A DNA stretch of 64,000 bases, taken from NCBI RefSeq assembly GCF_023913755.1, contig NZ_JAMXBJ010000042.1:1-64000 (forward strand), written 5' to 3'. A model generated the notes under the pieces. The model saw only the letters and a list, made by a program, of their open reading frames with translations, had not been told where the DNA came from and did no database searches. The DNA comes from Pseudarthrobacter cellobiosi (GTDB lineage Bacteria; Actinomycetota; Actinomycetes; Actinomycetales; Micrococcaceae). Below, one piece after another: positions 1 to 64,000 of this stretch. Each line of letters begins with the position of its first letter. Within the stretch, counting starts at the first letter, position 1. The position numbers and the translations under genes are program-made.

Positions 1-181
1 CAGCGAGGCCCGGCACCCCAGCACGCCCTTCGCCCGCACAACGAGCCGAAACCGAATTCAGCTCATCCGCCCAGGCGGATCGGTGGATCGAGGCTAAGGA
101 GTCCCCTGCTGGGGTACCAGCAACTCCCGTACTGAGCTCCGGCGCAAGGGCGGAGAAAAGGCTGTTTTGGATGATGGTCAT
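1..181 (-). CDS. possible partial open frame running off the window edge
   Basis: An ATG at 181 on the minus strand opens a frame (MTIIQNSLFSALAPEL...) that stays open to the window edge, about 60 codons. A weak purine-rich AAGGGA lies about 11 nt upstream. In Tad operons a small Flp/DUF4244 pilin or TadE-like gene usually follows tadC, so position would fit, but no pilin motif or membrane segment is visible. Third-position GC is clearly lower than in neighbouring genes. Two perfect hairpins (65-80 and 107-122) lie inside it. It may be non-coding, and the sequence beyond the window would decide. From 182 to 353 nothing recognisable was seen. Confidence 0.2.
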   Translation of the reverse strand, partial: MTIIQNSLFSALAPELSTGVAGTPAGDSLASIHRSAWADELNSVSARCAGEGRAGVPGLA

Positions 182-353
182 GGTGACGGTTTCCCTTCTG
201 TGCTCCGGCCGAGTTGCCGGCTGATTCGACTCTTCCCGGCTCCGCAGATGTCAGTAAGTGCAAACATCCCGTAAGTGGATAAGCGCCACCTTGAGTGAAT
301 TGTGGAGGACGGGACGGGGTGTGGAGGAATGGACCGTAGCGCAAATCCCACGG

Positions 354-962
354 TCAGGACCCGGACGGCACCAGTGCCAGCAGGACCGGGACTACGCCCA
401 GGCAGATGAAGGCCGGGAGCGAGCACAGGCCTAGGGGAATGACCAGCTTCACGCCGAGCGAGGCCGCCCGTTTCTCCGCAGCGCGGAACCTCTCCCGGCG
501 TAGCCTGGCAGCCTGCGCGTAAAGGATGGCCGACGACGGCGCTCCGGTCAGGGCGGCGAATCCCAGTGCGTCACGCAATTCCAGGATTTCAGGAAGCCGG
601 ACTTCGGAACTGCGCCAGGCTGTCTCCCAGTCGGCTCCGATGGCGAGCGCAGACACCACCGGACGCAGCGCCTTGCCGTAGTCCGTGGAGGCCGAGGCCG
701 CCACGAGTTCCAGGGACCGGCCAATGCCAGACCCCGCGTCCAGCATCGCGGCCACGAGCTCAAGCATCATGGCCGTGTCACGCAATCCGTGAAGAGGGCC
801 GCCTTGAGTGAGTGCTTCATCGGTCCCATGCGGCCCGGCACCCACGTCCCCTCGCAGTCTGAGCAATCGCTTTCGGACCCGGCTTGGCTGCGAAAGAGCA
901 AGGCAAGCGGCAGCAGCCAGAACAACGGCCAAGGCAAGCCCCGGCACAAGAAAGTCCGTCAT
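354..962 (-). CDS. TadC-like type II secretion system F family membrane protein
   Basis: Predicted 202-aa inner-membrane platform protein of a Tad (Flp pilus) secretion system, partner of the TadB-like protein encoded just upstream. It starts MTDFLVPGLALAVV with an N-terminal membrane segment (about residues 4-22). A central T2SSF-type cytoplasmic region (LRDTAMMLELVAAMLDAG) follows, then a C-terminal hydrophobic stretch (residues about 170-200). The start at 962 is chosen because ATG overlaps the TGA of the preceding gene (ATGA at 959-962), typical translational coupling. It is the last confidently called gene of a tight minus-strand operon ssd-tadA-tadB-tadC. Assignment is by topology and operon position; the family is weakly conserved. 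Confidence 0.8.
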   Translation of the reverse strand: MTDFLVPGLALAVVLAAAACLALSQPSRVRKRLLRLRGDVGAGPHGTDEALTQGGPLHGLRDTAMMLELVAAMLDAGSGIGRSLELVAASASTDYGKALRPVVSALAIGADWETAWRSSEVRLPEILELRDALGFAALTGAPSSAILYAQAARLRRERFRAAEKRAASLGVKLVIPLGLCSLPAFICLGVVPVLLALVPSGS

Positions 963-1840
963 GGCACACCGGCCCCGGCGGCAGCACCGACCAGGCGGGC
1001 GGACCAGATTCTTCCGGCGATGGTGAGGCCCACGCCCGCTGCGAGCGCCGCCAGTCCCAGCGGGGTTCCGATCAGGATTGCCAGGGGATCCACACCCAAC
1101 GCTATTCCCAGGCCCAGTCCCATCAGCGGGAGCCACGTCAGAAGACTGACCGTGGCCTTGGGTCCGGCGAGGGCTGTCTGCCGTGCGGCCTCGGCATCGT
1201 CTTCCACTTCCAGTTGGGCCGCAAACCTCGCCAGAACATCCGCCAGCGGACAGCCGCTGGCTTCGGCAATGTCAAAGCAGGCGGCCAGCTCACACCAGAT
1301 CCGTGGCTCCCTGCCGTCGGCGCGCGAAAACTCCGATTGCGCGGCCTTCCTGATCGCCTCAGACACCGGTGCGCCCCGGAACGCTGCCGCCCGAACGGCG
1401 CCAAGCATCACCAGGGAACCTGCGCTGAGGCTCGGACCGCTGCGCCCGTCCGCTGCCCCACGGGATGGTCCAGCCCTTCCGGCAACGTCCCGCGACGCGC
1501 GTGAGCCTGCGTCCGTTTTTGCGGAACCTGGCTCCGGACGGCCGCCGTGGACCAGCCAAAGTTCATCCCATAGCCGTGCCGGAGTGCGGCCGCCCTTCAG
1601 CAGCGCAGCAAGCTGCTGCACCACAAAGGTCAGTGACAGGTCATTCCGTTCCGGTCCGGCACGGAGCACCTTGCGCCACGAGCCGCCCGTTCTGGTGCCA
1701 CCAGCCCCGGAGCGAACCCAACGGGCGAGGCCTTGTCCTGCGTTCCCCACGGCCCGCCGGAAACGGCCTGAGGCACCGCCGGGCGGGCTGAAGAGCAGCA
1801 CGGCCGCCAGCCCGAGGACAACGACCAGCAGAAGTGTCAT
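959..1840 (-). CDS. TadB-like type II secretion system F family membrane protein
   Basis: Predicted 293-aa membrane platform component of the Tad secretion machine. The N-terminus MTLLLVVVLGLAAVLLF is a membrane anchor. The middle carries the T2SSF-like signature region (FVVQQLAALLKGGRTPARLWDEL and, later, LAACFDIAEASGCPLADVL), which is a helical cytoplasmic domain. Two membrane helices near the C-terminus (LLTWLPLMGLGLGIALGV and LIGTPLGLAALAAGVGL) end the protein. The start at 1840 forms an ATGA overlap with tadA, and the stop overlaps the start of the TadC-like gene, so all four genes are probably translated from one mRNA. A loop of about 40 residues rich in Gly, Arg and Ser (about residues 75-115) separates the two halves. 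Confidence 0.82.
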   Translation of the reverse strand: MTLLLVVVLGLAAVLLFSPPGGASGRFRRAVGNAGQGLARWVRSGAGGTRTGGSWRKVLRAGPERNDLSLTFVVQQLAALLKGGRTPARLWDELWLVHGGRPEPGSAKTDAGSRASRDVAGRAGPSRGAADGRSGPSLSAGSLVMLGAVRAAAFRGAPVSEAIRKAAQSEFSRADGREPRIWCELAACFDIAEASGCPLADVLARFAAQLEVEDDAEAARQTALAGPKATVSLLTWLPLMGLGLGIALGVDPLAILIGTPLGLAALAAGVGLTIAGRIWSARLVGAAAGAGVP

Positions 1841-3090
1841 GCGGCGGCACCCGCCTCGGCGGACAGCCCCAGCCGTGAGCTCAGCGCCTCCCAGGCAGGA
1901 CCGGTGCCGAGCTGGCCGCGCCTGGTCTCCAACGCCGGAACCACGGTAAGTCCGCCGGGACCGTCCTGCACCACGCCAACGCAGGCGACATGCCGCCCGT
2001 GGCCGGACCGCTCCACGTGGACCACAACGTCCAAGGCGCTGGCTACCTGCAGCCGGACCGCGTCCTGGCCCATGCCTGCCAGAGCTCCCAAAGCTGTCAG
2101 GCGGGCCGGGACAGCGGTGGCAGCGTTCGCATGGATGGTCCCTCCCCCGCCAGTGTGGCCTGTGTTCATGGCGGTCAGGAGTTCCCGCACCTCGGCACCA
2201 CGGCATTCCCCCACAACCAGCCGGTCCGGCCGCATCCGCAGTGCCTGCCGGACGAGTTCGCCGAGGTCCACTTCGCCGCCGCCTTCGAGGTTTCCGTGTC
2301 GGGACTCGAGCGACACAATGTGCGGATGGACGGGGTTCAGTTCGGACGCGTCCTCGATCAGGACCAGCCGTTCAGCCGGGGAGCACAGCCCCAGCAGGGT
2401 GGAGAGCAACGTGGTCTTCCCGGAACCCGTGGCCCCGCTGATCAGGAAACTCAGCCGCTGCTCAACAACCCGTTCAAGGACCTCCTGGACCACGCTGCCG
2501 AACATGCCGCCGGCACGGAGTTCGTCCATGGAGAAGACCTGCTCCCGCCGGATGCGGACGCTCACCAGGGTGCCGGCTGTGGAAATGGGCGGAAGGACGG
2601 CGTGGACGCGGTAGCCGCCGTCGAGCCTGACATCAACGCACGGGGACCCGTCGTCCAGCCGCCTGCCGCCGGCGGCCACGAGCCGCGATGCCAGAGCCCG
2701 CACCTGTGCCTCGCCGGAAAATGAAACCCCTGCCGGTTCGATGCCCTGACCCCGGTCGATCCACACCGAGTCCGGGGCGTTGACGAAGATATCGGTGACG
2801 TGGACATCCCGCGTCAGTTCCTGGAGCGGGCCAAGCCCGTTCAGCTCGGCGCTGATCCGTTCCACGGCGGCGAGGGAGCCGGCGGTCCCCAGCAGCCGCC
2901 CGGTGGCCTGGACGGCGGCGGCCACCCGGGAAGGGGTGACAGGTCCGGCGTCAGCCATGACGGATTCACGGACCGTTTCCAACAGCGCCGAATCCAAAAA
3001 GCGCGGATCCAAGACGCGGGCCTGCCGACGGCGTGCCCCGGTCCGCTGGTCCGGGGGCGACGGCGGCGGGACTGGCTGCCGCGCGCTCAC
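1837..3090 (-). CDS. tadA: TadA/CpaF-type secretion ATPase
   Basis: Cytoplasmic hexameric ATPase that powers assembly or retraction of Tad/Flp pili. 417 aa, normal for the family. Walker A GATGSGKTT is near residue 218, an Asp-box-like stretch VLIEDASELNPVHPH follows, and the Walker B region MRPDRLVVGECRG is near residue 285, followed by the conserved GHTGGGGTIHA segment with a His box. The N-terminal region (ISAELNGLGPLQELTRDVHVTDIFVNAPDSVWIDR) matches CpaF-family N-domains. The start codon is GTG at 3090, overlapping the stop of ssd (GTGA). In actinobacteria this operon encodes a Flp-like pilus or secretion apparatus; pilins are not inside the window. Confidence 0.93.
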   Translation of the reverse strand: MSARQPVPPPSPPDQRTGARRRQARVLDPRFLDSALLETVRESVMADAGPVTPSRVAAAVQATGRLLGTAGSLAAVERISAELNGLGPLQELTRDVHVTDIFVNAPDSVWIDRGQGIEPAGVSFSGEAQVRALASRLVAAGGRRLDDGSPCVDVRLDGGYRVHAVLPPISTAGTLVSVRIRREQVFSMDELRAGGMFGSVVQEVLERVVEQRLSFLISGATGSGKTTLLSTLLGLCSPAERLVLIEDASELNPVHPHIVSLESRHGNLEGGGEVDLGELVRQALRMRPDRLVVGECRGAEVRELLTAMNTGHTGGGGTIHANAATAVPARLTALGALAGMGQDAVRLQVASALDVVVHVERSGHGRHVACVGVVQDGPGGLTVVPALETRRGQLGTGPAWEALSSRLGLSAEAGAAA

Positions 3091-4313
3091 GGCAGGTCTC
3101 CGACGGGAATGTCGCCGTCCAGCAGATCGAGCACTGAGGCGGCGAAATGCCTGACGCTCCGCCGTTTGCCAACGTCAAGGAGCCGTCCGTTTTCCCCGGC
3201 CGCCGTAACGCCGCGCAGCTCCGGTACGCGGCCCTGGACGGGCAGCCCGACGGCGTCCGCAATGAGTCCGGCGTCCAGCGCGGCACCGGCCTTGCCCCGG
3301 ATCAGGAGGGCTGCCTCAACCGGCGGAAGTTCGTGAAGCAGCCGGGCCGTGGCCACCGCGGCCTTCAGCTGCGCCGGCACAACCACCAGGATGCGGTCAC
3401 AGTCCCACGCAAACATGCGCACGGGTTCGGCGCCCCGACCGATGTCCACCACCACCAGTTCATAGCCCCGCCGGGCCGCATCCAGTACGCTGCCGGTGGT
3501 GGCGGCATCCACCGGTGCCTGACGGTCGCGGCTGCCGGGCCAGGACAGGAAGGAAAACCCACCGGCGACCGGCAGTGAATCGGCCAGCTGCCCGGGATCG
3601 ATGCTTCCGCTCGCGTCCGACAGGTCAGGCCAGCGCAGCCCAGGCGTCTCCTCAGCCGCCAGCGCCAGTTCCATCCCACCACCCCACGGGTCCCCATCAA
3701 CCAGCAATACGCGAACACCCAGCCCGGCGGCCGCCTGGGCGATCCAGATTGCGGCGGTGGTGGCACCGGCACCGCCGCAGCCGCCTGTTATCCCGAGGAC
3801 CAGCCCTCCCGCTTCCGGCGAACGCGACAGGCTCAGGTACTCCGCCAGCCAGGCCGCGGCATCCGGAAGCACCGCTACCCGCTCCGCTCCCAGGGCTGTG
3901 GCCAGGTGCCAGAGACTGTCCCCCTCCCCGTTCAGGCCCACTAACACGGCAGGGGCCCGTCGCCGCGGCGGCAGCTCGCGGACATCGCTCCCCACCAATA
4001 CTGCGGCCGCGGCGTCCCAGTACTTGGCGGCATCAGCCACGTCCGCCACCACCCGCAGCTGGCCGCCAGCGGCAGCCACAATCCGCTCCACTTCGCGTTG
4101 CAGAAAGTCGTAGCCGGTGACCAGGAGAACCTCGGCACCAGCGGGGTCCGGCAGCCAGGCTCCCGCGGCCTGTGCCGAGGCAGGCGCCCGGGACATGGAA
4201 CCACGGGCCTGGGAACCACCGGATTCAGATCCTTGGGGAGGGGAGGGCCGGGCACGGGACAGCTGGGTGGAAGGCCGCTCGGAAGGGGGTGGCGATAGCT
4301 GGTGCCTGCTCAT
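3087..4313 (-). CDS. ssd: Ssd/CpaE-like septum-site or pilus-localisation ATPase
   Basis: 408-aa MinD/ParA superfamily protein resembling actinobacterial Ssd and the CpaE/TadZ localisation factors of Tad pili. After a Pro/Ser-rich N-terminal tail there is a receiver-like domain (EVLLVTGYDFLQREVERIV...), then the P-loop ATPase domain with a deviant Walker A (GITGGCGGAGATTAA), VLLVDGDPWGGG (switch I/Walker A' region) and YELVVVDIGRG (Walker B). The Walker A lacks the usual KGGxGK(T/S) lysine pattern, as in many Ssd proteins. The start at 4313 has a purine-rich GGAGAG 8-9 nt upstream. First gene of the Tad operon; its stop overlaps tadA. Confidence 0.85.
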   Translation of the reverse strand: MSRHQLSPPPSERPSTQLSRARPSPPQGSESGGSQARGSMSRAPASAQAAGAWLPDPAGAEVLLVTGYDFLQREVERIVAAAGGQLRVVADVADAAKYWDAAAAVLVGSDVRELPPRRRAPAVLVGLNGEGDSLWHLATALGAERVAVLPDAAAWLAEYLSLSRSPEAGGLVLGITGGCGGAGATTAAIWIAQAAAGLGVRVLLVDGDPWGGGMELALAAEETPGLRWPDLSDASGSIDPGQLADSLPVAGGFSFLSWPGSRDRQAPVDAATTGSVLDAARRGYELVVVDIGRGAEPVRMFAWDCDRILVVVPAQLKAAVATARLLHELPPVEAALLIRGKAGAALDAGLIADAVGLPVQGRVPELRGVTAAGENGRLLDVGKRRSVRHFAASVLDLLDGDIPVGDLP

Positions 4314-4383
4314 GCAGCAACTCTCCACCGAACTCAAGGGGGAGAAACAGGGCCATGCCACCGTATGTGGACAACTCCCCCAC

Positions 4384-4452
4384 CCGGCCGAAAGGCCGGA
4401 CAGAAAGACGTGGCCGAAAGGCCGGACAGAAAGACGTGGCCGAACGGCCGGA
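4384..4452 (-). repeat. tandem 26-bp repeat, each unit forming a hairpin
   Basis: A 26-bp unit occurs twice in perfect tandem (4386-4411 and 4412-4437) with a partial third copy from 4438 to 4452. Each unit carries a GGCC-GAAA-GGCC type inverted repeat; the first extends to CCGGCC-GAAA-GGCCGG (4384-4399) and the third changes to GGCCG-AA-CGGCC. The array sits between the 3' end of the small HTH gene and the start region of ssd, both on the minus strand. It may act as a multi-hairpin terminator or attenuator for the HTH transcript. Confidence 0.75.
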
Positions 4453-4456
4453 GCGG

Positions 4457-4657
4457 TTACTGCTTCCCGTATTTGCGGTGGACGGCCTGCTTGCTGACCC
4501 CAAGGCACAGGGCAATGGCCTCCCACGACAGACCGGTCTGCCTCGCCTTGCGGACCAGAGCTGCTTCGGTGCGGCCGACCTCCTTCTGCAGTTCCGCCAC
4601 TGCGTACAGCGCTTCAGCGGGGCCTTTCCCGTCCATTGATGCGACCAGCGCTTTCAT
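4457..4657 (-). CDS. small helix-turn-helix protein, probable autoregulator
   Basis: 66-aa protein, MKALVASMDGKGPAEALYAV..., with a helical N-terminal half (AELQKEVGRTEAALVRKARQTG) and a C-terminal helix-turn-helix like sigma region 4 or Hin-type HTH (LSWEAIALCLGVSKQAVHRKYG). The start at 4657 is preferred over an upstream ATG at 4672. GGAGGT lies 8 nt before the 4657 ATG, while the upstream ATG has no ribosome-binding site and sits inside the promoter. Two identical-architecture dyads overlap its promoter (see 4675-4723), so it is probably autoregulated. The target set is unknown. This family of tiny HTH proteins is common in Arthrobacter but functionally uncharacterised as far as I know. 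Confidence 0.75.
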   Translation of the reverse strand: MKALVASMDGKGPAEALYAVAELQKEVGRTEAALVRKARQTGLSWEAIALCLGVSKQAVHRKYGKQ

Positions 4658-4674
4658 CCGCTCTACCTCCATTC

Positions 4675-4690
4675 GTCAACTTTAATTGAC
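4675..4690 (-). promoter_or_regulatory. operator dyad 1 (GTCAA-N6-TTGAC) over the -10 box
   Basis: GTCAACTTTAATTGAC is an inverted repeat GTCAA-N6-TTGAC. It covers the predicted -10 hexamer (TAAAGT on the minus strand, 4679-4684) of the small HTH gene and has the same half-sites and spacing as the dyad at 4703-4718. The two centres are 28 bp apart. Confidence 0.7.
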
Positions 4691-4697
4691 ACTGGAA

Positions 4698-4723
4698 GGC
4701 ACGTCAACATATGTTGACGTGCC
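4698..4723. promoter_or_regulatory. perfect 26-bp palindrome, operator dyad 2 over the -35 box
   Basis: Positions 4698-4723 are a perfect 26-bp palindrome (13-bp arms, centre CATATG between 4708 and 4713) containing GTCAA-N6-TTGAC at 4703-4718. It overlaps the predicted -35 (TTGACG on the minus strand, 4702-4707), which is 17 nt from the -10 TAAAGT at 4679-4684. Binding at both dyads would block this promoter. It is also about 110-130 bp upstream of the divergent polymerase gene. Confidence 0.8.
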
Positions 4724-4830
4724 GCCAAATCGATGGCGCTGACGTCACAGCCCGCACTACAGCCACACCACGGCACACGCCCCACCCCATCGGTCCACTC
4801 GCGCCCCCACCACAGGGCAGAATTGGACCT

Positions 4831-6543
4831 ATGTATCTGCTGCTCGCCGCCCACGCCCACGGCGCAGCCCTCCAGCAGGTCACCCAGGCGGGCGACCCCC
4901 ACCCCGACCGCCCCGAACCTCGCCTCATCAGCGCAAGCGAGCTGGCCGGCGTCGTACGCCAGTTGGAAAACCGGCCCCGCGAGGCGCCGCCCCGGTGGAT
5001 CTGGCACCGGACCCAGGACTGGTACCCCGCGCTGCTGGCGGCGGGCGTGGAGGTGGACCGCTGCTATGACCTCAGCCTGTGCGGCAGTATCCTGGCGTAT
5101 TCGCAGTTCACCGCCCACACGGAGTACGCCCGGAACGCCGACAAGGAATCGTTGGACGATCCCCAGGAGCTGCCCCGCGCCCTGCAGCCGCCGCCCCCGC
5201 CGGCGGACCAAGGAGCGCTCTTTGACGACGTCCGCCAGCGGACACCGCGTCACACCCTGGCGGAGCTCCGCGCCGAATATGCCGCGCAGCAGGCGGCCCT
5301 GGCCGATGCGCCTCCGGCAGAAAACAAGCGGAAGCGGCTCCAGCTCCTGCTGGCCGCCGAGTCCGCCGGCGCCATGATCGCCGCGGAGATGCAGCACACC
5401 GGCGTCCCTTGGCGCGAGGACCTGCACGAGAAGATCCTGGCCGACCACCTCGGGCCGCGCCCTCCGTCCGGTCACCGCCCCGCGAAGCTGGAGGCCCTGA
5501 ACACAGAACTGCGGGGGCTGCTCAACTCGCCCGGGCTGAACCCGGACTCGCCGCAGGAACTGATGCGCGCCCTGCACCGCAACGGCATCGAGGTGAAAAG
5601 CACGCGGCAGTGGGAGCTGATGGAGTCCAGCCACCCCGCCATCGAACCGCTCCTCGCCTACAAGAAACTGTCCCGCCTGCACACCGCCAACGGCTGGGCC
5701 TGGCTGGACGCGTGGATAGCCAACGGCCGCTTCCAGCCCGAGTATGTTGTGGGCGGCGTGGTCTCCGGCCGCTGGGCCTCGCGGGGCGGCGGGGCCCTGC
5801 AGATCCCGCGGCAGATCCGCGGCGCGGTCCATGCGGATCCCGGCCACAAGCTCATCGTCGCGGACGCCTCCCAGCTGGAACCCCGTGTGCTGGTGGCGCT
5901 GGCACAGGACTCCAAAATGGCGGAAGCAGCGCGCGACAAGGACCTGTACGCCGGTATCGCCGCCCAGGGTTTCGGCGGCGACCGCGCCAAGGCGAAGGTC
6001 GCCCTCCTCGGCGCCATTTACGGCGCCACCACGGGCGAATCCGGGCGCCTGATGCCGCAGCTGGCACGGACCTACCCCCGCGCCGTCGGATTTGTGGAGC
6101 AGGCGGCACGCGACGGCGAGGCCGGCGGCACCGTGACCACCCGGCTCGGCCGGAGCAGCCCGCCCCCGCCGGAAGGGTGGTTCCGGAGCCAGCAGTCGGC
6201 CACCGCAGAGGAGCAGCGCAGGGCAGAATCAATTGCCCGTTCCCGCGGCCGCTTCACCCGCAACTTTGTGGTGCAGGGATCCGCCGCTGACTGGGCGGCG
6301 TGCTGGCTGGCGGAATTACGACGGCGGCTGCGGGCCTTGCGTGCCGACGGTTCCGTTCAGGCGGAGCTGGTGTTCTTCCTGCATGACGAGGTGATGGTCC
6401 ACGCCCCCGAGGCCGGCGTCCAGGCCTGCATCCGGGCCATCGAGGAGGCTGCCGCCGCCGCGAAGGAACTGCTGTTCGGCCCCATCCCGGTGGAATTCCC
6501 TGTCAGCGTGGCCGTCGTGGACTCCTACGACAACGCAAAGTAG
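4831..6543 (+). CDS. bifunctional 3'-5' exonuclease/DNA polymerase (PolA family)
   Basis: 570-aa family A DNA polymerase without a 5' nuclease domain. The N-terminal half is a divergent DnaQ-like region; the C-terminal half holds the polymerase motifs. Motif A is IVADASQLEPRV (canonical DYSQIELR, here with Ala and Pro), motif B is in KVALLGAIYGATTG and motif C is VFFLHDEVMVHAP, carrying the catalytic HDE. Length and architecture match the small polymerase annotated this way in many actinobacteria, distinct from the housekeeping polA. The ATG at 4831 has no Shine-Dalgarno but CAGAAT/AGAATT lies 6-7 nt before it, so the transcript may be leaderless. It is divergent from the small HTH gene, whose palindromic operator lies in the shared upstream region. 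Confidence 0.85.
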   Translation: MYLLLAAHAHGAALQQVTQAGDPHPDRPEPRLISASELAGVVRQLENRPREAPPRWIWHRTQDWYPALLAAGVEVDRCYDLSLCGSILAYSQFTAHTEYARNADKESLDDPQELPRALQPPPPPADQGALFDDVRQRTPRHTLAELRAEYAAQQAALADAPPAENKRKRLQLLLAAESAGAMIAAEMQHTGVPWREDLHEKILADHLGPRPPSGHRPAKLEALNTELRGLLNSPGLNPDSPQELMRALHRNGIEVKSTRQWELMESSHPAIEPLLAYKKLSRLHTANGWAWLDAWIANGRFQPEYVVGGVVSGRWASRGGGALQIPRQIRGAVHADPGHKLIVADASQLEPRVLVALAQDSKMAEAARDKDLYAGIAAQGFGGDRAKAKVALLGAIYGATTGESGRLMPQLARTYPRAVGFVEQAARDGEAGGTVTTRLGRSSPPPPEGWFRSQQSATAEEQRRAESIARSRGRFTRNFVVQGSAADWAACWLAELRRRLRALRADGSVQAELVFFLHDEVMVHAPEAGVQACIRAIEEAAAAAKELLFGPIPVEFPVSVAVVDSYDNAK

Positions 6544-6553
6544 CAACGGCCCA

Positions 6554-6578
6554 CGGGTAGCAGGAAGAAACCTACCCG
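6554..6578 (+). terminator. hairpin after the polymerase gene
   Basis: CGGGTAG (6554-6560) pairs with CTACCCG (6572-6578) around an 11-nt loop, 10 bp after the polymerase stop codon. No T-run follows, as is common in high-GC actinobacteria. Confidence 0.5.
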
Positions 6579-6598
6579 GGAGTAGCTGGTCGAAGCGC

Positions 6599-6614
6599 TG
6601 TGACCATGGTTACA
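6599..6614. promoter_or_regulatory. possible CRP/GlxR-type site
   Basis: TGTGACCATGGTTACA matches the CRP/GlxR core TGTGA-N6-TCACA at 9 of 10 positions. It lies 69 bp before the start codon of the YegP-like gene. A match this good is expected by chance about twice in 64 kb, so position is the main support. Confidence 0.35.
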
Positions 6615-6682
6615 TCAGAGCAGGACTGAAGCAGACGGTTCAGCTATTCATGCAAAGAGGCATATCAGGGGAGGTCCGGCAT

Positions 6683-6880
6683 ATGGCGGGCAGATTTGAA
6701 ATATATCGTGTAAGTGACGAGTGCTATCGGCTGAGGCTCACCGACTCAAACGGGAATACCGTGGCGGTTTCGCCCGACTTCAAGCATCTCGGTGCATTGA
6801 AGGACGGCATCAATGCACTCCGTGAAAACGCGGCCACCGGCATTGTTGTTGATCTTCGGCAGCAGCCGCTCGCCAGCTGA
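6683..6880 (+). CDS. YegP/DUF1508-family small protein
   Basis: 65-aa protein, MAGRFEIYRVSDECYRLRLTDSNGNTVAV..., with the single YegP-type repeat: a beta-strand segment F-E-I-Y-x(6)-Y-R-x-R-L, then SPDF and a helix KDGINALRENAA. The function of DUF1508 proteins is not established. An upstream in-frame ATG at 6650 is rejected because AGGGGAGG stands 8 nt before the ATG at 6683. A related protein is encoded at 43921-44211. The gene stands alone between a hairpin and a convergent terminator, with a CRP-like sequence upstream. Confidence 0.82.
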   Translation: MAGRFEIYRVSDECYRLRLTDSNGNTVAVSPDFKHLGALKDGINALRENAATGIVVDLRQQPLAS

Positions 6881-6884
6881 GCCG

Positions 6885-6911
6885 GTGTGCGCCAGCTCAG
6901 CCGGCGCACAC
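6885..6911. terminator. bidirectional terminator hairpin
   Basis: GTGTGCGCC (6885-6893) pairs perfectly with GGCGCACAC (6903-6911) around a 9-nt loop. It lies between the convergent YegP-like and CoA Nudix genes, 5 bp after the YegP stop. Confidence 0.65.
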
Positions 6912-6973
6912 GCATGTGCAAGCCCGGCGGGCTCAGTCCCGCAGGGCCACACCGACCATACGAGCTCTATCGT

Positions 6974-7651
6974 CTAGAAGACCACCTCGTGGAGCCGGGT
7001 CCGGTCCCACGGCACGGCCCAGCCCAGCTGCTCAAAGAGTCCATCCAGAATGATCCCGGTGAAGCCCCAGACCAGCACGCCGCTGACCGCGAAGGCGGGG
7101 CTGCTGAAGGTCCTGCCATCGCGGCTGACCGTGGCTGTTACCCGGTTGGCCGGGTCCAGCAGGTCCCGGACGGGGATCCGGAAAACCTGGGCGGATTCGG
7201 CGTAGTCCACCACGTGCACCGGCGACGGCGATGCCCACCATCCGAGCACCGGCGTCACCAGGAAATTGCTGCGCGCCAGGCCAAGCTCCTGCAGCACGCC
7301 CAGGATCTCCACCCCGGCGGAGTCCAGCCCGGTCTCCTCTTCGGCTTCCCGGAGGGCTGCGGCAACCGGGGTTTCGTCCCCGTCGATGGAACCTCCGGGA
7401 AAGGCGACCTGGCCGGGATGGGAATCCAGGGTGTGCGCGCGTTCCAGCAGCAGGACATCAAGATCCGCCGCGGCCAGGGGCTTGCCGGAGGCTGCAGGAA
7501 CGTCGTCCAGCACACCAAAAAGCATCAGGACTGCCGCCTTGCGGGCTATGGTTTCATCCACGGTCAGGGCCGCCCAGGCAGTGTTTGGCGCCGTGACGTC
7601 GCCGCTGTCCGATCTGCGCACCAGGTCGATCAGGTCCTGGCGCGCGCTCAC
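6974..7651 (-). CDS. Nudix hydrolase, CoA diphosphatase type
   Basis: 225-aa Nudix protein predicted to cleave CoA and derivatives to phosphopantetheine and 3',5'-ADP. The UPF0035/NudL signature [21 protein letters not shown] runs directly into the Nudix box [23 protein letters not shown] with its REAEEE metal-binding core (about residues 100-125). The GTG start at 7651 overlaps the TGA of nth (GTGA). The same pairing, nth next to a CoA Nudix gene, exists in M. tuberculosis (Rv3674c and Rv3672c), supporting the assignment and a conserved base-excision/coenzyme neighbourhood. Cytoplasmic. Confidence 0.87.
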
Positions 7652-8472
7652 GGGAGCCGCCTCTGCGATTCCATCCGGATTTCAGCGGCACGGTGCGTCT
7701 CGGCCAGCAACCGTTCCAGTAGGCTCTCGCTCCCGGGCGCCAACTCGTATTTAAGGAGTTTGGCAGCTTTGACGGGGTCGGTCTCGCCCAACCCATAGCT
7801 GGGGCACCAGTTCGCTACCGGACACGCGCCGCAGGCTGGCTTCCGTGAGTGGCACACCCGCCGCCCGTGGAACACCACCCGATGCGAGAGCATGGTCCAG
7901 TCCTTGGGCTCAAACAGTTCAGCGACGTCGAATTCGACCTGTACCGGGTCCTCGGACGTGGTCCAGCCGAAGCGCCGTGCGAGCCGGCCGAAGTGGGTAT
8001 CCACAGTGATCCCTGGGACGCCGAAGGCGTTGCCGAGCACCACGTTGGCGGTCTTACGCCCCACTCCCGGCAGCGTCACCAGGTCCTCCAGCCGGCCGGG
8101 GACCACGCCGTCGTACTCGTCCACCAGGCGCGTGCTCAGTGCCAGCACGTTCTTCGTTTTGGCCCGGAAAAAGCCGGTGGGCTGCAGGATCGCTTCCAGC
8201 TCGGCGGGATCGGCCTCTGACATGGCCCGGGCGTCCGGGTACCGTGCAAACAGGATCTTGGTGACCTGGTTGACCAGCACATCGGTGGTCTGGGCCGACA
8301 GCACGGTGGCCACGACCAGCTCGAACGGGTTCCGGAAATCCAGCTCCGCGTGGGCATAGGGATACTTCTCCGCCAGGGCCTTGTTGATCCGCCGCGCCCG
8401 GCGCTTCAACGCCAGCAAAGACTCCGGGGCTGTTGTGGCCGGACCGGATCCGGGTCTACGGGACGTGGCCAC
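7648..8472 (-). CDS. nth: endonuclease III
   Basis: 274-aa DNA glycosylase/AP lyase of base excision repair, removing oxidised pyrimidines. The helix-hairpin-helix [13 protein letters not shown] contains the catalytic lysine (K140), and [13 protein letters not shown] contains the catalytic aspartate (D158). Four cysteines C207-x6-C214-x2-C217-x5-C223 form the [4Fe-4S] cluster loop. The N-terminus is extended by about 25 residues relative to E. coli Nth, as is usual in actinobacteria. The stop overlaps the CoA Nudix start, so the two are probably co-transcribed. The start is 8 bp after the stop of the upstream membrane-protein gene on the same strand. Confidence 0.95.
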
Positions 8473-8480
8473 GGGGCCGG

Positions 8481-9851
8481 CTAGCCGCGCTCGATGTTGC
8501 TGAGGTCGCGCAGCACGCCCACCCGTCCGTCGGTGTGCTGGACCAGGAATTCGTGGCCCCGGTCTTCCAGGGCCAGCACCCAGCCGCCCGGTTCAATCAC
8601 AAAGGCGGGGGCGCCGGTCTGGGGGTCCACCGCGGTCCGGTGCTGGGCCACGGCAAACCAGAACGCCTCATGCGCCGGCTCTTCGTACGATTCTTCCGGC
8701 CTGGAAGCCGGATCCACGGTGGCGCCGATGGGCTCCACGCGGCGCACCTGCTGATGCACGGCCGTCGCTGCAGGTTCCGCGGCAGACTGGCGTGCCGAGG
8801 CAGGGACGCCTGTGCCGGCGTCGTGGGTTGCCGCTTCAGGGGCAGCGGGGGCGGACGCTGCAGCGGCCGGCGAAGATGCAGCAGGAGCCGCCGTCGGGAT
8901 GTCACCCGCAGTAGTCTCCGCAACGGCGGGCGCCGCGGAGGTGCCCGTCGCTGAAGGGGAAGGCACGACGTCGGCCGCCTGGGTTGCGGGGCTGGGGTCG
9001 CCGGCAGCGGTCCACTCGTTGACCTCCGGGGCGGAGGAGACGGCTGCTGACGCAGCCGGAGAGGAGGTGGCGGCCGGAGAGGAGGTGGCGGCCGGAGAGG
9101 AGGTGGCGGCCGGAGAGGAGGCAGACGCGGAGGCAGTCTGGGCGGAAAAGGCCCCGGCCGAAGCGGCGGGGGTGGCGGCACGCGCAGAAGTTGCTGCAGA
9201 AGTGGCCGCAGGCGCGGAAGCCGCCGGGACGGGCGCGGCCGTGGGCTTCGGTTCCTTGGGCGTGTGCGGCCTGGGCAGCGGGACGGCCGAGTCGCGCGCC
9301 ATCACGTGGGCCGGGGTTTCGTCGCGCCTCAGGAAGTCGCCGGCGAAGTACGGAATGAACCGGCTCAGCACGGTCCCCGCGAACAGCACGACGGAACCGA
9401 CCAGGCCCACCAACAGGCTGGGCACATAGGCAGCGGCCGTGGAAACGAAGAAGAACGCCAGCGAGAAGGAAGCCACCACAGACGCGAACTGGTCTACGGA
9501 CAGCGAGCCGATGCGGACCTTCGTGGCGGGAGCGAGCCGGCGGGCAACAAAGAGTGCCGTGACAATCAGCGGCAGCACAATGCCGAGGCCCAGGAAGAAC
9601 AGGCTGCCTGCATTCCAGAGATTAAACCGGCCGAAGAAGATGGGCAGCAGCGAGGCGACCAGGAGAATGAGGGTGGCGGCGAAAACCGTCAGGTCCCGCA
9701 GCGTGAACGGACCCATCACGGCCTGATTGGTGGTGCCTGGCTTGGCGCCGGCCGGCTTCTGCACGCCCTTCGCCGAGCCCTCCCCCGGGGTGGTGCCAGG
9801 CCCTGCCTCGGTTGCGCGGCCAAATTTCTGGCCGAAGCTTTGCTGGTTCAT
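8481..9851 (-). CDS. membrane protein with long Ala/Pro/Ser-rich linker
   Basis: 456 aa, function unknown. After a Gly-rich N-terminus ([17 protein letters not shown]...) there are about four membrane helices ([74 protein letters not shown]) within residues 55-170. A low-complexity Ala/Ser/Pro/Thr linker of nearly 200 residues follows, then a short folded C-terminal region ([23 protein letters not shown]) that could be a compact beta domain. The start at 9851 has AAGGAG 6 nt upstream, which excludes a longer frame starting at 9974. The linker includes a perfect 18-bp tandem repeat at 9058-9120 encoding PAATSS. Upstream of nth on the same strand. Confidence 0.75.
9058..9120 (-). repeat. 18-bp tandem repeat, 3.5 copies, in frame
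   Basis: Three identical 18-bp units (9058-9075, 9076-9093, 9094-9111) plus half a unit encode repeated PAATSS hexapeptides in the linker of the membrane protein. Copy number can change by slippage without shifting frame. Confidence 0.85.
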
Positions 9852-10095
9852 TCTGTACTCCTTAGCGTGGCGGCACCGGGACGGTTCCGTCCCAAAAACT
9901 GTGCCGTCCGAAACGGCGGCAACGGCCAGGCCCGGCAGTGATGCACCGGATCCGACAGCTCCGTAGAAAGTCACAATTCAATCTCAGCCTAGCCAACCGC
10001 ATGGCCGATCACTAGCTCATCCGCAGCGGCGGGACGCCAGCGATCAGGGTCCTTTAACCATTCACCGCTAAATAAATGCCGTTCGCGGGCGCCTT

Positions 10096-10111
10096 TGTGA
10101 CAGCGAACACA
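10096..10111. promoter_or_regulatory. possible CRP/GlxR-type site upstream of acs
   Basis: TGTGACAGCGAACACA matches TGTGA-N6-TCACA at 9 of 10 positions, 148 bp before the acs start codon. Acetate genes are known CRP/GlxR targets in other actinobacteria, and a Crp-family gene lies in this window at 26036-26713. The 408-bp gap from 9852 to 10259 otherwise shows no gene. Confidence 0.4.
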
Positions 10112-10259
10112 TCGCGGCCCCGGCGCGTATTAGGCTTGATTCCGGAACAGCTCTTTGCGGAATGTCCGTGATCGGCCGCTGCCCAATGCCGCGCAAAGCG
10201 GCGGAGCACGGCCGGGCGACGGCAGCCGCTGAAAAGACCGATGAATGATGAGGTTCACC

Positions 10260-12269
10260 ATGTCTCAGGACACTCCCGGCTCCACGGCCACCGCCCCCGC
10301 AGCTTCCGTGCAGACCGACCAGCAGGGCGACGCCTTTGAAAACCTGCTGCACGAAAACCGCACTTTCGCCCCCAGCCCCGAATTCGCTGCCGACGCCGTT
10401 GTCACCGCAGCTGATTACGCAGAGGCCGACGCCGGCCGCCCGGCTTTCTGGGCGAAGCAGGCCCGCGAGCTGCTCACCTGGAGCAAAGACTTCGACCAGG
10501 CACTGGACTGGTCCAACCCGCCGTTCGCCAAGTGGTTCGTGGGCGGCGAAGTCAATGCCGCGTACAACGCGCTGGACCGCCACGTGGAGAACGGACTCGG
10601 GGACCGGGTGGCCATCTACTTCGAGGGCGAACCCGGCGACACCCGCACGTACACGTACGCCCAGCTCACCGAAGAAGTGAAGAAGGCTGCGAACGCCTTC
10701 GAGTCCCTCGGCGTTGGCAAGGGAGACCGGGTGGCCGTCTACCTGCCCATGATCCCCGAAGCCGTCATCACGCTGCTGGCCTGCGCCCGCATCGGGGCCG
10801 TGCACTCCGTGGTGTTCGGCGGGTTCTCCGCCGACGCCCTGCGCTCCCGGATCGAGGACGCCGAAGCCAAACTCGTTGTCACCGCCGACGGCACCTACCG
10901 CCGCGGCAAGCCCAGCGCGCTCAAGACCGCCGTGGACGACGCCCTCTCCGCCGACGGGCACACGGTCCAGAACGTTGTGGTGGTCAAGCGCAACGGCCAG
11001 AACGTGGACTGGCACGAAGGCCGGGACCACTGGTGGGCGGACACCGTTGAGCTGGCCTCCGCCGAGCACAAGGCCGTGGGACACGACTCCGAGCACCCCC
11101 TGTTCATCCTGTACACCTCCGGCACCACCGGCAAGCCCAAGGGCATCCTGCACACCACCGGCGGCTACCTCACCCAGGGCGCCTACACCCACAAGGCCGT
11201 CTTCGACCTGCACCCCGAAACGGATGTCTACTGGTGCACGGCCGACGTCGGCTGGGTCACCGGCCATACGTACGTCGCCTACGCCCCGCTCATCAACGGC
11301 GCCACCCAGGTCATGTACGAGGGCACCCCGGATGCCCCGCACCAGGGCCGCTGGTGGGAGATCATCGAGAAATACAAGGTCTCCATCTTGTACACCGCCC
11401 CTACGGCCATCCGTACGTTCATGAAGTGGGGCCGGGAGATCCCGGACAAGTACGACCTGTCCTCCCTCCGGGTCCTTGGTTCCGTGGGCGAATCCATCAA
11501 TCCCGAGGCCTGGATGTGGTACCGCGATGTCATCGGCGGCAACAAGGCACCGATCGTTGACACCTGGTGGCAGACCGAAACCGGCGCCCAGATGATCGCC
11601 CCGCTGCCCGGCGTCACCGCCACGAAGCCCGGCTCCGCGCAGGTGCCGCTGCCCGGCATCGCGGTGGACGTCGTCGATGAGCAGGGCGAATCCGTGCCGG
11701 ACGGCCACGGCGGCTTCCTGGTGATCCGGGAACCCTGGCCCGCCATGCTCCGCGGCATCTGGGGCGACCCCGAGCGGTTCAAGGAGACCTACTGGTCCCG
11801 TTTCGAAGGCATGTACTTCGCCGGCGACGGCGCCAAGAAGGACGAAGACGGCGACATCTGGCTCCTGGGCCGGGTAGATGACGTCATGAACATCTCCGGA
11901 CACCGGCTCTCCACCACCGAGATCGAGTCCGCCCTGGTATCGCACCCGTCAGTGGCTGAAGCCGCCGTTGTGGGCGCGGCAGACGAGACCACCGGCCAGG
12001 CCGTCGTCGCGTTCGTGATCCTGCGCGGCGACGCCGTGGACAAGGGCGACGCCACTATCCAGGAACTCCGCAACCACGTGGGCAAGGAAATCGGGCCCAT
12101 CGCCAAGCCCAAAATCATCCTCGTGGTCCCGGAACTGCCCAAAACCCGCTCGGGCAAGATCGTCCGCCGCCTGCTCAAGGACATCGCCGAGGGCCGCGAA
12201 TCCGGCGACGCCACCACCCTGGCCGATACCACCGTCATGGCCCAGATCGCGGCGTCCCTTAGAAAGTAA
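10260..12269 (+). CDS. acs: acetyl-CoA synthetase
   Basis: 669-aa AMP-forming acetate:CoA ligase, converting acetate, ATP and CoA to acetyl-CoA. The P-loop [20 protein letters not shown] is near residue 285, an adenylate-binding GEVGW-like region is near residue 425, the hinge stretch [23 protein letters not shown] is near residue 520, and the C-terminal [11 protein letters not shown] with the acetylation-regulated lysine is near residue 630. The start at 10260 (MSQDTP) has TGAGGT just upstream and is preferred to ATGs 12-15 nt earlier. A strong hairpin follows at 12292. The long leader (over 100 nt after the CRP-like site) suggests transcriptional regulation by carbon status. Confidence 0.96.
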
Positions 12270-12291
12270 GCGCGTGGCGAGCGGGGTGAGT

Positions 12292-12327
12292 CGACGGCGC
12301 CGCTCACCATCTTGGGCGGCGCCGTCG
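12292..12327 (+). terminator. terminator hairpin after acs
   Basis: CGACGGCGCCGC (12292-12303) pairs perfectly with GCGGCGCCGTCG (12316-12327) over a 12-nt loop, 23 bp after the acs stop. Confidence 0.75.
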
Positions 12328-12375
12328 CCGTATGCTTGGTGCAGTTCTGTCCCCCGGCTTTAAGGATTGCTTTAG

Positions 12376-13161
12376 ATGCTCCCCGCTGCACGTCATCAGG
12401 CGATTGTGGACGCTGTGCAGCGTGAGCGGGTTGTTCGCGTGTCCGACTTGGCCCAGCAGTTGGGCGTTTCGCTGATGACGGTGCGGCGTGACATCGAACT
12501 GCTGGAGGACGGCGGCCGGCTGGAGCGCATCCATGGCGGCGCCAAGGTCCTGGGGGATATCAGCACGCATGAGCCTGGCTTCGAGCTCAAGTCCACCCAG
12601 TTGACCGCGGAGAAACGCGCCATCGCGCTGGAGGCTGCCAGCCTGGTGCAGGAGGGCATGGCTGTCGGTCTCAGCGCCGGGACCACCACGTGGGCCCTTG
12701 CCAAGGAACTGGTCAACGGTCCGCGCATCACGGTGGTGACCAATTCCGTGCGCATTGCTGACCTCTTCCACCACGCGGCGTCCGGCGGCGCGGCCCGCTT
12801 CGTGTCAACCGTGATCCTGATCGGCGGCGAGCGGACGCCGTCGGACGCATTGGTGGGGCCCATCGCGACGGCGGCACTCAAGCAGCTGCACCTGGATGTG
12901 CTGTTCCTGGGCGTGCACGGCATGGACACCGACGCCGGCTTCACCACACCCAACCTGTTGGAGGCCGAGACGGACCGCGCGTTCGTCGCCGCCGCCCGGA
13001 AAACCGTGGTCCTCGCCGACCACACCAAGTGGGGGCTCCTGGGCATCAGCACCATCGCCCCCTTGGACGCGGCCGATGAGGTCATCAGCGACGCCGGATT
13101 GGGCCTCGAAGCCCAGCGAATCCTCGGCGAAGCGACCAGGCTCCGGATTGTCCCGGACTAA
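12376..13161 (+). CDS. DeoR/GlpR-family transcriptional regulator
   Basis: 261-aa regulator. The N-terminal winged HTH reads VVRVSDLAQQLGVSLMTVRRDIELLEDGGRLERIHGGA (residues about 18-56), the classic DeoR signature. The C-terminal DeoRC sugar-phosphate sensor has VGLSAGTTTWALAKEL, VVTNSVRIADL, ILIGGERTPSDALVGPIA and FLGVHGMDTDAGFTTPN. The ligand is probably a phosphorylated sugar. It stands alone between the acs terminator and the convergent lacI-type gene, 23 bp away. No sugar kinase or phosphotransferase gene is adjacent, so its target is unclear; it may belong to the galactose catabolic branch served by the operon at 14.4-22 kb. Confidence 0.9.
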   Translation: MLPAARHQAIVDAVQRERVVRVSDLAQQLGVSLMTVRRDIELLEDGGRLERIHGGAKVLGDISTHEPGFELKSTQLTAEKRAIALEAASLVQEGMAVGLSAGTTTWALAKELVNGPRITVVTNSVRIADLFHHAASGGAARFVSTVILIGGERTPSDALVGPIATAALKQLHLDVLFLGVHGMDTDAGFTTPNLLEAETDRAFVAAARKTVVLADHTKWGLLGISTIAPLDAADEVISDAGLGLEAQRILGEATRLRIVPD

Positions 13162-13184
13162 AGGCGCCCCGGCGGGGAGCGGTG

Positions 13185-14201
13185 TCAGGCCGAGCCTCGC
13201 CATACGACCACGGTCTCAAGGACCCGCGGCGGGCTGGGCAGCCCCCTGATCTGCATCAGGACAAGTTCCGCGGCCGTGCTTCCCAGAAGGTCCGCAGGCT
13301 GCCGCACTGTGGAGAGCTGCGGCCTGCACCGCACGGCCCAGCTGCTGTCATCGAAACCGACGATCCCGACGTCCTCGGGGACCCGTCGCCCGGCCTCCTG
13401 CAGCGCGGTCATTGCTCCTGCGGCCACCGCATCGGAGGCGGCGAAAACGCCGTCGATACCGGGAAAACGGCGCAGCAGCTCCTGCATTCCCTCCAGCCCC
13501 GCCGCGTAGGTGTACAGGGGGTACTCCACAACCATCCGCGGATCGAAACGCTCTCCCATGGCGGCCCGGAACCCGGCGAGGCGGTCCTGGCCGGAATCCC
13601 GGTCCAGCGCGCTGACGATCATGCCCACCTGCTGCCGGCCGGTGTCCAGCAGCCTGCTGGTGATGCTGCGTGCCGCCTCGACGTTGTCGATGGCGGCGTA
13701 CGGCAGGTCCGGAGTGCCATCGGGATGGCCAACGAAGGCAGCGGGTAGCCCGATCTCGGCGACGGCGGCCGCGATCGGGTCCGAGGCGCGTGCTGAGACA
13801 ATGACGGCACCGTCAACCAGTCCACCCCGCAGGTAGTCCGCAACCCTCCGGCTGTCCCGGTCGGAGTCAATAATGAGGGAAACCAGCTGATAGTCCGCCT
13901 TGGAAAGCACCTCGTTGGCCCCCAGCAGAATCGAGCCGATGTTGGGATCCTCGAACAGGAGGGAGTGGGGTTCGTGGATGATCAGGCCGATGGCGCGGGA
14001 CTCCCGGGTGACCAGGTTGCGGGCCGCACTGTTCCGGACATACCCCACCCGGGCAATGGCTTCCTCCACCGCCAGCCTGGCTTCGGCGGAAACATATTTC
14101 TCCCCGTTGACCACCCGCGAAACGGTGCCGCGGGAAAGCCCTGCAGCATCCGCGACATCGTTGATGGTGGCGCGGCGGGCACGGGCTCGTGTCAGGGACA
14201 T
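13185..14201 (-). CDS. LacI-family repressor of the galactoside operon
   Basis: 338-aa LacI/GalR repressor. HTH ATINDVADAAGLSRGTVSRVVNG followed by the hinge helix (NSAARNLVTRESRAIGLI) occupies residues 10-70. The periplasmic-binding-protein-like sensor domain covers the rest, with the conserved GIVGFDDSSWA and VRQPADLLGSTAAELVL near the C-terminus. The start is set at 14201 (MSLTRARARRATIND); the frame continues upstream through the operators and has no other credible start. It is divergent from the GH42 gene, and two copies of a LacI-type palindrome lie in the 210-bp intergenic region, so it very probably represses the operon and responds to a galactoside. Confidence 0.93.
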   Translation of the reverse strand: MSLTRARARRATINDVADAAGLSRGTVSRVVNGEKYVSAEARLAVEEAIARVGYVRNSAARNLVTRESRAIGLIIHEPHSLLFEDPNIGSILLGANEVLSKADYQLVSLIIDSDRDSRRVADYLRGGLVDGAVIVSARASDPIAAAVAEIGLPAAFVGHPDGTPDLPYAAIDNVEAARSITSRLLDTGRQQVGMIVSALDRDSGQDRLAGFRAAMGERFDPRMVVEYPLYTYAAGLEGMQELLRRFPGIDGVFAASDAVAAGAMTALQEAGRRVPEDVGIVGFDDSSWAVRCRPQLSTVRQPADLLGSTAAELVLMQIRGLPSPPRVLETVVVWRGSA

Positions 14202-14249
14202 ATCTGTACTGTATCCGAGCTTCAGGGTGCCCCGGCTCACATTAATCCA

Positions 14250-14278
14250 TTGACAGCCCGTGTGAGCCTTGTTACTCT
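14250..14278 (+). promoter_or_regulatory. predicted promoter of the galactoside operon
   Basis: TTGACA (14250-14255), a 17-nt spacer and TACTCT (14273-14278) form a near-consensus sigma-A promoter. The proximal LacI-type operator begins inside its -10 box. Confidence 0.7.
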
Positions 14279-14294
14279 GTGAACGTTCCCAGAA
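14276..14294. promoter_or_regulatory. LacI-type operator O1
   Basis: TCTGTGAACGTTCCCAGAA is an imperfect palindrome with the central CG typical of LacI/GalR operators (core GAACGTTC). It overlaps the -10 and start-site region of the operon promoter. Confidence 0.8.
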
Positions 14295-14319
14295 GCCTGA
14301 TGCGCCGTTTAGGTGCGCG

Positions 14320-14338
14320 TTCTGGGAACGTTCACAGA
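14320..14338. promoter_or_regulatory. LacI-type operator O2, inverted copy of O1
   Basis: TTCTGGGAACGTTCACAGA is the exact reverse complement of O1 over 19 bp, with centres 44 bp apart (about four helical turns), a spacing suited to cooperative binding or short looping. Confidence 0.8.
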
Positions 14339-14411
14339 AGATCGACAACATCGTTCAAGAGCACAGGGCCTCTCCTGAGCCTTAACGAACCCCCACGTTG
14401 AAGGAGCAGGG

Positions 14412-16475
14412 TTGAGCCCGAGCACAACGCCAGTCACCGCGCTATCCGGAAATGGAAAGCTCGTCTATGGCTGCGATTACAACCCCGAACAGTGGGACCG
14501 CGAGGTTTGGCAGGAGGACGTCCTCCTCATGAGGCAGGCCGGCGTCAACCTTGTGGCAGTGAACATCTTCGGCTGGGCCGAGCTTGAGGGTTCGCCGGGA
14601 ACCTACTCCTTCGAACGGCTCGACGAGATTCTTGGCCTGCTTCATGCCAACGGCATCGCAGTCAACCTCGGCACCGGAACTTCCTCGACCCCTGCGTGGC
14701 TCACCACCCTGCACCCGGAGATCCTCCCCCAGTCAGCGTCCGGAACCCGCGCCTGGCCGGGCGGGCGCCAGGCCTGGTGCCCCAGTTCCCCGCTCTACAG
14801 GGAACACGCGCTCCGGCTCGTCCAGGAGGTCGCCCGCCGATACGGCGGCCATCCTGCCGTCCGGCTGTGGCATGTGTCCAATGAGCTCGGCTGCCACAAC
14901 GCCCTGTGTTACTGCGATGTCTCCGCCGCGGCGTTCCGCGGCTGGCTCATTGACCGGTATGGCAGCCTCGATGCGCTCAACAAGGCGTGGGGCACAACAT
15001 TCTGGTCGCAGCGGTACTCCGACTGGCAGCAGCTCTTGCCTCCCCGCGTCACCGTCTCCACCAACAACCCCATGCAAGTGCTGGACTTCCACCGCTTCAG
15101 CTCCGATGAACTTCTTGGCTACTACCAGTCCGAGGCCGAGGTCCTGCGGCAGCACAGCTCCATTCCGGTCACCACCAACTTCATGGTCGCCGCGCACGTC
15201 CGCAACCAGGACTACTGGTCCTGGGCACCCCACATGGACGTTATCGCCAACGATCACTACCTCGACCACCGGCTTGACTCCCCCACCATGGAACTGGCTT
15301 TCGCCGCCGACACCACCCGCGGGCTGGCCAACGGCCAGCCGTGGCTGCTGATGGAACACTCCACCTCGGCAGTGAACTGGCAGCCCCGCAACATCGCCAA
15401 GGGTCCCGGCGAAATGCTCCGCAACTCCCTCGCACACCTCGCCCGCGGCGCCGACGGTCTCTGCTTCTTCCAGTGGCGCGCTTCAGTCCAGGGCAGTGAG
15501 AAATTCCACTCGGCGATGCTTCCCCACTCCGGAACGGATTCACGCATCTGGCGCGAGGTAGTCGAACTGGGCGGCATCCTGGACAAACTCGCGGAGGTCG
15601 GGGGCACCACCGTCCAGGCCGAGGCCGCCCTAGTTTTCAGTTGGGAGGCGTGGTGGGCCTACGACCAGGAATCCCACCCCTCCTCGGACGTCCGCTACCT
15701 CGATCAGGTCCACGCCATCTACAAGGCCCTGTGGGAGGCGGGAATCACTGTCGACGTCGTTGCCCCCGGCGCCGATCTCTCCGGCTACAAGCTCGCTGTC
15801 GTGCCCGGACTTTACCTCGTCCGGGAACGGGAGGCGGGCGTACTGGCCGAGTATGTCAGGAAGGGGGGCCACGCCGTCGTTACCTACTTCAGCGGCATCG
15901 TCGATGAGAACGAGCGCGTGCTTGCCGGCGGCTACCCTGGGGCATTCCGCAGCCTGCTCGGCATCCGTACCGAGGAGTTCTTCCCCCTGGCACCGGGGCA
16001 GGCCCTGGCCTTGGACAACGGCTCCGCAGCCGCCTTGTGGACCGAGGCGCTGCGTCTTGAAGGGGCCGAGGCCAAGGTGTGCTTCGTTGAGGGGCATCTC
16101 ACCGGCACCGCCGCAGTCACGCGCAACCGCCACGGCTCCGGCCACGCCTGGTACATCGGCACCGCCCTTAATCCTGCAGCCCTGCGCGATGTTGTGACCG
16201 AAGCCGCCGGCGGGGCCGGGATCACCGGCCTGGCTTCCCCGGAGGGCCTTGAAGCCGTTGTTCGCGCCGGCACGGACAACAGCTATGTCTTCCTCATCAA
16301 CCACTCAGAAGAAGAGCACAAATACGCGGTGCAGGGCCACGAGCTGATTGTCGGCGAGGACGTCTCCAGCGTCGTCGCGGTTCCAGCAGGCGCCGTGCGC
16401 GTCGTCCGCACCTCCAGACCACTACCCCAGACCACTGGCCGCACTACCGGCCCAAAGGATGTTGAAAGTGACTAG
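14412..16475 (+). CDS. GH42 beta-galactosidase
   Basis: 687-aa intracellular glycoside hydrolase family 42 enzyme that releases galactose from beta-galactosides. The TIM-barrel N-terminus starts YGCDYNPEQW, a family hallmark. The acid/base glutamate is E158 in HVSNELGCHN and the nucleophile is E315 in LLMEHSTS. The trimerisation domain (residues about 400-600) and a small beta C-terminal domain follow, so the gene is full length. No signal peptide. The start codon is probably TTG at 14412, because AAGGAG is 5 nt upstream and no ATG or GTG fits. First gene of the operon controlled by the LacI-type repressor; its stop overlaps the start of the first permease. Confidence 0.94.
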   Translation: MSPSTTPVTALSGNGKLVYGCDYNPEQWDREVWQEDVLLMRQAGVNLVAVNIFGWAELEGSPGTYSFERLDEILGLLHANGIAVNLGTGTSSTPAWLTTLHPEILPQSASGTRAWPGGRQAWCPSSPLYREHALRLVQEVARRYGGHPAVRLWHVSNELGCHNALCYCDVSAAAFRGWLIDRYGSLDALNKAWGTTFWSQRYSDWQQLLPPRVTVSTNNPMQVLDFHRFSSDELLGYYQSEAEVLRQHSSIPVTTNFMVAAHVRNQDYWSWAPHMDVIANDHYLDHRLDSPTMELAFAADTTRGLANGQPWLLMEHSTSAVNWQPRNIAKGPGEMLRNSLAHLARGADGLCFFQWRASVQGSEKFHSAMLPHSGTDSRIWREVVELGGILDKLAEVGGTTVQAEAALVFSWEAWWAYDQESHPSSDVRYLDQVHAIYKALWEAGITVDVVAPGADLSGYKLAVVPGLYLVREREAGVLAEYVRKGGHAVVTYFSGIVDENERVLAGGYPGAFRSLLGIRTEEFFPLAPGQALALDNGSAAALWTEALRLEGAEAKVCFVEGHLTGTAAVTRNRHGSGHAWYIGTALNPAALRDVVTEAAGGAGITGLASPEGLEAVVRAGTDNSYVFLINHSEEEHKYAVQGHELIVGEDVSSVVAVPAGAVRVVRTSRPLPQTTGRTTGPKDVESD

Positions 16476-17391
16476 TTCAAGAACTGCTTCGGCGCTGGGG
16501 GCGCCGAAAACCCGAAAAACCAAGACCGGCGCCGCCCAGCGCCGCGCCGTCTTCCTGTTCATCGCGCCGTTCGGCGTCCTGTTCCTTGCCTTCTACGCCA
16601 TCCCCATCATCTTCGCGGTGGTGCAGTCGCTGCTCACGGTGGAGCGCAAGGGAACTTTCGGCCCCCCAAAGCAGGTCTTCGGAGGATTCGTCCAGTACCA
16701 GCAGGTCTTCCAAAACAGCGAATTCTGGGAGTCAGTCGGACGGGTGCTCCTCTTCGGAGCGGTGCAGGTTCCCATCATGCTGGGCCTGGCCCTGCTGTTT
16801 GCCCTGCTGCTCGACTCGCCGCTGCTGAAGGGCAAGAGGTTCTTCCGGCTCGCATTCTTCGCCCCCTACGCCGTCCCCGGTGTCATCGCCGCCATCATGT
16901 GGGGCTTCCTGTACTCGCCGTCGCTCTCCCCCTTCGATGCCATCACGTCAGAAGTGAACTTCCTCTCGGCCGACCTGGTGCTGTGGGCTGTCGCGAACAT
17001 CGTCACCTGGGTGTACGTCGGCTACAACATGCTGATCATCTACTCATCCCTGCTGGCCATCCCCACCGAAATCTATGAGGCAGCACGGCTGGACGGTGCC
17101 AGCAACCTCCAGATCGCCTGGCGCATCAAGATCCCCTTGGTGGTCCCGGCCATCATCCTCACCGGCGTGTTCTCCATCATCGGCACGCTCCAGCTCCTTG
17201 CCGAGCCCCAGACGCTTCGAAGCTTCAGCTCGGCGATCAGCAGCACGTTCACCCCGAACCTCGCGGTGTACACCACGGCTTCCGTCCCCAACTACAACCT
17301 TGCCGCAGCGTTCTCCGTGGTGCTGGCACTGGCAACGTTCATTCTTTCCTTCGTCTTCCTCAAGGCAACCCAGCGGAAGGTCACCCAGTGA
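16468..17391 (+). CDS. sugar ABC transporter permease (MalF type)
   Basis: 307-aa inner-membrane permease of a carbohydrate-uptake-1 ABC transporter. About six membrane helices begin with RAVFLFIAPFGVLFLAFYAIPIIF. The EAA motif for ATPase docking is IYEAARLDGASNLQIAWRIKIPL (residues about 205-230). The GTG at 16468 is preferred as start because AAAGGA lies 8 nt upstream; the ATG at 16459 would overlap that site. The start lies inside the last codons of the GH42 gene and the stop overlaps the next permease (GTGA), so the operon is translationally coupled. It works with the second permease and the binding lipoprotein. Confidence 0.9.
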   Translation: MTSSRTASALGAPKTRKTKTGAAQRRAVFLFIAPFGVLFLAFYAIPIIFAVVQSLLTVERKGTFGPPKQVFGGFVQYQQVFQNSEFWESVGRVLLFGAVQVPIMLGLALLFALLLDSPLLKGKRFFRLAFFAPYAVPGVIAAIMWGFLYSPSLSPFDAITSEVNFLSADLVLWAVANIVTWVYVGYNMLIIYSSLLAIPTEIYEAARLDGASNLQIAWRIKIPLVVPAIILTGVFSIIGTLQLLAEPQTLRSFSSAISSTFTPNLAVYTTASVPNYNLAAAFSVVLALATFILSFVFLKATQRKVTQ

Positions 17392-18302
17392 GCGCAGCAA
17401 CGGCAACAGGGCAGGCAAGCAAGTCCGGCCCCGGAGCAAAAACACCCCGCGGGCCGCGGCACAGCATCATGTCCCGCAGCGGAGCGATGCTCATCATGGG
17501 CGTGTTCACGCTTTACTTCCTCACCCCCATCTGGTGGCTGCTGGTCTCCTCCACGAAGACCGGCGGACAGATCACCGGCACAGCGCCACTGTGGTTCACG
17601 ATGGATTCCATCCCCACGTTCTTTGCCAACCTGGGAAAGCTCTTCACTTACAGTGACGGGGTCTTCGGCCGCTGGCTCGCCAACAGCGCCCTGTACGCAG
17701 GAGTGGGCGCCCTACTCGGTACCGTCATCGCCGCGATGTGCGGCTACGCGCTTGCCAAGTACGAGTTCCGCGGCCGGGAAGCCCTCTTCAACATCGTGCT
17801 CAGCGGCGTGCTGGTCCCTGCAACGGCCCTCGCTCTTCCACTGTTCCTGATCTTCAGCGAAGTGAAGCTGACAAACACCCTCTGGGCAGTATTCCTGCCA
17901 AGCCTGGTCAGCCCCTTCGGCGTGTACCTTGCCCGCATCTACGCCGCGGCGAGCGTTCCCGGGGAGCTACTGGAGGCTGCCCGCCTCGATGGATCCTCGG
18001 AAGTCAGGACGTTCTTCACAGTCTCAACCCGCCTCATGGCGCCGGCGCTTGTGACCATCTTCCTGTTCCAGTTCGTGGCCATCTGGAACAACTTCTTCCT
18101 TCCCCTGATCATGCTCCGTGACCAGGTGCTGTTCCCCGTCACGCTCGGCCTCTACGCGTGGAACAGCCAGATCAGCCAGATCCCCGAACTCCGCATCCTC
18201 GTGATCGTCGGAGCCCTCGTGTCCATCCTCCCGCTCATCGGAGCGTTCCTTGCGCTCCAACGCTTCTGGAGCAGCGGGCTGGGCGCCGGAAGCGTCAAAT
18301 AG
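17388..18302 (+). CDS. sugar ABC transporter permease (MalG type)
   Basis: 304-aa partner permease. Six helices starting MLIMGVFTLYFLTPIWWLLVSS; the EAA motif is LLEAARLDGSSEVRTFFTVSTRL near residue 195. The GTG start overlaps the TGA of the preceding permease. No ATP-binding subunit is encoded in this operon, which is usual for CUT1 transporters in actinobacteria that share a general MsiK-type ATPase encoded elsewhere. Confidence 0.92.
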   Translation: MSAATATGQASKSGPGAKTPRGPRHSIMSRSGAMLIMGVFTLYFLTPIWWLLVSSTKTGGQITGTAPLWFTMDSIPTFFANLGKLFTYSDGVFGRWLANSALYAGVGALLGTVIAAMCGYALAKYEFRGREALFNIVLSGVLVPATALALPLFLIFSEVKLTNTLWAVFLPSLVSPFGVYLARIYAAASVPGELLEAARLDGSSEVRTFFTVSTRLMAPALVTIFLFQFVAIWNNFFLPLIMLRDQVLFPVTLGLYAWNSQISQIPELRILVIVGALVSILPLIGAFLALQRFWSSGLGAGSVK

Positions 18303-18378
18303 CTCCCGGCTGCCACTCCTCCACCCAACCGTCCCGCGGCGCCCGCCACGGCACACACCCCCACCGATAGGAATAGAA

Positions 18379-19713
18379 ATGCGCGCGCATTACGGAAAAG
18401 CCACCGCAGCCTTTGCCATTGTCTCGGCGCTCACCCTCGCCGGCTGCTCAGGCGGCGGCGAAAGCAGTACGTCCACTGCGGCCGCCGGCTCCTGCGAACC
18501 GTCGTCCGGGCCGGTCGAGCTCACCTTCACCACCTGGGTACCGGGCATGGACAAGGTAGTTGACCTCTGGAACAAAGAAAACGAGAACATCCAGGTCAAG
18601 GTGCAGACCGGCCCCAACGGCAACTCTGGCACCTACCAGAACTTCTTCAACCAGCTGCAGGCCGGCAACGCGCCAGACCTTGGCCAGATCGAATACGACG
18701 CCCTGCCGAACTTCCGCGTCCAGGATGGCCTTGAGAACATCGCCGCCTGCGAGGGAGTAGCCGGCGCCCAGGACAAGTTCGTCGACTGGACCTGGGGCCA
18801 GGTGACCTTCGGCGAGGAAGGCGCCGTCTACGCCGTCCCGCAGGACAGCGGCCCGATGGCAATGTTCTACCGCGCGGACCTCTTCAAGGAGGCAGGTATC
18901 AAGGTCCCCACAACCTGGGACGAATACGCAGCGGCCGCCGAACAGATCAAGGCCCGCGGTTCCTACATCACCAACTTCCCCCGCGGCGACGTCAACTGGT
19001 TCGCCGGCAACGTCTGGCAGGCCGGCGGACAGTGGTTCTCCAGTGACAACGACCAGTGGGAGGTAAACCTGACCGGCACGGAGTCGGAGAAGGTTGCCAG
19101 CTACTGGCAGGACCTGCTCAGCAAGGACCAGGTCTCAACGCTGCCCTCCTTCTCCGATGAATGGAACGCCTCCTTCAACGAGGGCCAGCAGTGGACCTGG
19201 GTCTCCGCCGTGTGGGGTGCCTCGACGCTGGCCAGCGGCGCGCCCGACACGGCCGGAAAGTGGGCCGTCGCTCCCATGCCCCAGTGGGAGGGCAACGGAA
19301 AAGCCGCAGGCAACTGGGGAGGCTCCTCCACAGCGGTACTGAAAGGGTCCGACCACCCGTATGAAGCCGCAAAGTTCGCCCTGTGGCTGAACACCGATCC
19401 TGAAGCACTGGCCCTGGCCAACGAACTGGGCGGGCTCTACCCGGCAGCGAAGTCGGCAACGGACCTCGACGCGTTCACCGGCGGCGTCGAGTACTTCGGC
19501 GGGCAGAAGATCTACGAAGTCTTCGCCGAGGCATCCTCGAACGTCGACCCCAACTTCACCTGGGGCCCGACCATGACCCAGACCTACACCGACGTCTCGG
19601 ACGGGTTCGGTAAGGCCACGGGAGGCGACGGCACCCTCCTGGACGCCCTGAAGACGGGCGAGAAGAAGACCATCGAATCCCTGAAGTCCCAGTCGATCCC
19701 TGTCAAGGAGTAA
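18379..19713 (+). CDS. sugar-binding lipoprotein of the ABC transporter
   Basis: 444-aa extracellular solute-binding protein, family 1. It has a lipoprotein signal peptide with lipobox LAGC (cysteine near residue 25), then a Ser/Gly tether. The binding domain starts PVELTFTTWVPGMDKVVDLWNKENENI and contains GNAPDLGQIEYDALPNF and AVYAVPQDSGPMAMFYRADLFKEAGI. It delivers galactosides to the two permeases. The ligand is not evident from sequence; the flanking GH42 and GH36 genes point to beta- and alpha-linked galactosides. The ATG at 18379 follows AGGA at a suitable distance, after a 76-bp gap from the permease gene. Confidence 0.9.
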   Translation: MRAHYGKATAAFAIVSALTLAGCSGGGESSTSTAAAGSCEPSSGPVELTFTTWVPGMDKVVDLWNKENENIQVKVQTGPNGNSGTYQNFFNQLQAGNAPDLGQIEYDALPNFRVQDGLENIAACEGVAGAQDKFVDWTWGQVTFGEEGAVYAVPQDSGPMAMFYRADLFKEAGIKVPTTWDEYAAAAEQIKARGSYITNFPRGDVNWFAGNVWQAGGQWFSSDNDQWEVNLTGTESEKVASYWQDLLSKDQVSTLPSFSDEWNASFNEGQQWTWVSAVWGASTLASGAPDTAGKWAVAPMPQWEGNGKAAGNWGGSSTAVLKGSDHPYEAAKFALWLNTDPEALALANELGGLYPAAKSATDLDAFTGGVEYFGGQKIYEVFAEASSNVDPNFTWGPTMTQTYTDVSDGFGKATGGDGTLLDALKTGEKKTIESLKSQSIPVKE

Positions 19714-19750
19714 CTGTCAGGAAGTATCGTCAGGACACAGCTACCTGACT

Positions 19751-19798
19751 CAGCAGGTCACCACTTCCACCGCTGGCGGGGGAGGTGCTGGCCTGCTG
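19751..19798 (+). terminator. long hairpin between binding-protein and alpha-galactosidase genes
   Basis: CAGCAGG (19751-19757) pairs with CCTGCTG (19792-19798), followed by TT, with further pairing inside (CCACTTCC against GGAGGTG). It may reduce transcription into the alpha-galactosidase gene or stabilise the upstream mRNA, which codes for the abundant binding protein. Confidence 0.5.
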
Positions 19799-19845
19799 TT
19801 TGGGCCGATGACCCGTGCACCCCGTGAATACCGAAAGAGATCTTT

Positions 19846-22053
19846 ATGGACCCCCTCCACCTCCGTACCGCCGGCACCAGCCTGGTGATCAGCTTCAACA
19901 GCGGGGAGGCCGAGATTATCCATTGGGGCGCCGATTTGGGCGGCACCCCCCTGCCGGACCTCGCCATTCTCGGCGAACCGATCCCCCACTCCGCCATCGA
20001 CGCCACCGTGCCCGCCGGCCTCCTGCCGCAGGCATCCTCCAGCTGGCGCGGCCGTCCCGCCCTCCGTGGCCACCGCGTCGCCGACGGCGTCTCCGGCCTT
20101 GACTTCTCGGCCTGCCTCCGCGTCATGACAGCGAGCGCCGAGGGCAACTCTGCCGTCATCGTCCAGGCCGATTCCGGTGCCGGGCTCACCGTCTCATCCG
20201 CGCTGACACTGCACGACGGCGGCCTGCTGGAGCTGCGCCACACCCTCACCAACGACGGAACCACGCCCTATCAGCTCGACGAGCTGGCCACCGTCCTCCC
20301 GGTGGCGCCGGACGCCGTTGAACTCCTTGACCTGACAGGGCGCTGGTGCCGGGAACGCCACCCGCAGCGCCGCCCCATCCAGCAGGGCACCTGGGTCCGC
20401 ACCGGCCGGCATGGCCGCACCGGGCACGATTCCTCGCTGCTCTTCGCCGCGGGCACCGCCGGGTTCGGCAACCGCCACGGGAAGGTCTGGGCCACGCACC
20501 TGGCCTGGAGCGGCAACCACGAACAGTTCGCCGACAGCATCGGCGATGGCCGCACCATGATCGGCGGCTCCGAGCTTCTGGGCCCGGCCGAGGTCATCCT
20601 CGCACCCGACGCCAGCTACACCACGCCGGCGCTCTTTGCCGCGTACTCGGACCGCGGCCTGGACGGCATCAGCGAGGCGTTCTACAGCTGGTTCCGGTCC
20701 CGCCCCCACCACGTTCTCCCCACAGCCGATGGAAAGAAGGGCACCGCAACACATCCGGGCAAGCCCCGTCCCGTTGTCCTCAACACCTGGGAAGCGGTCT
20801 ACTTCGACCACAACCTGTCCACCCTGATCGAGCTGGCTGACTCCGCCGCCGAACTGGGCGTTGAGCGATTTGTGCTCGACGACGGCTGGTTCCGCGGCCG
20901 CCGCGACGACCACGCCGGCCTGGGCGACTGGTACGTCGACGAATCACTCTGGCCCGACGGCCTCACTCCGCTGATCGATGCCGTGACATCCCGCGGGATG
21001 GAATTCGGGCTCTGGGTGGAACCGGAAATGGTCAACCTGGACTCCGATATTGTCCGCGCGCACCCCGAATGGATTGTTGGTCCTTCCGTCCAGAGCTACA
21101 AGGACGGCGGCCGCCTGCCGATCGAATGGCGGAACCAGCATGTGATCGACCTGGTGAACCCTGACGCGTGGCAGTACATTTTCGACCGCGTGGACTCCCT
21201 GCTGCGCGAGAACAACATCAGCTACCTCAAATGGGATCAGAACCGGGACCAGCTGGAGCACGGCCACGCCGGCCGCTCCTCGGTCCACGAACAGACCCTG
21301 GCCGCTTACCGGCTCTTTGACGAGCTCAAGAAGTCCCACCCCGGCGTCGAGATTGAGAGCTGCTCATCCGGCGGCGCCCGGGTGGACCTGGGCATCCTGG
21401 AACGCACCGACCGCATCTGGGCCTCGGACTGCAACGACGCCCTCGAACGGCAGACCATCCAGCGCTGGACCGGGCTGGTGGTCCCGCCGGAGCTCGTGGG
21501 CGGGCACGTCGGCCCCACCACCTCGCACACCACAGCCCGCACCCACGATCTGTCCTTCCGCGCCATCACGGCGCTGTTCGGCCACTTCGGCATGGAGTGG
21601 GATGTCCGCGGGGTCCAGGGCGCCGAGCGCGAGGAACTCAAACGCTTCATCGCCCTCTACAAGGAACACCGCGGCCTGATCCACTCCGGGCGCATGGTCC
21701 GCGCTGACGTGCCCGATGATTCCCTGATGCTGCACGGTGTGGTGGCCCCCAGCGGTGCCGCGCAGGGCACGACGGCGGCGCTGTTCGCCCTGGTCAGCAC
21801 CGGCACCGCGTTCGCGGAACAGATCGGCCGGATCACCATCCCCGGCCTGGAACCGGACCGCACCTACCGGGTGGAAGCCATCTTCCCGGCGCCCGGAGAC
21901 GCCGACTACGCCCACACGTTCACCCAGGTCCAGCCCCCGGCCTGGCTGGCAGACGGGGCCGTTGCTGGCGGCCGCTTCCTGGCCGAAGTGGGCCTGCCCA
22001 TGCCCATCCTCAACCCGGAACACGCCCTGGTCCTGAGGTTCACGGCGCTCTAG
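19846..22053 (+). CDS. GH36 alpha-galactosidase
   Basis: 735-aa alpha-galactosidase that removes terminal alpha-galactosyl units from melibiose, raffinose-family sugars or galactomannan fragments. An N-terminal beta-supersandwich (about residues 1-300) precedes the TIM barrel with VLDDGWFRGRRDD, FGLWVEPEMV, the nucleophile D464 in YLKWDQNRD, CSSGGARVDLGIL and the acid/base D528 in WASDCNDA. A beta C-terminal domain ends the protein. No signal peptide, so it acts on imported sugars. It is 132 bp after the binding-protein gene, same strand, and likely in the same LacI-type regulon. RBS AAAGAGA lies about 7 nt before the ATG. Confidence 0.94.
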   Translation: MDPLHLRTAGTSLVISFNSGEAEIIHWGADLGGTPLPDLAILGEPIPHSAIDATVPAGLLPQASSSWRGRPALRGHRVADGVSGLDFSACLRVMTASAEGNSAVIVQADSGAGLTVSSALTLHDGGLLELRHTLTNDGTTPYQLDELATVLPVAPDAVELLDLTGRWCRERHPQRRPIQQGTWVRTGRHGRTGHDSSLLFAAGTAGFGNRHGKVWATHLAWSGNHEQFADSIGDGRTMIGGSELLGPAEVILAPDASYTTPALFAAYSDRGLDGISEAFYSWFRSRPHHVLPTADGKKGTATHPGKPRPVVLNTWEAVYFDHNLSTLIELADSAAELGVERFVLDDGWFRGRRDDHAGLGDWYVDESLWPDGLTPLIDAVTSRGMEFGLWVEPEMVNLDSDIVRAHPEWIVGPSVQSYKDGGRLPIEWRNQHVIDLVNPDAWQYIFDRVDSLLRENNISYLKWDQNRDQLEHGHAGRSSVHEQTLAAYRLFDELKKSHPGVEIESCSSGGARVDLGILERTDRIWASDCNDALERQTIQRWTGLVVPPELVGGHVGPTTSHTTARTHDLSFRAITALFGHFGMEWDVRGVQGAEREELKRFIALYKEHRGLIHSGRMVRADVPDDSLMLHGVVAPSGAAQGTTAALFALVSTGTAFAEQIGRITIPGLEPDRTYRVEAIFPAPGDADYAHTFTQVQPPAWLADGAVAGGRFLAEVGLPMPILNPEHALVLRFTAL

Positions 22054-22128
22054 GGTCCCCACCCCGCTGCCCCGCGCTAAGGACGAGGCCGGCCGGCTGA
22101 CTGCACCCTCCCGGTGGCGGAGCCGGGT

Positions 22129-22353
22129 TCAGCGGCGGACTCCGTGCGTGAAGTACAGCACGGGGCCCAAGAAGTTCAGGGCAATGACCGCCGCCCACAC
22201 ACTCTTGCGGCCGTTGACCTGCGGGGCGGGGCGGGTGGCCAGATCCGTCCTAGCGGTGGCGGCCAGCGACAACTGCACTGAGGACAAGGCCAGGACCACA
22301 GCCTGCTGCCCGCTTGTCAGATCGCTCCAAGTCCCGGACTTCTTGCTCGGCAT
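22129..22353 (-). CDS. PLDc_N-type small membrane protein
   Basis: 74-aa protein with two membrane helices (QQAVVLALSSVQLSLAATA and VWAAVIALNFLGPVLYFTHG), the pattern of the phospholipase D nuclease N-terminal (PLDc_N) domain often found alone in actinobacteria. Function unknown. The start at 22353 (MPSKKSG) has GGAGA about 9 nt upstream; a longer frame from 22416 lacks one. It is convergent with the alpha-galactosidase gene, and the 75-bp gap shows no clear terminator. Confidence 0.75.
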   Translation of the reverse strand: MPSKKSGTWSDLTSGQQAVVLALSSVQLSLAATARTDLATRPAPQVNGRKSVWAAVIALNFLGPVLYFTHGVRR

Positions 22354-22533
22354 GGTCAGATTCTCCGTGTCGGGGTGTGCGTCATTGCGTTCGGCCAAAT
22401 AGCGGGCTTGATTCAATCATGTTGGTTTCCTTGTCCCTACCGGGGGTTTGTCGGTCAATTGTGTTGTCTTCCAAGGTTGCGCCGGTTGGGCCATCCTTAC
22501 CCTTTCGGGGCCCGTCGATCTTACAAAACGAAC

Positions 22534-22557
22534 CCATGCCGTTTTGAGGTGGCATGG
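22534..22557. promoter_or_regulatory. inverted repeat upstream of a membrane-protein gene
   Basis: CCATGCC (22534-22540) and GGCATGG (22551-22557) form a dyad with a 10-bp spacer, 39 bp before the start chosen for the next gene. Operator or leader hairpin; nothing else identifies it. Confidence 0.35.
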
Positions 22558-22595
22558 CGCGTAGTATCGGCTACATGGGCGGGAGGGCCACAGAC

Positions 22596-23243
22596 ATGAG
22601 ACGCACTTTCATGCGTCGGTGGGTGCTTGCGGTTACGGCCGGGGAGACCGTTGGATTCATTATCCCGGCCGCTGTTGGTGGAGCGTTGACTTTCGCCGCC
22701 GCGCCCGCTTCCGTTGTCTATCCGTTGATGATCGCCGCCGGAGCATGCGAAGGCATCCTCCTTGGGTTGGGACAGTCCATCGGCTTTGGCTCTTTTGGGA
22801 TCCCTCGTGCCGCCTGGATTACCGCCACTGGCGGGGGTGCCGCAGTCGCGTGGTCCATCGGTATGCTGCCGAGTACGATCGGCGGTGTCGATTTCGCTTC
22901 GCCGTCCGCTCTTGCCCTCATTGTCGTCGGGGCGGCGGTGCTTCTGGCTTCGATTCCGACCTTGCAGTGGCTTGTCTTACGCCGGGTAGTCCGGCGGGCC
23001 TCCTGGTGGATCCCTGTCAACGCCGGTGCTTGGGCCGTTGGCATCCTCTGGACATTCGCGCCGTCTCCGTTCATTGACGAGAACACAGCACTTCCTGCCC
23101 TGTTGGGGTCATATTTAGTGGCCGGCATGCTCATGGCGGTCACTGTGGGTGCCCTGACTGGCTTCGCTGCGCGGCACGTAGTGGAATCCACTCACTACTC
23201 GCCAGCACAGGGCACTGATGCCGACAAATCCATCCAACAGTGA
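22596..23243 (+). CDS. polytopic membrane protein, function unknown
   Basis: 215-aa protein with about six hydrophobic helices (WVLAVTAGETVGFIIPAAVGG; YPLMIAAGACEGILLGLGQ; WITATGGGAAVAWSIGML; ALIVVGAAVLLASIPTL; WIPVNAGAWAVGILWTFA; LLGSYLVAGMLMAVTVGALT). No family recognised. Two starts are credible: 22596, with GGGAGG 8-9 nt upstream, and 22575, preceded by TAGTAT seven nt away (leaderless style). Third codon positions contain more T than in neighbouring genes, and the upstream DNA is also less GC-rich, which may indicate recent acquisition. Confidence 0.7.
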   Translation: MRRTFMRRWVLAVTAGETVGFIIPAAVGGALTFAAAPASVVYPLMIAAGACEGILLGLGQSIGFGSFGIPRAAWITATGGGAAVAWSIGMLPSTIGGVDFASPSALALIVVGAAVLLASIPTLQWLVLRRVVRRASWWIPVNAGAWAVGILWTFAPSPFIDENTALPALLGSYLVAGMLMAVTVGALTGFAARHVVESTHYSPAQGTDADKSIQQ

Positions 23244-23321
23244 CCGACCCCCTGAACGGCGCTCAGCCTGGAGTCAGCAGGCCGGCCCCACGGAACTCGC
23301 CCCGACTCCCTTGCCGGAACC

Positions 23322-23771
23322 TCAGGGCTCCCGTGGTGACCACCATCGTGCGGACGGGTTGATGGCAAACTGGCGTCCAGTAATTTCCGTCGGCGTAATG
23401 CGGAAAAGCTGATCCTTAGCCCCCGGCTCCCAGGGAGACAGGCTCTGATCCACCTGGTCCTGATCAAGTTCGTTGTCCGGGACAGCTTCAGGACGGCCTT
23501 TCACCACGACGCTCCACGCAATGGTTCCGTAGGGGTTGAGGCCGTCAGCCTCCAGTGCGACCGCTCCCCCTTCCAGCAAAGCGTCCAGTTTGGTTCCCGG
23601 ACCTGTCCGGAAAAACAGTGATCCATCCTCCGGCAGGTAGTTCACGGGAAAGATTTCAGGTCCGTTGGTGCCAATCACCGCCAGTCGACCGACTGAAGCG
23701 GACCGAAGGGATCTCCAGCACGCATGTGTTCCAAGAACCTTTGATGCTGATGCTTCTTCGAAGATGTTCAT
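23322..23771 (-). CDS. pyridoxamine 5'-phosphate oxidase-like FMN-binding protein
   Basis: 149-aa split-barrel flavin-binding protein. The features are RSASVGRLAVIGTNGPEIFPVNYL, SLFFRTGPGTKLDALL and GTIAWSVVVKGRPEAV, typical of small PNPOx-like oxidoreductases that bind FMN or F420; the substrate is unknown. The ATG at 23771 is chosen because TATGCT lies 6 nt upstream and there is no Shine-Dalgarno, suggesting a leaderless mRNA. The 318 bp between this gene and aroQ contain no recognisable gene. Confidence 0.8.
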   Translation of the reverse strand: MNIFEEASASKVLGTHACWRSLRSASVGRLAVIGTNGPEIFPVNYLPEDGSLFFRTGPGTKLDALLEGGAVALEADGLNPYGTIAWSVVVKGRPEAVPDNELDQDQVDQSLSPWEPGAKDQLFRITPTEITGRQFAINPSARWWSPREP

Positions 23772-24089
23772 GTGCCGAGCATACATACGTGATGGATCAA
23801 GGCAGCAGAGCACGCCCCCTTTGGCGCGGACTCGGGTGAGCGGCGACAGCGGACAGCCGGAAGTAGCGAGCGCCGGCCAGCGAATGGCCCTCTTGGCAGC
23901 GCGGCCGGCCCACCAGCTGTGCGAAAAGTAAGTGTCGTCCGTGGAACGTCAACGTCGTCGCCTAGGGTCCTTTGCGACGAATTCTGTACCATCATTCACC
24001 TGCCGCGGTCCACGGCCGCCGGAAATCCGGCCTGGTGGAATCGCCCGGCGCCGAATGATGGTGCAGAATCCGGCAGGTAGATTGGATCT

Positions 24090-24569
24090 ATGACTGACGT
24101 TTCCTCCCCTGACTCCGCATCTGCCTCGGCTGCCGGACGCGGCACCATCCTCGTGATCAACGGCCCCAACCTCAACCTGTTGGGCACCCGTGAGCCGGAG
24201 AAGTACGGCACCTCCACCCTTGCGGACGTGGAGCAGCTGGCAGCCACCGCGGCGCAGGCCCACGGCTTCACGGTGGAGTGCGTCCAGTCCAACCATGAGG
24301 GCGTGCTCCTGGACGTCATCCACGCAGCCCGCGGCACCGCCGTCGGGATTGTGCTGAACGCCGGCGCCTTCACCCACACGTCCGTGGCCCTACGCGACGC
24401 TCTGGCAGCGGTGCAGCTTCCCGCCGTCGAGGTCCACATCACCAACGTGCACCAGCGTGAGGACTTCCGGCACCACTCCTTCCTGTCCCCGGTGTGCGCC
24501 GCGGTGATCGTGGGAGCTGGCGTGTTCGGCTACAAGCTGGCCATCGATTACCTGGCCGAAACGCTGTAG
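24090..24569 (+). CDS. aroQ: type II 3-dehydroquinate dehydratase
   Basis: 159-aa enzyme of the shikimate pathway, dehydrating 3-dehydroquinate to 3-dehydroshikimate. Family motifs: [21 protein letters not shown] with the catalytic Tyr-containing loop, [32 protein letters not shown] and [19 protein letters not shown]. Normal length with a 15-residue Ser/Ala-rich N-terminal extension. No Shine-Dalgarno is present; TAGATT lies exactly 6 nt before the ATG, a leaderless arrangement. Convergent with the marP-type gene, 28 bp away. Confidence 0.96.
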
Positions 24570-24597
24570 CCGGGTCCCGGCGACTTAGGCCGCCCGG

Positions 24598-25782
24598 CTA
24601 CTTCTGGATGCACTGGCCGGAGGACACGGGCGCGCTGAAGCCGGCGGCCTGGGACGCGACCGGGAACAGGTCATCCATGGTGATGGCGAACCCCATTTCG
24701 GTGTCCGAGGTTGCCTTGGCAAAAATGACGCCGGCCACCAGGCCCTCCATGGTCAGCAGCGGGCCGCCCGAGTTCCCGGGCTGGACGTCGCCGGCCAGGC
24801 GGTAGATCTGTTCCGGGGCCGGGTTTTCACCATAGATATCGGGGACCAGGACCGACGTAATGTCCTGGACGGTGGCAGGGTTGGATTTGAAGGGGCCACC
24901 GTGGGGATACCCCGCGAAGGCCGCCGGGCTGCCGTTCGGGAGGTCGGACGTCAGCGTGAGCGGTTCGGACGGCAGCCCGTCCACGGCCAGGACGGCGAGG
25001 TCGTGCCGCGTATCGAAGTACACCACCCGGCCGGGCAGCGCGCCGCCGTCGGGAATTTCAACCACCGGCTGCGACACGCCCGCCACAACATGGGCATTGG
25101 TCACAACCCGGCCCGGGGAAACCACAAAGCCGGTGCCGGTCTGGTTCTGGCCGCATTCGTAGGCGGTTCCGGCAATTTTCAGGACTGACTGCGCGGCCCG
25201 GTTCAGCGCTGGCGTATCGGTACTGGCATTGGGCACCGCCACCGGCTGCCCCTGGTCCAGGCCTTCAAGCAGCGTGGGGATTCCGTTGCCGATCACCGTG
25301 GACCGCAGCTGCGCCATGGTGGTCTTCAACGGGACAGGCGTCAGCCCATCGATGTACCGGATGACTTTGGACTCGGCCAGTTGCTGGGACACAAACGGAA
25401 CGCCCAGGGCGCTGACGCTGAAGGCGAGCATGGACATCACCAGGGCCGAGACCACCACGTTGACGGCCCCGCCCACCAGCCGGTCCACCGCACGCAGCGG
25501 CTTGATCCGCACGGCGCCGCGGATTTTGCGCCCGATCATGGTCCCGAGGCCATGGCCCATGGCCATCAGTACGACGGCGGCGGCCACGATGGCGGTCAGC
25601 CTCCAGCCGGAGTCATCCACGAAGCCGCTGACCAGTGGAACGGCAAAGAACGCGGCCACCGCGCCCGCGGCGAAGCCGGCGATACCGCCGAGCGTGACCA
25701 GGAAGCCGTTGCGCAGGCCATAGATCAGGTAAGACAGCAGGGCCAGGATCAGCGCCAGGTCCAGAACGGTCAAGCCAAACAC
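24598..25782 (-). CDS. marP: MarP-like membrane serine protease (CvpA domain plus trypsin fold)
   Basis: 394-aa membrane protease. The N-terminal CvpA-like region has four helices (residues about 5-130). The extracytoplasmic chymotrypsin-like domain carries the triad H231 (TNAHVV), D261 (RHDLAVL) and S338 (QPGNSGGPL), plus two cysteines (in YECGQ and GQCIQK) that could form the redox-sensitive disulfide known in mycobacterial MarP. MarP maintains pH homeostasis under acid stress in M. tuberculosis (Rv3671c). The GTG at 25782 is chosen as start because GAGGAG is 5 nt upstream. It is divergent from crp with a 253-bp gap holding both promoters. Confidence 0.88.
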   Translation of the reverse strand: MFGLTVLDLALILALLSYLIYGLRNGFLVTLGGIAGFAAGAVAAFFAVPLVSGFVDDSGWRLTAIVAAAVVLMAMGHGLGTMIGRKIRGAVRIKPLRAVDRLVGGAVNVVVSALVMSMLAFSVSALGVPFVSQQLAESKVIRYIDGLTPVPLKTTMAQLRSTVIGNGIPTLLEGLDQGQPVAVPNASTDTPALNRAAQSVLKIAGTAYECGQNQTGTGFVVSPGRVVTNAHVVAGVSQPVVEIPDGGALPGRVVYFDTRHDLAVLAVDGLPSEPLTLTSDLPNGSPAAFAGYPHGGPFKSNPATVQDITSVLVPDIYGENPAPEQIYRLAGDVQPGNSGGPLLTMEGLVAGVIFAKATSDTEMGFAITMDDLFPVASQAAGFSAPVSSGQCIQK

Positions 25783-26035
25783 TGACGCTCCTCTAATACG
25801 GTTGAGACCCAATTCTAGTGGCGCAAGCTGACATTGTTCTGTGGGCGCCAGTCCCCCGCCCCTAGGGGCAAGGTTCGGTCGTGAAAATCACAGCCTGGGT
25901 GGGGCCGAACACCGGATCGTGCCCGCATTAGACACCGTCAGCGGCGTTTCCGCTGCCAAGTACGTCACAGAACCTTGAAAATTCTGAAACAATGGCAAAA
26001 GCGCCACAGCCGACACTTTTTATTCAGGAGATTTC

Positions 26036-26713
26036 ATGGACATCGAGGTACTGCGCCGAGCACCCCTATTTGCCACGCTCGACGACGAAGCATTCCGCCT
26101 GCTGACGGACGAGCTTACCGAGGTGGACCTCTCCCGCGGTGCATCGGTATTCCGCGAGGGCGACCAGGGCGACCAGCTCTACTTCATCGTCTCCGGCAAG
26201 GTGAAGCTGGGCCGCACCTCCCCCGATGGCAGGGAGTCCCTGCTCGCCATCCTGGGCCCGGGTGAACTGTTCGGCGAAATGGCACTCTTTGACCCCAGCC
26301 CCCGCACGGCCACGGCAACGGCCGTCTCTGAAACCCGCCTGGCTGGCCTGAAGAACGAAAGCCTCAACGCCCTGCTGCGGACGCGCCCGGAGGTTTCGGC
26401 TCAGCTGCTGCAGGCCCTGGCCCGCCGCCTGCGCCGCACCAACGATTCACTCTCGGACCTGGTGTTCTCCGACGTTCCCGGCCGCGTGGCCAAGGCCCTG
26501 CTCGACCTGGCCGACCGCTTCGGCCGCCCGGCAACGGACGGCGTCCTGGTAGCCCACGAGCTCACCCAGGAAGAACTGGCCCAGCTGGTAGGCGCCTCCC
26601 GCGAGACGGTCAACAAGGCCCTGGCAGAGTTCGTCCAGCGCGGCTGGCTCCGCCTCGAAGCCCGTGCCGTAGTGATCCTGGACATGCAGCGCCTCCGCCA
26701 GCGCTCCCGGTAG
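26036..26713 (+). CDS. Crp/Fnr-family regulator (CRP/GlxR-like)
   Basis: 225-aa cAMP-responsive regulator. The cyclic-nucleotide pocket has GELFGEMALFDPSPRTATATA (Arg for the phosphate, near residue 90), and the C-terminal winged helix has LTQEELAQLVGASRETVNKALAEFVQRGWL (residues about 175-205). The closest known relatives by gene order are Crp of M. tuberculosis (Rv3676) and GlxR of corynebacteria, global regulators of carbon metabolism. RBS CAGGAG is 6 nt before the ATG. Monocistronic; palindromic repeats follow it. CRP-like sites before acs and the YegP-like gene are candidate targets. Confidence 0.93.
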   Translation: MDIEVLRRAPLFATLDDEAFRLLTDELTEVDLSRGASVFREGDQGDQLYFIVSGKVKLGRTSPDGRESLLAILGPGELFGEMALFDPSPRTATATAVSETRLAGLKNESLNALLRTRPEVSAQLLQALARRLRRTNDSLSDLVFSDVPGRVAKALLDLADRFGRPATDGVLVAHELTQEELAQLVGASRETVNKALAEFVQRGWLRLEARAVVILDMQRLRQRSR

Positions 26714-26727
26714 TCCCAATTGCGTCC

Positions 26728-26861
26728 GGCCCGAGGCCGGCATCCTCCGCGTGCTGCTCCTTCGTCGCTTTGACGCACGCTTCCGGATGCCGGACCTCGG
26801 GCCTTTCGCGTTTGAGGTGAGAGAGCGTTGCCCAAAAACCCGCAGGAAGTGAGAGAGCGTT
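26728..26861. repeat. inverted repeat followed by two direct repeats, intergenic
   Basis: A GGCCCGAGGCCGGCATCC arm (26728-26745 region) is matched by a near-perfect inverted arm around 26795-26813 (one extra base), enclosing about 50 bp with a second inverted element (CGTGC...GCACG). Directly after it GTGAGAGAGCGTT occurs twice (26817-26829 and 26849-26861), 32 bp apart. The structure looks like a dispersed intergenic repeat unit rather than a simple terminator. Confidence 0.6.
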
Positions 26862-26906
26862 CGAGCGGGACAGCGGTCTTTCGCGTAGGAGCGCATCGCG
26901 GACAGG

Positions 26907-27818
26907 CTAGCGCTCGCGCTGGGGGTCTCCGGCTACGGTTTTGGCGGCCTCGACTTCGAGCATGAGCGTGCCCTCTTCGTCGACGAGCCGGGCCTGATAC
27001 ACGTGGGGTTTGCGTTTGTAGCTGAGGTACGCGATGCAGCCGTTCGCTGCGGCCATCTTCTCGAGCATGATCTCCGAGCCTGGCACCAGGAGCTGGCCAA
27101 GGGTGAGGCCCACGGTGTTCTCCTGGCCCACTTCGTCGCCCAGGGCAGTGGTGCTGCGCGCGGCGATGGCCTTGGTGGCGCACACCCATCGTCCCCAGAC
27201 GCCCTTGGTCTCCAGCAGGCTGGGCTGCTGGTTCATGGGGACCGTGGCGGCGAAATAGCGGGTGTCGAAGCGGCGGTGCGCGAAGTCCGGGCTGCGCCAG
27301 TTGACGAGCGGCTTCAGCAGGTCGGTCCGTAGCGAGAGTCCCCGCTTGGCGAGGAGCTCCGTGAAGGTCTTCTCCTGGTCGGCAACGGCCACGCGGGCCC
27401 GCATCCAGTCCTGCGTTGACGTGTTTTCCACGGTGGTGGACATGTCCGTCCCGGCCAGGAGTACGCCGGCTTCCTCAAAGAGTTCGCGGATGGCGCCCAC
27501 CACGTGGCGGCGCGCCAGCCCGACGTCGTCCGTCCCCATCTGCTCGGCCCAATGCTGGGGTGAGGGGCCCAGCCAGCCGACGGCGTCGTCGTCGGACGCC
27601 TCCAGGGAACCTCCGGGGAAGGCGAGGACGCCCAGCGGCGAGGAGCCGGGCCGGTAGCCCAGCCACGTCTCCAGGCCGGTGGGCGAGTCCCGCAGAAGCA
27701 CCACGGACGATGCGTAGCGGGCGGCACGCGGGGTCCGCTCGCCGTGTTCGAGCCAGCTTTGGGCAGCCCCTTCAAGATCCGGAGGAAGGGCAAACAAGCG
27801 TCGGGCGAGCTGAGGCAA
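26907..27818 (-). CDS. Nudix hydrolase, NUDT19-like
   Basis: 303-aa Nudix-family protein with a long insertion in the Nudix region: VLAFPGGSLEASDDDAVGWLG is separated by about 30 residues from RHVVGAIRELFEEAGVLL, which carries the REx2EEx metal-binding core. This layout resembles NUDT19/RP2-type acyl-CoA diphosphatases. The substrate is not certain. The start is probably TTG at 27818; no ATG or GTG is available between the upstream stop and the conserved region, and no clear RBS is present. It follows ridA on the same strand by 17 bp, an arrangement also seen near crp and ridA in other actinobacteria. Confidence 0.82.
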   Translation of the reverse strand: MPQLARRLFALPPDLEGAAQSWLEHGERTPRAARYASSVVLLRDSPTGLETWLGYRPGSSPLGVLAFPGGSLEASDDDAVGWLGPSPQHWAEQMGTDDVGLARRHVVGAIRELFEEAGVLLAGTDMSTTVENTSTQDWMRARVAVADQEKTFTELLAKRGLSLRTDLLKPLVNWRSPDFAHRRFDTRYFAATVPMNQQPSLLETKGVWGRWVCATKAIAARSTTALGDEVGQENTVGLTLGQLLVPGSEIMLEKMAAANGCIAYLSYKRKPHVYQARLVDEEGTLMLEVEAAKTVAGDPQRER

Positions 27819-27835
27819 TTGAGTGAACCGGGTCC

Positions 27836-28393
27836 TTAGCTGAATTCAGCGATCAGTTCGACCTCGACGGGAGAGTCGAGCGGAAGGACCGACACGCCGA
27901 CGGCGGAGCGGGCGTGCCGGCCTGCGTCACCAAAGACCTGGCCGAGGAGCTCGGACGCGCCGTTGATGACGCCCGGCTGTCCCGTAAAGGCCGGATCGGA
28001 GGACACAAAGCCCACCACCTTGACGATGCGGGTGATGCGGTCCAGATCGCCGATGACGCTCTTGATGGCCGCCAGCGCGTTGATGGCGCAGACAGCGGCG
28101 TAGGCCTTGGCGTCCTCCGGGGACACTGTGGGCTCGTCGGAAGCGCCCTCTGTGCCGGTGGAGACCTTGCCGGTTGCTTCGAGTTTGCCGTTAATAAAGG
28201 GCAGCTGGCCGGAGGTGTAAACATGGCTGCCGGTGATGACGGCCGGCACGTAGGCGGCGACGGGCGCGGCCACCTCGGGGAGGGTCAGTCCCAGCTCGGC
28301 GAGGCGCTGCTCGACGGCGGAAACCGGCGCTGAAGCAGACGCGTTTTCCGGCGCGGATACAGGGCCGGACGTAGTCTCTGCGGGGATGCTCAT
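27836..28393 (-). CDS. RidA-family enamine/imine deaminase
   Basis: 185 aa. A 30-residue low-complexity N-terminal tail precedes the RidA (YjgF/YER057c/UK114) fold with GSHVYTSGQLPFINGKL, DAKAYAAVCAINALAAIKSVIGDLDRITRIVKVVGFV and HARSAVGVSVLPLDSPVEVELIAEF. The Arg in HARSAVG corresponds to the conserved substrate-binding arginine. The start at 28393 has GGGAGA about 10 nt upstream; the frame extends further upstream but overlaps the DUF4177 gene there. The neighbours (DUF4177 upstream, Nudix downstream) match the mycobacterial Rv3678c surroundings. Confidence 0.88.
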   Translation of the reverse strand: MSIPAETTSGPVSAPENASASAPVSAVEQRLAELGLTLPEVAAPVAAYVPAVITGSHVYTSGQLPFINGKLEATGKVSTGTEGASDEPTVSPEDAKAYAAVCAINALAAIKSVIGDLDRITRIVKVVGFVSSDPAFTGQPGVINGASELLGQVFGDAGRHARSAVGVSVLPLDSPVEVELIAEFS

Positions 28394-28395
28394 CG

Positions 28396-28551
28396 CTACT
28401 GCTTCTCCCTCTTGAGGTAGGCAACCAGGCCGTTGCCGTCCGGTCCAGTGATTACCTGGACGAGCTCCCAGCCGTCCTCTCCCCACTGGTCCAGGATCTG
28501 CTTGGTAGCGTGAATAATGAGCGGAATCGTCGCGTACTCCCATTTGGTCAT
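28396..28551 (-). CDS. DUF4177 small protein
   Basis: 51-aa protein read directly from the sequence: MTKWEYATIPLIIHATKQIL, then DQWGEDGWELVQVITGPDGN, then GLVAYLKREKQ. This is a complete DUF4177 protein, a conserved actinobacterial family of unknown function found next to ridA. It ends 2 bp before the ridA start, so the two are surely co-transcribed. It is easily missed by length filters. The divergent PBP gene starts 38 bp away. Confidence 0.9.
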   Translation of the reverse strand: MTKWEYATIPLIIHATKQILDQWGEDGWELVQVITGPDGNGLVAYLKREKQ

Positions 28552-28588
28552 GAGCTAAAGACTAGTCCTTGCCGGTAAAGTGGAAAAC

Positions 28589-30856
28589 ATGGTGACTCGT
28601 AAGAACCCCATTTTCGACACGGCCACTACCCTCGGAAAGATATTTGGTTTCCTCGGTGTGAGCGCGATTTGTGGTGTCCTGGTGGCGGGCCTGCTGGTTC
28701 CGGCTGCGGCCGTTTCCGGCAGCGCGGCAAGCGGTTCCATAGAGTTCTTCGATACCCTCCCGGCAGAGCTGCAGGTGGACCCGCCCAGCCAGTCCACCCG
28801 GATCCTCGCCGCGGACGGCAGCCTGATCGCGAACCTCTACGAGGAAAACCGGACCAAGGTTGCCCTCGACCAGATCTCGCCGTTCGTGAAGGAAGCCATC
28901 ATCGCTGTCGAGGACAGCCGGTTCTACGAGCATGGCGGTGTGGACACCACCGGCATCCTCCGCGCCATGGTCAGCACAGCCCGTGGCAACAAACAGGGTG
29001 CCTCCACCATCACCCAGCAGTACGTGAACAACGTGCTCAACTCCAACCTCGCTGCCGAGGGAAACACTGAGGACATCAAGCTCAACGGTGTCAACAAGGG
29101 CGTGGGAGACAAGCTTCGCGAAATGAAGCTCGCGATCGCCCTGGAGAAGGAATTCTCCAAGGAACAGATCCTCGAGGGTTACCTCAACATCGTCTTCTTC
29201 AACCGCGACGCCTACGGCATCGAGGCCGCGTCCAAATTCTTCTTCAGCACCACCGCCAAGGATCTGACCCTCCCGCAGGCAGCACTCCTGGCTGGCCTCG
29301 TGAACAGCCCGTCAGCGTTTGACCCCATCACCAACCCGGAGAACGCCAAACAGCGCCGGGACCTGGTGCTGGGCCTCATGCTGGACCAGGGAAAGATCAC
29401 CCAGGTCGATCACGACGCCGCCGTGGCCACCCCGGTGGAACCGAAGATCACAGAGTCACGCCAGGGCTGCGCATACGCCACCACGGCACCCTATTTCTGC
29501 AACTACGTGCTTCACCTGCTGCTGAACAACCCGGCCTACGGTGCGGACGCAAAAGAGCGCGAGCAGAAGATCTTCCGCGGCGGCCTGACCATCACCACCA
29601 CGCTGGACGTCAACGCCCAAAACGTTGCCCAGGCCGAGTCTGATGCAGCCGCCGGCGTCAATCCGGACAACTGGGGTGCGTCCATCGTCTCCGTGCAGCC
29701 CAACACCGGCAAGATCCTGAACATGGCGCAGAACACGTCGTTCCTGCCCACCGAAGGCAAGTTCAACCAGACGCAGAACTTCAACGTGGACAAGCTGGAC
29801 AAGGACGGCAACGACCTCAACGGCCTGGGTGGATTCCAGCCCGGCTCCACCATGAAGCCCTTCACGTTCGCCCAATGGCTGAACGAGGGCAAGTCCATGA
29901 ACACCAACATCAACGCCTCCGTGCGCAAGTACCCGCAGAACTTCCCCTGGAAGAACACCTGCCCGGACCCCACCGTGGGCTGGTACGACGCCAGGATTCC
30001 CGGCAGCTTTGACCTGCAGAACTCCGACGACGGCTATTACCGGAACATGACGATCCTGTACGGCCTGCAGAACTCGATCAACACGGCCACCTTCGCCTCG
30101 GCGGCACAGGTTGACCTCTGCGGTATCCAGAAGATCGTGGATGCGGTCGGAATCCACGGTGGCCTGCCCTCGGCTGAAGATCCCAACCCGAAGGTCAAGA
30201 TGACCACTTTGGCCAACCTGATCGGTTCCACGCAGACCGCCCCGCTGTCCATGGCCTCCGCATTTGCCACGTTCGCCAATGACGGCAAGTACTGCGAGCC
30301 CATCGCTATCACCTCTGTCACGGACCAGACCGGCGCGCAGCTCCCGGCACAGGCCACGAGCTGCCGGGATGCCGTCAAACCGGAGGTCGCCCGGGGCGTT
30401 GCGTATGCCTTGCAGAAGGTCCTGGATGAGGGTTCCGGATCCCTCATCCAGCCGCGACTCTCCACGAAGACCAACTTCCCGGTGGCTGCCAAGACTGGCA
30501 CCAACGACACCAACGGCTCCACTTGGGTGGTTGGTTTCACCACCGGCGTGGCCACCGCCGCATGGTTCGGTGACCCGCTGGGTGACCAGAGCCGTGAGGG
30601 CCGTAACCTCACGGTCAATGGAAAGTTCTACAAGGCGATCGACGGTTACATGATCGCCGGTCCCATGTTCTCCAAGTACATGGCCCAGGTCGCTCCGGCG
30701 TACGGCACCAACCCGTTCACGGCCCCGCCCACCAACATGGTGAGCGGAACGCCTGCCCGGACTACGCCGTCAACGCAGGCCACCGCGCCGGCCACGGCAC
30801 CGGCCACCCCGCCGGCCGCGGACCCCGCACCGGGCAACAGCGACAAGAAGAACTAG
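28589..30856 (+). CDS. bifunctional class A penicillin-binding protein
   Basis: 755-aa peptidoglycan synthase with one N-terminal membrane helix (IFGFLGVSAICGVLVAGLLVPAA). The glycosyltransferase domain has EDSRFYEHGGVD and KQGASTITQQYVNN. The transpeptidase domain has PGSTMKPF (active-site Ser near residue 422), SINTAT and KTGTND. A 40-residue Ala/Pro/Thr-rich tail ends it; no PASTA repeats are seen, unlike mycobacterial PonA2 at the equivalent locus. TAAAGT lies 7 nt before the ATG at 28589 without a Shine-Dalgarno, which suggests a leaderless mRNA; a GTG at 28580 is the alternative start. Confidence 0.93.
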   Translation: MVTRKNPIFDTATTLGKIFGFLGVSAICGVLVAGLLVPAAAVSGSAASGSIEFFDTLPAELQVDPPSQSTRILAADGSLIANLYEENRTKVALDQISPFVKEAIIAVEDSRFYEHGGVDTTGILRAMVSTARGNKQGASTITQQYVNNVLNSNLAAEGNTEDIKLNGVNKGVGDKLREMKLAIALEKEFSKEQILEGYLNIVFFNRDAYGIEAASKFFFSTTAKDLTLPQAALLAGLVNSPSAFDPITNPENAKQRRDLVLGLMLDQGKITQVDHDAAVATPVEPKITESRQGCAYATTAPYFCNYVLHLLLNNPAYGADAKEREQKIFRGGLTITTTLDVNAQNVAQAESDAAAGVNPDNWGASIVSVQPNTGKILNMAQNTSFLPTEGKFNQTQNFNVDKLDKDGNDLNGLGGFQPGSTMKPFTFAQWLNEGKSMNTNINASVRKYPQNFPWKNTCPDPTVGWYDARIPGSFDLQNSDDGYYRNMTILYGLQNSINTATFASAAQVDLCGIQKIVDAVGIHGGLPSAEDPNPKVKMTTLANLIGSTQTAPLSMASAFATFANDGKYCEPIAITSVTDQTGAQLPAQATSCRDAVKPEVARGVAYALQKVLDEGSGSLIQPRLSTKTNFPVAAKTGTNDTNGSTWVVGFTTGVATAAWFGDPLGDQSREGRNLTVNGKFYKAIDGYMIAGPMFSKYMAQVAPAYGTNPFTAPPTNMVSGTPARTTPSTQATAPATAPATPPAADPAPGNSDKKN

Positions 30857-30862
30857 CCTCCC

Positions 30863-31810
30863 ATGGCAGTCAGCCCAGCATTGGCCAGCCGCGTCCGGAA
30901 CATCGGGCGCGGCTTTGCCGTCACCGCCGGCGCGGGCACCGCAGCGGGTCTCGCCGCCTTCGGATACGGGCTGTGGGAGAAGAACCAGTTTGTCCTGCGC
31001 GAGGAGGCACTGCCCATCCTGCCCGCAGGGCACGCGCCCTTCCGCGTCCTGCACCTGAGCGACATCCACTTCGTCCCGGGCCAGGACACCAAGGCGCGTT
31101 GGCTTGAGTCGCTGGCGTCGCTGGAACCTGACCTGGTGGTCAATACCGGGGACAACCTCAGCCACGTCAAGGCAGTGGAGCCCCTGCTTAAGGCACTGCG
31201 CCCGCTACTGGAGTTTCCCGGCGTATTCGTCCCGGGGTCCAACGACTACTACGGCCCGAGCTTCAAAAACCCCGCGTCCTACCTGCTGGGACCGTCCAAG
31301 ACCAAGCCCAAACAAACCGAATTGGACTGGCCGCGGCTGCGGTCCGGCTTCGGCATGGGCGGCTGGGTGGACCTCACCAACCGGCACCAATCGGTGGTGC
31401 TGAAGGGCATCCGTTTCGACTTCTCCGGCGTGGACGATCCGCACTTGGGCCGGGAGCGCTACGCGGGCTGGCCCCGCGGCACCCGAGACCAGGACAAGAA
31501 CGCGCACCTCCGGGTTGCGGTCATCCACGCCCCGTACCAGCGGGTCCTGGACCACTTCACGCAGGACGGCGCGGACCTGCTGCTGGCGGGCCACACCCAT
31601 GGCGGCCAGCTCTGCATCCCCGGCTACGGCGCCCTGGTGTCCAACTGCGACCTCCCCACGTGGCGGGCCAAGGGACTCAACAACTGGGAAAGCAACGGAC
31701 GTACGACGCCGGTCAACGTCTCAGGCGGCATCGGCACTTCCCGGTTCGCTCCCATCCGTATCGCCTGCAAACCCGAGGCTGTCCTGCTGACGCTGACCTC
31801 CCCCGAATAG
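30863..31810 (+). CDS. membrane-associated metallophosphoesterase
   Basis: 315-aa calcineurin-like phosphoesterase. An N-terminal hydrophobic stretch (GFAVTAGAGTAAGLAAFGYGLW) may anchor it. Metal-binding motifs appear in order: LHLSDIHF, VVNTGDNLSH, GSNDYYGP (the GNHD position), VIHAPYQR and LLAGHTHGGQLCIP. The substrate is unknown. It starts 6 bp after the PBP stop, so it belongs to the PBP transcription unit; the same pair exists in M. tuberculosis (ponA2, Rv3683), suggesting an envelope role. Confidence 0.88.
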   Translation: MAVSPALASRVRNIGRGFAVTAGAGTAAGLAAFGYGLWEKNQFVLREEALPILPAGHAPFRVLHLSDIHFVPGQDTKARWLESLASLEPDLVVNTGDNLSHVKAVEPLLKALRPLLEFPGVFVPGSNDYYGPSFKNPASYLLGPSKTKPKQTELDWPRLRSGFGMGGWVDLTNRHQSVVLKGIRFDFSGVDDPHLGRERYAGWPRGTRDQDKNAHLRVAVIHAPYQRVLDHFTQDGADLLLAGHTHGGQLCIPGYGALVSNCDLPTWRAKGLNNWESNGRTTPVNVSGGIGTSRFAPIRIACKPEAVLLTLTSPE

Positions 31811-31879
31811 CCCCGTTGCCCTATCACTTACAGCTCCTAACCAAGGGCGTTGGCGACCGTACGTGATAGAGCAACGGGG
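31811..31879 (+). terminator. long inverted repeat after the phosphoesterase gene
   Basis: Arms beginning CCCCGTTGC and ending GCAACGGGG (31811-31827 and 31863-31879) pair over 17 positions with a single C-A mismatch, around a 35-nt loop. It starts at the stop codon of the phosphoesterase gene. The sequence from 31880 to 31964 carries the exporter promoter region with a small dyad GTAGTT-N9-AACTAC (31917-31937). Confidence 0.6.
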
Positions 31880-31964
31880 ATGTGGACGTGTGAACCTTCT
31901 CACGCCATGGCATAGGGTAGTTGCTAAGGGAAACTACATTCGATTTAGAGCTTGAGAAGCGGGC

Positions 31965-33773
31965 ATGGCCAAGCAGACCTCATTTTTCAGATCCATCAGC
32001 CGTCTTTACCCTCACGTGAGGCCGATCATCCCCCGGCTGGTGATGGGACTCCTCTGCGCACTCCTGGCCAGCGTCGTGGCGCTGACCATCCCGCAGGTGC
32101 TGCGGGTCCTCGTCAATGAGTCCCTCAAACCCGGTGGCGCGTCGGACGCCGTCTGGACTGCCGCCGTCGTCATCCTGGTCCTGGGCATCGCCGAGGCGGG
32201 ACTCGTGGCGCTCCGCCGGCAGTTTGTGATCAACCCGGCCACCACCGTGGAAACCCAGATGAGGGTCTCGCTCTACGGGCACCTGCAGGACCTGACGGTG
32301 TCCTTCCACGACCGCTGGGGCTCCGGCCAGCTGCTGTCGCGTGCCATGACGGACCTGAACTTCCTGCGCCGCTGGATGGCGTTCGGTGCCATCATGCTGG
32401 TGGTCACCACACTCACGGTGGTCATCGGCATTGTGGTCATGTTCTCCATGAGCTGGCAGCTGGCCGTGATCTTCCTGGCCGCCGCGGTGCCCATCATGGC
32501 CTACGGGTTCCGGTTCCGGACGCGTTTCAGCAAGGTGGCGCGGCGTAGCCAGGACCAGGCAGGCGACCTCGCCACCACTGTGGAGGAATCCGTCCACGGC
32601 ATCCGCGTCCTAAAGGCCTTCGGCCGCAGCCGCGAGGCCCTGGAGAACTTCAACGAACAGGCCGAGGAACTCCGCCAGACCGAGATCATGAAGGCGAAGC
32701 ACCAGGCCACCTTCACCATGGTGGTCACGCTGCTGCCGGAACTCGCGCTCGGCGCCGGGCTGGTGGTGGGCGTGATGCTCTGCGCCAGCGGCCAGCTGAG
32801 CATCGGCGCCCTGGTGGCCTTCTTCGCCACCGCCGCCGTCATCGCAACGCCGGTGGAATTCTCCGGCATGCTGCTGGCCATGGCACTCACCGCCAAGTCC
32901 GCCGTCGACCGCCACTTCGAGGTCATGGATTCGGTCAACACCATCACCAGTCCCCCGGAGCCCCGCACCCCATCGCAGCTGAAGGGCGCCCTCAGCTTCA
33001 AGAACGCCACATTCGCGTTCGAGGACGCACCGGACAAGCCCATCCTCAAGAACATCAACCTGGACGTCCGGCCGGGCGAAACCATGGCACTGGTGGGCAT
33101 CACCGGCAGCGGCAAGAGCGCGCTGATCCAGCTGGTCCCGCGCCTGTACGACGTCACAGACGGCTCCATCACCATCGACGGCGTGGACCTGCGCGAGTTC
33201 GACGTCGACGGGCTGCGTCGGGTAGTGGGCGTCGCGTTCGAAGACACCACGCTGTTCTCCAGTTCGGTCCGCGACAACGTGCTTCTCGGGGCGCCGGACC
33301 GGACCGAGGAAGCCCTGGACGAAGCCCTGGATGTGGCGCAGGCGCACTTCGCGTACTCGCTGCCGGAAGGCGTGGATACGCTCATCGGCGAGGAGGGCCT
33401 GAGCCTTTCCGGCGGGCAGCGGCAGCGGATTGCCCTGGCCCGGGCCATCGCCGCGCGGCCCCGGGTCCTGGTGCTGGACGATCCGCTCTCGGCCCTGGAC
33501 GTGCACACCGAGGAGCTCGTGGAAACCCGGCTCCGCGCGGTCCTGAAGGACACCACCACGCTGATCGTCGCGCACCGTCCATCCACCGTGGCGCTGGCCG
33601 ACCGGGTGGCATTGCTCGAGGACGGCCGGATCGCCGCCGTCGGAACCCACACGGAACTGCTGGCGCACAACCCCCATTACCGCTATGTCATCGCCAGCCT
33701 GGACCAGGAACCACGGGACCTGGATTCGGAACTGTCGGAGCTTGAGGACGAGTCAGAGGACAGCATCCGATGA
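31965..33773 (+). CDS. ABC exporter half-transporter with degenerate ATP site
   Basis: 602 aa: a type IV exporter membrane domain (six helices, residues about 20-310) and an ATPase domain. Walker A is GITGSGKSA near residue 377, the signature LSLSGGQ is canonical, and Walker B ends [11 protein letters not shown], with Asp in place of the catalytic Glu. The Q-loop glutamine is replaced by Glu ([10 protein letters not shown]). These are the changes found in the non-catalytic site of heterodimeric exporters such as BmrC/BmrD or TM287/288. Its stop overlaps the partner gene (ATGA). The substrate is unknown; multidrug or lipid export are typical. Confidence 0.92.
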
Positions 33774-35668
33774 GTAGCGTAACCTTCGGCACCGCCAACG
33801 AGGACAACACCCACCTCAGCAAGACGGACAGTAAAACCGTACGACGGCGGTCGCTCGCCCTTTTGGCAACCCTGATCCGTCCCGTGCGGCTCAGGTTCTG
33901 GCTGACCATCGCCACCGTGGTCCTGTCCCAGGCCGCGCGCGTAGCCGGGCCTGCACTGATCGCGTTCGGCATCGACCACGCGCTCCCGTCGTTGCAGGCG
34001 GGCGACAACCTCCCGCTGGTGTTCACGGGCGTCGCCTACCTGCTCGCAGCAATCGCGACGGCGGGACTCACCGCCCTCTACGTCACCTCCACCGCGCGGC
34101 TCAGCCAGGCGATGCTGCTGGACTTGCGTGTCCGGGTCTTCCGGCACACGCAGCGCCTGAGCCTGGAATTCCACGAAAAGTACACGTCCGGCCGGATCAT
34201 CGCCCGGCAGACCTCGGACCTGGAGGCGCTGCGGGAACTCCTCGACTCCGGTGTCAGCTCTTTGGCCTCGGGCCTGCTGTTTATGGTCTTCACTGCTGTG
34301 ACGGTGTTTGCATTGGACTGGCGCAGCGGGCTGATCGTGCTGGCCGCCGGCTTCCCGATGTACTTCCTGTCGCGCTGGTACCAGAAGCACTCCCAGATCG
34401 TGTTCCGCGAATCCCGGGTGGTGTCCGCCCGGCTGATTGTGCACTTTGTGGAGACGATGACCGGGATCCGCGCCGTGAAGGCCTTCCGCAAGGAAACTGA
34501 AAACGCCGAGACGTACGGCCAGCTGTCCGAGGACTACCGGCTGGTCACTGTGCGCTCCATCAACCTCAACGGCGTTTTCCAGCCCGGCCTGGTGCTGATC
34601 GGCAACGTCTGCGTGGCCGTGGTGCTCCTGTTCGGCGGGTTCCGTGTCCTGGGCGGGGATCTTGCCGTGGGCGTGCTGCTGGCACTGATCCTTTCCACCA
34701 AACGCTTTTTCCAGCCGGTGGACCAGATGGCCATGTTCTACAACTCCTTCCAGAGTGCCCAGGCGGCCCTGGAGAAGGTGTCCGGCCTGCTGGAGGAGGT
34801 TCCGACGGTCCGCCCGCCCAAGAACGCTGTGGCGCTCCGCGATGCCCGGGGCACCATCGACTTCAAGGGTGTGGAGTTCCGCTACGGCGACGGCCCTGTG
34901 GTCATCCCCACCATGGACCTGCACATCCCCGCCGGCCAGACCGTGGCCCTCGTTGGGCAGACCGGCGCCGGGAAATCCACGCTGGCCAAGCTGATCGCCC
35001 GCTTCTACGACGTCTCCTCAGGCTCCCTGACCTTGGACGGAGTGGACCTGCGCAGCCTCACCACCACGGACCTGCGCCGGAACATCGTGATGGTCACCCA
35101 GGAGGCGTTCCTGTTCAGCGGCTCCGTGGCGGACAACATCGCGCTGGGCCGGCCGGAGGCTTCCCGTGATGAGATCGAGGATGCTGCCCGGGCCGTGGGC
35201 GCCCACGAGTTCATTACCGAACTCCCTGAAGGCTATGACACCGATGTCAACAAGCGCGGCGGCCGGGTTTCCTCCGGGCAACGGCAGCTGATCAGCTTCG
35301 CCCGGGCGTTCCTGGCCCGGCCGGCGGTGCTGATCCTGGACGAGGCCACCTCGTCGCTGGACATCCCCTCGGAGCGGCTCGTCCAGAGCGGGCTGGCGCG
35401 CCTTCTGCGGGCAACGTCCGACGCCGGCAGCCCGGCAGGTGCCCAGGGCTCGTCTGGTGCGAGGTCTGCGACCGAGGGCTCAGCTGCTGCGGGCGGCGGC
35501 CGGACGGCGCTGATCATCGCGCACCGCCTCTCCACCGTTGAAACTGCCGACCGCGTCCTGGTGGTCCACGACGGCCGCGTGGTCGAGGACGGCACCCCTG
35601 CAGAACTCATCGGCGGCGGCGGACGCTTCGCAGATCTCCATGGCGCCTGGAAGGACTCCCTGGTCTAG
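33770..35668 (+). CDS. ABC exporter half-transporter, catalytic partner
   Basis: 632 aa: membrane domain followed by an ATPase domain with Walker [11 protein letters not shown] (near residue 394), Q-loop MVTQEAFLF, Walker [12 protein letters not shown] with catalytic Glu, and H-loop [10 protein letters not shown]. The signature is VSSGQ instead of LSGGQ. Together with the first subunit this predicts one competent site (this Walker A/B with LSGGQ of the partner) and one degenerate site. About 30 residues rich in Ala, Gly and Ser (residues about 547-577) are inserted between the D-loop and the H-loop. No obvious terminator follows before tRNA-Pro. Confidence 0.92.
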
Positions 35669-35838
35669 GGATCTGGTTGCGTACGGCAGCTGGGTTTCCC
35701 CGGCTTTGAGCAGCGACGCCAGCCTGTTACGGCGGGACACTCGGCACACCTGGGCAAACCTGGGGGAACCCAGCGGCCGCCGATTTCGCATCCGGGCCCG
35801 GCGTCGGCTATTCTTGTAAAGTTGCTTTTGCAGCGGAT

Positions 35839-35915
35839 CGGGATGTGGCGCAGCTTGGTAGCGCGCGTCGTTCGGGACGACGAGGTCGCAGGTTCAAATC
35901 CTGTCATCCCGACCA
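35839..35915 (+). tRNA. tRNA-Pro (anticodon CGG)
   Basis: Complete cloverleaf of 77 nt. The acceptor stem CGGGATG pairs with CATCCCG (35905-35911), the D-arm is GCGC...GCGC, the anticodon stem is CGTCG/CGACG with loop TTCGGGA giving anticodon CGG, and the T-arm contains GGTTCAAATCC. The 3' end ACCA is encoded. A terminator follows 6 bp later. Confidence 0.96.
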
Positions 35916-35920
35916 ATTCA

Positions 35921-35952
35921 AAGAGGGTCTCCCCCAGGGGAGGCCCTCTTTT
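35921..35952 (+). terminator. rho-independent terminator of tRNA-Pro
   Basis: A GAGGG-CTCCCC stem pairs with GGGGAG-CCCTC and ends in TTTT (35949-35952), directly after the tRNA. This is one of the few hairpins in the window with a T-tract. Confidence 0.88.
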
Positions 35953-36065
35953 GTGTCTCCCGGCGGTCAAGTACCCGGCCAGAACCGGCCGGTGTCCGGG
36001 CAAAGAAGTAGCCCCGAGGCATGATTACCATGCCCCGGGGCCGCGCCTCCTGAGAGGATTCCTTA

Positions 36066-36154
36066 CATCGGGTCGGCCAGTTGCCAACGTTGGTGGTTTA
36101 GTTGCCGCTCTTGTCCTTGACGGGCTTGGACATGGGATCGGGCCAATTGCCAAC
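36066..36154 (-). repeat. two copies of the VGNWPDPM coding segment, second copy frame-broken
   Basis: Copy 1 (36131-36154) encodes VGNWPDPM inside the secreted peptide. Copy 2 (36066-36088), 9 bp past the peptide stop codon, is the same segment with three substitutions and one missing base, then TAA (36063-36065). If the missing base is restored it also reads VGNWPDPM followed by stop. All four differences fall at third codon positions. Both copies follow an ACC ACC (Thr-Thr) pair. Confidence 0.8.
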
Positions 36155-36271
36155 GGCTACGGATACGCCGGTGGTGTCGGCGATGGAACCTGCCGACAGG
36201 ACAGCCGGAGCCGCCGCAGAAAATGCCAAGGCCGCAGCGAGTACGCCAGCGGCCGCAATCTTCTTCAACAT
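36098..36271 (-). CDS. 57-aa secreted peptide, candidate signal-peptide pheromone precursor
   Basis: Reading frame MLKKIAAAGVLAAALAFSAA, then APAVLSAGSI, then ADTTGVSVAVGNWPDPMSKP, then VKDKSGN. It has a textbook Sec signal peptide (KK, hydrophobic Ala/Leu core, likely cleavage after SIA near residue 31) and leaves a mature peptide of about 26 residues with no cysteines. GAGGAA lies 6 nt before the ATG and a promoter (TTGACA-N17-TTTACA) is upstream. It is divergent from an XRE-TPR regulator, the arrangement of exported pheromones and RRNPP receptors (compare PapR, 48 aa, beside PlcR). No known pheromone sequence is matched. Function is inferred from architecture; a small secreted peptide of other purpose remains possible. 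Confidence 0.72.
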   Translation of the reverse strand: MLKKIAAAGVLAAALAFSAAAPAVLSAGSIADTTGVSVAVGNWPDPMSKPVKDKSGN

Positions 36272-36329
36272 ATAAGTTCCTCAATACGAGTCGGATTCGT
36301 TACAAAGTCAGCACTGTCCTTGTTGACAT

Positions 36330-36362
36330 ACATTGTAAAATGTTTTCCACAGGGACTGTCAA
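36330..36362 (-). promoter_or_regulatory. peptide-gene promoter with palindrome over the -10 box
   Basis: On the minus strand TTGACA (36357-36362) is followed after 17 nt by TTTACA (36334-36339). The palindrome ACATT-GTAA-AATGT (36330-36343) covers this -10 and is a candidate operator. ACTGTC occurs three times around it (36313, 36355 and 36378) and TACAAAG twice (36301 and 36371). Confidence 0.55.
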
Positions 36363-36403
36363 GCATTGAGTACAAAGACTGTCCAGAATTAGGAGGAAAT
36401 CCC

Positions 36404-37678
36404 GTGGGCAACGGATTCGGGGAGAAGCTCCGTGCGGAGCGACTCGAACGTGGGCTGACACAGGCTGAACTGGGCAAGGACCTGTATTCCCCCAGTTATA
36501 TCTCCCTCCTCGAAACCGGCCGCCGCGAGCCGACGGCCGAAGTGATCAAGGAGCTCGCCCGCAGGCTGGAGCTGGCGCCCAAGGCGCTGGAAGCCTGGAG
36601 CCAACCCATCACAGTCAGCGACGCTGAGTACGTCCTGGCCGGCCTCTACGCACGCCAGGCGTGGGACCTCAGGGACTACCCGCTGGCCGCCACCCACGCA
36701 GCCACCGCGGCCCAGATAGCCCTGGAGGGCAAGAACACCAGCGCGTGGTGGAACATGACCTACATGCAGGCCGAATGCCTGATCAAACAGGGCAACTGGC
36801 AGGAATGCCAAAAGATCATGCAGCACCTCCTGGAGCACCCGATGGCCACGGAATCTGCCGGCCTCGCCGTCCGTGCCCGTCAGATGCTCGCCGCTATCTG
36901 CCAGGGACAGGGCCAGCTAAGCAATGCCGTGGAACATGCGCTGGCGGCCGTACAACTCTGCGGCCAGCTGCCCAACGGATCCACCCTGATCATCGGCGCC
37001 TACCGCGCCCTGATCGGGGCGCTGGCGGAAAGCGGCCGCCTGGACGAGGCCTGGAAATACTGCCAGGCCATGAATGACCAGATGGACGAGCACTCCATGT
37101 CCCAGCTCGCCGGTGAGGTTGCCTGGGTGATCGGCAACGTGGCCTTTATGCGGCACGACTACCCCGAGGGCATCAAGTACCACGAGCGCGCCGCCAGGAT
37201 GCTGTCCCCCGCCAACGACATTGATCTGTGGGCCCGTTTCAACAAAGCCTCGGCCGCTGTCCGGCTGTCCTCCGGAATCGTAGAGCCGGAAACACTCTCC
37301 AGCATCGAGCGTGCCGAACTGGCACTGTCCATTGTGGGCGGCAACAAGAGCGACCAGCTGGAAGTTGCATTCATCCGCGCCCGCTGGCTGTATCTCACGG
37401 GCGACATCGTGGCTGCCATCAACAAGCTCCGCGAGATCCACTCGGAAGTAGGGGCTCTGGCCAAGCACACGGCAGGCGAAGTTTCACTCCTGCTTGGGAA
37501 GTCCCTGAAGGCCGCCGGCGAGTCCGACGAAGCCCTGGTCTACCTCGAAGAGGCGCAGAAGGCCTTCAGTGCCGCGGGAGCCTCGGACCGCGTCCAGCAG
37601 GCACTGGACGCGGTCCTTGAGATCAGGCTTGCCCAGCAGCGGGCCACCGCAGCAGCGAAGAACTCCAAGGCAAGCTAG
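36404..37678 (+). CDS. XRE-TPR transcriptional regulator, RRNPP-like receptor candidate
   Basis: 424 aa. An N-terminal XRE HTH (FGEKLRAERLERGLTQAELGKDLYSPSYISLLETGRREPT, residues 5-45) is followed by about 350 residues of helical TPR-like repeats, for example AWWNMTYMQAECLIKQGNWQECQKIM, DEAWKYCQAMNDQM and GDIVAAINKLREIHSE. This is the domain plan of PlcR, PrgX and Rgg, which bind imported peptides in the TPR groove. The GTG at 36404 is chosen because AGGAGG stands 7 nt upstream; the open frame extends far upstream through the tRNA and is not coding there. Divergent from the secreted-peptide gene with a 132-bp shared promoter region. Many actinobacterial XRE-TPR proteins have no known ligand, so the peptide link is inference. 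Confidence 0.85.
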   Translation: MGNGFGEKLRAERLERGLTQAELGKDLYSPSYISLLETGRREPTAEVIKELARRLELAPKALEAWSQPITVSDAEYVLAGLYARQAWDLRDYPLAATHAATAAQIALEGKNTSAWWNMTYMQAECLIKQGNWQECQKIMQHLLEHPMATESAGLAVRARQMLAAICQGQGQLSNAVEHALAAVQLCGQLPNGSTLIIGAYRALIGALAESGRLDEAWKYCQAMNDQMDEHSMSQLAGEVAWVIGNVAFMRHDYPEGIKYHERAARMLSPANDIDLWARFNKASAAVRLSSGIVEPETLSSIERAELALSIVGGNKSDQLEVAFIRARWLYLTGDIVAAINKLREIHSEVGALAKHTAGEVSLLLGKSLKAAGESDEALVYLEEAQKAFSAAGASDRVQQALDAVLEIRLAQQRATAAAKNSKAS

Positions 37679-37681
37679 GAC

Positions 37682-37706
37682 CGGGCCCTGCCGGAAGCCG
37701 GGCCCG
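37682..37706. terminator. bidirectional terminator hairpin
   Basis: CGGGCCC (37682-37688) pairs with GGGCCCG (37700-37706) between the convergent XRE-TPR and purC genes. Confidence 0.65.
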
Positions 37707-37717
37707 TCAAAGGTGTG

Positions 37718-38671
37718 CTAGGCGAACGTCCTGCCGGTGATCTTCTCGTAGGCCTCGACGTAGCGGCTGCGCGTCCGGGCCACGACGTCCGCCGGCAGGG
37801 CGGGCGGTGCCTCGTCGGAGTTCTTGTCCCAGCCGGATTCGGCCGACGTGAGCCAGTCGCGCACATACTGCTTGTCATAGGAAGGCTGCGCCTTGCCCGG
37901 CTCATACGTGGCCGCATCCCAGAAACGCGAGGAATCCGGCGTCAGGACCTCATCGCCCAGGGTGATGGCCCCGGACACGGCATCGTAGCCGAACTCCACC
38001 TTGGTGTCGGCGAGGATGATGCCGCGTTCGCGGGCGATCTTCTCGGCGCCGGTGTAGATCTTGAGGGTCAGCTCGCTCAGGCGTGCGGCGATGTCGTCCC
38101 CCACCATGGCCACAACATCGTTGTAGGAGATGTTCTCGTCATGCTCGCCCACTTCGGCCTTGGCAGACGGTGTGAAGATGGCCTGTTCCAGCCGGGACCC
38201 GTCCACCAGGCCCGGCGGCAGCGGAATCTCGCAGACGGTCCCCCTGGCCTTGTACTCCAGCAGTCCCGTGCCGGTGAGGTAGCCGCGGGCGATGCATTCC
38301 ACGGGGAACATGTCCAGCTTCCTGCAGATCATCGCGCGGCCTTCCACGGCCGCGGGAACGCCGTCTTCCACGGTGGATGCCAGCACGTGGTGGACCACGT
38401 CAAGCTGGTCGAACCACCACAGGCTCAACTGCGTGAGGATGCGGCCCTTGTCCGGGATTTCGCTGGCCAGCACGTGGTCGAAGGCGCTGATGCGGTCGCT
38501 TGCCACCACCAGGACGCAGTCCTGTCCCACCTGCTGGCGGATGGCTTCGTCCGCCGGTTCGTAGAGGTCGCGGACCTTGCCGGAGTAAACGTGCGTCCAG
38601 CCCGGCAGGTCCAGGGTTTCGGTGCTGAAGCCGCGGGGCTGCTGTGGTTCCTGGGCGGAATTCTCGGTCAT
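37718..38671 (-). CDS. purC: phosphoribosylaminoimidazole-succinocarboxamide synthase
   Basis: 317-aa SAICAR synthetase of purine biosynthesis. Motifs: VYSGKVRDLYE near residue 28 (ATP-binding loop), VVASDRISAFDHVL, CRKLDMFPVECIARGYLTGTG, and LADTKVEFGYD with the metal-binding acid. It is of the longer actinobacterial/eukaryotic length class. It starts 1 bp after the purD stop on the same strand, forming a purD-purC operon. Confidence 0.96.
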   Translation of the reverse strand: MTENSAQEPQQPRGFSTETLDLPGWTHVYSGKVRDLYEPADEAIRQQVGQDCVLVVASDRISAFDHVLASEIPDKGRILTQLSLWWFDQLDVVHHVLASTVEDGVPAAVEGRAMICRKLDMFPVECIARGYLTGTGLLEYKARGTVCEIPLPPGLVDGSRLEQAIFTPSAKAEVGEHDENISYNDVVAMVGDDIAARLSELTLKIYTGAEKIARERGIILADTKVEFGYDAVSGAITLGDEVLTPDSSRFWDAATYEPGKAQPSYDKQYVRDWLTSAESGWDKNSDEAPPALPADVVARTRSRYVEAYEKITGRTFA

Positions 38672-38672
38672 G

Positions 38673-40007
38673 TTATGCCTTCGCCTTCGCCTTCGTGACA
38701 GGGAGCGATCCGGTGGCAGATCCGGTGGCCAAGGCCGTTACCTTGATTTCGCCGCGGGCGGCCTTGCGGCCGATGTCCGTCCGGAACTGGGAGCCTTCCA
38801 GCTGAACCAGCTCCACGCCGTCGTAGGCCCGTTCCCGGGCCTCCACCAGGTCGCTGCCGAGAGCAACGACGGCGAGCACCCGGCCGCCGGCGGAGATAAC
38901 CTTGCCGTCGTCGTCGAGCGCGGTGCCTGCGTGGATCACGTGCACGCCGTCGAGCTCATCCACCTTCTTGAGTCCGCGGATGCGGTCACCGGTGCGCGGG
39001 GAGTCCGGGTAGTTTTCGGACGCGACGACGACGGCGACGGCAGTCTCCTTGGACCAGCGCAGCTCGTCTGCCTTGTCCAGTTCGCCCTTGGCGGCTGCCA
39101 GCAGCAGCGCACCCAGGGGGGTTTTGAGCCGGGCCAGCACGGCCTGCGTCTCGGGGTCGCCGAAGCGGACGTTGAATTCGATGACGCGGGTGCCGCGCGT
39201 AGTCAGCGCCAAGCCAACAAATAGCACACCCACGAACGGGGTGCCGCGGTTCGCCATCTCGTTGACCGTGGGCTGGGCCACCCGGTCGATGACTTCCTGG
39301 ACCAGTCCGGCGGGAGCCCATTCCAGCGGCGTGTAGGCACCCATGCCGCCGGTGTTGGGGCCTTCGTCGTTGTCGAAGATGCGCTTGAAGTCCTGCGCCG
39401 GGGACAGCGCCACGGTGTTGCGGCCGTCGCACAGGACAAAAACGGACACCTCGGGGCCATCGAGGAATTCCTCGATCACCACGGTGCCGGCGGCGTCGAA
39501 GCACGTCTGCGCGTGGGCCAGGGCTTCGTCGCGGTTGTTGGTGACCACTACGCCCTTGCCGGCCGCGAGGCCGTCGTCCTTCACCACGTAGGGGGCGCCG
39601 AAGGTGTCGAGGGCCGCGGCGGCTTCCTCGGCGTTTGTGGCCACCATCGCCATGGCTGTGGGGACTCCCGCTTCGGCCATGACTTCCTTGGCGAACGCTT
39701 TGGAGGCTTCCAGCTGGGCCGCGGCCTTGCTGGGGCCAAAGACCGGAATGCCGGCGTCGCGGACGGCGTCGGATACCCCGGCAGCCAGCGGCGCCTCGGG
39801 GCCCACCACGACGAGGTCCACGCCGAGCTTGGTGGCCAGTGCCGCGACGGCGTCGGGATCATTCCCGTCAATGTTGTGGGTGGGGACCAGTTTGCTGATG
39901 CCGGCGTTGCCGGGAGCTGCATGGACCTCGGAAACGTTGGGGTCGGCGAGCAGGGAGCGGACAATGGCGTGTTCGCGGCCTCCAGGGCCAATGACGAGTA
40001 CCTTCAC
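38673..40007 (-). CDS. purD: phosphoribosylamine-glycine ligase
   Basis: 444-aa GAR synthetase, catalysing the second step of purine synthesis. KVLVIGPGGREHAIVRSL opens the protein (the GPGGREHA nucleotide-fold signature). The ATP-grasp region has APYVVKDDGLAAGKGVVV, VVIEEFLDGPEVSVFVLCDG, GGMGAYTPLEW and VIEFNVRFGDPETQAVL. The start is GTG at 40007; the frame continues upstream but without homology. A short Lys/Ala tail (KAKAKA) ends the protein. Confidence 0.95.
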   Translation of the reverse strand: MKVLVIGPGGREHAIVRSLLADPNVSEVHAAPGNAGISKLVPTHNIDGNDPDAVAALATKLGVDLVVVGPEAPLAAGVSDAVRDAGIPVFGPSKAAAQLEASKAFAKEVMAEAGVPTAMAMVATNAEEAAAALDTFGAPYVVKDDGLAAGKGVVVTNNRDEALAHAQTCFDAAGTVVIEEFLDGPEVSVFVLCDGRNTVALSPAQDFKRIFDNDEGPNTGGMGAYTPLEWAPAGLVQEVIDRVAQPTVNEMANRGTPFVGVLFVGLALTTRGTRVIEFNVRFGDPETQAVLARLKTPLGALLLAAAKGELDKADELRWSKETAVAVVVASENYPDSPRTGDRIRGLKKVDELDGVHVIHAGTALDDDGKVISAGGRVLAVVALGSDLVEARERAYDGVELVQLEGSQFRTDIGRKAARGEIKVTALATGSATGSLPVTKAKAKA

Positions 40008-40109
40008 AGTCCCCAAGGGTACTTTGTGCACCCTGCCGTTTCCTAAGGGTGTTCCTAAGCAGTGTCCCCGTCCGGCCATCCCTGCGGCCCGCCGCAACGA
40101 ATCCAAGGC

Positions 40110-41687
40110 ATGAAGAAGCTTCTGAAGTGGCTCAAGGGTCCCGCCGCAATGGCCGCGCTGGCAGGCGTGGCGGCTGCCGCCGTCGTACTTTCCGTTGCGG
40201 AGCTGATCGGAGCGTTCTTTACCGCCCGGGCAACCCCGGTGATCGCGTTGGGGTCCACGTTCATCGACTTCACACCGCCGTGGATGAAGGACTTTGCCAT
40301 CGCCACGTTTGGCACCAATGACAAAGCCGCGCTGTTTGTGGGGATGGGCCTGACCATTTTCCTGCTGGCTTGCGTGCTTGGTGTGGTGGCCTACCGCAAG
40401 TGGGCGCTAGGCGTGGCCGGTGTGCTGCTTATGGGCGCGGTGATCGTGGCCAGCGTGGTGACGCGGGCCAGCGTGAAGCCGTTGGATGCCATCCCCACCG
40501 TGCTGGGCACAATTGCCGGGCTGGTAGTGCTGCGGCTGCTGATCGTCCCGCTCTGGCGGCTGAAGTCCTGGCCTGAGGCGCCTGCCGACACGGGCGCTGA
40601 GGAACCTGACCGTCCCGCCACCAGCCGCCGCCGCTTCTTCGCCGCCGCCGGGATCACCGTGATCGGCGCCGGGATCGCGGCCACGGGCGGACGCCTGCTC
40701 AGTGCCGCGCGCAGCAACGTCTCCAAGGCCCGCGATGCCCTGCAACTGCCCGCCCCGGCAAAGGCCGCCGCGGCTGTGCCCGCCGGCGTCCAGTCCCCCG
40801 CTGCCGGCGTGACACCCTGGATCACGCCCAACGGGGACTTCTACCGGATCGATACCGCCCTCAGCGTCCCCGAAATCAATGCCGATGACTGGGAGCTCCG
40901 CGTGCACGGGCTGGTGGAGGAAGAAGTCCGTCTCACGTTCCAGGACCTGCTCGACGCCGACCTCATCGAATCGCACGTGACCCTCACCTGTGTCTCCAAT
41001 CCCGTGGGCGGAAACCTCGCCGGGAACGCACGCTGGCTCGGCCTTCCCATTCGCGAGGTCCTCAAGAGGGCACGTCCCAAGGACGGCGCGGACATGGTGC
41101 TGTCGACGTCGATCGATGGCTTCAGCGCCTCCACGCCGCTGGAGGTCCTGCAGGATGACCGCGACGCCATGCTGGCGATCGGCATGAACGGTGAGCCCCT
41201 GCCGCTGGAGCACGGCTATCCGGTCCGGATGGTGGTGCCCGGGCTGTACGGTTTTGTCTCCGCCACCAAGTGGGTGGTGGACCTGGAAGTGACGCGGTTT
41301 GCGGACAGCAAGGCCTACTGGACCCAGCGCGGCTGGTCCGAGCGCGGCCCCATCAAGACCATGGCCCGGGTGGAAGTCCCGAAGTCCTTCGCCAAGGTCC
41401 CCGCCGGCCGGGTGGCGATCGGCGGCACGGCATGGGCGCAGACCCGCGGCATCACCAAGGTGGAAGTCCAGATCGACAACAACCCCTGGACCGAGGCCGT
41501 CCTGTCCACCGAGGCGTCCCTCATCACGTGGCGCCAGTGGTCCTTCGACTGGGAAGCCACACCCGGACCGCACTACATCAAGGTCCGCGCCACCGACGGA
41601 ACAGGCGAGGTCCAGACCGATCAGCGGGCCGATCCGGTGCCCGACGGCGCCTCCGGCTGGCAGTCCGTCATGGTCACCGTGGAGTAG
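40110..41687 (+). CDS. membrane-anchored molybdopterin oxidoreductase, sulfite-oxidase family
   Basis: 525 aa. Four to five N-terminal membrane helices (residues about 10-160) precede a twin-arginine-like SRRRFFAAAGITVIGAGIAATGG near residue 170. The extracytoplasmic Moco domain has the molybdenum ligand Cys294 in VTLTCVSNPVGGNLAGNARW, followed by GYPVRMVVPGLYGFVSATKWV and a C-terminal Mo-co dimerisation/Ig-like domain (GGTAWAQTRGITKVEVQIDN). Closest in layout to YedY/sulfite-oxidase-like proteins with a fused membrane part. The physiological electron acceptor is unknown. Divergent from purD across 102 bp. Confidence 0.88.
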   Translation: MKKLLKWLKGPAAMAALAGVAAAAVVLSVAELIGAFFTARATPVIALGSTFIDFTPPWMKDFAIATFGTNDKAALFVGMGLTIFLLACVLGVVAYRKWALGVAGVLLMGAVIVASVVTRASVKPLDAIPTVLGTIAGLVVLRLLIVPLWRLKSWPEAPADTGAEEPDRPATSRRRFFAAAGITVIGAGIAATGGRLLSAARSNVSKARDALQLPAPAKAAAAVPAGVQSPAAGVTPWITPNGDFYRIDTALSVPEINADDWELRVHGLVEEEVRLTFQDLLDADLIESHVTLTCVSNPVGGNLAGNARWLGLPIREVLKRARPKDGADMVLSTSIDGFSASTPLEVLQDDRDAMLAIGMNGEPLPLEHGYPVRMVVPGLYGFVSATKWVVDLEVTRFADSKAYWTQRGWSERGPIKTMARVEVPKSFAKVPAGRVAIGGTAWAQTRGITKVEVQIDNNPWTEAVLSTEASLITWRQWSFDWEATPGPHYIKVRATDGTGEVQTDQRADPVPDGASGWQSVMVTVE

Positions 41688-41723
41688 CCCGGCATTCGAC
41701 GATTCCGCCCCTAGACTGGCAAC

Positions 41724-42740
41724 ATGCCGCACAACCCGCATGCCACGTTCACCGTGGACTCCGCCGTCGAACTCGCCGTTGTTGAACGAAGCGGTTTTGT
41801 GGAGTCCCGGCATATTGGCTCCGCCGTCGTACTGTCCTCCGACGGGTCCGTCGTCACCGAACTCGGCGACATCCGGACTCCCCTGTACGCACGTTCCGCG
41901 CTCAAACCGCTGCAGGCCCTGGCGTCCATGCAGTCCGGCGTACCCCTGCGCGGCGCGCAGGTTGCAGTGGCCTGCGGCAGCCACGTCGGTTCCCTGGACC
42001 ATATGGATGTGGTGGAGGGGATGCTCAAGGCCGCCGGCGTCCGGGAGGACCAGCTCCAGTGCCCCGCCGCCTGGCCGCAGGACGAGACGGCCCGTAACTG
42101 GCTGGTCCGTTCCGAAAAGGGCAAATCGAAGCTAGCCTTCAACTGCTCCGGGAAGCACGCCGCTTTCCTGTGGGCCTGCACGGAAAACGGCTGGGACACC
42201 CACAGCTACCTCGAGCCCAACCATCCCCTGCAGCAGCGCATCCGCAGCGTGATCGAGGAATACAGCGGCGAGCACATCGCCCATCTGGGCATTGACGGCT
42301 GCGGTGCCCCAGTTGCTGCTATTTCGCTGACCGGGCTGGCCCGCGCCTATTCGATGCTGGCCAAGGCCCCTGGCGACAAGAACTCCAACGCCCGCGCTGC
42401 CACCATCACCACCTCCATGCTCGACTACCCGTGGGCCGTCCAGGGCCGCGGCGAGGCCAACACCATCGTGATGGACGAGCTGGGCATCATCGCCAAGATC
42501 GGCGCCGAGGGAGTCCTGGCCATGGCCACACCCCAGGGTGTCTCGGTGGCCATCAAGATGCTGGACGGGAACCTGCGCGCCACTTCGCTGGTGGGACTGA
42601 CCCTCCTCGCCGCGGTTGGCGCCGTGGATATCCCCGGCGTCTCAAGCGTTCTCGAAAAAGTGGTTGCCCCGGTGATGGGCGGCAGCCACGAGGTGGGCAA
42701 GATCCGTCTGGGTCCGGCCGTGTCCGCCCTCCTGGACTGA
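41724..42740 (+). CDS. asparaginase II (Rhizobium etli AnsA type)
   Basis: 338-aa L-asparaginase of the class unrelated to E. coli AnsA/AnsB. The active-site serine and lysine lie in ARSALKPLQA (S58, K61), and the zinc-binding residues of this class correspond to C141 and K144 in FNCSGKHAAFL and C193 in GIDGCGAP. Hydrolyses asparagine to aspartate and ammonia in the cytoplasm. No Shine-Dalgarno; TAGACT is exactly 6 nt before the ATG, so the mRNA may be leaderless. The next gene begins 1 bp after its stop. Confidence 0.9.
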   Translation: MPHNPHATFTVDSAVELAVVERSGFVESRHIGSAVVLSSDGSVVTELGDIRTPLYARSALKPLQALASMQSGVPLRGAQVAVACGSHVGSLDHMDVVEGMLKAAGVREDQLQCPAAWPQDETARNWLVRSEKGKSKLAFNCSGKHAAFLWACTENGWDTHSYLEPNHPLQQRIRSVIEEYSGEHIAHLGIDGCGAPVAAISLTGLARAYSMLAKAPGDKNSNARAATITTSMLDYPWAVQGRGEANTIVMDELGIIAKIGAEGVLAMATPQGVSVAIKMLDGNLRATSLVGLTLLAAVGAVDIPGVSSVLEKVVAPVMGGSHEVGKIRLGPAVSALLD

Positions 42741-42741
42741 C

Positions 42742-43119
42742 ATGGCTGTAGCGCGCCGTCGGATCGGCATTGAGGAAGGCACAGCGGCGCTGGCCGCATG
42801 GCAGGAAGCCGCCGCGTCGCCGTCGGACGTTCCGCTCCCCCGCAACGTCACCGCAACGGCCGTGCGGTACACGCTGGAGGAGGTAACCGCGCGGGCACCG
42901 GGGAACTCGGTGGAAGTGCGGGTGCCGCCGTTCGGCGTCACCCAGTGCGTGGAGGGACCGCGGCACACCCGCGGAACCCCGCCCAACGTGATCGAGTGCG
43001 ACGCCGCCACCTGGCTCGGCATGGTGACTGGCCAGTTGAGCTGGACGGACGCTGTCGCGGCGAGCAGAGTGTCCGCCTCCGGACTGCGCGCGGACCTCTC
43101 AGCCCTGTTGCCCCTCTAA
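42742..43119 (+). CDS. SCP-2-like sterol carrier family protein
   Basis: 125-aa protein with TAVRYTLEEVTARAPGNSVEVRVPPFGVTQCVEG and TPPNVIECDAATWLGMVTGQLSWTDAV, the pattern of the bacterial SCP-2-like 'sterol carrier family' protein. Probably a lipid- or ligand-binding protein; no enzyme function visible. It is co-transcribed with the asparaginase gene (1-bp spacing) and convergent with the HAD phosphatase gene. Confidence 0.78.
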   Translation: MAVARRRIGIEEGTAALAAWQEAAASPSDVPLPRNVTATAVRYTLEEVTARAPGNSVEVRVPPFGVTQCVEGPRHTRGTPPNVIECDAATWLGMVTGQLSWTDAVAASRVSASGLRADLSALLPL

Positions 43120-43195
43120 CCCCTCCACCGGCCCCGGCACCAGCGCGAACGGACAGTTAAGCCCCCGCGCGGAGGGCCACAAGTGTCCCCTCGCG

Positions 43196-43924
43196 CTACT
43201 GGGCGCCAGCGGGGTTCGATTCCAGCGTCAGCAGCCTGCCGATGGCGCTTGCCTGCAGGTTGTCCAGGAGGTCCCGGGGGCCGTCGTAGACCTCGGCCGC
43301 GCCTGCCTCGCGTAGTTCGGCGGCGCTGGTCCCGCCGCAGGTGACGCCGATGGCAGGGATTCCCAACGCGGCAGCAGCTTGCATGTCCCACACCGCATCC
43401 CCCACATAGACTGCTCCGGCCGCGGCCACACCAACAGCTTCAAGCGCGGCCACGAGGATGTCCGGGGCCGGCTTGCTTGCCTTCGCATCGTCCGCGCTGG
43501 TGGCGGCATGGATGAACGAGTCCGCACCAAGGGCTTTGCGGGTGGCCTTCAGATCCTGCGTTCGTGCCGATGATGCCAGGGCGACGGCGAGTCCCCCGGC
43601 GTGACACTGCGCAAGCAGCTCCTTGGCGCCGTCGAACGGTCGCAGCGACGGCCAGCTCTGCGCGAAGACTGCCGCATGGCTGGCCAGGATGTCGGCGTCG
43701 GCCTCGCGGTCCCGGCCAGCAGGAAGAAGCGTGTCCACCAAACGATCGCCACCCATCCCGACGCACCGGTGAATGGCGGCCATGGGGACGTCATGCTGGT
43801 GCTGTCGGAACGCCTGCCACCACGCGAGCGTGTGGATGTAGGCGGAGTCCACCAGGGTCCCATCAACGTCAAACAAGACGCCCCATCGCCGCCCGCGGAC
43901 CAGGGCGTGGCTCTGGGTGATCAC
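43196..43924 (-). CDS. HAD-superfamily phosphatase, PGMB/phosphoglycolate-like
   Basis: 242-aa HAD subfamily IA hydrolase. Motif I is GVLFDVDGTLVDS (nucleophile and acid Asp), motif II is ALASSARTQDLKATR, motif III is the Lys in DAKASKPAPDILVAAL and motif IV is AVYVGDAVWDMQAA. An alpha-helical cap (residues about 25-95) is present. The substrate cannot be named from sequence; small phosphorylated sugars or phosphoglycolate are likely. The GTG start overlaps the stop of the YegP-like gene (GTGA). Confidence 0.88.
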   Translation of the reverse strand: MITQSHALVRGRRWGVLFDVDGTLVDSAYIHTLAWWQAFRQHQHDVPMAAIHRCVGMGGDRLVDTLLPAGRDREADADILASHAAVFAQSWPSLRPFDGAKELLAQCHAGGLAVALASSARTQDLKATRKALGADSFIHAATSADDAKASKPAPDILVAALEAVGVAAAGAVYVGDAVWDMQAAAALGIPAIGVTCGGTSAAELREAGAAEVYDGPRDLLDNLQASAIGRLLTLESNPAGAQ

Positions 43925-44211
43925 CCGACTACAGCGCGAGCGGCCCCGGACAGCTTCTTGCCGCGGGCGGCGCTATCCTTCGGGGATGACGTGGGGCCAA
44001 TCCGATCCCGGATCACGGTTCCGGCACCGTTGTTGCTGAAGTCCCTGATCAGGCCTGTGCCGGCAATCTCGCGGGCCATCGCAATGCCGGCCACCGCTGC
44101 GCGCTTCGTTGGGAAGGTCACCGAGATAGCCATCAGGCTTCCTGAACCATCCAACATCCGTACCCTGTAGCCGCCGTCAGGCGCATCCACCAGCTCAAAA
44201 TGTCCGGCCAT
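43921..44211 (-). CDS. YegP/DUF1508-like protein, second copy in the window
   Basis: 96 aa: one YegP-like unit (MAGHFELVDAPDGGYRVRMLDGSGSLMAI, then FPTKRAAVAGIAMAREIAGTGLIRD) and a charged tail (SSPKDSAARGKKLSG). It shares the start MAG-x-FE and the strand-helix plan with the protein at 6683-6880. GAGGGG is 8-9 nt before the ATG at 44211. Coupled to the HAD phosphatase gene. A perfect palindrome, GTAAGTATACTTAC, lies 61 bp upstream over the predicted -10. Confidence 0.75.
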   Translation of the reverse strand: MAGHFELVDAPDGGYRVRMLDGSGSLMAISVTFPTKRAAVAGIAMAREIAGTGLIRDFSNNGAGTVIRDRIGPTSSPKDSAARGKKLSGAARAVVG

Positions 44212-44271
44212 TACAACCACCCCTCGTTCAGTCGCGGCGCTGAGCCCCATTAGGAGCGCTCCGCAAGTCTA

Positions 44272-44285
44272 GTAAGTATACTTAC
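44272..44285. promoter_or_regulatory. 14-bp perfect palindrome at the YegP-like promoter
   Basis: GTAAGTATACTTAC is a perfect AT-rich palindrome in GC-rich surroundings. TATACT within it would serve as the minus-strand -10 box, with TTCACG 17 nt upstream as a weak -35. Candidate operator. Confidence 0.5.
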
Positions 44286-44334
44286 CTTTCTCCCGGACGT
44301 GAAGAGCGGGGCAGGCCCTCAGGCCCTCATTGCC

Positions 44335-46137
44335 CTACCTGTCTGTCTCCGGGGGAATAGGTGTGTCACTGCGGCGAACCGTATCCTGATGAAGCTCAAG
44401 AGCGCTTGTCACAAGCGCGAAGTGACTGAAGGCCTGGGGCGTATTGCCCAGCTGCCGCCCTGCCCTGACGCCCCATTCCTCGCTGAGCAGGCCCACATCG
44501 TTGCGGAGTTCGAGCAACCGCTCGAAGAGTTCGGTGGACTCCTCGGTGCGTCCCGCGCCCAGCAGGGCCTCCACCAACCAGAACGAGCAGGCCAGGAACA
44601 CCCCTTCGTCTCCCGGGAGGCCGTCGTCGCTGTCGGCGGGACGGTAGCGGAGCACAAAACCGTCTTCGGTGAGCTCCCGCTGGATCGCGTCAATGGTCCC
44701 CAGCACCCGGGGATCATCCGGCGACAGGAAGCCCACCCGCGGGATCAACAGCAGGCTGGCATCCAGTTCGGGCCTGCCATACGCCTGCACAAAAGTGTTG
44801 CGGACGGGGTCGAAGCCGTTGGCCATGACGTCCCGGTGGATGGTGTCGCGAAGGGCCTCCCAGCGTTCCACGGGGCCGGGCAGGCCGAAATCGCGGACAC
44901 CCTTAACCATCCGGTCTGCGGCCACCCAAGCCATCACCTTGGAATGGGTGAAATGACGCCGCGGCCCGCGCATCTCCCAGAGTCCGTTGTCCGGCTGGTC
45001 CCAGATGGTCTCCAAGTGCTGCATCAGGGCAACCTGCACATCCCAGGATTCGTCCGTGTGCTTCAGCAGGGAGTTCCTGGTCAGCGCAAGGCAATCCAGC
45101 ACCTCGCCCCAGACGTCCAGCTGAAGCTGCTCCGCCGCGCCGTTGCCGGTCCGCACGGGTTTGGAATTCTCATAGCCCGCAAGCCAAGGCAGTTCCATCT
45201 CCGGAAGCCTGCGTTCGCCGTGGATCCCGTACATGATCTGCAGGTCGGCCGGATCGCCCGCCACTGCGCGGAGGAGCCAGTCACGCCAGGCGGCTGCCTC
45301 GGTGGTATAGCCGGCGGCCAGCAGCGCCTGCAGCGTCATGGTGGCGTCCCGCAGCCAGCAGTAGCGGTAATCCCAGTTGCGAGGACCGCCGAGCTGTTCC
45401 GGGAGGGACGTTGTCACGGCCGCGACGATGCCGCCGGTGGGAGCGTAGGTCAGGGCTTTCAGGGTCACCAGTGAACGGAGCACGGCGTCCTGGTACTTGC
45501 CTTGGACGGTGAATTGGGAAGCCCAGCCGCGCCAGAAGGCCAGGGTGGTGCCCAGCACTACCTCGGCGTCCACCGTGTGCGGGCGGGGAACGTGGCTGGG
45601 CGCCCACGTCAGGACAAAGGGGATGCGCTCCCCCGCGTGGACTGTGAAGTCACTGACGGAGTGCATGTTCTCGCCGTGAAGCGGCGCCTTGGTGACGAAG
45701 TAGACGGAGTCCGGGCCGGCGATGGCATGCAGGCCGTGCCTGTCGCGCCGCACCCAGGGAACGATATGCCCGTAGTCGAACCTCAGCGCCAGTTCGCCGT
45801 GCATCCTGACGCTTCCGCTCACGCCCTCGACGATCCGCACGATGTCCGCCACCTCATCACGTGGTGGCATAAAGTCAATAACCCTGACGGTGCCCTCCGG
45901 GGTTTCCCATTCTGTTTCCAGGATCAGGGTCCCCTCCCGGTAGCCGCGCCTGGTGCAGGTGCCGCCGCTCTCGGGTGCCAGTAGCCAGCGTCCGGCCTCC
46001 GGCGTATCCAGGAGCGCGTTGAAACATGCCGGGGAGTCGAAGCGCGGCAGGCAAAGCCAGTCGATGGAGCCCTCGGTGCTGACCAGGGCGCCGGTGTGGA
46101 GGTCGCCAACTACTGCATAATCTTCAATGCGCGCCAT
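44335..46137 (-). CDS. GH15-family glycoside hydrolase (glucoamylase/trehalase type)
   Basis: 600-aa cytoplasmic protein. The N-terminal domain starts RIEDYAVVGDLHTGALVSTEGSIDWLCLPRFDS, typical of the bacterial GH15 group that includes mycobacterial trehalase. The catalytic (alpha/alpha)6 barrel has NWDYRYCWLRDATMT, GLWEMRGPRRHFTHSKVMAWVAADR (catalytic Glu) and GLLSEEWG (second Glu). Either trehalose or alpha-glucan hydrolysis is possible. The start is uncertain: ATG at 46137 or 46143, neither with a convincing RBS. Divergent from the App1-like gene. Confidence 0.87.
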   Translation of the reverse strand: MARIEDYAVVGDLHTGALVSTEGSIDWLCLPRFDSPACFNALLDTPEAGRWLLAPESGGTCTRRGYREGTLILETEWETPEGTVRVIDFMPPRDEVADIVRIVEGVSGSVRMHGELALRFDYGHIVPWVRRDRHGLHAIAGPDSVYFVTKAPLHGENMHSVSDFTVHAGERIPFVLTWAPSHVPRPHTVDAEVVLGTTLAFWRGWASQFTVQGKYQDAVLRSLVTLKALTYAPTGGIVAAVTTSLPEQLGGPRNWDYRYCWLRDATMTLQALLAAGYTTEAAAWRDWLLRAVAGDPADLQIMYGIHGERRLPEMELPWLAGYENSKPVRTGNGAAEQLQLDVWGEVLDCLALTRNSLLKHTDESWDVQVALMQHLETIWDQPDNGLWEMRGPRRHFTHSKVMAWVAADRMVKGVRDFGLPGPVERWEALRDTIHRDVMANGFDPVRNTFVQAYGRPELDASLLLIPRVGFLSPDDPRVLGTIDAIQRELTEDGFVLRYRPADSDDGLPGDEGVFLACSFWLVEALLGAGRTEESTELFERLLELRNDVGLLSEEWGVRAGRQLGNTPQAFSHFALVTSALELHQDTVRRSDTPIPPETDR

Positions 46138-46273
46138 TCCCATACACTGCCACAAGGATTGCCGACGGGGTTGGGTGGGCACTCCGGGTTCCTGATTGAG
46201 GGCTGACGTCACGTACGACGGCGGGACCGCCGGACGTGCCGGGCGAGCGGCTGCGCTGTGGCAGAGTGGAGAC

Positions 46274-47356
46274 ATGGACAGGGCTCCTCAGAATTCACCG
46301 CAGAACACTCCGCACCCCGCACCGCTGTCCGGCACCCAGCTTTTACGCCTGGCGCACCGGATCTCCGCCGTCGTCAACGCCGTCCGAATCCAGCTCGCCA
46401 AGGGCTGGAATTTCGCACCGAAGACCATCGCGTACCAGGGCTACGGTTCAACCGGCTGGGTACGCGTGCTCGGCCGCGTCCTGTTGACCAAGAATCCGGC
46501 CCCGGGCAGCCGGGCCGAGCAGGCGGCCCGCAACGGCACGCAAAACGTCCGCGGCTGGCGGGCCTTCACCAGCGTCCCCCTGCAGTTCATCGAGGTGGAA
46601 ATTACCATCGGCGGCGTCACCACCCGGGTCCGGGCGGACCGGGGCGGCCTGATCGACACCGTGGTGGACGTGCAGCTCCCGCCGGGCTGGCACACCGCCA
46701 TCCTGCAGGCTGACGGGACCGAACCCGTGGAGACGCTGATCCAGGTGATCGATGCCGATGCGAAGTTCGGCATCGTGTCCGACATCGACGACACCGTGAT
46801 GGTCACCGCCCTGCCGAGGCCATTCCTGGCCCTGTGGAACACGTTTGTCCTCAGCGAACGGGCCCGGATGGCGACGCCGGGGATGGCGGTCCTGCTGGAA
46901 AGGCTCACCATTGAACACCCGGACGCGCCCGTTATCTACCTGTCCACGGGTCCGTGGAATGCTGCCCCCACCCTGGCGCGGTTCCTGGGCCGGAACATGT
47001 ATCCATCCGGCGCCCTCCTGCTCACCGACTGGGGCCTGACCCAGGACCGCTGGTTCCGCAGCGGGCAGGAGCATAAGCACCGCAACCTGGAGCGCCTCGC
47101 CAAGGAATTCCCGGACATGCGGTGGCTCCTGATCGGCGACAACGGCCAGCATGACGAACAGATCTACTCAGGCTTCGCCCAGGAAAACGCCGACAAGGTG
47201 GCCGCGATCGCCATCCGGCAGCTCTCCGTCAGCGAGTCCGTCTTCGCCGGCGGGCACTCCGAGAACGGCGACCACACCACCTCTGTGGTGCCCTGGATCT
47301 ATTCGCCGGACGGCGCGGGGATGGCCAAGCAGCTCAAGGTCCTGGACCTCCTCTAG
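46274..47356 (+). CDS. App1-family (DUF2183) phosphatase domain protein
   Basis: 360 aa. The N-terminal half resembles an Ig/C2-like region (VPLQFIEVEITIGGVTTRVRADRGGLIDTVVDVQLPPG), and the C-terminal half is the DUF2183/App1 HAD-like phosphatase with KFGIVSDIDDTVMVTAL, VIYLSTGPWNAAPTL and WLLIGDNGQHDEQIYSGF. Yeast App1 is a phosphatidate phosphatase; the bacterial role is unknown. The ATG at 46274 is preceded by CAGAGT 6 nt upstream and only a very close GGAG, so start recognition may be leaderless. Confidence 0.85.
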   Translation: MDRAPQNSPQNTPHPAPLSGTQLLRLAHRISAVVNAVRIQLAKGWNFAPKTIAYQGYGSTGWVRVLGRVLLTKNPAPGSRAEQAARNGTQNVRGWRAFTSVPLQFIEVEITIGGVTTRVRADRGGLIDTVVDVQLPPGWHTAILQADGTEPVETLIQVIDADAKFGIVSDIDDTVMVTALPRPFLALWNTFVLSERARMATPGMAVLLERLTIEHPDAPVIYLSTGPWNAAPTLARFLGRNMYPSGALLLTDWGLTQDRWFRSGQEHKHRNLERLAKEFPDMRWLLIGDNGQHDEQIYSGFAQENADKVAAIAIRQLSVSESVFAGGHSENGDHTTSVVPWIYSPDGAGMAKQLKVLDLL

Positions 47357-47395
47357 ATCAATCACCACACACTTTCAGGCGGATAGGCGACACGC

Positions 47396-48247
47396 ATGAG
47401 CGACACCGACGGCGATGCGCGGCGGCGGGAACTTGGCGACAATCCAGGCCCGGTTGAGGAGGAGGTGGAGGAATCCTTCGACCGCACGGTTGAGGAAGGC
47501 GCGCAGCGGCTGAACCGCTCCTTTCGGGACGTGCTCATCACCGGCTTGTTCGGCGGGTTTGAAATAGGCGTTGGCATTATGGCGTACCTCGGCGTTCTAT
47601 ATGAGACCGAGAACCACCTTCTCGCGGGATTGGCGTTCAGTGCAGGCCTCATCGCCCTCCTGCTGGCCAAGAGCGAGCTGTTCACGGAAGGCTTCCTGGT
47701 GCCCATTGCCGCGGTCGTCGCACGGGAGGCAAGCTACGCGCAGCTCGGGAAGCTCTGGGGCGGCACACTCATCGCTAACCTGGTGGGCGGTTGGCTGTTC
47801 ATGGCATTGATCATGACAGCGTTCCCGCAGTGGAGCGAGACCATCACGAAGGAAGCCACCCACTATCTCGACGCCGGGTTTAACTGGAAAACCGTGTGTC
47901 TTGCCGTGTTGGCGGGGAGCACCATCACGTTGATGACCCGCATGCAGCACGGGACGGACAGCGTCACCGGCAAGATCGCGGCCGCCGTCGTTGGCGCTTT
48001 CCTGCTCTACGGGCTGCAGCTCTTCCACTCGATCCTGGACTCGCTGCTGATCTTCGGTGCCATCCACACGGGTGCTGACATCAACTACCTTCAATGGCTC
48101 GGCTGGTTTTCCTATGTAGTGGTCTTTAATGTGCTTGGCGGGGTCCTGCTGGTGACCGCGCTACGGCTGGTGAGTGCCAGCAAGCTGGTGAAGGAACGTC
48201 GCGATGACTCACCCGAGGACCCGGAGGACGCGCACCACGCCGGCTAG
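47396..48247 (+). CDS. formate/nitrite transporter family channel
   Basis: 283-aa membrane protein of the FNT family with six helices. An acidic cytoplasmic N-terminus (residues 1-45) is followed by FRDVLITGLFGGFEIGVGIM, LAKSELFTEGFLVPIAAVV (the conserved SELFT), WGGTLIANLVGGWLFMAL, VLAGSTITLMTRMQHG and DINYLQWLGWFSYVVVFNVLGGVLLV. FNT channels move formate, nitrite or hydrosulfide; the substrate cannot be fixed from sequence. It is 39 bp after the App1-like gene and convergent with the GH1 gene, 12 bp away. Confidence 0.86.
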   Translation: MSDTDGDARRRELGDNPGPVEEEVEESFDRTVEEGAQRLNRSFRDVLITGLFGGFEIGVGIMAYLGVLYETENHLLAGLAFSAGLIALLLAKSELFTEGFLVPIAAVVAREASYAQLGKLWGGTLIANLVGGWLFMALIMTAFPQWSETITKEATHYLDAGFNWKTVCLAVLAGSTITLMTRMQHGTDSVTGKIAAAVVGAFLLYGLQLFHSILDSLLIFGAIHTGADINYLQWLGWFSYVVVFNVLGGVLLVTALRLVSASKLVKERRDDSPEDPEDAHHAG

Positions 48248-48259
48248 GTTCCCAGGACA

Positions 48260-49825
48260 CTAGGCGGTGGCACCTGAGGTGGTCACGCCGTCGTCGGGAG
48301 ATACCGCCGTTTCGGGATCAGCGGCAGTGTCCGGTTCCTCACTGGCGGCCTGCGCGACGGCGGCACCCGCCGTCGCGGCAAGGTTCCGCTCCTCGATGAG
48401 CTCCTGAAGCCAGAAGTAGGACGCCTTCGGCGTGCGCTCCAGGGTCTCGAAATCAACATGCAGCAGGCCGAACGGCTGGTTGTAGCCTGCCGACCATTCG
48501 AAATTGTCCAGGAGCGACCACACGTAGTAGCCCCGCAGGTCGATGCCCTCTGCGTCACCGCCCGGGGCCGTGGCCTTCAGCGCTGACTCGATGTGGTCCG
48601 ACAGGTATTTCAGCCGCCGCTCGTCCGGGATGAAGGTGGTGTTGGTGGACTTGTCACGGACGATGATGTCCTCGAAACTCGCCCCGCCCTCGGTGATGAT
48701 CACCGGCGGCAGATGCGGGTACCGCTCTGCCATCTCTTTCAACGCCACCCCCATGTACTCGGGCTTCACCGGCCAGCCGTAGGAGGTGATGTCCGCTTCG
48801 GGCCAGGCCTCGACGTGGAACGGCGTGGAGCCGTTGCCTGCCGCACTCAAGTCACTGCCCATGGCCTCCGCCATGCTCGCCGGCACAGCCCCTTCACCAG
48901 GACCGAAAGCCACCTTCGTGGGCATGTAGTAGTTCAGGCCGTAGAAATCCAGCGGCTGGGAGATGATCTCCATGTCCTCGTCCGGATGTTCGAATGAGCC
49001 GAAGAACTTCGCGGCGCGGATGATATCCGGATATTGGCCAGTGAGGACGGGGTCCGCGTACAGCCGGTTCTGGGCGATGTCCATCAGGCCCGCACTCATC
49101 CAGTCCAGGGGGTTGATGGAGTTCGGGACCATAGGCGAGTACACGTTGGTCATCCCGATCTCGCCTGGGACCCCCGCCGCCCGCAATGCCTGCATCGCGA
49201 GCCCGTGGCCCAGAAGCTGGTGGTGCACGGTAGGCAACGCGTTGACCATAAGTGCTTCGCCCGGTGAGTGCAGGCCCATGGTGTAGCCGTTGGTGCTGAC
49301 CGTGGCGGGCTCGTTGATGGTGACCCATCGGGCAACGCGGTCGCCGTACGCAGCAGCGGCAATCGCGGCGAACTCCCCCAGGCGGTAGGCGGTATCGCGA
49401 TTCATCCAGCCGCCGGCGTCGTCCAGTGCCAGCGGAGTGTCCCAGTGATAGAGGGTGACCATGGGCGAAATCCCGTTGGCCAGGAGTTCGTCCAGAAGCC
49501 GGTCATAGAACGCCAGCCCGGCAGGGTTCACCGGGCCGCTGCCGTTGGGCTGGATCCGGGGCCAGGACAGTGAGAACCGGTACGAGTCGACACCCAGCTG
49601 CTTCATAAGGGCAACATCGCCGGGCATGCGGTGGTAGTGGTCGCAGGCTACGGCCGGGCTGTGCCCGCCCACGATGGCACCTTCCTTGGCCGAAAACACG
49701 TCCCAGCCCGCCGTGCCCCTGCCGTCTTCAGTAAGGGCTCCCTCGATCTGGAAGGCCGCCGTGGCCACGCCCAGCGTGAAGTCCGCAGGGATGAGGGCGG
49801 CCAGGTCCTTGGCGGAAATGTGCAT
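48260..49825 (-). CDS. GH1 beta-glucosidase
   Basis: 521-aa glycoside hydrolase family 1 enzyme with acid/base E172 in WVTINEPATVS and nucleophile E379 in IITEGGASFED. The N-terminal FTLGVATAAFQIEGA is the GH1 signature and GYYVWSLLDNFEWSAGYNQPFGLLHVD its C-terminal counterpart. No signal peptide. It carries an unusual Ala/Glu/Pro-rich tail of about 45 residues after the barrel. AAGGA lies about 9 nt before the ATG. No transporter or regulator gene is next to it. Confidence 0.94.
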   Translation of the reverse strand: MHISAKDLAALIPADFTLGVATAAFQIEGALTEDGRGTAGWDVFSAKEGAIVGGHSPAVACDHYHRMPGDVALMKQLGVDSYRFSLSWPRIQPNGSGPVNPAGLAFYDRLLDELLANGISPMVTLYHWDTPLALDDAGGWMNRDTAYRLGEFAAIAAAAYGDRVARWVTINEPATVSTNGYTMGLHSPGEALMVNALPTVHHQLLGHGLAMQALRAAGVPGEIGMTNVYSPMVPNSINPLDWMSAGLMDIAQNRLYADPVLTGQYPDIIRAAKFFGSFEHPDEDMEIISQPLDFYGLNYYMPTKVAFGPGEGAVPASMAEAMGSDLSAAGNGSTPFHVEAWPEADITSYGWPVKPEYMGVALKEMAERYPHLPPVIITEGGASFEDIIVRDKSTNTTFIPDERRLKYLSDHIESALKATAPGGDAEGIDLRGYYVWSLLDNFEWSAGYNQPFGLLHVDFETLERTPKASYFWLQELIEERNLAATAGAAVAQAASEEPDTAADPETAVSPDDGVTTSGATA

Positions 49826-49839
49826 GGATTCAGTCCTTC

Positions 49840-51459
49840 ATGACCGAGAAAGCGTGGAACGGGTACGTCCCAGAATGGCACACGGCAGGGCTGCTGACGA
49901 GCGTCGCTGCTAGATCTGAGCATGATGAAAAACTGGGGAAGTTCATCGACGATTTTTCCGAGCTGGTCCAGCTGACGCAGGCCGGAAACCACCGGCAGCA
50001 GGCGGGCAAGCGGCTGCTTGAGGCGCTGACGGAGCACCCGGGTGAGTCGGCTGAAGGCCTCTCCGTGGTTGTGGAGAACATCCTGCCGCACCGGTTTGTG
50101 GACGCGGACATCCTGATGGCGGAGTTTGCCGGTCAGGATCCGGACAGCCGGCTGGTGGGCATCGGCGGCGGCGGCCAGCGGCACCACCAGTCGCTCAGCG
50201 ACATGGTGCAGCACTCGCAGCTGTTTCCCCAGTTTCCCCTGTCCCAGCCCGAGTACACGAACCTTGCCGTGGGGCCTGACCAGCAGCGCCAAGCGGTGGC
50301 CATAGGGCTCTGGCTCTTCAGCCGCGAAGGGCACAGGCTGGCCGTATTGCAGCGCGACGCGGCCCCGTATACCGGGCGTCAGTCCGCCACTTTGGAAGTG
50401 CTGGCCGCCCGGCCGGAAGCAGCCACCGGATTCCTGGCCGAGTTCCGCCTCCGGATGGACAACAACAGCGTCCTCAAGGGACAGGTCATCTCCTTAGTCA
50501 TGTCCGAGTACGGGCCGAGCACCGCGGGGGTGACGTTCCACCACCGCCCCAGCCTCCCGGCGTCGGACGTGATCATGCCCGACGGCCTGCTGCAGAAGGT
50601 CGCGGACCACACCGTGGGCATCGCCACGCACCGGGCGTCCCTCAAACAGCACGGCCAGCACCTCAAACGCGGCATCCTGCTGTACGGCCGGCCGGGGACC
50701 GGCAAGACGCACACCGTGCGCCACCTGCTGAGCCAGAGTGAAGGTTCGACGGCGATCCTCCTCTCGGGCGGTTCCCTCGCCAGGATCTCGGAGGCGGCAC
50801 GCATGGCGCGGGCGCTGCAGCCCTCGATCGTAGTGCTGGAGGATTGCGATCTCATCGCCGAGGACCGGAGTTTCGGGCACGGGCCGCAGCCGCTGCTGTT
50901 TGAGGTGCTCGACGCCATGGATGGCCTGGATAACGACGCCGACGTCGCGTTCGTGCTCACCACCAACCGGCCGGACATGCTGGAGCGGGCGCTGGCGCAG
51001 CGCCCGGGCCGGGTGGACCTCGCGGTGGAGATCCCGCTGCCGGCCCATGCCGAGCGGGTCAGGCTGCTGGGACTGTACGGCCGCCTGGTGGCGTTCAGCC
51101 CGGCGGCATTTGATGCCGCCGCGGAACGGACGGCGGGAACCACCGCATCCTTCGCCCGGGAACTGGTCCGGCGGGCCGTGGTGGCTGCGGCGCTGGATGA
51201 CGCGCCGGTGTCCGATTCGCACCTGGCGGCCGCCGTGGAGGACCTGATGGCCGACGCCGAAACCCTCACCCGCAGCCTGCTGGGCAGCGGCACGGACGCG
51301 GCCGGTTCGCCGGGATTCCCGGGGCCCGGATTTCCAGGGCCGGGTTTCCCGGGCCTGGTATGCCAACGTCCGGCATCCCGGGACCAGGCCTCGCAGGATG
51401 AGCCGACTCATTGTGAGCCGAACAGAAATTCCTTGGCGTGGGCAACAGCCTTCCGGTAG
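49840..51459 (+). CDS. AAA-family ATPase with collagen-like C-terminal tail
   Basis: 539 aa. The N-terminal half (about 270 residues) is not recognised; the C-terminal half is an AAA module with Walker A GRPGTGKT, Walker B VVLEDCDLIAEDRSF, sensor 1 VLTTNRPD and the arginine-containing RPGRVDLAVEIPLP. The closest type is the stand-alone CDC48/FtsH-like ATPase. A GFPGP tandem repeat (51313-51358) lies in the tail, and the last 52 bp overlap the convergent gene at 51408, so the end of the frame may be non-conserved. The start at 49840 lacks a good RBS. Role unknown. Confidence 0.72.
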   Translation: MTEKAWNGYVPEWHTAGLLTSVAARSEHDEKLGKFIDDFSELVQLTQAGNHRQQAGKRLLEALTEHPGESAEGLSVVVENILPHRFVDADILMAEFAGQDPDSRLVGIGGGGQRHHQSLSDMVQHSQLFPQFPLSQPEYTNLAVGPDQQRQAVAIGLWLFSREGHRLAVLQRDAAPYTGRQSATLEVLAARPEAATGFLAEFRLRMDNNSVLKGQVISLVMSEYGPSTAGVTFHHRPSLPASDVIMPDGLLQKVADHTVGIATHRASLKQHGQHLKRGILLYGRPGTGKTHTVRHLLSQSEGSTAILLSGGSLARISEAARMARALQPSIVVLEDCDLIAEDRSFGHGPQPLLFEVLDAMDGLDNDADVAFVLTTNRPDMLERALAQRPGRVDLAVEIPLPAHAERVRLLGLYGRLVAFSPAAFDAAAERTAGTTASFARELVRRAVVAAALDDAPVSDSHLAAAVEDLMADAETLTRSLLGSGTDAAGSPGFPGPGFPGPGFPGLVCQRPASRDQASQDEPTHCEPNRNSLAWATAFR

Positions 51460-51785
51460 GCATCGTTCCGGAGCGTGACGAGTTGCTCCGTGTCGTCTTC
51501 GGCCGGCTCCAGGTAGCCGGTGTATCCGGGCCGGAGCACCCAGATATCGCCGGCGGGCGGAAGGTAGAACACTCCGAAGGACCGCTGCTGTTCCTCTTCT
51601 GCGGTCCACACGGGCACAACGGCCAGGGCCGCGCCGGTGACGGGGTTGATCCATTGGGCCCTGGGCAACGGCTCTTCGTGGGCTTCAGGGTTCAGGAACG
51701 GCGCGGTGCCCTTGCCCCAGCGTTGCTCGAAGCGTTCGTGGAACGCGGGGATCAGGTGGGAATCGTAGCGGCGCCACTCGGTCAT
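51408..51785 (-). CDS. hypothetical conserved protein
   Basis: 125 aa, cytoplasmic, not recognised. It begins MTEWRRYDSHLIPAFHERFEQRWGKG, has a tryptophan- and proline-rich middle (RAQWINPVTGAALAVVPVW; FYLPPAGDIWVLRPGY) and ends in a helix (NDAYRKAVAHAKEFLFG). GC3 is high and the composition normal, so it looks like a real gene. Its 3' end overlaps the AAA ATPase gene by 52 bp, convergently. Confidence 0.65.
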   Translation of the reverse strand: MTEWRRYDSHLIPAFHERFEQRWGKGTAPFLNPEAHEEPLPRAQWINPVTGAALAVVPVWTAEEEQQRSFGVFYLPPAGDIWVLRPGYTGYLEPAEDDTEQLVTLRNDAYRKAVAHAKEFLFGSQ

Positions 51786-51828
51786 TGTTGTCCGCCTCCT
51801 CGCGGTTGATGGCTGTCGTCTTTCGGGC

Positions 51829-52194
51829 CTACGTCCACGGACCGCTTTCCCAGCGCACGGGCGTGATTCTTATGGTGTTGCCAGCCGGAACATCCCTGCT
51901 ATTGACCTTTCGGACGGGGATTACGATCGGACCAGCGCCCCTCGCGCTTATGCCAGTGCAGCTCCGGTCGTAGGCTGCGCGCCGCGCCGGGTCGCGCAGG
52001 ACGAAGAATGCCTGCATGATCTGCAGCAGCTCGCCACGGGACAGGTCGCCGCCAGCTTTTGCGCCGTCTGGTGCGCCGCCGCCAAGGTCCGGATGATGGG
52101 TGCGCATGAGCGCCCGATAGGCGCGGGAGATCTCCTGCTGGCTGGCAGCGGGCTCCACCCGCAGCACGTCGTAGTAGTCCGCCTGGCTGGTCAT
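51829..52194 (-). CDS. J-domain (DnaJ-like) protein
   Basis: 121 aa. A type III J-protein with a single J domain: DYYDVLRVEPAASQQEISRAYRALMRTHHPDLGG, containing the HPD tripeptide near residue 35, and AFFVLRDPARRAAYDRSC. A short C-terminal tail follows (VIPVRKVNSRDVPAGNTIRI) without zinc fingers. It probably recruits DnaK. It is downstream of the hsp20 gene on the same strand (73 bp apart), forming a small heat-shock cluster. Confidence 0.85.
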   Translation of the reverse strand: MTSQADYYDVLRVEPAASQQEISRAYRALMRTHHPDLGGGAPDGAKAGGDLSRGELLQIMQAFFVLRDPARRAAYDRSCTGISARGAGPIVIPVRKVNSRDVPAGNTIRITPVRWESGPWT

Positions 52195-52267
52195 GGTGGC
52201 TTCCGGGAATACTCATGGGTATGGGCGCGGGGCGCCGGTAGCAGGCTGCCGGCGCCCCGGGGAAGGG

Positions 52268-52693
52268 CTAGCCTCCGATTTCGTGCAGCTGGCCCTTTGT
52301 TTCGATCTCGATCTTGCGCGGCTTGGCCTGCTCCGCCACCGGGATCCGCAGGGTCAGGACCCCCTGGTCGTAGCTGGCCTTGATGTGGTCCGTGTCCAGG
52401 GTGTCGCCCAGGATCAATTGGCGGCTGAACACCCCGCGGGGACGTTCGGAGGCCACCAGTTCAATGTTGGGCTGGGTCGGATCGAGGCGCTCCGCCCGGA
52501 CCGTCAGGACATTGCGCTCGACGTTCAGGTCCACGGTGTCCACCTTGACACCCGGAAGGTCGAACGCGACCACGAATTCGCCGTCTTCCTGCCAGGCGTC
52601 CATGGGCATGGCTGCCGGCCGTGCCGCCGTTCCAAAGACCTGCTGGGTGAGCCGGTCCAGCTCACGGAACGGATCCGTGCGCATTAACATCAT
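52268..52693 (-). CDS. Hsp20/alpha-crystallin small heat-shock protein
   Basis: 141-aa chaperone holding unfolded proteins. The alpha-crystallin domain runs from [34 protein letters not shown] to [21 protein letters not shown], including the A-x-x-x-GVL motif ([13 protein letters not shown]). The start is placed at 52693 because AAGGAG lies 6 nt upstream; the ATGs at 52690 and 52684 are alternatives. Divergent from hspR across an unusually AT-rich 140-bp region with a dyad, so it is probably repressed by the HspR-like protein. Confidence 0.92.
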
Positions 52694-52751
52694 TTCCCAC
52701 TCCTTCAGCGTGAAGTTGTTGATTTTGATCGCATTACCCACCGCTCCACTT

Positions 52752-52773
52752 ATCTATGGTGGTGGATATAGAT
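52752..52773. promoter_or_regulatory. dyad in the hsp20-hspR intergenic region
   Basis: ATCTAT (52752-52757) and ATAGAT (52768-52773) form an inverted repeat with a 10-bp spacer in an AT-rich promoter region. The classical HAIR element (CTTGAGT-N7-ACTCAAG) was not found, so this is the best candidate operator for the MerR-type regulator. Confidence 0.45.
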
Positions 52774-52833
52774 TTTTTATAGCACTCGTGGGAAGCTGAA
52801 GCAAGACAACTTTGGAGGAAATTTGGAGCTGAC

Positions 52834-53154
52834 GTGACAGGGCCCACTTCAGGGCATGAACCGTTGCCCACGGCCGGACGGGCACTGTATGCCATCTCCG
52901 TGGCGGCCCAGCTAACGGGCACAGGCCAGCAGAACATCCGGCTCTACGAGACACGGGGCCTGCTCACGCCCGCCCGAACCTCAGGTGGTACCCGCCAGTA
53001 CAGTGATGCCGATATCGCCGTACTCCTGCACATCGGGGAACTGCTGGAGCAAGGACTCAACCTGGCCGGCATCGCAAAAGTCCTGGAACTTGAGGCCACC
53101 AACGCCAGGCTGCACCGTGCCCTCAAGCGTGCGCGGTCACTCCCCGAGCTCTAG
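52834..53154 (+). CDS. hspR: HspR-like MerR-family heat-shock repressor
   Basis: 106-aa MerR-family regulator. The winged HTH reads AISVAAQLTGTGQQNIRLYETRGLLTPARTSGGTRQYSDADIAVL (residues 20-64), followed by a short dimerisation helix (LLEQGLNLAGIAKVLELEATN). This matches the HspR subfamily. The GTG at 52834 has a purine-rich GGAG 6-7 nt upstream. Its 3' end meets the convergent MmcQ-like remnant; the restored frame of that gene would overlap by only CTAG. Confidence 0.85.
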   Translation: MTGPTSGHEPLPTAGRALYAISVAAQLTGTGQQNIRLYETRGLLTPARTSGGTRQYSDADIAVLLHIGELLEQGLNLAGIAKVLELEATNARLHRALKRARSLPEL

Positions 53155-53475
53155 TGTCCTGCGGCTGGTCCGGACCCCAGACCGCCCGCCAGCCGGTAGG
53201 AATCCTCCAGCAGTTCTCCGAGTTCGTCGGCCGATGCGGGCCAGCCGGACCAGCACCAGCTGCGGCGATCGCTCATGGTGCGGAGTCCAGGAATACGTCT
53301 CGGGTTCCGTACCGGCCAGCGCCTCCCGCTCGGTTGTCTTCACCGTCAGCACGCCGTCCTCCCACATGCGCGCCATCAGGGCCTTCGCGAACCACGCGGG
53401 CTGGTCCCAGCTGCTGCGTTCGGTGACACCGGGCAGCGGCAGGCACATCCGCCGCACATCGTCCTCGGTTGCCAT
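53151..53475 (-). pseudogene. MmcQ/YjbR-family gene with a frameshift near its 3' end
   Basis: From ATG 53475 the frame encodes the MmcQ/YjbR fold: MATEDDVRRMCLPLPGVTER, then SSWDQPAWFAKALMARMWED, then LTVKTTEREALAG and ERSPQLVLVRLARIG. After that it reads Arg-rich non-homologous sequence to a stop at 53137. A one-base shift at about 53226-53233 gives DELGELLEDSYRLAG... and a stop at 53151, exactly the expected family C-terminus. Restored length would be about 107 aa. Either a real mutation or a sequence error. These proteins are thought to bind DNA; function is uncertain. Confidence 0.75.
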
Positions 53476-53480
53476 CGCGG

Positions 53481-54260
53481 CTAATCCCCCGGCGCGTCCG
53501 CTTTGGAGAGCTCGCCGGTGATCCGTTCGCCGGGGATCCGGGCGGTCCGCCACGTATCCAGGGCGATGACGGCACCGAGGATCAGCAGCGAGAGGGAGAC
53601 CGAGGCCATGGCGTCGCTGAGCCAGTGGTAGCCGAGGTACAGGCGGCTCAGCGCAGCTAGAACAACGCCGATGCCCGCGCCAACGAAGCCGATGGCGGCC
53701 GTCCTCCGGTTTTTCCGCCGCGAGAACACCAGGAAGGTTGTCACCAGCAGGAAGTCGCAGGCACCCAGCACATGGCCGGACGGAAACGAGAACGTGTGGT
53801 CGGCGCCGAACAGCATCAGTTCCACCGGGGGCCGCGAGCGCTGGACGATCGCCAGGATGATCTGCGATATCACGACGCCTGTGAGCATCGCGGCGGCGAG
53901 CACGATGGGCCGCCAGGCGTGTTTCGCCGCGACCCCCCAGACCACCGTCACCACCAGCACGATGATGGGCAGGGCGACGGGACCGAAGACCACCGCGAGG
54001 AAGATCATCACCGCGGTGAGGGACTCTGACCGAAGCGAGAGCAGCCAGTCGCGGATGGATTCGTCGAGACCCCACGGGCCGGTGTTGCTCTGCAGGACGC
54101 CCACCAGCGTGGCGATAAACAGCAGGGCTCCCACGGCGATAAGGACCATCGCCGTCCGGTACAGGGCTTTGCGCGCGGCCGGTTCCATGAAGCGTTCCTC
54201 CACCACGAACTTGTCATGGAAGGTCCGCCAAAGACTGTTCTTGCGTGCCTGCTCTGCCAT
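53481..54260 (-). CDS. PAP2-family membrane phosphatase
   Basis: 259 aa with about six membrane helices. The PAP2 phosphatase signature is split as VQRSRPP (motif 1 end), FSFPSGHVLG (motif 2) and SRLYLGYHWLSD (motif 3, with the catalytic His). It probably dephosphorylates a lipid such as phosphatidate or undecaprenyl pyrophosphate with the active site on the outer membrane face. A 25-residue charged cytoplasmic N-terminus precedes helix 1. It is 5 bp upstream of the MmcQ-like gene on the same strand. Confidence 0.9.
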   Translation of the reverse strand: MAEQARKNSLWRTFHDKFVVEERFMEPAARKALYRTAMVLIAVGALLFIATLVGVLQSNTGPWGLDESIRDWLLSLRSESLTAVMIFLAVVFGPVALPIIVLVVTVVWGVAAKHAWRPIVLAAAMLTGVVISQIILAIVQRSRPPVELMLFGADHTFSFPSGHVLGACDFLLVTTFLVFSRRKNRRTAAIGFVGAGIGVVLAALSRLYLGYHWLSDAMASVSLSLLILGAVIALDTWRTARIPGERITGELSKADAPGD

Positions 54261-54373
54261 TGTGATTCCGTCCGTGCGCCGTAAAGGAGAGTGCTTAGGG
54301 TGAAGATTATCCCTTCTGGGCGGTGTTGGCCCCTGCCGCCGGGCATGTCAGCCCGCCGGGGTAGCCTGACTCA

Positions 54374-55483
54374 ATGGGCGCGATGAATGAGCTGATCAAC
54401 CGGCAGGGCGTGGAAACACTGGCCCGGATCCTGGCTGAGGCCGCTCCCGGATCGGACTGGCCGCACGTCGCTGCTGCCGCCGCACAGTTGGACGACTTGA
54501 GCCTGCGCGGCCGGACGGATGCGGTGAGCAGCGCCCTGCTGGCGGATGTGCGGCAACTTCCGGATCCGGGATATCCGACGGCGGCGCGCATCTTCCGGAG
54601 CGCACTTTCCGGCGCCGGTTTCACAGGTTGGATCCTCTGGCCGGTATCCGAAACGGCCGTCACGCTGGCCCTCGAATCTGGCGCCGCGCCTGACTTTGAC
54701 GACTGCCTGGCCCTCCTGGCCGAACTGACCCCGAGGCTCACCGGCGAGTTCGCCATCCGCCGGCTGCTGGCCGCGGACCTGGAGCGTTCCCTCAAGATCA
54801 TCCAGGGCTGGACCGGGCATCCGGACGAGCATGTCCGTCGGCTGGCCAGCGAGGGGACGCGGGCGTACCTCCCGTGGGCGGTGCGGGTACCCGCCGTCGT
54901 CCTTCATCCGGAGGCGTCCCTCCCGATTCTGGACGCCCTGTACCGGGACCCTTCGGAGTACGTGCGGCGCTCGGTGGCGAACCACCTCAACGACGTGGCG
55001 CGGCACGCGCCCGCTCTGGTGGTGGCAACGGCGGCTCGCTGGCTGGCCGCCCCGGACGCCAACACCGCATGGGTGGTCAGGCATGGCCTGCGGACCCTGA
55101 TCAAGAAGGCCCACCCCGGTGCGCTCGCGCTGCAGGGGTTCACGCCGGCGTCGGTGGCTGTCACGGGGCCCCGGCTGGACCGGAACTCGGTGGCCATACC
55201 GGGTGAACTGGCTTTCGACTTCGCGATCGCCAACACCGGGAACTACAATGCGCGCCTCGCGGTGGACTACGTGGTCCACTACGTCAAAGCCAACGGCACG
55301 CAATCGGCCAAGGTCTTCAAGATCGCGGCGCTCACCCTCGCCGCCGGTGAGACCCGCACACTCTCGAAGCGTCATGCCTTCCGGCAGATGACCACCCGGG
55401 TGCACCGCGCGGGGGTCCACGCCCTGGAGCTGCAAATCAATGGGATCCGGCACGGGCACACGGAGTTTGAGCTGCAAGTCTGA
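54374..55483 (+). CDS. HEAT-repeat protein, AlkD-like DNA alkylation repair family
   Basis: 369 aa. The N-terminal two thirds are HEAT-like helices, with IIQGWTGHPDEHVRRLASEGTRAYLPWA and DPSEYVRRSVANHLNDVARHAPALVVATAARW resembling AlkD-type glycosylases. The C-terminal third is an Ig/CARDB-like beta domain (LAFDFAIANTGNYNARLAVDYVVHYVKANGTQSAKVFKI), the usual architecture of the 'DNA alkylation repair' proteins of this group. The substrate adduct is unknown. No Shine-Dalgarno; TAGCCT lies exactly 6 nt before the ATG at 54374. A second ATG (54383) is an alternative. Confidence 0.83.
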   Translation: MGAMNELINRQGVETLARILAEAAPGSDWPHVAAAAAQLDDLSLRGRTDAVSSALLADVRQLPDPGYPTAARIFRSALSGAGFTGWILWPVSETAVTLALESGAAPDFDDCLALLAELTPRLTGEFAIRRLLAADLERSLKIIQGWTGHPDEHVRRLASEGTRAYLPWAVRVPAVVLHPEASLPILDALYRDPSEYVRRSVANHLNDVARHAPALVVATAARWLAAPDANTAWVVRHGLRTLIKKAHPGALALQGFTPASVAVTGPRLDRNSVAIPGELAFDFAIANTGNYNARLAVDYVVHYVKANGTQSAKVFKIAALTLAAGETRTLSKRHAFRQMTTRVHRAGVHALELQINGIRHGHTEFELQV

Positions 55484-55601
55484 GTTGGGAGGCACTGCGG
55501 GTACCTGTATCAACAGCCACTCCCACACTTGCGGAATGTGCGGTTGGCTATTGAAGGAACACCCGGGCTCCTGCCCCTGACGAAGTGATGAGGAAACGAA
55601 A

Positions 55602-56482
55602 ATGCGAGCAACCATCATGTATGGCGCCGGCGACGTGCGCGTGGAGAATGTGCCCGACCCCGTCATCCAGAATCCGACCGACGCCATCGTGCGGATCGTC
55701 AATTCCTGTATCTGCGGCTCCGACCTGCACCCCTACCACGGCATGCCCTCGTCCAGGCAGGGCAGCCCCATGGGCCACGAGTTCATCGGCGCCGTCGAGG
55801 AAACGGGCAAGGACGTGTCCACCCTGAAGAAGGGGGACTTCGTCATCGCCCCGTTCGCCTGGTCCGACGGTACCTGCGATTTCTGCCGTGAAGGCCTGCA
55901 GACCTCCTGCCGCCACGGCGGGTTCTGGGCCTCCGGCGGCATCGGCGGCGCCCAGGCCGAGGCCGTCCGGGTCCCGTTCGCCGACGGCACGCTGGTCAAG
56001 GCCCCGGTGGGTGAGGACAGCGAGCTGCTGCCGTCGCTGCTGACCCTCTCGGACGTCTACGGCACCGGCTACCACGCCGCCATCAAGGCAGGCGTCAACG
56101 CCCGGACCACGGTCACGGTCATCGGTGACGGCGCCGTCGGGCTGATGGCGGTGCTGTCCGCCAAGCAACTCGGTGCCGAGCAGATCATCCTGATGGGCCG
56201 GCACAAGGCCCGCACTGACCTTGGCATCGAATACGGCGCCACCGACGTCGTCGCCGAGCGCGGTGAGGCCGGCATCGAGAAGGTGCGCGAGCTCAGCGGC
56301 GGCGACGGAACGCACACCGTGCTTGAGTGCGTGGGGTACCGGCCGGCGTACGATCAGGCCCTCGGCGTTATCCGCCCGGGCGGCGTCATCAGCCGGGTGG
56401 GCGTGCCCCAGTACGAGGACGCTCCGATTGGTTTCGGCTCCATGTTCGGCCCGAACATCACGCTCACCGGCGGCCCCGCCCC
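55602..56482 (+). pseudogene. zinc-dependent alcohol dehydrogenase, 3'-truncated
   Basis: MDR-superfamily dehydrogenase with good N-terminal domains: SCICGSDLHPYHG (catalytic zinc Cys), MGHEFIGAVEETGKDV, DGTCDFCREGLQTSC (structural zinc cysteines, one replaced) and VTVIGDGAVGLMAVLSAKQLGAEQIILMG (NAD(P)-binding). Homology stops at PNITLTGGPAP near residue 294. The remaining 26 codons (to 56564) read non-homologous CWHPAGGSAPW... because the sequence here already belongs to a GntR-type gene. About 50-60 C-terminal residues, including part of the catalytic domain, are missing, so it is probably inactive. GAGGAAA is near the ATG. Confidence 0.8.
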
Positions 56483-57124
56483 AAAGGCATGCTGGCATCC
56501 CGCAGGCGGTTCGGCACCGTGGTGCAGCCCGAAGAGGCGTGGAACCTTTACGATCCCCAAGTGATCCGCTGGCGGCTGGCCTCGTCCCGCCGCCTGGAGC
56601 AGCTTCAGGCCCTCAACGAGCTCCGCGGCGCGATCGAACCGCAGGCTGCCCGGCTCGCGGCCGAACGGGCGTCCTGGGATGCCGGCAGCGATCTGGTCTC
56701 CCGGGCAGCGCGGCTGTGGGCGGCCGGCCAGCGCGGCGACAGCGACGAATTCCTCCGGCTGGACGTGGAGTTCCATGCCGCCGTCCTCAACGCATCAGGA
56801 AACGCCATGTTTGCCCAGTTCCAGACTCTTGTGGCCGAGGTCCTCACCGGCCGGACGGAGCACGGCCTGATGCCCCATCTGCCTCATCACGAAGCACTGC
56901 AGCTGCACGTGGACGTGGCCAGCGCCATCCAGCGGGGCGAGGCCGGCGCCGCCCATGCCGCCATGAGCAGGATCGTGGAACAGTTCGCCGAAGAAGTGGG
57001 CCATATCTGGTCCCAGCACCACCAGGGCGAGGCGCCGGATGCGTCCCCGCGGCACACAACAGAGGCCGACGGCGCCCCCCCCCAATTGCCGCCGTCGGCC
57101 TCCCTTTCCCCCACCGACAGCTAG
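56483..57124 (+). pseudogene. FadR/GntR-family regulator lacking its DNA-binding domain
   Basis: The reading frame starts at the junction with KGMLASRRRFGTVVQPEEAWNLYDPQVIRWRL, which is the end of a FadR-type winged helix, and continues through the FCD ligand-binding domain (LNELRGAIEPQAARLAAE; EFLRLDVEFHAAVLNASGNAMF; HEALQLHVDVASAIQRGEAGAAHAAMSRIV). The helix-turn-helix (about 50-60 residues) is missing. An ATG at 56489 could start a truncated FCD-only protein. A 9-C run (57075-57083) inside a terminator-like hairpin distorts the 3' end, so the natural stop may be elsewhere. The last bases overlap the convergent subtilase gene (CTAG). Confidence 0.8.
57062..57102. terminator. 12-bp hairpin between the FadR remnant and the subtilase gene
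   Basis: GAGGCCGACGGC (57062-57073) pairs perfectly with GCCGTCGGCCTC (57091-57102). The loop contains the 9-C run. It probably terminates transcription from both sides. Confidence 0.65.
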
Positions 57125-58965
57125 AAAGAACCCGTGGTGAACTGCCATGTCCTGGTGGCCAGCTGATTGCCTGCGAGGTCTCGGATGGACGTCCCGCCGC
57201 CGGTGACGGTCACCGTGTATTTCGTCTTGGCCGCAAGGCTGTTCTGCGGGTCCAGGATCCACTGATTTGTGGTTCCGTTGCGGAAGACGGCAGCCGGGAC
57301 CACAGCCCCGGTGGCCGCGTTCTTCACCGTGAACGTGGCGGTGCTGACCCCCTGGACCGGCTCACTGAAGGTCACCGACAGGTTGTTGTTCCGCCTGACC
57401 AGGAGGGAGTTGCTGCCCGGCGTGAACCCTGTAACCGTGGGCGCCGGGCCGGTGGTGAACGTCCAGCTCGTGCTGGCCAAGGGCGTGCCCTCGGTGTCGC
57501 GGATGGCGGTGGCGCCGCCCACCAGCGTCGCCGTGTAGGTGGCATCCACGGCCAGGTTGGCGGACGGATCGAGGGTGGCCGTTTTCGTTGTCGCGTTGTA
57601 GCTGACCGTTGCCGGGATGGCGGTGCCGGCGGCGTTCCGGAGCGAAAATGTTCCGGCGCCAACACCCTGGACGGCCTTGCTGAACGTGGCCGTCACATTG
57701 CTGGCCACGGGTACCGCCGTCGACAGTGCTGCGGGTGATTTGGCCGTAACTGTGGGGGCAGGCGCCACGGGTGCCGGTGCCGGTGCGGGCGCGGGTGCCG
57801 CCGCGTACAGCAGGCGGTTCGGCGTGCCGGTCCCGGTGCCCGTGATGACTCCGGCGGTGGCGTTCGAGGTCAGCGCCGAAGCAATCTGGGCCGGTGTGAG
57901 TGCCGGGTTCTGGGACAGCAGCACCGCCGCGGCGCCTGCCGTGTGGGGCGCTGCCATGGATGTGCCGGACATGGACGCGGTTGCGGTGTTTGAGGTGTAC
58001 GACGCGGAGACAATGCCGACGCCAGGTGCATACAGATCCACGCAGGAACCGAAGTTGGAGAAGGAAGCCTGGCGGTCGGCGGAATCGCTGGCCGCCACGG
58101 TGACCGCTGCGGGGAGCCGCGCCGGCGAGCTCCCGCAGGCGTCCGCGGCGGAGTTGCCGGCGGCAACCACTGCCGTGACGCCGTCGTTGATGACACCCTG
58201 GAGCGCGGAATCCACAGCCGCGCTGGCCGCCCCGCCCAGGCTCATGTTCACCACGGCGGGCGTTCCGGCGGCGTGGTTGCCGGCGATCCAGTCCAGGCCG
58301 GCCACAACGTCGGAGTTGAAACCGGAGCCGGAGCAGTCCAGGACCCTGACGGGGACGATCGTCGCCGCCTTTGCCACGCCGTAGGTGGTTCCGGCCACCG
58401 TTCCGGCCACATGGGTGCCGTGGCCGTTGCAGTCGCCGGATCCGCGGCCATCGGCCACTGCTGTCCAGCCTGCTGCCACGCGGCCGGCAAACTCTGTGTG
58501 CGAGGCGAGCACGCCGGTATCCACCACGTAAGCGCTGACACCGGCGCCGGCGGCGGTCCAGGTGTAGGAACCGGAGAGCGGCAGGGCCCGCTGGTCCACG
58601 CGGTCCAACCCCCATGGCGCGGGCTGCTGCGTTGCGGAGAGTGTGATGGGGGCGTCCACCTCCACCGAGGCGACGCCCGCCGAGCGGGACAATGCCGCGG
58701 CTTGCGCCGGCGATGCCGTAACCACGGCGCCGCGCAGGGCGTGGGTAAAGGAGCGGCCGACGCCGATGCCCTGGGACTTCAGGCGCGCCGCCTCGGCCGG
58801 GACGTCCGTTTCCGCGGCGTAGCGGACCAGGTAGCGGACGTTTGCGTCGGTGCCGGCGGGGGCAAGGGCCGGCTCAACGGCCCCGGCGGGCAGGCCCGAG
58901 GCGGTCATTGCCACGGCAGAAATCAGCATGGCGGCAGCGGGCAGCACAAAACGGAAGGTGCGCAT
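57121..58965 (-). CDS. secreted subtilisin-like serine protease with two Ig-like domains
   Basis: 614-aa S8 peptidase. A Sec signal peptide (residues 1-29) is followed by an I9-type propeptide ([25 protein letters not shown]...). The catalytic domain has D149 (VVDTG), H182 ([10 protein letters not shown]) and S336 ([12 protein letters not shown]). A Pro/Ala linker separates it from two Big_5/CARDB-like repeats, each starting PTVTxxxP and ending in SWTFTTG or TWQFTTG. The protein is probably extracellular and processed. It is convergent with the FadR remnant. The promoter side contains an inverted repeat, GCGTGGCGG (58978-58986) and its complement (59039-59047). Confidence 0.93.
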
Positions 58966-59155
58966 GGTGGGGTCCTAGCGTGGCGGTCTGGACTGTTGCG
59001 GGCGGCAGAGAATCCCCGCCTATCACCAGATTAGGAGCCCGCCACGCGCCGCGGCCGGGAATTGAGCTGATCCTGCGCCAACCCTTCGGCGCCTGCGGAA
59101 TTCTTGAGGGACCGCCCTCCTCAGTGGCCTGCTTTCGGGTTCAGCCTTCCGCGAT

Positions 59156-60028
59156 TCAGTCTTCCGTGGGCGTGGTCCTGTTGGAGTGGTAGGTCCGCCA
59201 CGTGTGTTCAGGCTCGTAGCCCAACAGGCGCCGGGCCTTGTCGATGGACAGCATAGTCTCGTGTTCGCCCAACTCCTTGGTCACGGTGACGTTGGGGAAC
59301 ACCTCCGCGGCGAGGCTGGCGCTGGAACGCGTCATGACAGTGTCCGCGTTCGCGATGATGAAAGCCTGGAACCCGGGCTGGCCGTTTTCCAGCGCACGCG
59401 CCACAGCCTGTGCGCCGTCGCGCCCGTCGATGTAGCCCCAGAGGTTCCACTTCCGCGCACTGGCGTCCGAATCGAACGACGGGAACCGTTCGTAGTCCTC
59501 AGGATCCATGACGTTGGAGAACCGCAGGCCCGCAATGCTGAGCTCCGGATCCCAGCGCGTCAGCTGGATCGCCATCTGCTCCTCAAGATGCTTCACGAGT
59601 GAGTACGTGCTCTCCGGCCGGGCCGGGTATTCCTCATCCACCGGGATGTAGGGAGGGTCGACGTCGAACGGCAGTCCCAGCACCGTCTCGCTGGAGGCGT
59701 AAACCACCTTCTTGATGCCGGCCCGCCGCGCCGCCTGGAAGACGTTGTAGGTCGAGAGCATGTTGTTCTCGAAGGTGGCGGCATCCGGGATGATGCCAGG
59801 CGCCGGAATGGCTCCCAGATGGACGATTGCGTCGAAGCCGTCATGCCGGTCGTCGAGACCGAGGAACACGTCAAGGACCTGGCCATAGTTGCGCAGGTCC
59901 ACGATTGCCAACCCGCGGTGCCGCTCCCCCGCCCGGTCCAGGTTCAGCACCTGGTGGCCGTCGTCGGTCAGCCTGCGGACCACATGCCGTCCCAGTTTTC
60001 CGCTGCCGCCGGTCACTGCAATTCTCAT
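59156..60028 (-). CDS. NAD-dependent epimerase/dehydratase (extended SDR)
   Basis: 290-aa extended short-chain dehydrogenase. The glycine motif is VTGGSGKLGRHVVRRL, the active site has VYASSETVLG and the Tyr/Lys pair is in STYSLVKHLEEQ, with IAGLRFSNVMDPEDY and NADTVMTRSSASL in the C-terminal lobe. The likely substrate is a nucleotide sugar or uronate; not further defined. The ATG at 60028 overlaps the stop of the adenylate kinase gene (ATGA), so both are translated together. The 190 bp on the other side carry no gene. Confidence 0.88.
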   Translation of the reverse strand: MRIAVTGGSGKLGRHVVRRLTDDGHQVLNLDRAGERHRGLAIVDLRNYGQVLDVFLGLDDRHDGFDAIVHLGAIPAPGIIPDAATFENNMLSTYNVFQAARRAGIKKVVYASSETVLGLPFDVDPPYIPVDEEYPARPESTYSLVKHLEEQMAIQLTRWDPELSIAGLRFSNVMDPEDYERFPSFDSDASARKWNLWGYIDGRDGAQAVARALENGQPGFQAFIIANADTVMTRSSASLAAEVFPNVTVTKELGEHETMLSIDKARRLLGYEPEHTWRTYHSNRTTPTED

Positions 60029-60615
60029 GGGGATACTCCTGCTGCTAGGAATTTTTCGACGGCGGCAATGGCACGTGTGGTGATGGCGCCGGGGTCACCG
60101 CTGCCGTCCACCGAAACCACCATGCCCCGGCCGGCGTAGACCGCCACGACCTCGTGGGTTTCGCGGTGGTAAAGGTCCAGCCGGTGCCGGAATACTTCGA
60201 TGGTGTCGTCCTCCCGGCCCTGTTCCTTGGCCCGCTGCAGCATCCGTTGCTCGAGTTCGGAATCCGGTGCACGGAGTTCCACCACGGCGTCGAGGCGGTG
60301 GCCTTGGGAGGCCAGCATGTTGTCCAGTTCCATGACCTGGGGAGCTGTCCGTGGATACCCGTCCAACAGGAAACCGGGCTGCAGATCGGCGTCGAGGAGC
60401 CGGTCCTTGACCAGGGCGTTGGTGAGATGGTCCGGCACAAAAGCACCGTCGTCGAGATACTTGGCGGCCTCAACGCCCAGCGGAGTCTCCTGGCTGACAT
60501 TGGTCCGGAAGATTTCGCCCGTGGATACGTTCGGAATGCTGAAGTGCTTGGCGATATGCACCGCTTGGGTGCCTTTTCCTGAGCCCGGCGGCCCGATGAT
60601 GAGCAGTCTGGTCAT
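60025..60615 (-). CDS. adk: adenylate kinase, short form
   Basis: 196-aa nucleoside monophosphate kinase with P-loop GPPGSGKGTQ (residues 8-17), AMP-binding FLLDGYPRTAPQ and a short LID (REDD instead of the long zinc-type LID). Converts AMP and ATP to ADP. The housekeeping adk of actinobacteria normally lies in the ribosomal protein operon, so this may be a second copy. It is coupled to the epimerase gene (ATGA overlap), suggesting a sugar-nucleotide pathway or transport link. AGGGACAGGA is near the start. Confidence 0.87.
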   Translation of the reverse strand: MTRLLIIGPPGSGKGTQAVHIAKHFSIPNVSTGEIFRTNVSQETPLGVEAAKYLDDGAFVPDHLTNALVKDRLLDADLQPGFLLDGYPRTAPQVMELDNMLASQGHRLDAVVELRAPDSELEQRMLQRAKEQGREDDTIEVFRHRLDLYHRETHEVVAVYAGRGMVVSVDGSGDPGAITTRAIAAVEKFLAAGVSP

Positions 60616-60709
60616 GTTCCTGTCCCTCCGCGGCGTCCTTGCCGGCTGGTCTCGGGTCCACCGTCGGCAGCGCCAGTGTGTGCTTCATTCTGCCCATAAG
60701 TCGCAGCAC

Positions 60710-60747
60710 AACGCCAGCCTCCGGGAAGGGATCCGGAGGCTGGCGTT
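60710..60747 (-). terminator. 15-bp terminator hairpin of the surface-protein operon
   Basis: AACGCCAGCCTCCGG (60710-60724) pairs perfectly with CCGGAGGCTGGCGTT (60733-60747) around 8 nt, just past the stop of the last gene of the exported-protein operon. Confidence 0.8.
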
Positions 60748-60758
60748 GGTTTGCGGGG

Positions 60759-62039
60759 TTAGAACTTGGAGTTGGCACCAGTCAGGGTTGTTGTTGGTAG
60801 CGGGTAACCAACAATGTCTTTCAGCCCCGCGGCCGGAGTGTAGCGGTGGTTCCCTGGTTTGGTCTCCGAATTGGGCGTGCCACCACGGCTGCTGCCGAGC
60901 GTAATGGTGAGTTCAAACGTCGAGGCGTTCCAGGCAAGCGACGAAGCCGCGGAACCACTGATGCCTGTGCCGTGGAAACTCAGAGCCGCAGTGCCCACAT
61001 AGTTTGCGTCAAGCGCCACGGAACCAATTCTCGCAGTTCCACACCCGGCGCTTGTTATGGAGACGCTCAGGATCTCGTCAGTGCTGACGTTGACAGTGAC
61101 CTGTTCCGAACCGTTCACAGTCTGGCTGCCGCCTGTCGGGCTCCAGTTGCTGCAGATCGTCGATGGATCCAGCGCCTCTGAGAACTTGAGGACCACCCTG
61201 TCGCCCGGGTCGATGTTGTTATTGGAACCGCCGTTCAAGAGGGTAATCGCAGAGACGGCGGGCGCCGTGGTGTCCTTGTTCGACGTCGCCGTCCCCGCAA
61301 CAAGACTGACGTTGCCTGCTGCGTCCTTGGCCACCGCAGAATAGGAGATCGTTGGATCGTTGAATGTGGCCAGGTTGAAGGTGGCCGACCACTCGCCTGA
61401 GCTGCTGGCAACCACTGTCTGCGAAGTAGTGTGTACGGCGCCCGCGTCCTTGACGGTAATCGTCACCGATGACCCTGCCTCAGCAGTGCCGCTGACCGGA
61501 ACGGAGGACACCGGGGTGTTACTGGTGATCATCGCCGGCGCCGTAATGCTTGGCGTGTCGGGGGGCGTGGTGTCCGCGGCAGTGACTCCCACGCTGCGGG
61601 CAGACTCCGGCCCCGCCCAGGCTCCCAGTACGGGTGCGACTGTGTAGTACCAGGTTCCGGTAGGTAAGGCAGCTTCGCTGCAGGTCAGCGTCGCGATGGT
61701 TCCCGCGCAGGCACCGCCAGCGGCAACTTTTGTCCCCCCGGTCGCCGACGAGTAGCGGGCAACGGTGTAGCCGGCAACCGGCCGGCCCGCCGCCGTCGCG
61801 CCTTGCGCCCAACTGACGGAGGCGGCACCTGCCGAAGCGGACGCCGTCGGCGCTGCGATCCCAAGGATTGAATCGGCCCTGGCGCCACCGTTGTTGCTGC
61901 TCAGCGTCTGCCAGTAGGCGTTGGCCGCCGGGGCGCCCCAGGAAATGACGAGGGCCGCCGCCATGACGCCGGCAATGCGGGCCTTCCGGCGCGCTCGCGG
62001 CTGCTGCCCAGGTGGGAGATTCTGGATGGGGCGGCTCAT
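60759..62039 (-). CDS. exported protein with Ig-like/fibronectin-type repeats
   Basis: 426 aa. The N-terminal export signal ends GAPAANAYWQTLSSNN, a variant of the AYAYW-type site. It is followed by a fibronectin type III-like domain (VSWAQGATAAGRPVAGYTVARY), then at least two Ig/cadherin-like repeats (PPDTPSITAPAMITSNTPVSSVPVSGTAEAGSSVTITVKD; AVSAITLLNGGSNNNIDPGDRVVLKFSEAL). Threonine- and serine-rich. Its ATG overlaps the stop of the preceding gene (ATGA). A surface fibre, adhesin or TasA-associated protein is likely; no LPXTG motif is seen. Confidence 0.78.
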   Translation of the reverse strand: MSRPIQNLPPGQQPRARRKARIAGVMAAALVISWGAPAANAYWQTLSSNNGGARADSILGIAAPTASASAGAASVSWAQGATAAGRPVAGYTVARYSSATGGTKVAAGGACAGTIATLTCSEAALPTGTWYYTVAPVLGAWAGPESARSVGVTAADTTPPDTPSITAPAMITSNTPVSSVPVSGTAEAGSSVTITVKDAGAVHTTSQTVVASSSGEWSATFNLATFNDPTISYSAVAKDAAGNVSLVAGTATSNKDTTAPAVSAITLLNGGSNNNIDPGDRVVLKFSEALDPSTICSNWSPTGGSQTVNGSEQVTVNVSTDEILSVSITSAGCGTARIGSVALDANYVGTAALSFHGTGISGSAASSLAWNASTFELTITLGSSRGGTPNSETKPGNHRYTPAAGLKDIVGYPLPTTTLTGANSKF

Positions 62040-62542
62040 TTCCGTGCCTCCAAAGTGACGGGCAAACTGAACGTGGCGCCCTGGCATCCTGACAACGATG
62101 CCGTGGACATGGCGGCGGCGCCCGGCAATGTGATCAGCACGGAAGAATTCGCCGGAATACTCACTGTGGGGGCCAGCGGAGCGGCAGGTTCAACGAAAGT
62201 CACGCCCGTGGTGGTGCAGCCAGGGTGGTTGGCGTCCGCCGTCGCGGCCCCGTTGCCGCGGATGGCGTAGACCTGCACGGCGTGGCCGTTGGGGTTGTGC
62301 GCCCGGACGGCAACATCGGCGGTGCCGCCCGGGACGAGGGTGTTCTGGGGGCCGTCGCCCACCACGAGGGCGTCTACGGTGACGGTTGCCATGGTGCCGC
62401 TGGTTGCGGCGCCCGATCCGGCACCCACCGTGGCCCAGTACGCGTAGGCGCCGCCGACTCCAGTGGCCAGGCAGAGGGTGACGGTTGCTGCCGCAGTCTT
62501 GGCAGCCAACCGTCGGGAAGCCTTCTTGTGCTTCGGTGTCAT
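62036..62542 (-). CDS. SipW/TasA-type exported protein
   Basis: 168 aa. Export signal: a twin-basic N-terminus (KHKKASRRLAAK), hydrophobic core (TAAATVTLCLATGVGG) and cleavage context AYAYWATVGAGSGAATSG, the hallmark of SipW-processed TasA/CalY-like proteins. The mature part is a small beta-rich domain (TVTVDALVVGDGPQNTLVPGGTADVAVRAHNPNGHAVQV) with two cysteines near the end, possibly paired. Coupled to the Ig-repeat gene and one base from the gene at 62544. Confidence 0.78.
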   Translation of the reverse strand: MTPKHKKASRRLAAKTAAATVTLCLATGVGGAYAYWATVGAGSGAATSGTMATVTVDALVVGDGPQNTLVPGGTADVAVRAHNPNGHAVQVYAIRGNGAATADANHPGCTTTGVTFVEPAAPLAPTVSIPANSSVLITLPGAAAMSTASLSGCQGATFSLPVTLEARK

Positions 62543-62543
62543 G

Positions 62544-63386
62544 TCAGCTTCCCTGCCCTGAGCCGGAGTATGCGAACTGGAGCGTGGCGCCCTTGCAGCC
62601 GTCCTGGTTCAGTGTGGTATCCAGCATGGAGATTCGAGGCCACGTCTGCCAATCAACGACGAGCAACTCAAGAGTCTGTGTTCCGGGCGGAACGCTGAGC
62701 GGATACGGGCCCGAGTAGTTGGTTACCACGTAGTCCGCGGCCGTGCAGGGAAGCCCCGCAGCCACTGCAGCGGGCGTCCGGTTGATGGCTGTAATAGCGA
62801 CCGAAAGACTGCTCAGGGACAGAGTCTTGTTGTTGGGATTGGAAATCGAAAGGTTCAGCGGAAGCGTTGATCCGGGCGTGAGCTGGGTGCCGAGATTCCC
62901 CGAAATACTGAACGTCTTGTTGGATGACTGAACGTGGAGTTGGACCACAACGGCGGCGGCCTGGCTTGCGCCGGCGGCCGTGGCGATGGTCAGGTCCGCT
63001 TTGCCGTCCGGAGTGGTGGCCGACGTCGCCACCGTCAGTGTGACTGTGGCTGTCTTGCCCGACGCGAGAGTGACCGACGCCGACGCGAAGGCCGCCGTCG
63101 TACTGGCCGGCAGGCCCGAAACAGTGGGGGTGACGCTGCCGCTGAACCCGTTGGTGGAGGTCAGGGACACCGAATAGTTGACCGGGTCGCCCCGGTCAAC
63201 CGTCCGGCTGGAGGGATTCACCTGGATGGTGACGCCCTTTGATTTGTTGCCCTGGCTCCCGCCCTGGCTGGCCGCGAAGATGGTGCCCGCCGAAACGAGC
63301 ATCACCACAAGACCCACCAGCAGCACCTTCGCTACGGTGGTGGTTCTTCGCATGGCTGTGCGGAAGTACCCAGATTCGTTCTGCAC
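62544..63386 (-). CDS. exported Ser/Thr-rich protein of the same operon
   Basis: 280 aa. A single N-terminal signal/anchor (TVAKVLLVGLVVMLVSAGTIFAA) is followed by Ig-like beta sandwiches (VTIQVNPSSRTVDRGDPVNYSVSLTSTNGFSGSVTPTVSGLP; KTATVTLTVATSATTPDG). A C-terminal domain is similar in spacing and end (GCKGATLQF) to the SipW-type neighbours. The GTG at 63386 is the chosen start, since AAGGG is 6 nt upstream; an ATG at 63353 is an alternative. No AYAYW motif, so it may be processed by ordinary signal peptidase or stay anchored. Confidence 0.72.
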   Translation of the reverse strand: MQNESGYFRTAMRRTTTVAKVLLVGLVVMLVSAGTIFAASQGGSQGNKSKGVTIQVNPSSRTVDRGDPVNYSVSLTSTNGFSGSVTPTVSGLPASTTAAFASASVTLASGKTATVTLTVATSATTPDGKADLTIATAAGASQAAAVVVQLHVQSSNKTFSISGNLGTQLTPGSTLPLNLSISNPNNKTLSLSSLSVAITAINRTPAAVAAGLPCTAADYVVTNYSGPYPLSVPPGTQTLELLVVDWQTWPRISMLDTTLNQDGCKGATLQFAYSGSGQGS

Positions 63387-63474
63387 GTCTAGCCCTTCTG
63401 GCTGGTCTGACAGTAGCGGGAGATGTGGAATTCGCCGGCAGGGAGGTTCTGCTCCTCCCCGCCGGCGAAGCTTG

Positions 63475-63933
63475 TTAGACGCTGCCCACGGTGATGGTGA
63501 CGATGGCACCCTTGCAAGCGCTCTGGTCCACCGTTGAGCTGTCATTGAACGTCAGGGTTCCGCTGCCCACAGTTGTCGCGGTCGAGTTCTTCGCGACCGT
63601 GGTGTTGCTGGTGTCCGCTGTGACATCGAACCAGGCTGAATCGCAGCCGGCTTTGTCGGTGCTCACACTGGCGGTCAGGACCCCCACCTGGGTGCTGGTG
63701 TTCGGGTCGGCATTGTCCGCCGTGTAGGTCACCGCACGGGAGTCTCCGGGCGTGAGTCCGCCGGTGAAGTTCGCGTGCAGGGCCACGGTGCCGCCACCTG
63801 CCGAGTTGGTCGCTTGGCCGGAACCGGCGCCTGTGGTGGTCCAGTAGGCGTAGGCAGCGCCGCCGCTGCCGGCTACCAGTGCCAGGGCACCGGCTGCTGC
63901 CAGGACTTTGTTCTTCTTGGTCATTTTGCGCAT
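63475..63933 (-). CDS. SipW/TasA-type exported protein
   Basis: 152 aa, MRKMTKKNKVLAAAGALALV as N-terminus and AAYAYWTTTGAGSGQATNSAGG as cleavage context, the typical SipW-type signal. The mature part is beta-rich (GTVALHANFTGGLTPGDSRAVTYTADNADPNTSTQVG) and ends with a conserved SACKGAIVTITVGSV. The pattern Cys-Lys-Gly-Ala near the C-terminus recurs as GCKGATLQF at 62544 and GCQGATFSLP at 62036. AAAGGAG is 8 nt before the ATG at 63933. First visible gene of the operon; a SipW-like signal peptidase would be expected beyond the window edge. Confidence 0.8.
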   Translation of the reverse strand: MRKMTKKNKVLAAAGALALVAGSGGAAYAYWTTTGAGSGQATNSAGGGTVALHANFTGGLTPGDSRAVTYTADNADPNTSTQVGVLTASVSTDKAGCDSAWFDVTADTSNTTVAKNSTATTVGSGTLTFNDSSTVDQSACKGAIVTITVGSV

Positions 63934-64000
63934 GAGAGAGACTCCTTTGGGCTGGGGGTAAAGACAGATGCTGAGACGCACAGCCATCGGGAACCACTAA

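Follow-up and report, generated by a model that had tools for sequence, protein, structure and literature searches.

We consider it very probable that a divergent gene pair of Pseudarthrobacter cellobiosi constitutes a peptide quorum-sensing (pheromone) module. Its small gene would encode a Sec-exported precursor in which a short peptide occurs once or several times; among the Arthrobacter relatives, this peptide reads [VI]GNWPDPM. After cleavage of the signal peptide, proteases would free the repeated peptide outside the cell, where it would build up with cell density. It would then be re-imported, probably via a permease of the Opp/Dpp type, and bind the TPR domain of the adjacent HTH-TPR regulator. 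The peptide-bound regulator would act differently at the divergent promoter that both genes share, thereby controlling the precursor, the regulator itself, and perhaps further genes. At the sequence level, our comparisons establish that the two genes are paired, that the precursor has an export-type signal, that the repeated peptide is conserved while its spacers vary freely, and that the motif class tracks the receptor tree. They likewise establish, in terms of gene content and motifs, that the same design has diversified across the Actinomycetes, including an HTH-less branch that mostly lies beside c-di-GMP genes.

More broadly, we think it reasonably likely that these loci belong to a class-wide pheromone superfamily of the Actinomycetota, in which Sec-exported or sometimes leaderless precursors carry a W-P or Cys-Cys peptide in one to eight copies, which HTH-TPR proteins read. 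Such a superfamily would further comprise an HTH-less branch leading to c-di-GMP, coexisting channels, and a pherotype-like change of code beside purC. A credible case can be made for a separate actinobacterial superfamily. If true, soil actinobacteria and Streptomycetaceae could be probed with defined synthetic peptides that may switch development, c-di-GMP, or secondary metabolism, and the system would let the co-change of signal and receptor be studied at one locus.

The window (the whole stretch of 64,000 nucleotides that was analyzed) holds the pair as listed in Table 1. The first-pass annotation had described two divergent frames of 57 and 424 aa lying 132 bp apart from start to start, and this is what we find. 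The Sec signal claimed for the small protein is also recognizable, both by eye and by our own rule, as MLKK, a hydrophobic core, and an AxA-type site within the first 27 residues. The claim of a ribosome-binding site was equally borne out by the sequences GAGGAA before the precursor and AGGAGG before the regulator. Neighbors of the pair are a tRNA gene at 35839-35912 and, upstream, two ABC transporter genes; purC (SAICAR synthetase) follows downstream. A terminator scan of 601 bases detected four hairpin-type sites, where shuffled sequence gave 0.7 on average. Searches with the small protein yielded nothing in Pfam (E<=1) or NCBIfam (E<=0.1).

Table 1. Features of the proposed pheromone locus (positions refer to the window)
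Feature	Position	Strand	Basis or remark
Proposed pheromone precursor, 57 aa	36098-36271	-	ATG start, Sec-type signal; homologous ORF at 92/92 genus-level regulators
XRE-type HTH + TPR regulator, 424 aa	36404-37678	+	GTG start; HTH_3, HTH_31, TPR_12
Sec signal peptide, residues 1-27	36191-36271	-	Sequence, pN/pS; putative cleavage site
VGNWPDPM unit, residues 40-47, proposed mature signal or core	36131-36154	-	239 counted copies in 92 precursors
Degenerate second peptide copy, frame-shifted, 9 bp past precursor stop	36063-36088	-	Sequence
Divergent promoter region, 132 bp	36272-36403	.	Alignment of 92 genus-level intergenic regions
Candidate operator block, TTGACA to TGTCAA (divergent -35-like boxes)	36323-36363	.	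Genus-level conservation
Dyad ACATTGTAAAATGT within candidate operator block	36330-36343	.	Genus-level conservation
Terminator-like hairpin downstream of precursor	36010-36042	-	15 pairs, 10 G-C

Within the genus, the regulator finds a match in 150 of 150 genomes, its own included, with four partial matches (G053, G073, G093, and G134); among the named relatives are species of Pseudarthrobacter, Paenarthrobacter, and Arthrobacter. Removing identical proteins and those with <400 nt upstream reduced 199 regulator detections to 171. Ninety-two of these form the genus-level set, namely the window's own locus, 27 loci from the genus genomes searched, and 64 from genome contigs. A divergent Sec-type ORF lies beside every one of the 92 unique regulators (own included). 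When the upstream sequence was dinucleotide-shuffled ten times, such an ORF appeared for 7.7 regulators on average and for 13 at most, and the same-strand control gave a single one; the rule and its thresholds were set after examples had been seen. Absence of the small frame beside orthologous regulators had been named beforehand as a possible refutation of the pheromone proposal, and the frame is retained at all 92 loci. Synteny extends to the surroundings: of 80 loci on genome contigs, 78 have purC and 79 have the ABC gene.

The suggestion that VGNWPDPM is the active piece gains strong comparative support, as [VI]GNWPDPM accounts for 223 of the 239 copies counted in the 92 precursors (IGNWPDPM 135 times, VGNWPDPM 88 times), and the remaining 16 vary at the first, third, or last residue. 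This count is restricted to units fitting G[NI]WPDP[MAVTF]; a looser scan adds the windows GNWADQL (seven times), GGMLAPM (once), and GSLGDPA (once), so a few degenerate copies exist. There is one copy in four precursors, two in 47, three in 23, and four in 18; at least two in-frame copies are thus carried by 88 of 92. The final copy forms the exact C-terminus in 88 of the 92 precursors, with the window organism among the four exceptions. Spacers of 3-26 residues between the units vary freely, and the units show synonymous codon variation with free third positions. Copies are all identical inside 81 of the 88 multicopy precursors, and identical pairs make up 201 of 224 within precursors versus 12,699 of 28,217 between them. 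The signal region (codons 2-28) has a pN/pS of 0.20 over 86 distinct genus-level sequences.

The precursor in the window itself holds one intact copy, which is followed by ten residues and is not C-terminal. Release would therefore need cleavage on two sides, or else the strain may signal poorly. By exact pattern, this is the only GNWPDP-coding site in the genome, with no further copies elsewhere in it.

Beyond the genus, a regulator match (E<=0.001, some of them weak) was found in 132 of 245 genomes of the family, own included, spread over 23 of 32 genera. In the wider searches of order and class, in whose genome counts the window's own family is also represented, profile A1 (E<=1e-15) recovered 32 of 297 and 24 of 296 genomes, and the distant profile A2 (E<=1e-25) recovered 67 of 246. 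Divergent Sec ORFs accompany 15 of 29 family HTH regulators (shuffle mean 1.7, same-strand 0), 8 of 9 TPR-only paralogues (0.7 and 1), and 30 of 41 distant class members (1.7 and 1). The single miss among the nine TPR-only receptors is L124, which was scored as such with an ambiguous N-terminus and stands outside the tree and the neighbor conservation test. Past residue 20, WP or CC occurs in 50 of the 53 non-genus Sec ORFs; over 500 residue shuffles, the number averaged 12.8 and never exceeded 23.

The peptide code itself changes among these relatives. Orthologues with altered peptides adjoin purC in 16 of 17 loci examined. Five copies of IGNWPDPM are found in L112, five of FVGNWPDAV in L118, six of VGNWPDA in L119, three of GIWPD in L121, two of VWIWPD in L122, two of VGEWPH in L128, and eight of VGDWPH in L129. 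Sec ORFs of distant class members mostly carry or end in WP, WPxxCC, or CC, examples being three VGGSWPT (L152), ...PNWPTMCC (L185), ...GGIWCC (L169), and ...SPGDFCC (L195). Two codes may also occur side by side: the G059 genome holds a GNWPDPM pair (L026) together with an IGWWPN pair (L139).

We placed 87 receptors (L124 omitted) on a quick tree, for which seven labels were set by hand (L130, L132, L146, L162, L163, L165, and L182). Over its 66 labelled rows, the motif class (WP, WPxxCC, or CC) changes three times, and the presence of the HTH changes once. When "none" (18) and "other" (3) are counted as classes, there are 14 changes, where the minimum is 4, the shuffled mean is 41.2, and 0 of 200 shuffles are as low; such clustering is equally expected of any inherited trait. 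The 18 tree receptors near which no peptide was found, looser rules included, may be orphans or eavesdroppers.

Receptors of the HTH-less branch are about 345 aa long and have divergent peptides of their own such as IGWWPN, IGDWPN, and KVGNWPGS. Their neighborhoods were compared over nine loci (L131, L136, L139-L142, L145, L148, and L151); L145 and, in L148, one of the two TPR-only genes escaped the start rule, and the peptides there were identified by eye. Seven of the nine (query locus L139 counted) have a GGDEF-EAL gene downstream, and five have a GAF-histidine kinase gene on the upstream side. In L142, a 4-base overlap between the receptor and GGDEF-EAL genes results when the latter is read from the first start codon of its frame. 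This gene content suggests that the HTH-less branch may place c-di-GMP under peptide control. The window's own genome has a single regulator match and therefore no HTH-less paralogue at E<=0.001.

These two data sets, the receptor tree and the HTH-less branch, also bear on the foremost rival explanation, namely that the repeats are a secreted effector (an antimicrobial, a cell-surface ligand, or a binding repeat) whose gene the TPR regulator controls in response to another ligand. Multicopy secreted repeats would suit a released effector peptide too, and divergent regulators often control the neighboring gene. We nonetheless find it unlikely: the motif class tracks the receptor tree with three changes among the labelled rows, and HTH-less TPR relatives, which are no DNA-binding repressors by themselves, keep a divergent W-P peptide gene in 8 of 9 cases. 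Of the neighbors, purC and an ABC transporter gene were the two whose conservation was checked.

Plasmid loci bring up a second rival. On a plasmid of Streptomyces sp. NBC_01006, the hypothetical protein WP_331742133.1 carries three DIGWP units and is encoded divergently from the HTH protein WP_331742130.1; on a plasmid of Kitasatospora sp. NBC_01266, WP_329572843.1 carries six IGWPA units and is encoded downstream of the regulator. These are the 2 of 11 Streptomyces and Kitasatospora plasmid loci with a repeat precursor (L205 and L210); the scan gave no precursor at the remaining nine Streptomyces plasmid loci. No plasmid relatives of the window regulator were found at E<=1e-20, and no viral relatives were confirmed in viral contigs with profile A1. 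Three of the Streptomyces/Kitasatospora plasmid loci lie near biosynthetic-type genes, the repeat precursor being present only in the Kitasatospora one, as might be the case if the small protein were a RiPP-like natural-product precursor, in which case the repeats would be peptide cores that undergo modification and the TPR protein would regulate the pathway. Several identical cores per precursor would agree with this, as would the conserved Trp, Pro, and (in other clades) terminal Cys pairs. However, the precursor has a Sec signal instead of a cytosolic leader, and in the window it is surrounded by ABC transporter genes, a tRNA gene, and purC; we hold the RiPP explanation to be very improbable.

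In a few relatives, the motif is found on short frames that look leaderless: L130 (...GIGDWPHAA), L132 (...VGDWPD), and L146 have such a frame and no Sec ORF, the one in L146 encoding a putative 16-aa leaderless peptide, MRNFVSFISGRVNWPF, which ends in VNWPF and lies beside its receptor. That the small protein acts unprocessed, e.g., as a membrane-bound partner of the adjoining regulator rather than as a diffusible signal, is scarcely believable even though small signal-bearing proteins can function in the membrane, since free spacers, one to eight copies, and exact C-terminal copies point to a released repeated peptide and the leaderless motif frames of these three loci adjoin related receptors.

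For the pheromone module, we turn to its possible output. The block from TTGACA to TGTCAA with the dyad ACATTGTAAAATGT is largely conserved across the 92 genus-level intergenic regions. Among the wider relatives, (A/T)TTGTAAA is kept in L116-L122, L128, and L129, and the TTGTAAA core is absent from L112-L115. The promoter claimed in the first-pass annotation stands insofar as a TTGACA box is present on each strand and conserved genus-wide, but a strict sigma-70 promoter scan of the locus returned no site. The candidate operator occurs once in the 4.3-Mb genome of the organism. Its 13-base core (<=1 mismatch) matches only the locus itself in that genome, with one match for the backwards control, and so does TTGACANNCATTGTAAA (<=2 mismatches), with none for the control. 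The 9-base core CATTGTAAA (<=1 mismatch) has one match in the window versus 2.3 expected and is thus not enriched. Given the lone operator match and the lack of enrichment in the window, no regulon is visible beyond the locus, and autoregulation of the divergent pair would be the sole visible target of the candidate operator. As for uptake, the genome encodes nine SBP_bac_5 proteins (PF00496, oligopeptide-binding type), which make a peptide importer plausible without being evidence for import of this particular peptide.

The regulator matches HTH_3 (E=2.9e-11), TPR_12 (E=5.5e-10), and further TPR models in Pfam, and NCBIfam yields sub-cut-off matches only; none of the 17 Pfam families matching it at E<=1 is by name an RNPP C-terminus family. 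With a profile built from 22 receptors, PlcR is the best natural PDB match that spans both HTH and TPR (E=1.5e-10, profile positions 3-215 of 412), and four designed repeat proteins outscore it. The AlphaFold2 model (mean pLDDT 74.6, pTM 0.54) predicts that about residues 70-420 form a helical TPR superhelix, the HTH part being poor. Its top structural match is the general TPR protein LGN (6hc2; Z 26.3, rmsd 6.6, 340 aligned), ahead of Rap with its peptide (4gyo; Z 23.0, rmsd 5.5, 324 aligned), RapF (4i9c; Z 22.1, rmsd 5.8, 327 aligned), and NprR (5dbk; Z 21.8, rmsd 7.0, 332 aligned). Because LGN outscores Rap, pheromone binding cannot be read from the fold by itself; the modeled fold fits a peptide-binding superhelix and is no proof of function.

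Several observations count against the module reading: the own precursor's single, non-C-terminal copy, the 18 of 87 receptors with no peptide found nearby, and the lone operator match together with the unenriched 9-base core. To these can be added L112-L115 without TTGTAAA, the rank of LGN above Rap, and the negative sigma-70 scan.

In the literature, RRNPP(A) systems are described for Bacillota (excerpts of PMC10075063, PMC9765709, and PMC12700828), and actinobacterial signaling is described mainly as based on small molecules, e.g., gamma-butyrolactones (excerpts of PMC4748050). That review lists AAA, LuxR_C_Like, and REC for quorum sensing in Arthrobacter and an unexplained "TPR" for Streptomyces, Rhodococcus, Saccharopolyspora, and Thermobifida (PMC4748050). 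A 2026 review, again in excerpt, takes its RRNPP cases from Bacillus and other Firmicutes and mentions Streptomyces for gamma-butyrolactones (PMC13220807). In the open-access papers searched, we found no description of the actinobacterial system, and the strings NWPDPM and GNWPDP are absent from them. Shortened to NWPDP, the string has one occurrence, in a paper on sensor engineering that is unrelated. The actinobacterial multicopy peptide family is apparently undescribed so far.

How does the pair compare with the known systems? The claim of an RRNPP-like architecture holds for the pairing of a secreted peptide with a TPR regulator and needs qualifying for gene order, which is divergent, unlike the downstream pheromone gene of Bacillales. 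The pair has a TPR receptor, an N-terminal HTH, and an adjacent small propeptide gene with a predicted export signal, all of them RRNPP(A) traits; an N-terminal HTH is typical of the PlcR, Rgg, NprR, and PrgX types. RRNPP(A) receptors are cytosolic with 5-9 TPRs, and the pheromone gene of Bacillales systems lies immediately downstream of the receptor gene, according to excerpts of PMC9765709. The PlcR-PapR order is accordingly absent here, the small gene being divergent and upstream in the window and at 92 of 92 genus-level loci. RRNPP_detector, in the excerpts of PMC10075063, strictly requires a receptor of 250-500 aa that matches peptide-binding TPR HMMs and an adjoining secreted protein of 10-100 aa; with 424 and 57 aa, our adjacent pair lies within the limits of size and adjacency, these two criteria alone.

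Like PlcR-PapR, NprR-NprX, Rgg-SHP, and ComR-XIP, the pair combines an HTH + TPR receptor with a small exported propeptide beside it, and the mature signal would sit at or near the C-terminus. It differs from them in its phylum, its divergent order, its G-x-W-P (or CC) code, and its up to eight copies. We call the system RRNPP-like; membership in a named Bacillota subfamily or orthology to PlcR is a candidate relationship only. Multicopy propeptides as such are known: all 17 of 17 atypically large NprR propeptides are of this kind (excerpts of PMC9765709), and Rap-Phr propeptides may be tandemly duplicated (excerpts of PMC11343458).

The Rap-Phr systems also resemble the HTH-less paralogues of other genomes, in which an HTH-less TPR receptor likewise adjoins a secreted peptide gene; the window regulator, in contrast, carries an HTH. 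These paralogues differ from Rap in lying mostly beside GGDEF-EAL and sometimes histidine kinase genes, and a phosphatase or anti-activator activity would be hypothetical for them. Leaderless communication peptides are reported from Firmicutes (PMC10518010). With these and with Rgg-SHP, L146 shares a short Sec-less peptide beside the receptor; the difference is that just three single loci look leaderless here. Rgg-SHP gene order is itself divergent. Finally, the yeast alpha-factor-type precursor, which belongs to eukaryotic GPCR signaling, is likewise secreted and made up of tandem peptide units with spacers, a likeness that we regard as an analogy only.

The second of the two adjacent ABC transporter genes in the window is retained next to the locus in nearly all the genomic loci tested for neighbour conservation (79/80); a role for these genes in peptide export is possible but unsupported. 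Past the stop codon of the precursor, the window's organism and two relatives (L008 and L032) carry a remnant second copy of the peptide unit, which is frame-shifted or stop-interrupted.

Among the homologous receptors, those lacking the HTH (TPR-only) are mostly followed by a GGDEF-EAL gene, namely in seven of nine loci (L136, L139, L140, L141, L142, L145, and L148), and each of these seven has its own divergent secreted peptide. A GAF-histidine kinase gene additionally adjoins five of them, and in L148 the receptor is present in tandem. Cyclic di-GMP may thus be under peptide control at the TPR-only/GGDEF-EAL loci. Six HTH-TPR paralogues (L125, L126, L127, L143, L149, and L150) form one group in the receptor tree (support 90), and no peptide gene was found in their neighbourhoods; these are possibly orphan or eavesdropping receptors.

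Coordinates of the features discussed
Feature	Location	Content	Arrangement
Two ABC transporter genes	window 31965-35668	Pfam ABC_membrane and ABC_tran	adjacent
Remnant peptide unit	window 36063-36088		3' of precursor stop codon
Two TPR-only receptors	L148:1600-6230		tandem
Their peptide genes	within L148:1600-6230	one product IDDWPH-ending, other KVGNWPGS x2	each divergent from its receptor
Hypothetical protein, Kitasatospora plasmid	L210:3990-4379	six IGWPA units	adjoins XRE-TPR regulator

About 3 kb from the gene for the six-IGWPA protein lies a PqqD-type chaperone gene. In three further loci (L130, L132, and L146), the short frame adjoining the receptor has the W-P motif without a Sec signal, one such apparently leaderless frame being only 16 aa long. 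In L200, where the receptor already has an upstream CC peptide, an additional small Sec ORF, ending in SDFCC, is located 76-250 nt downstream of that receptor gene.
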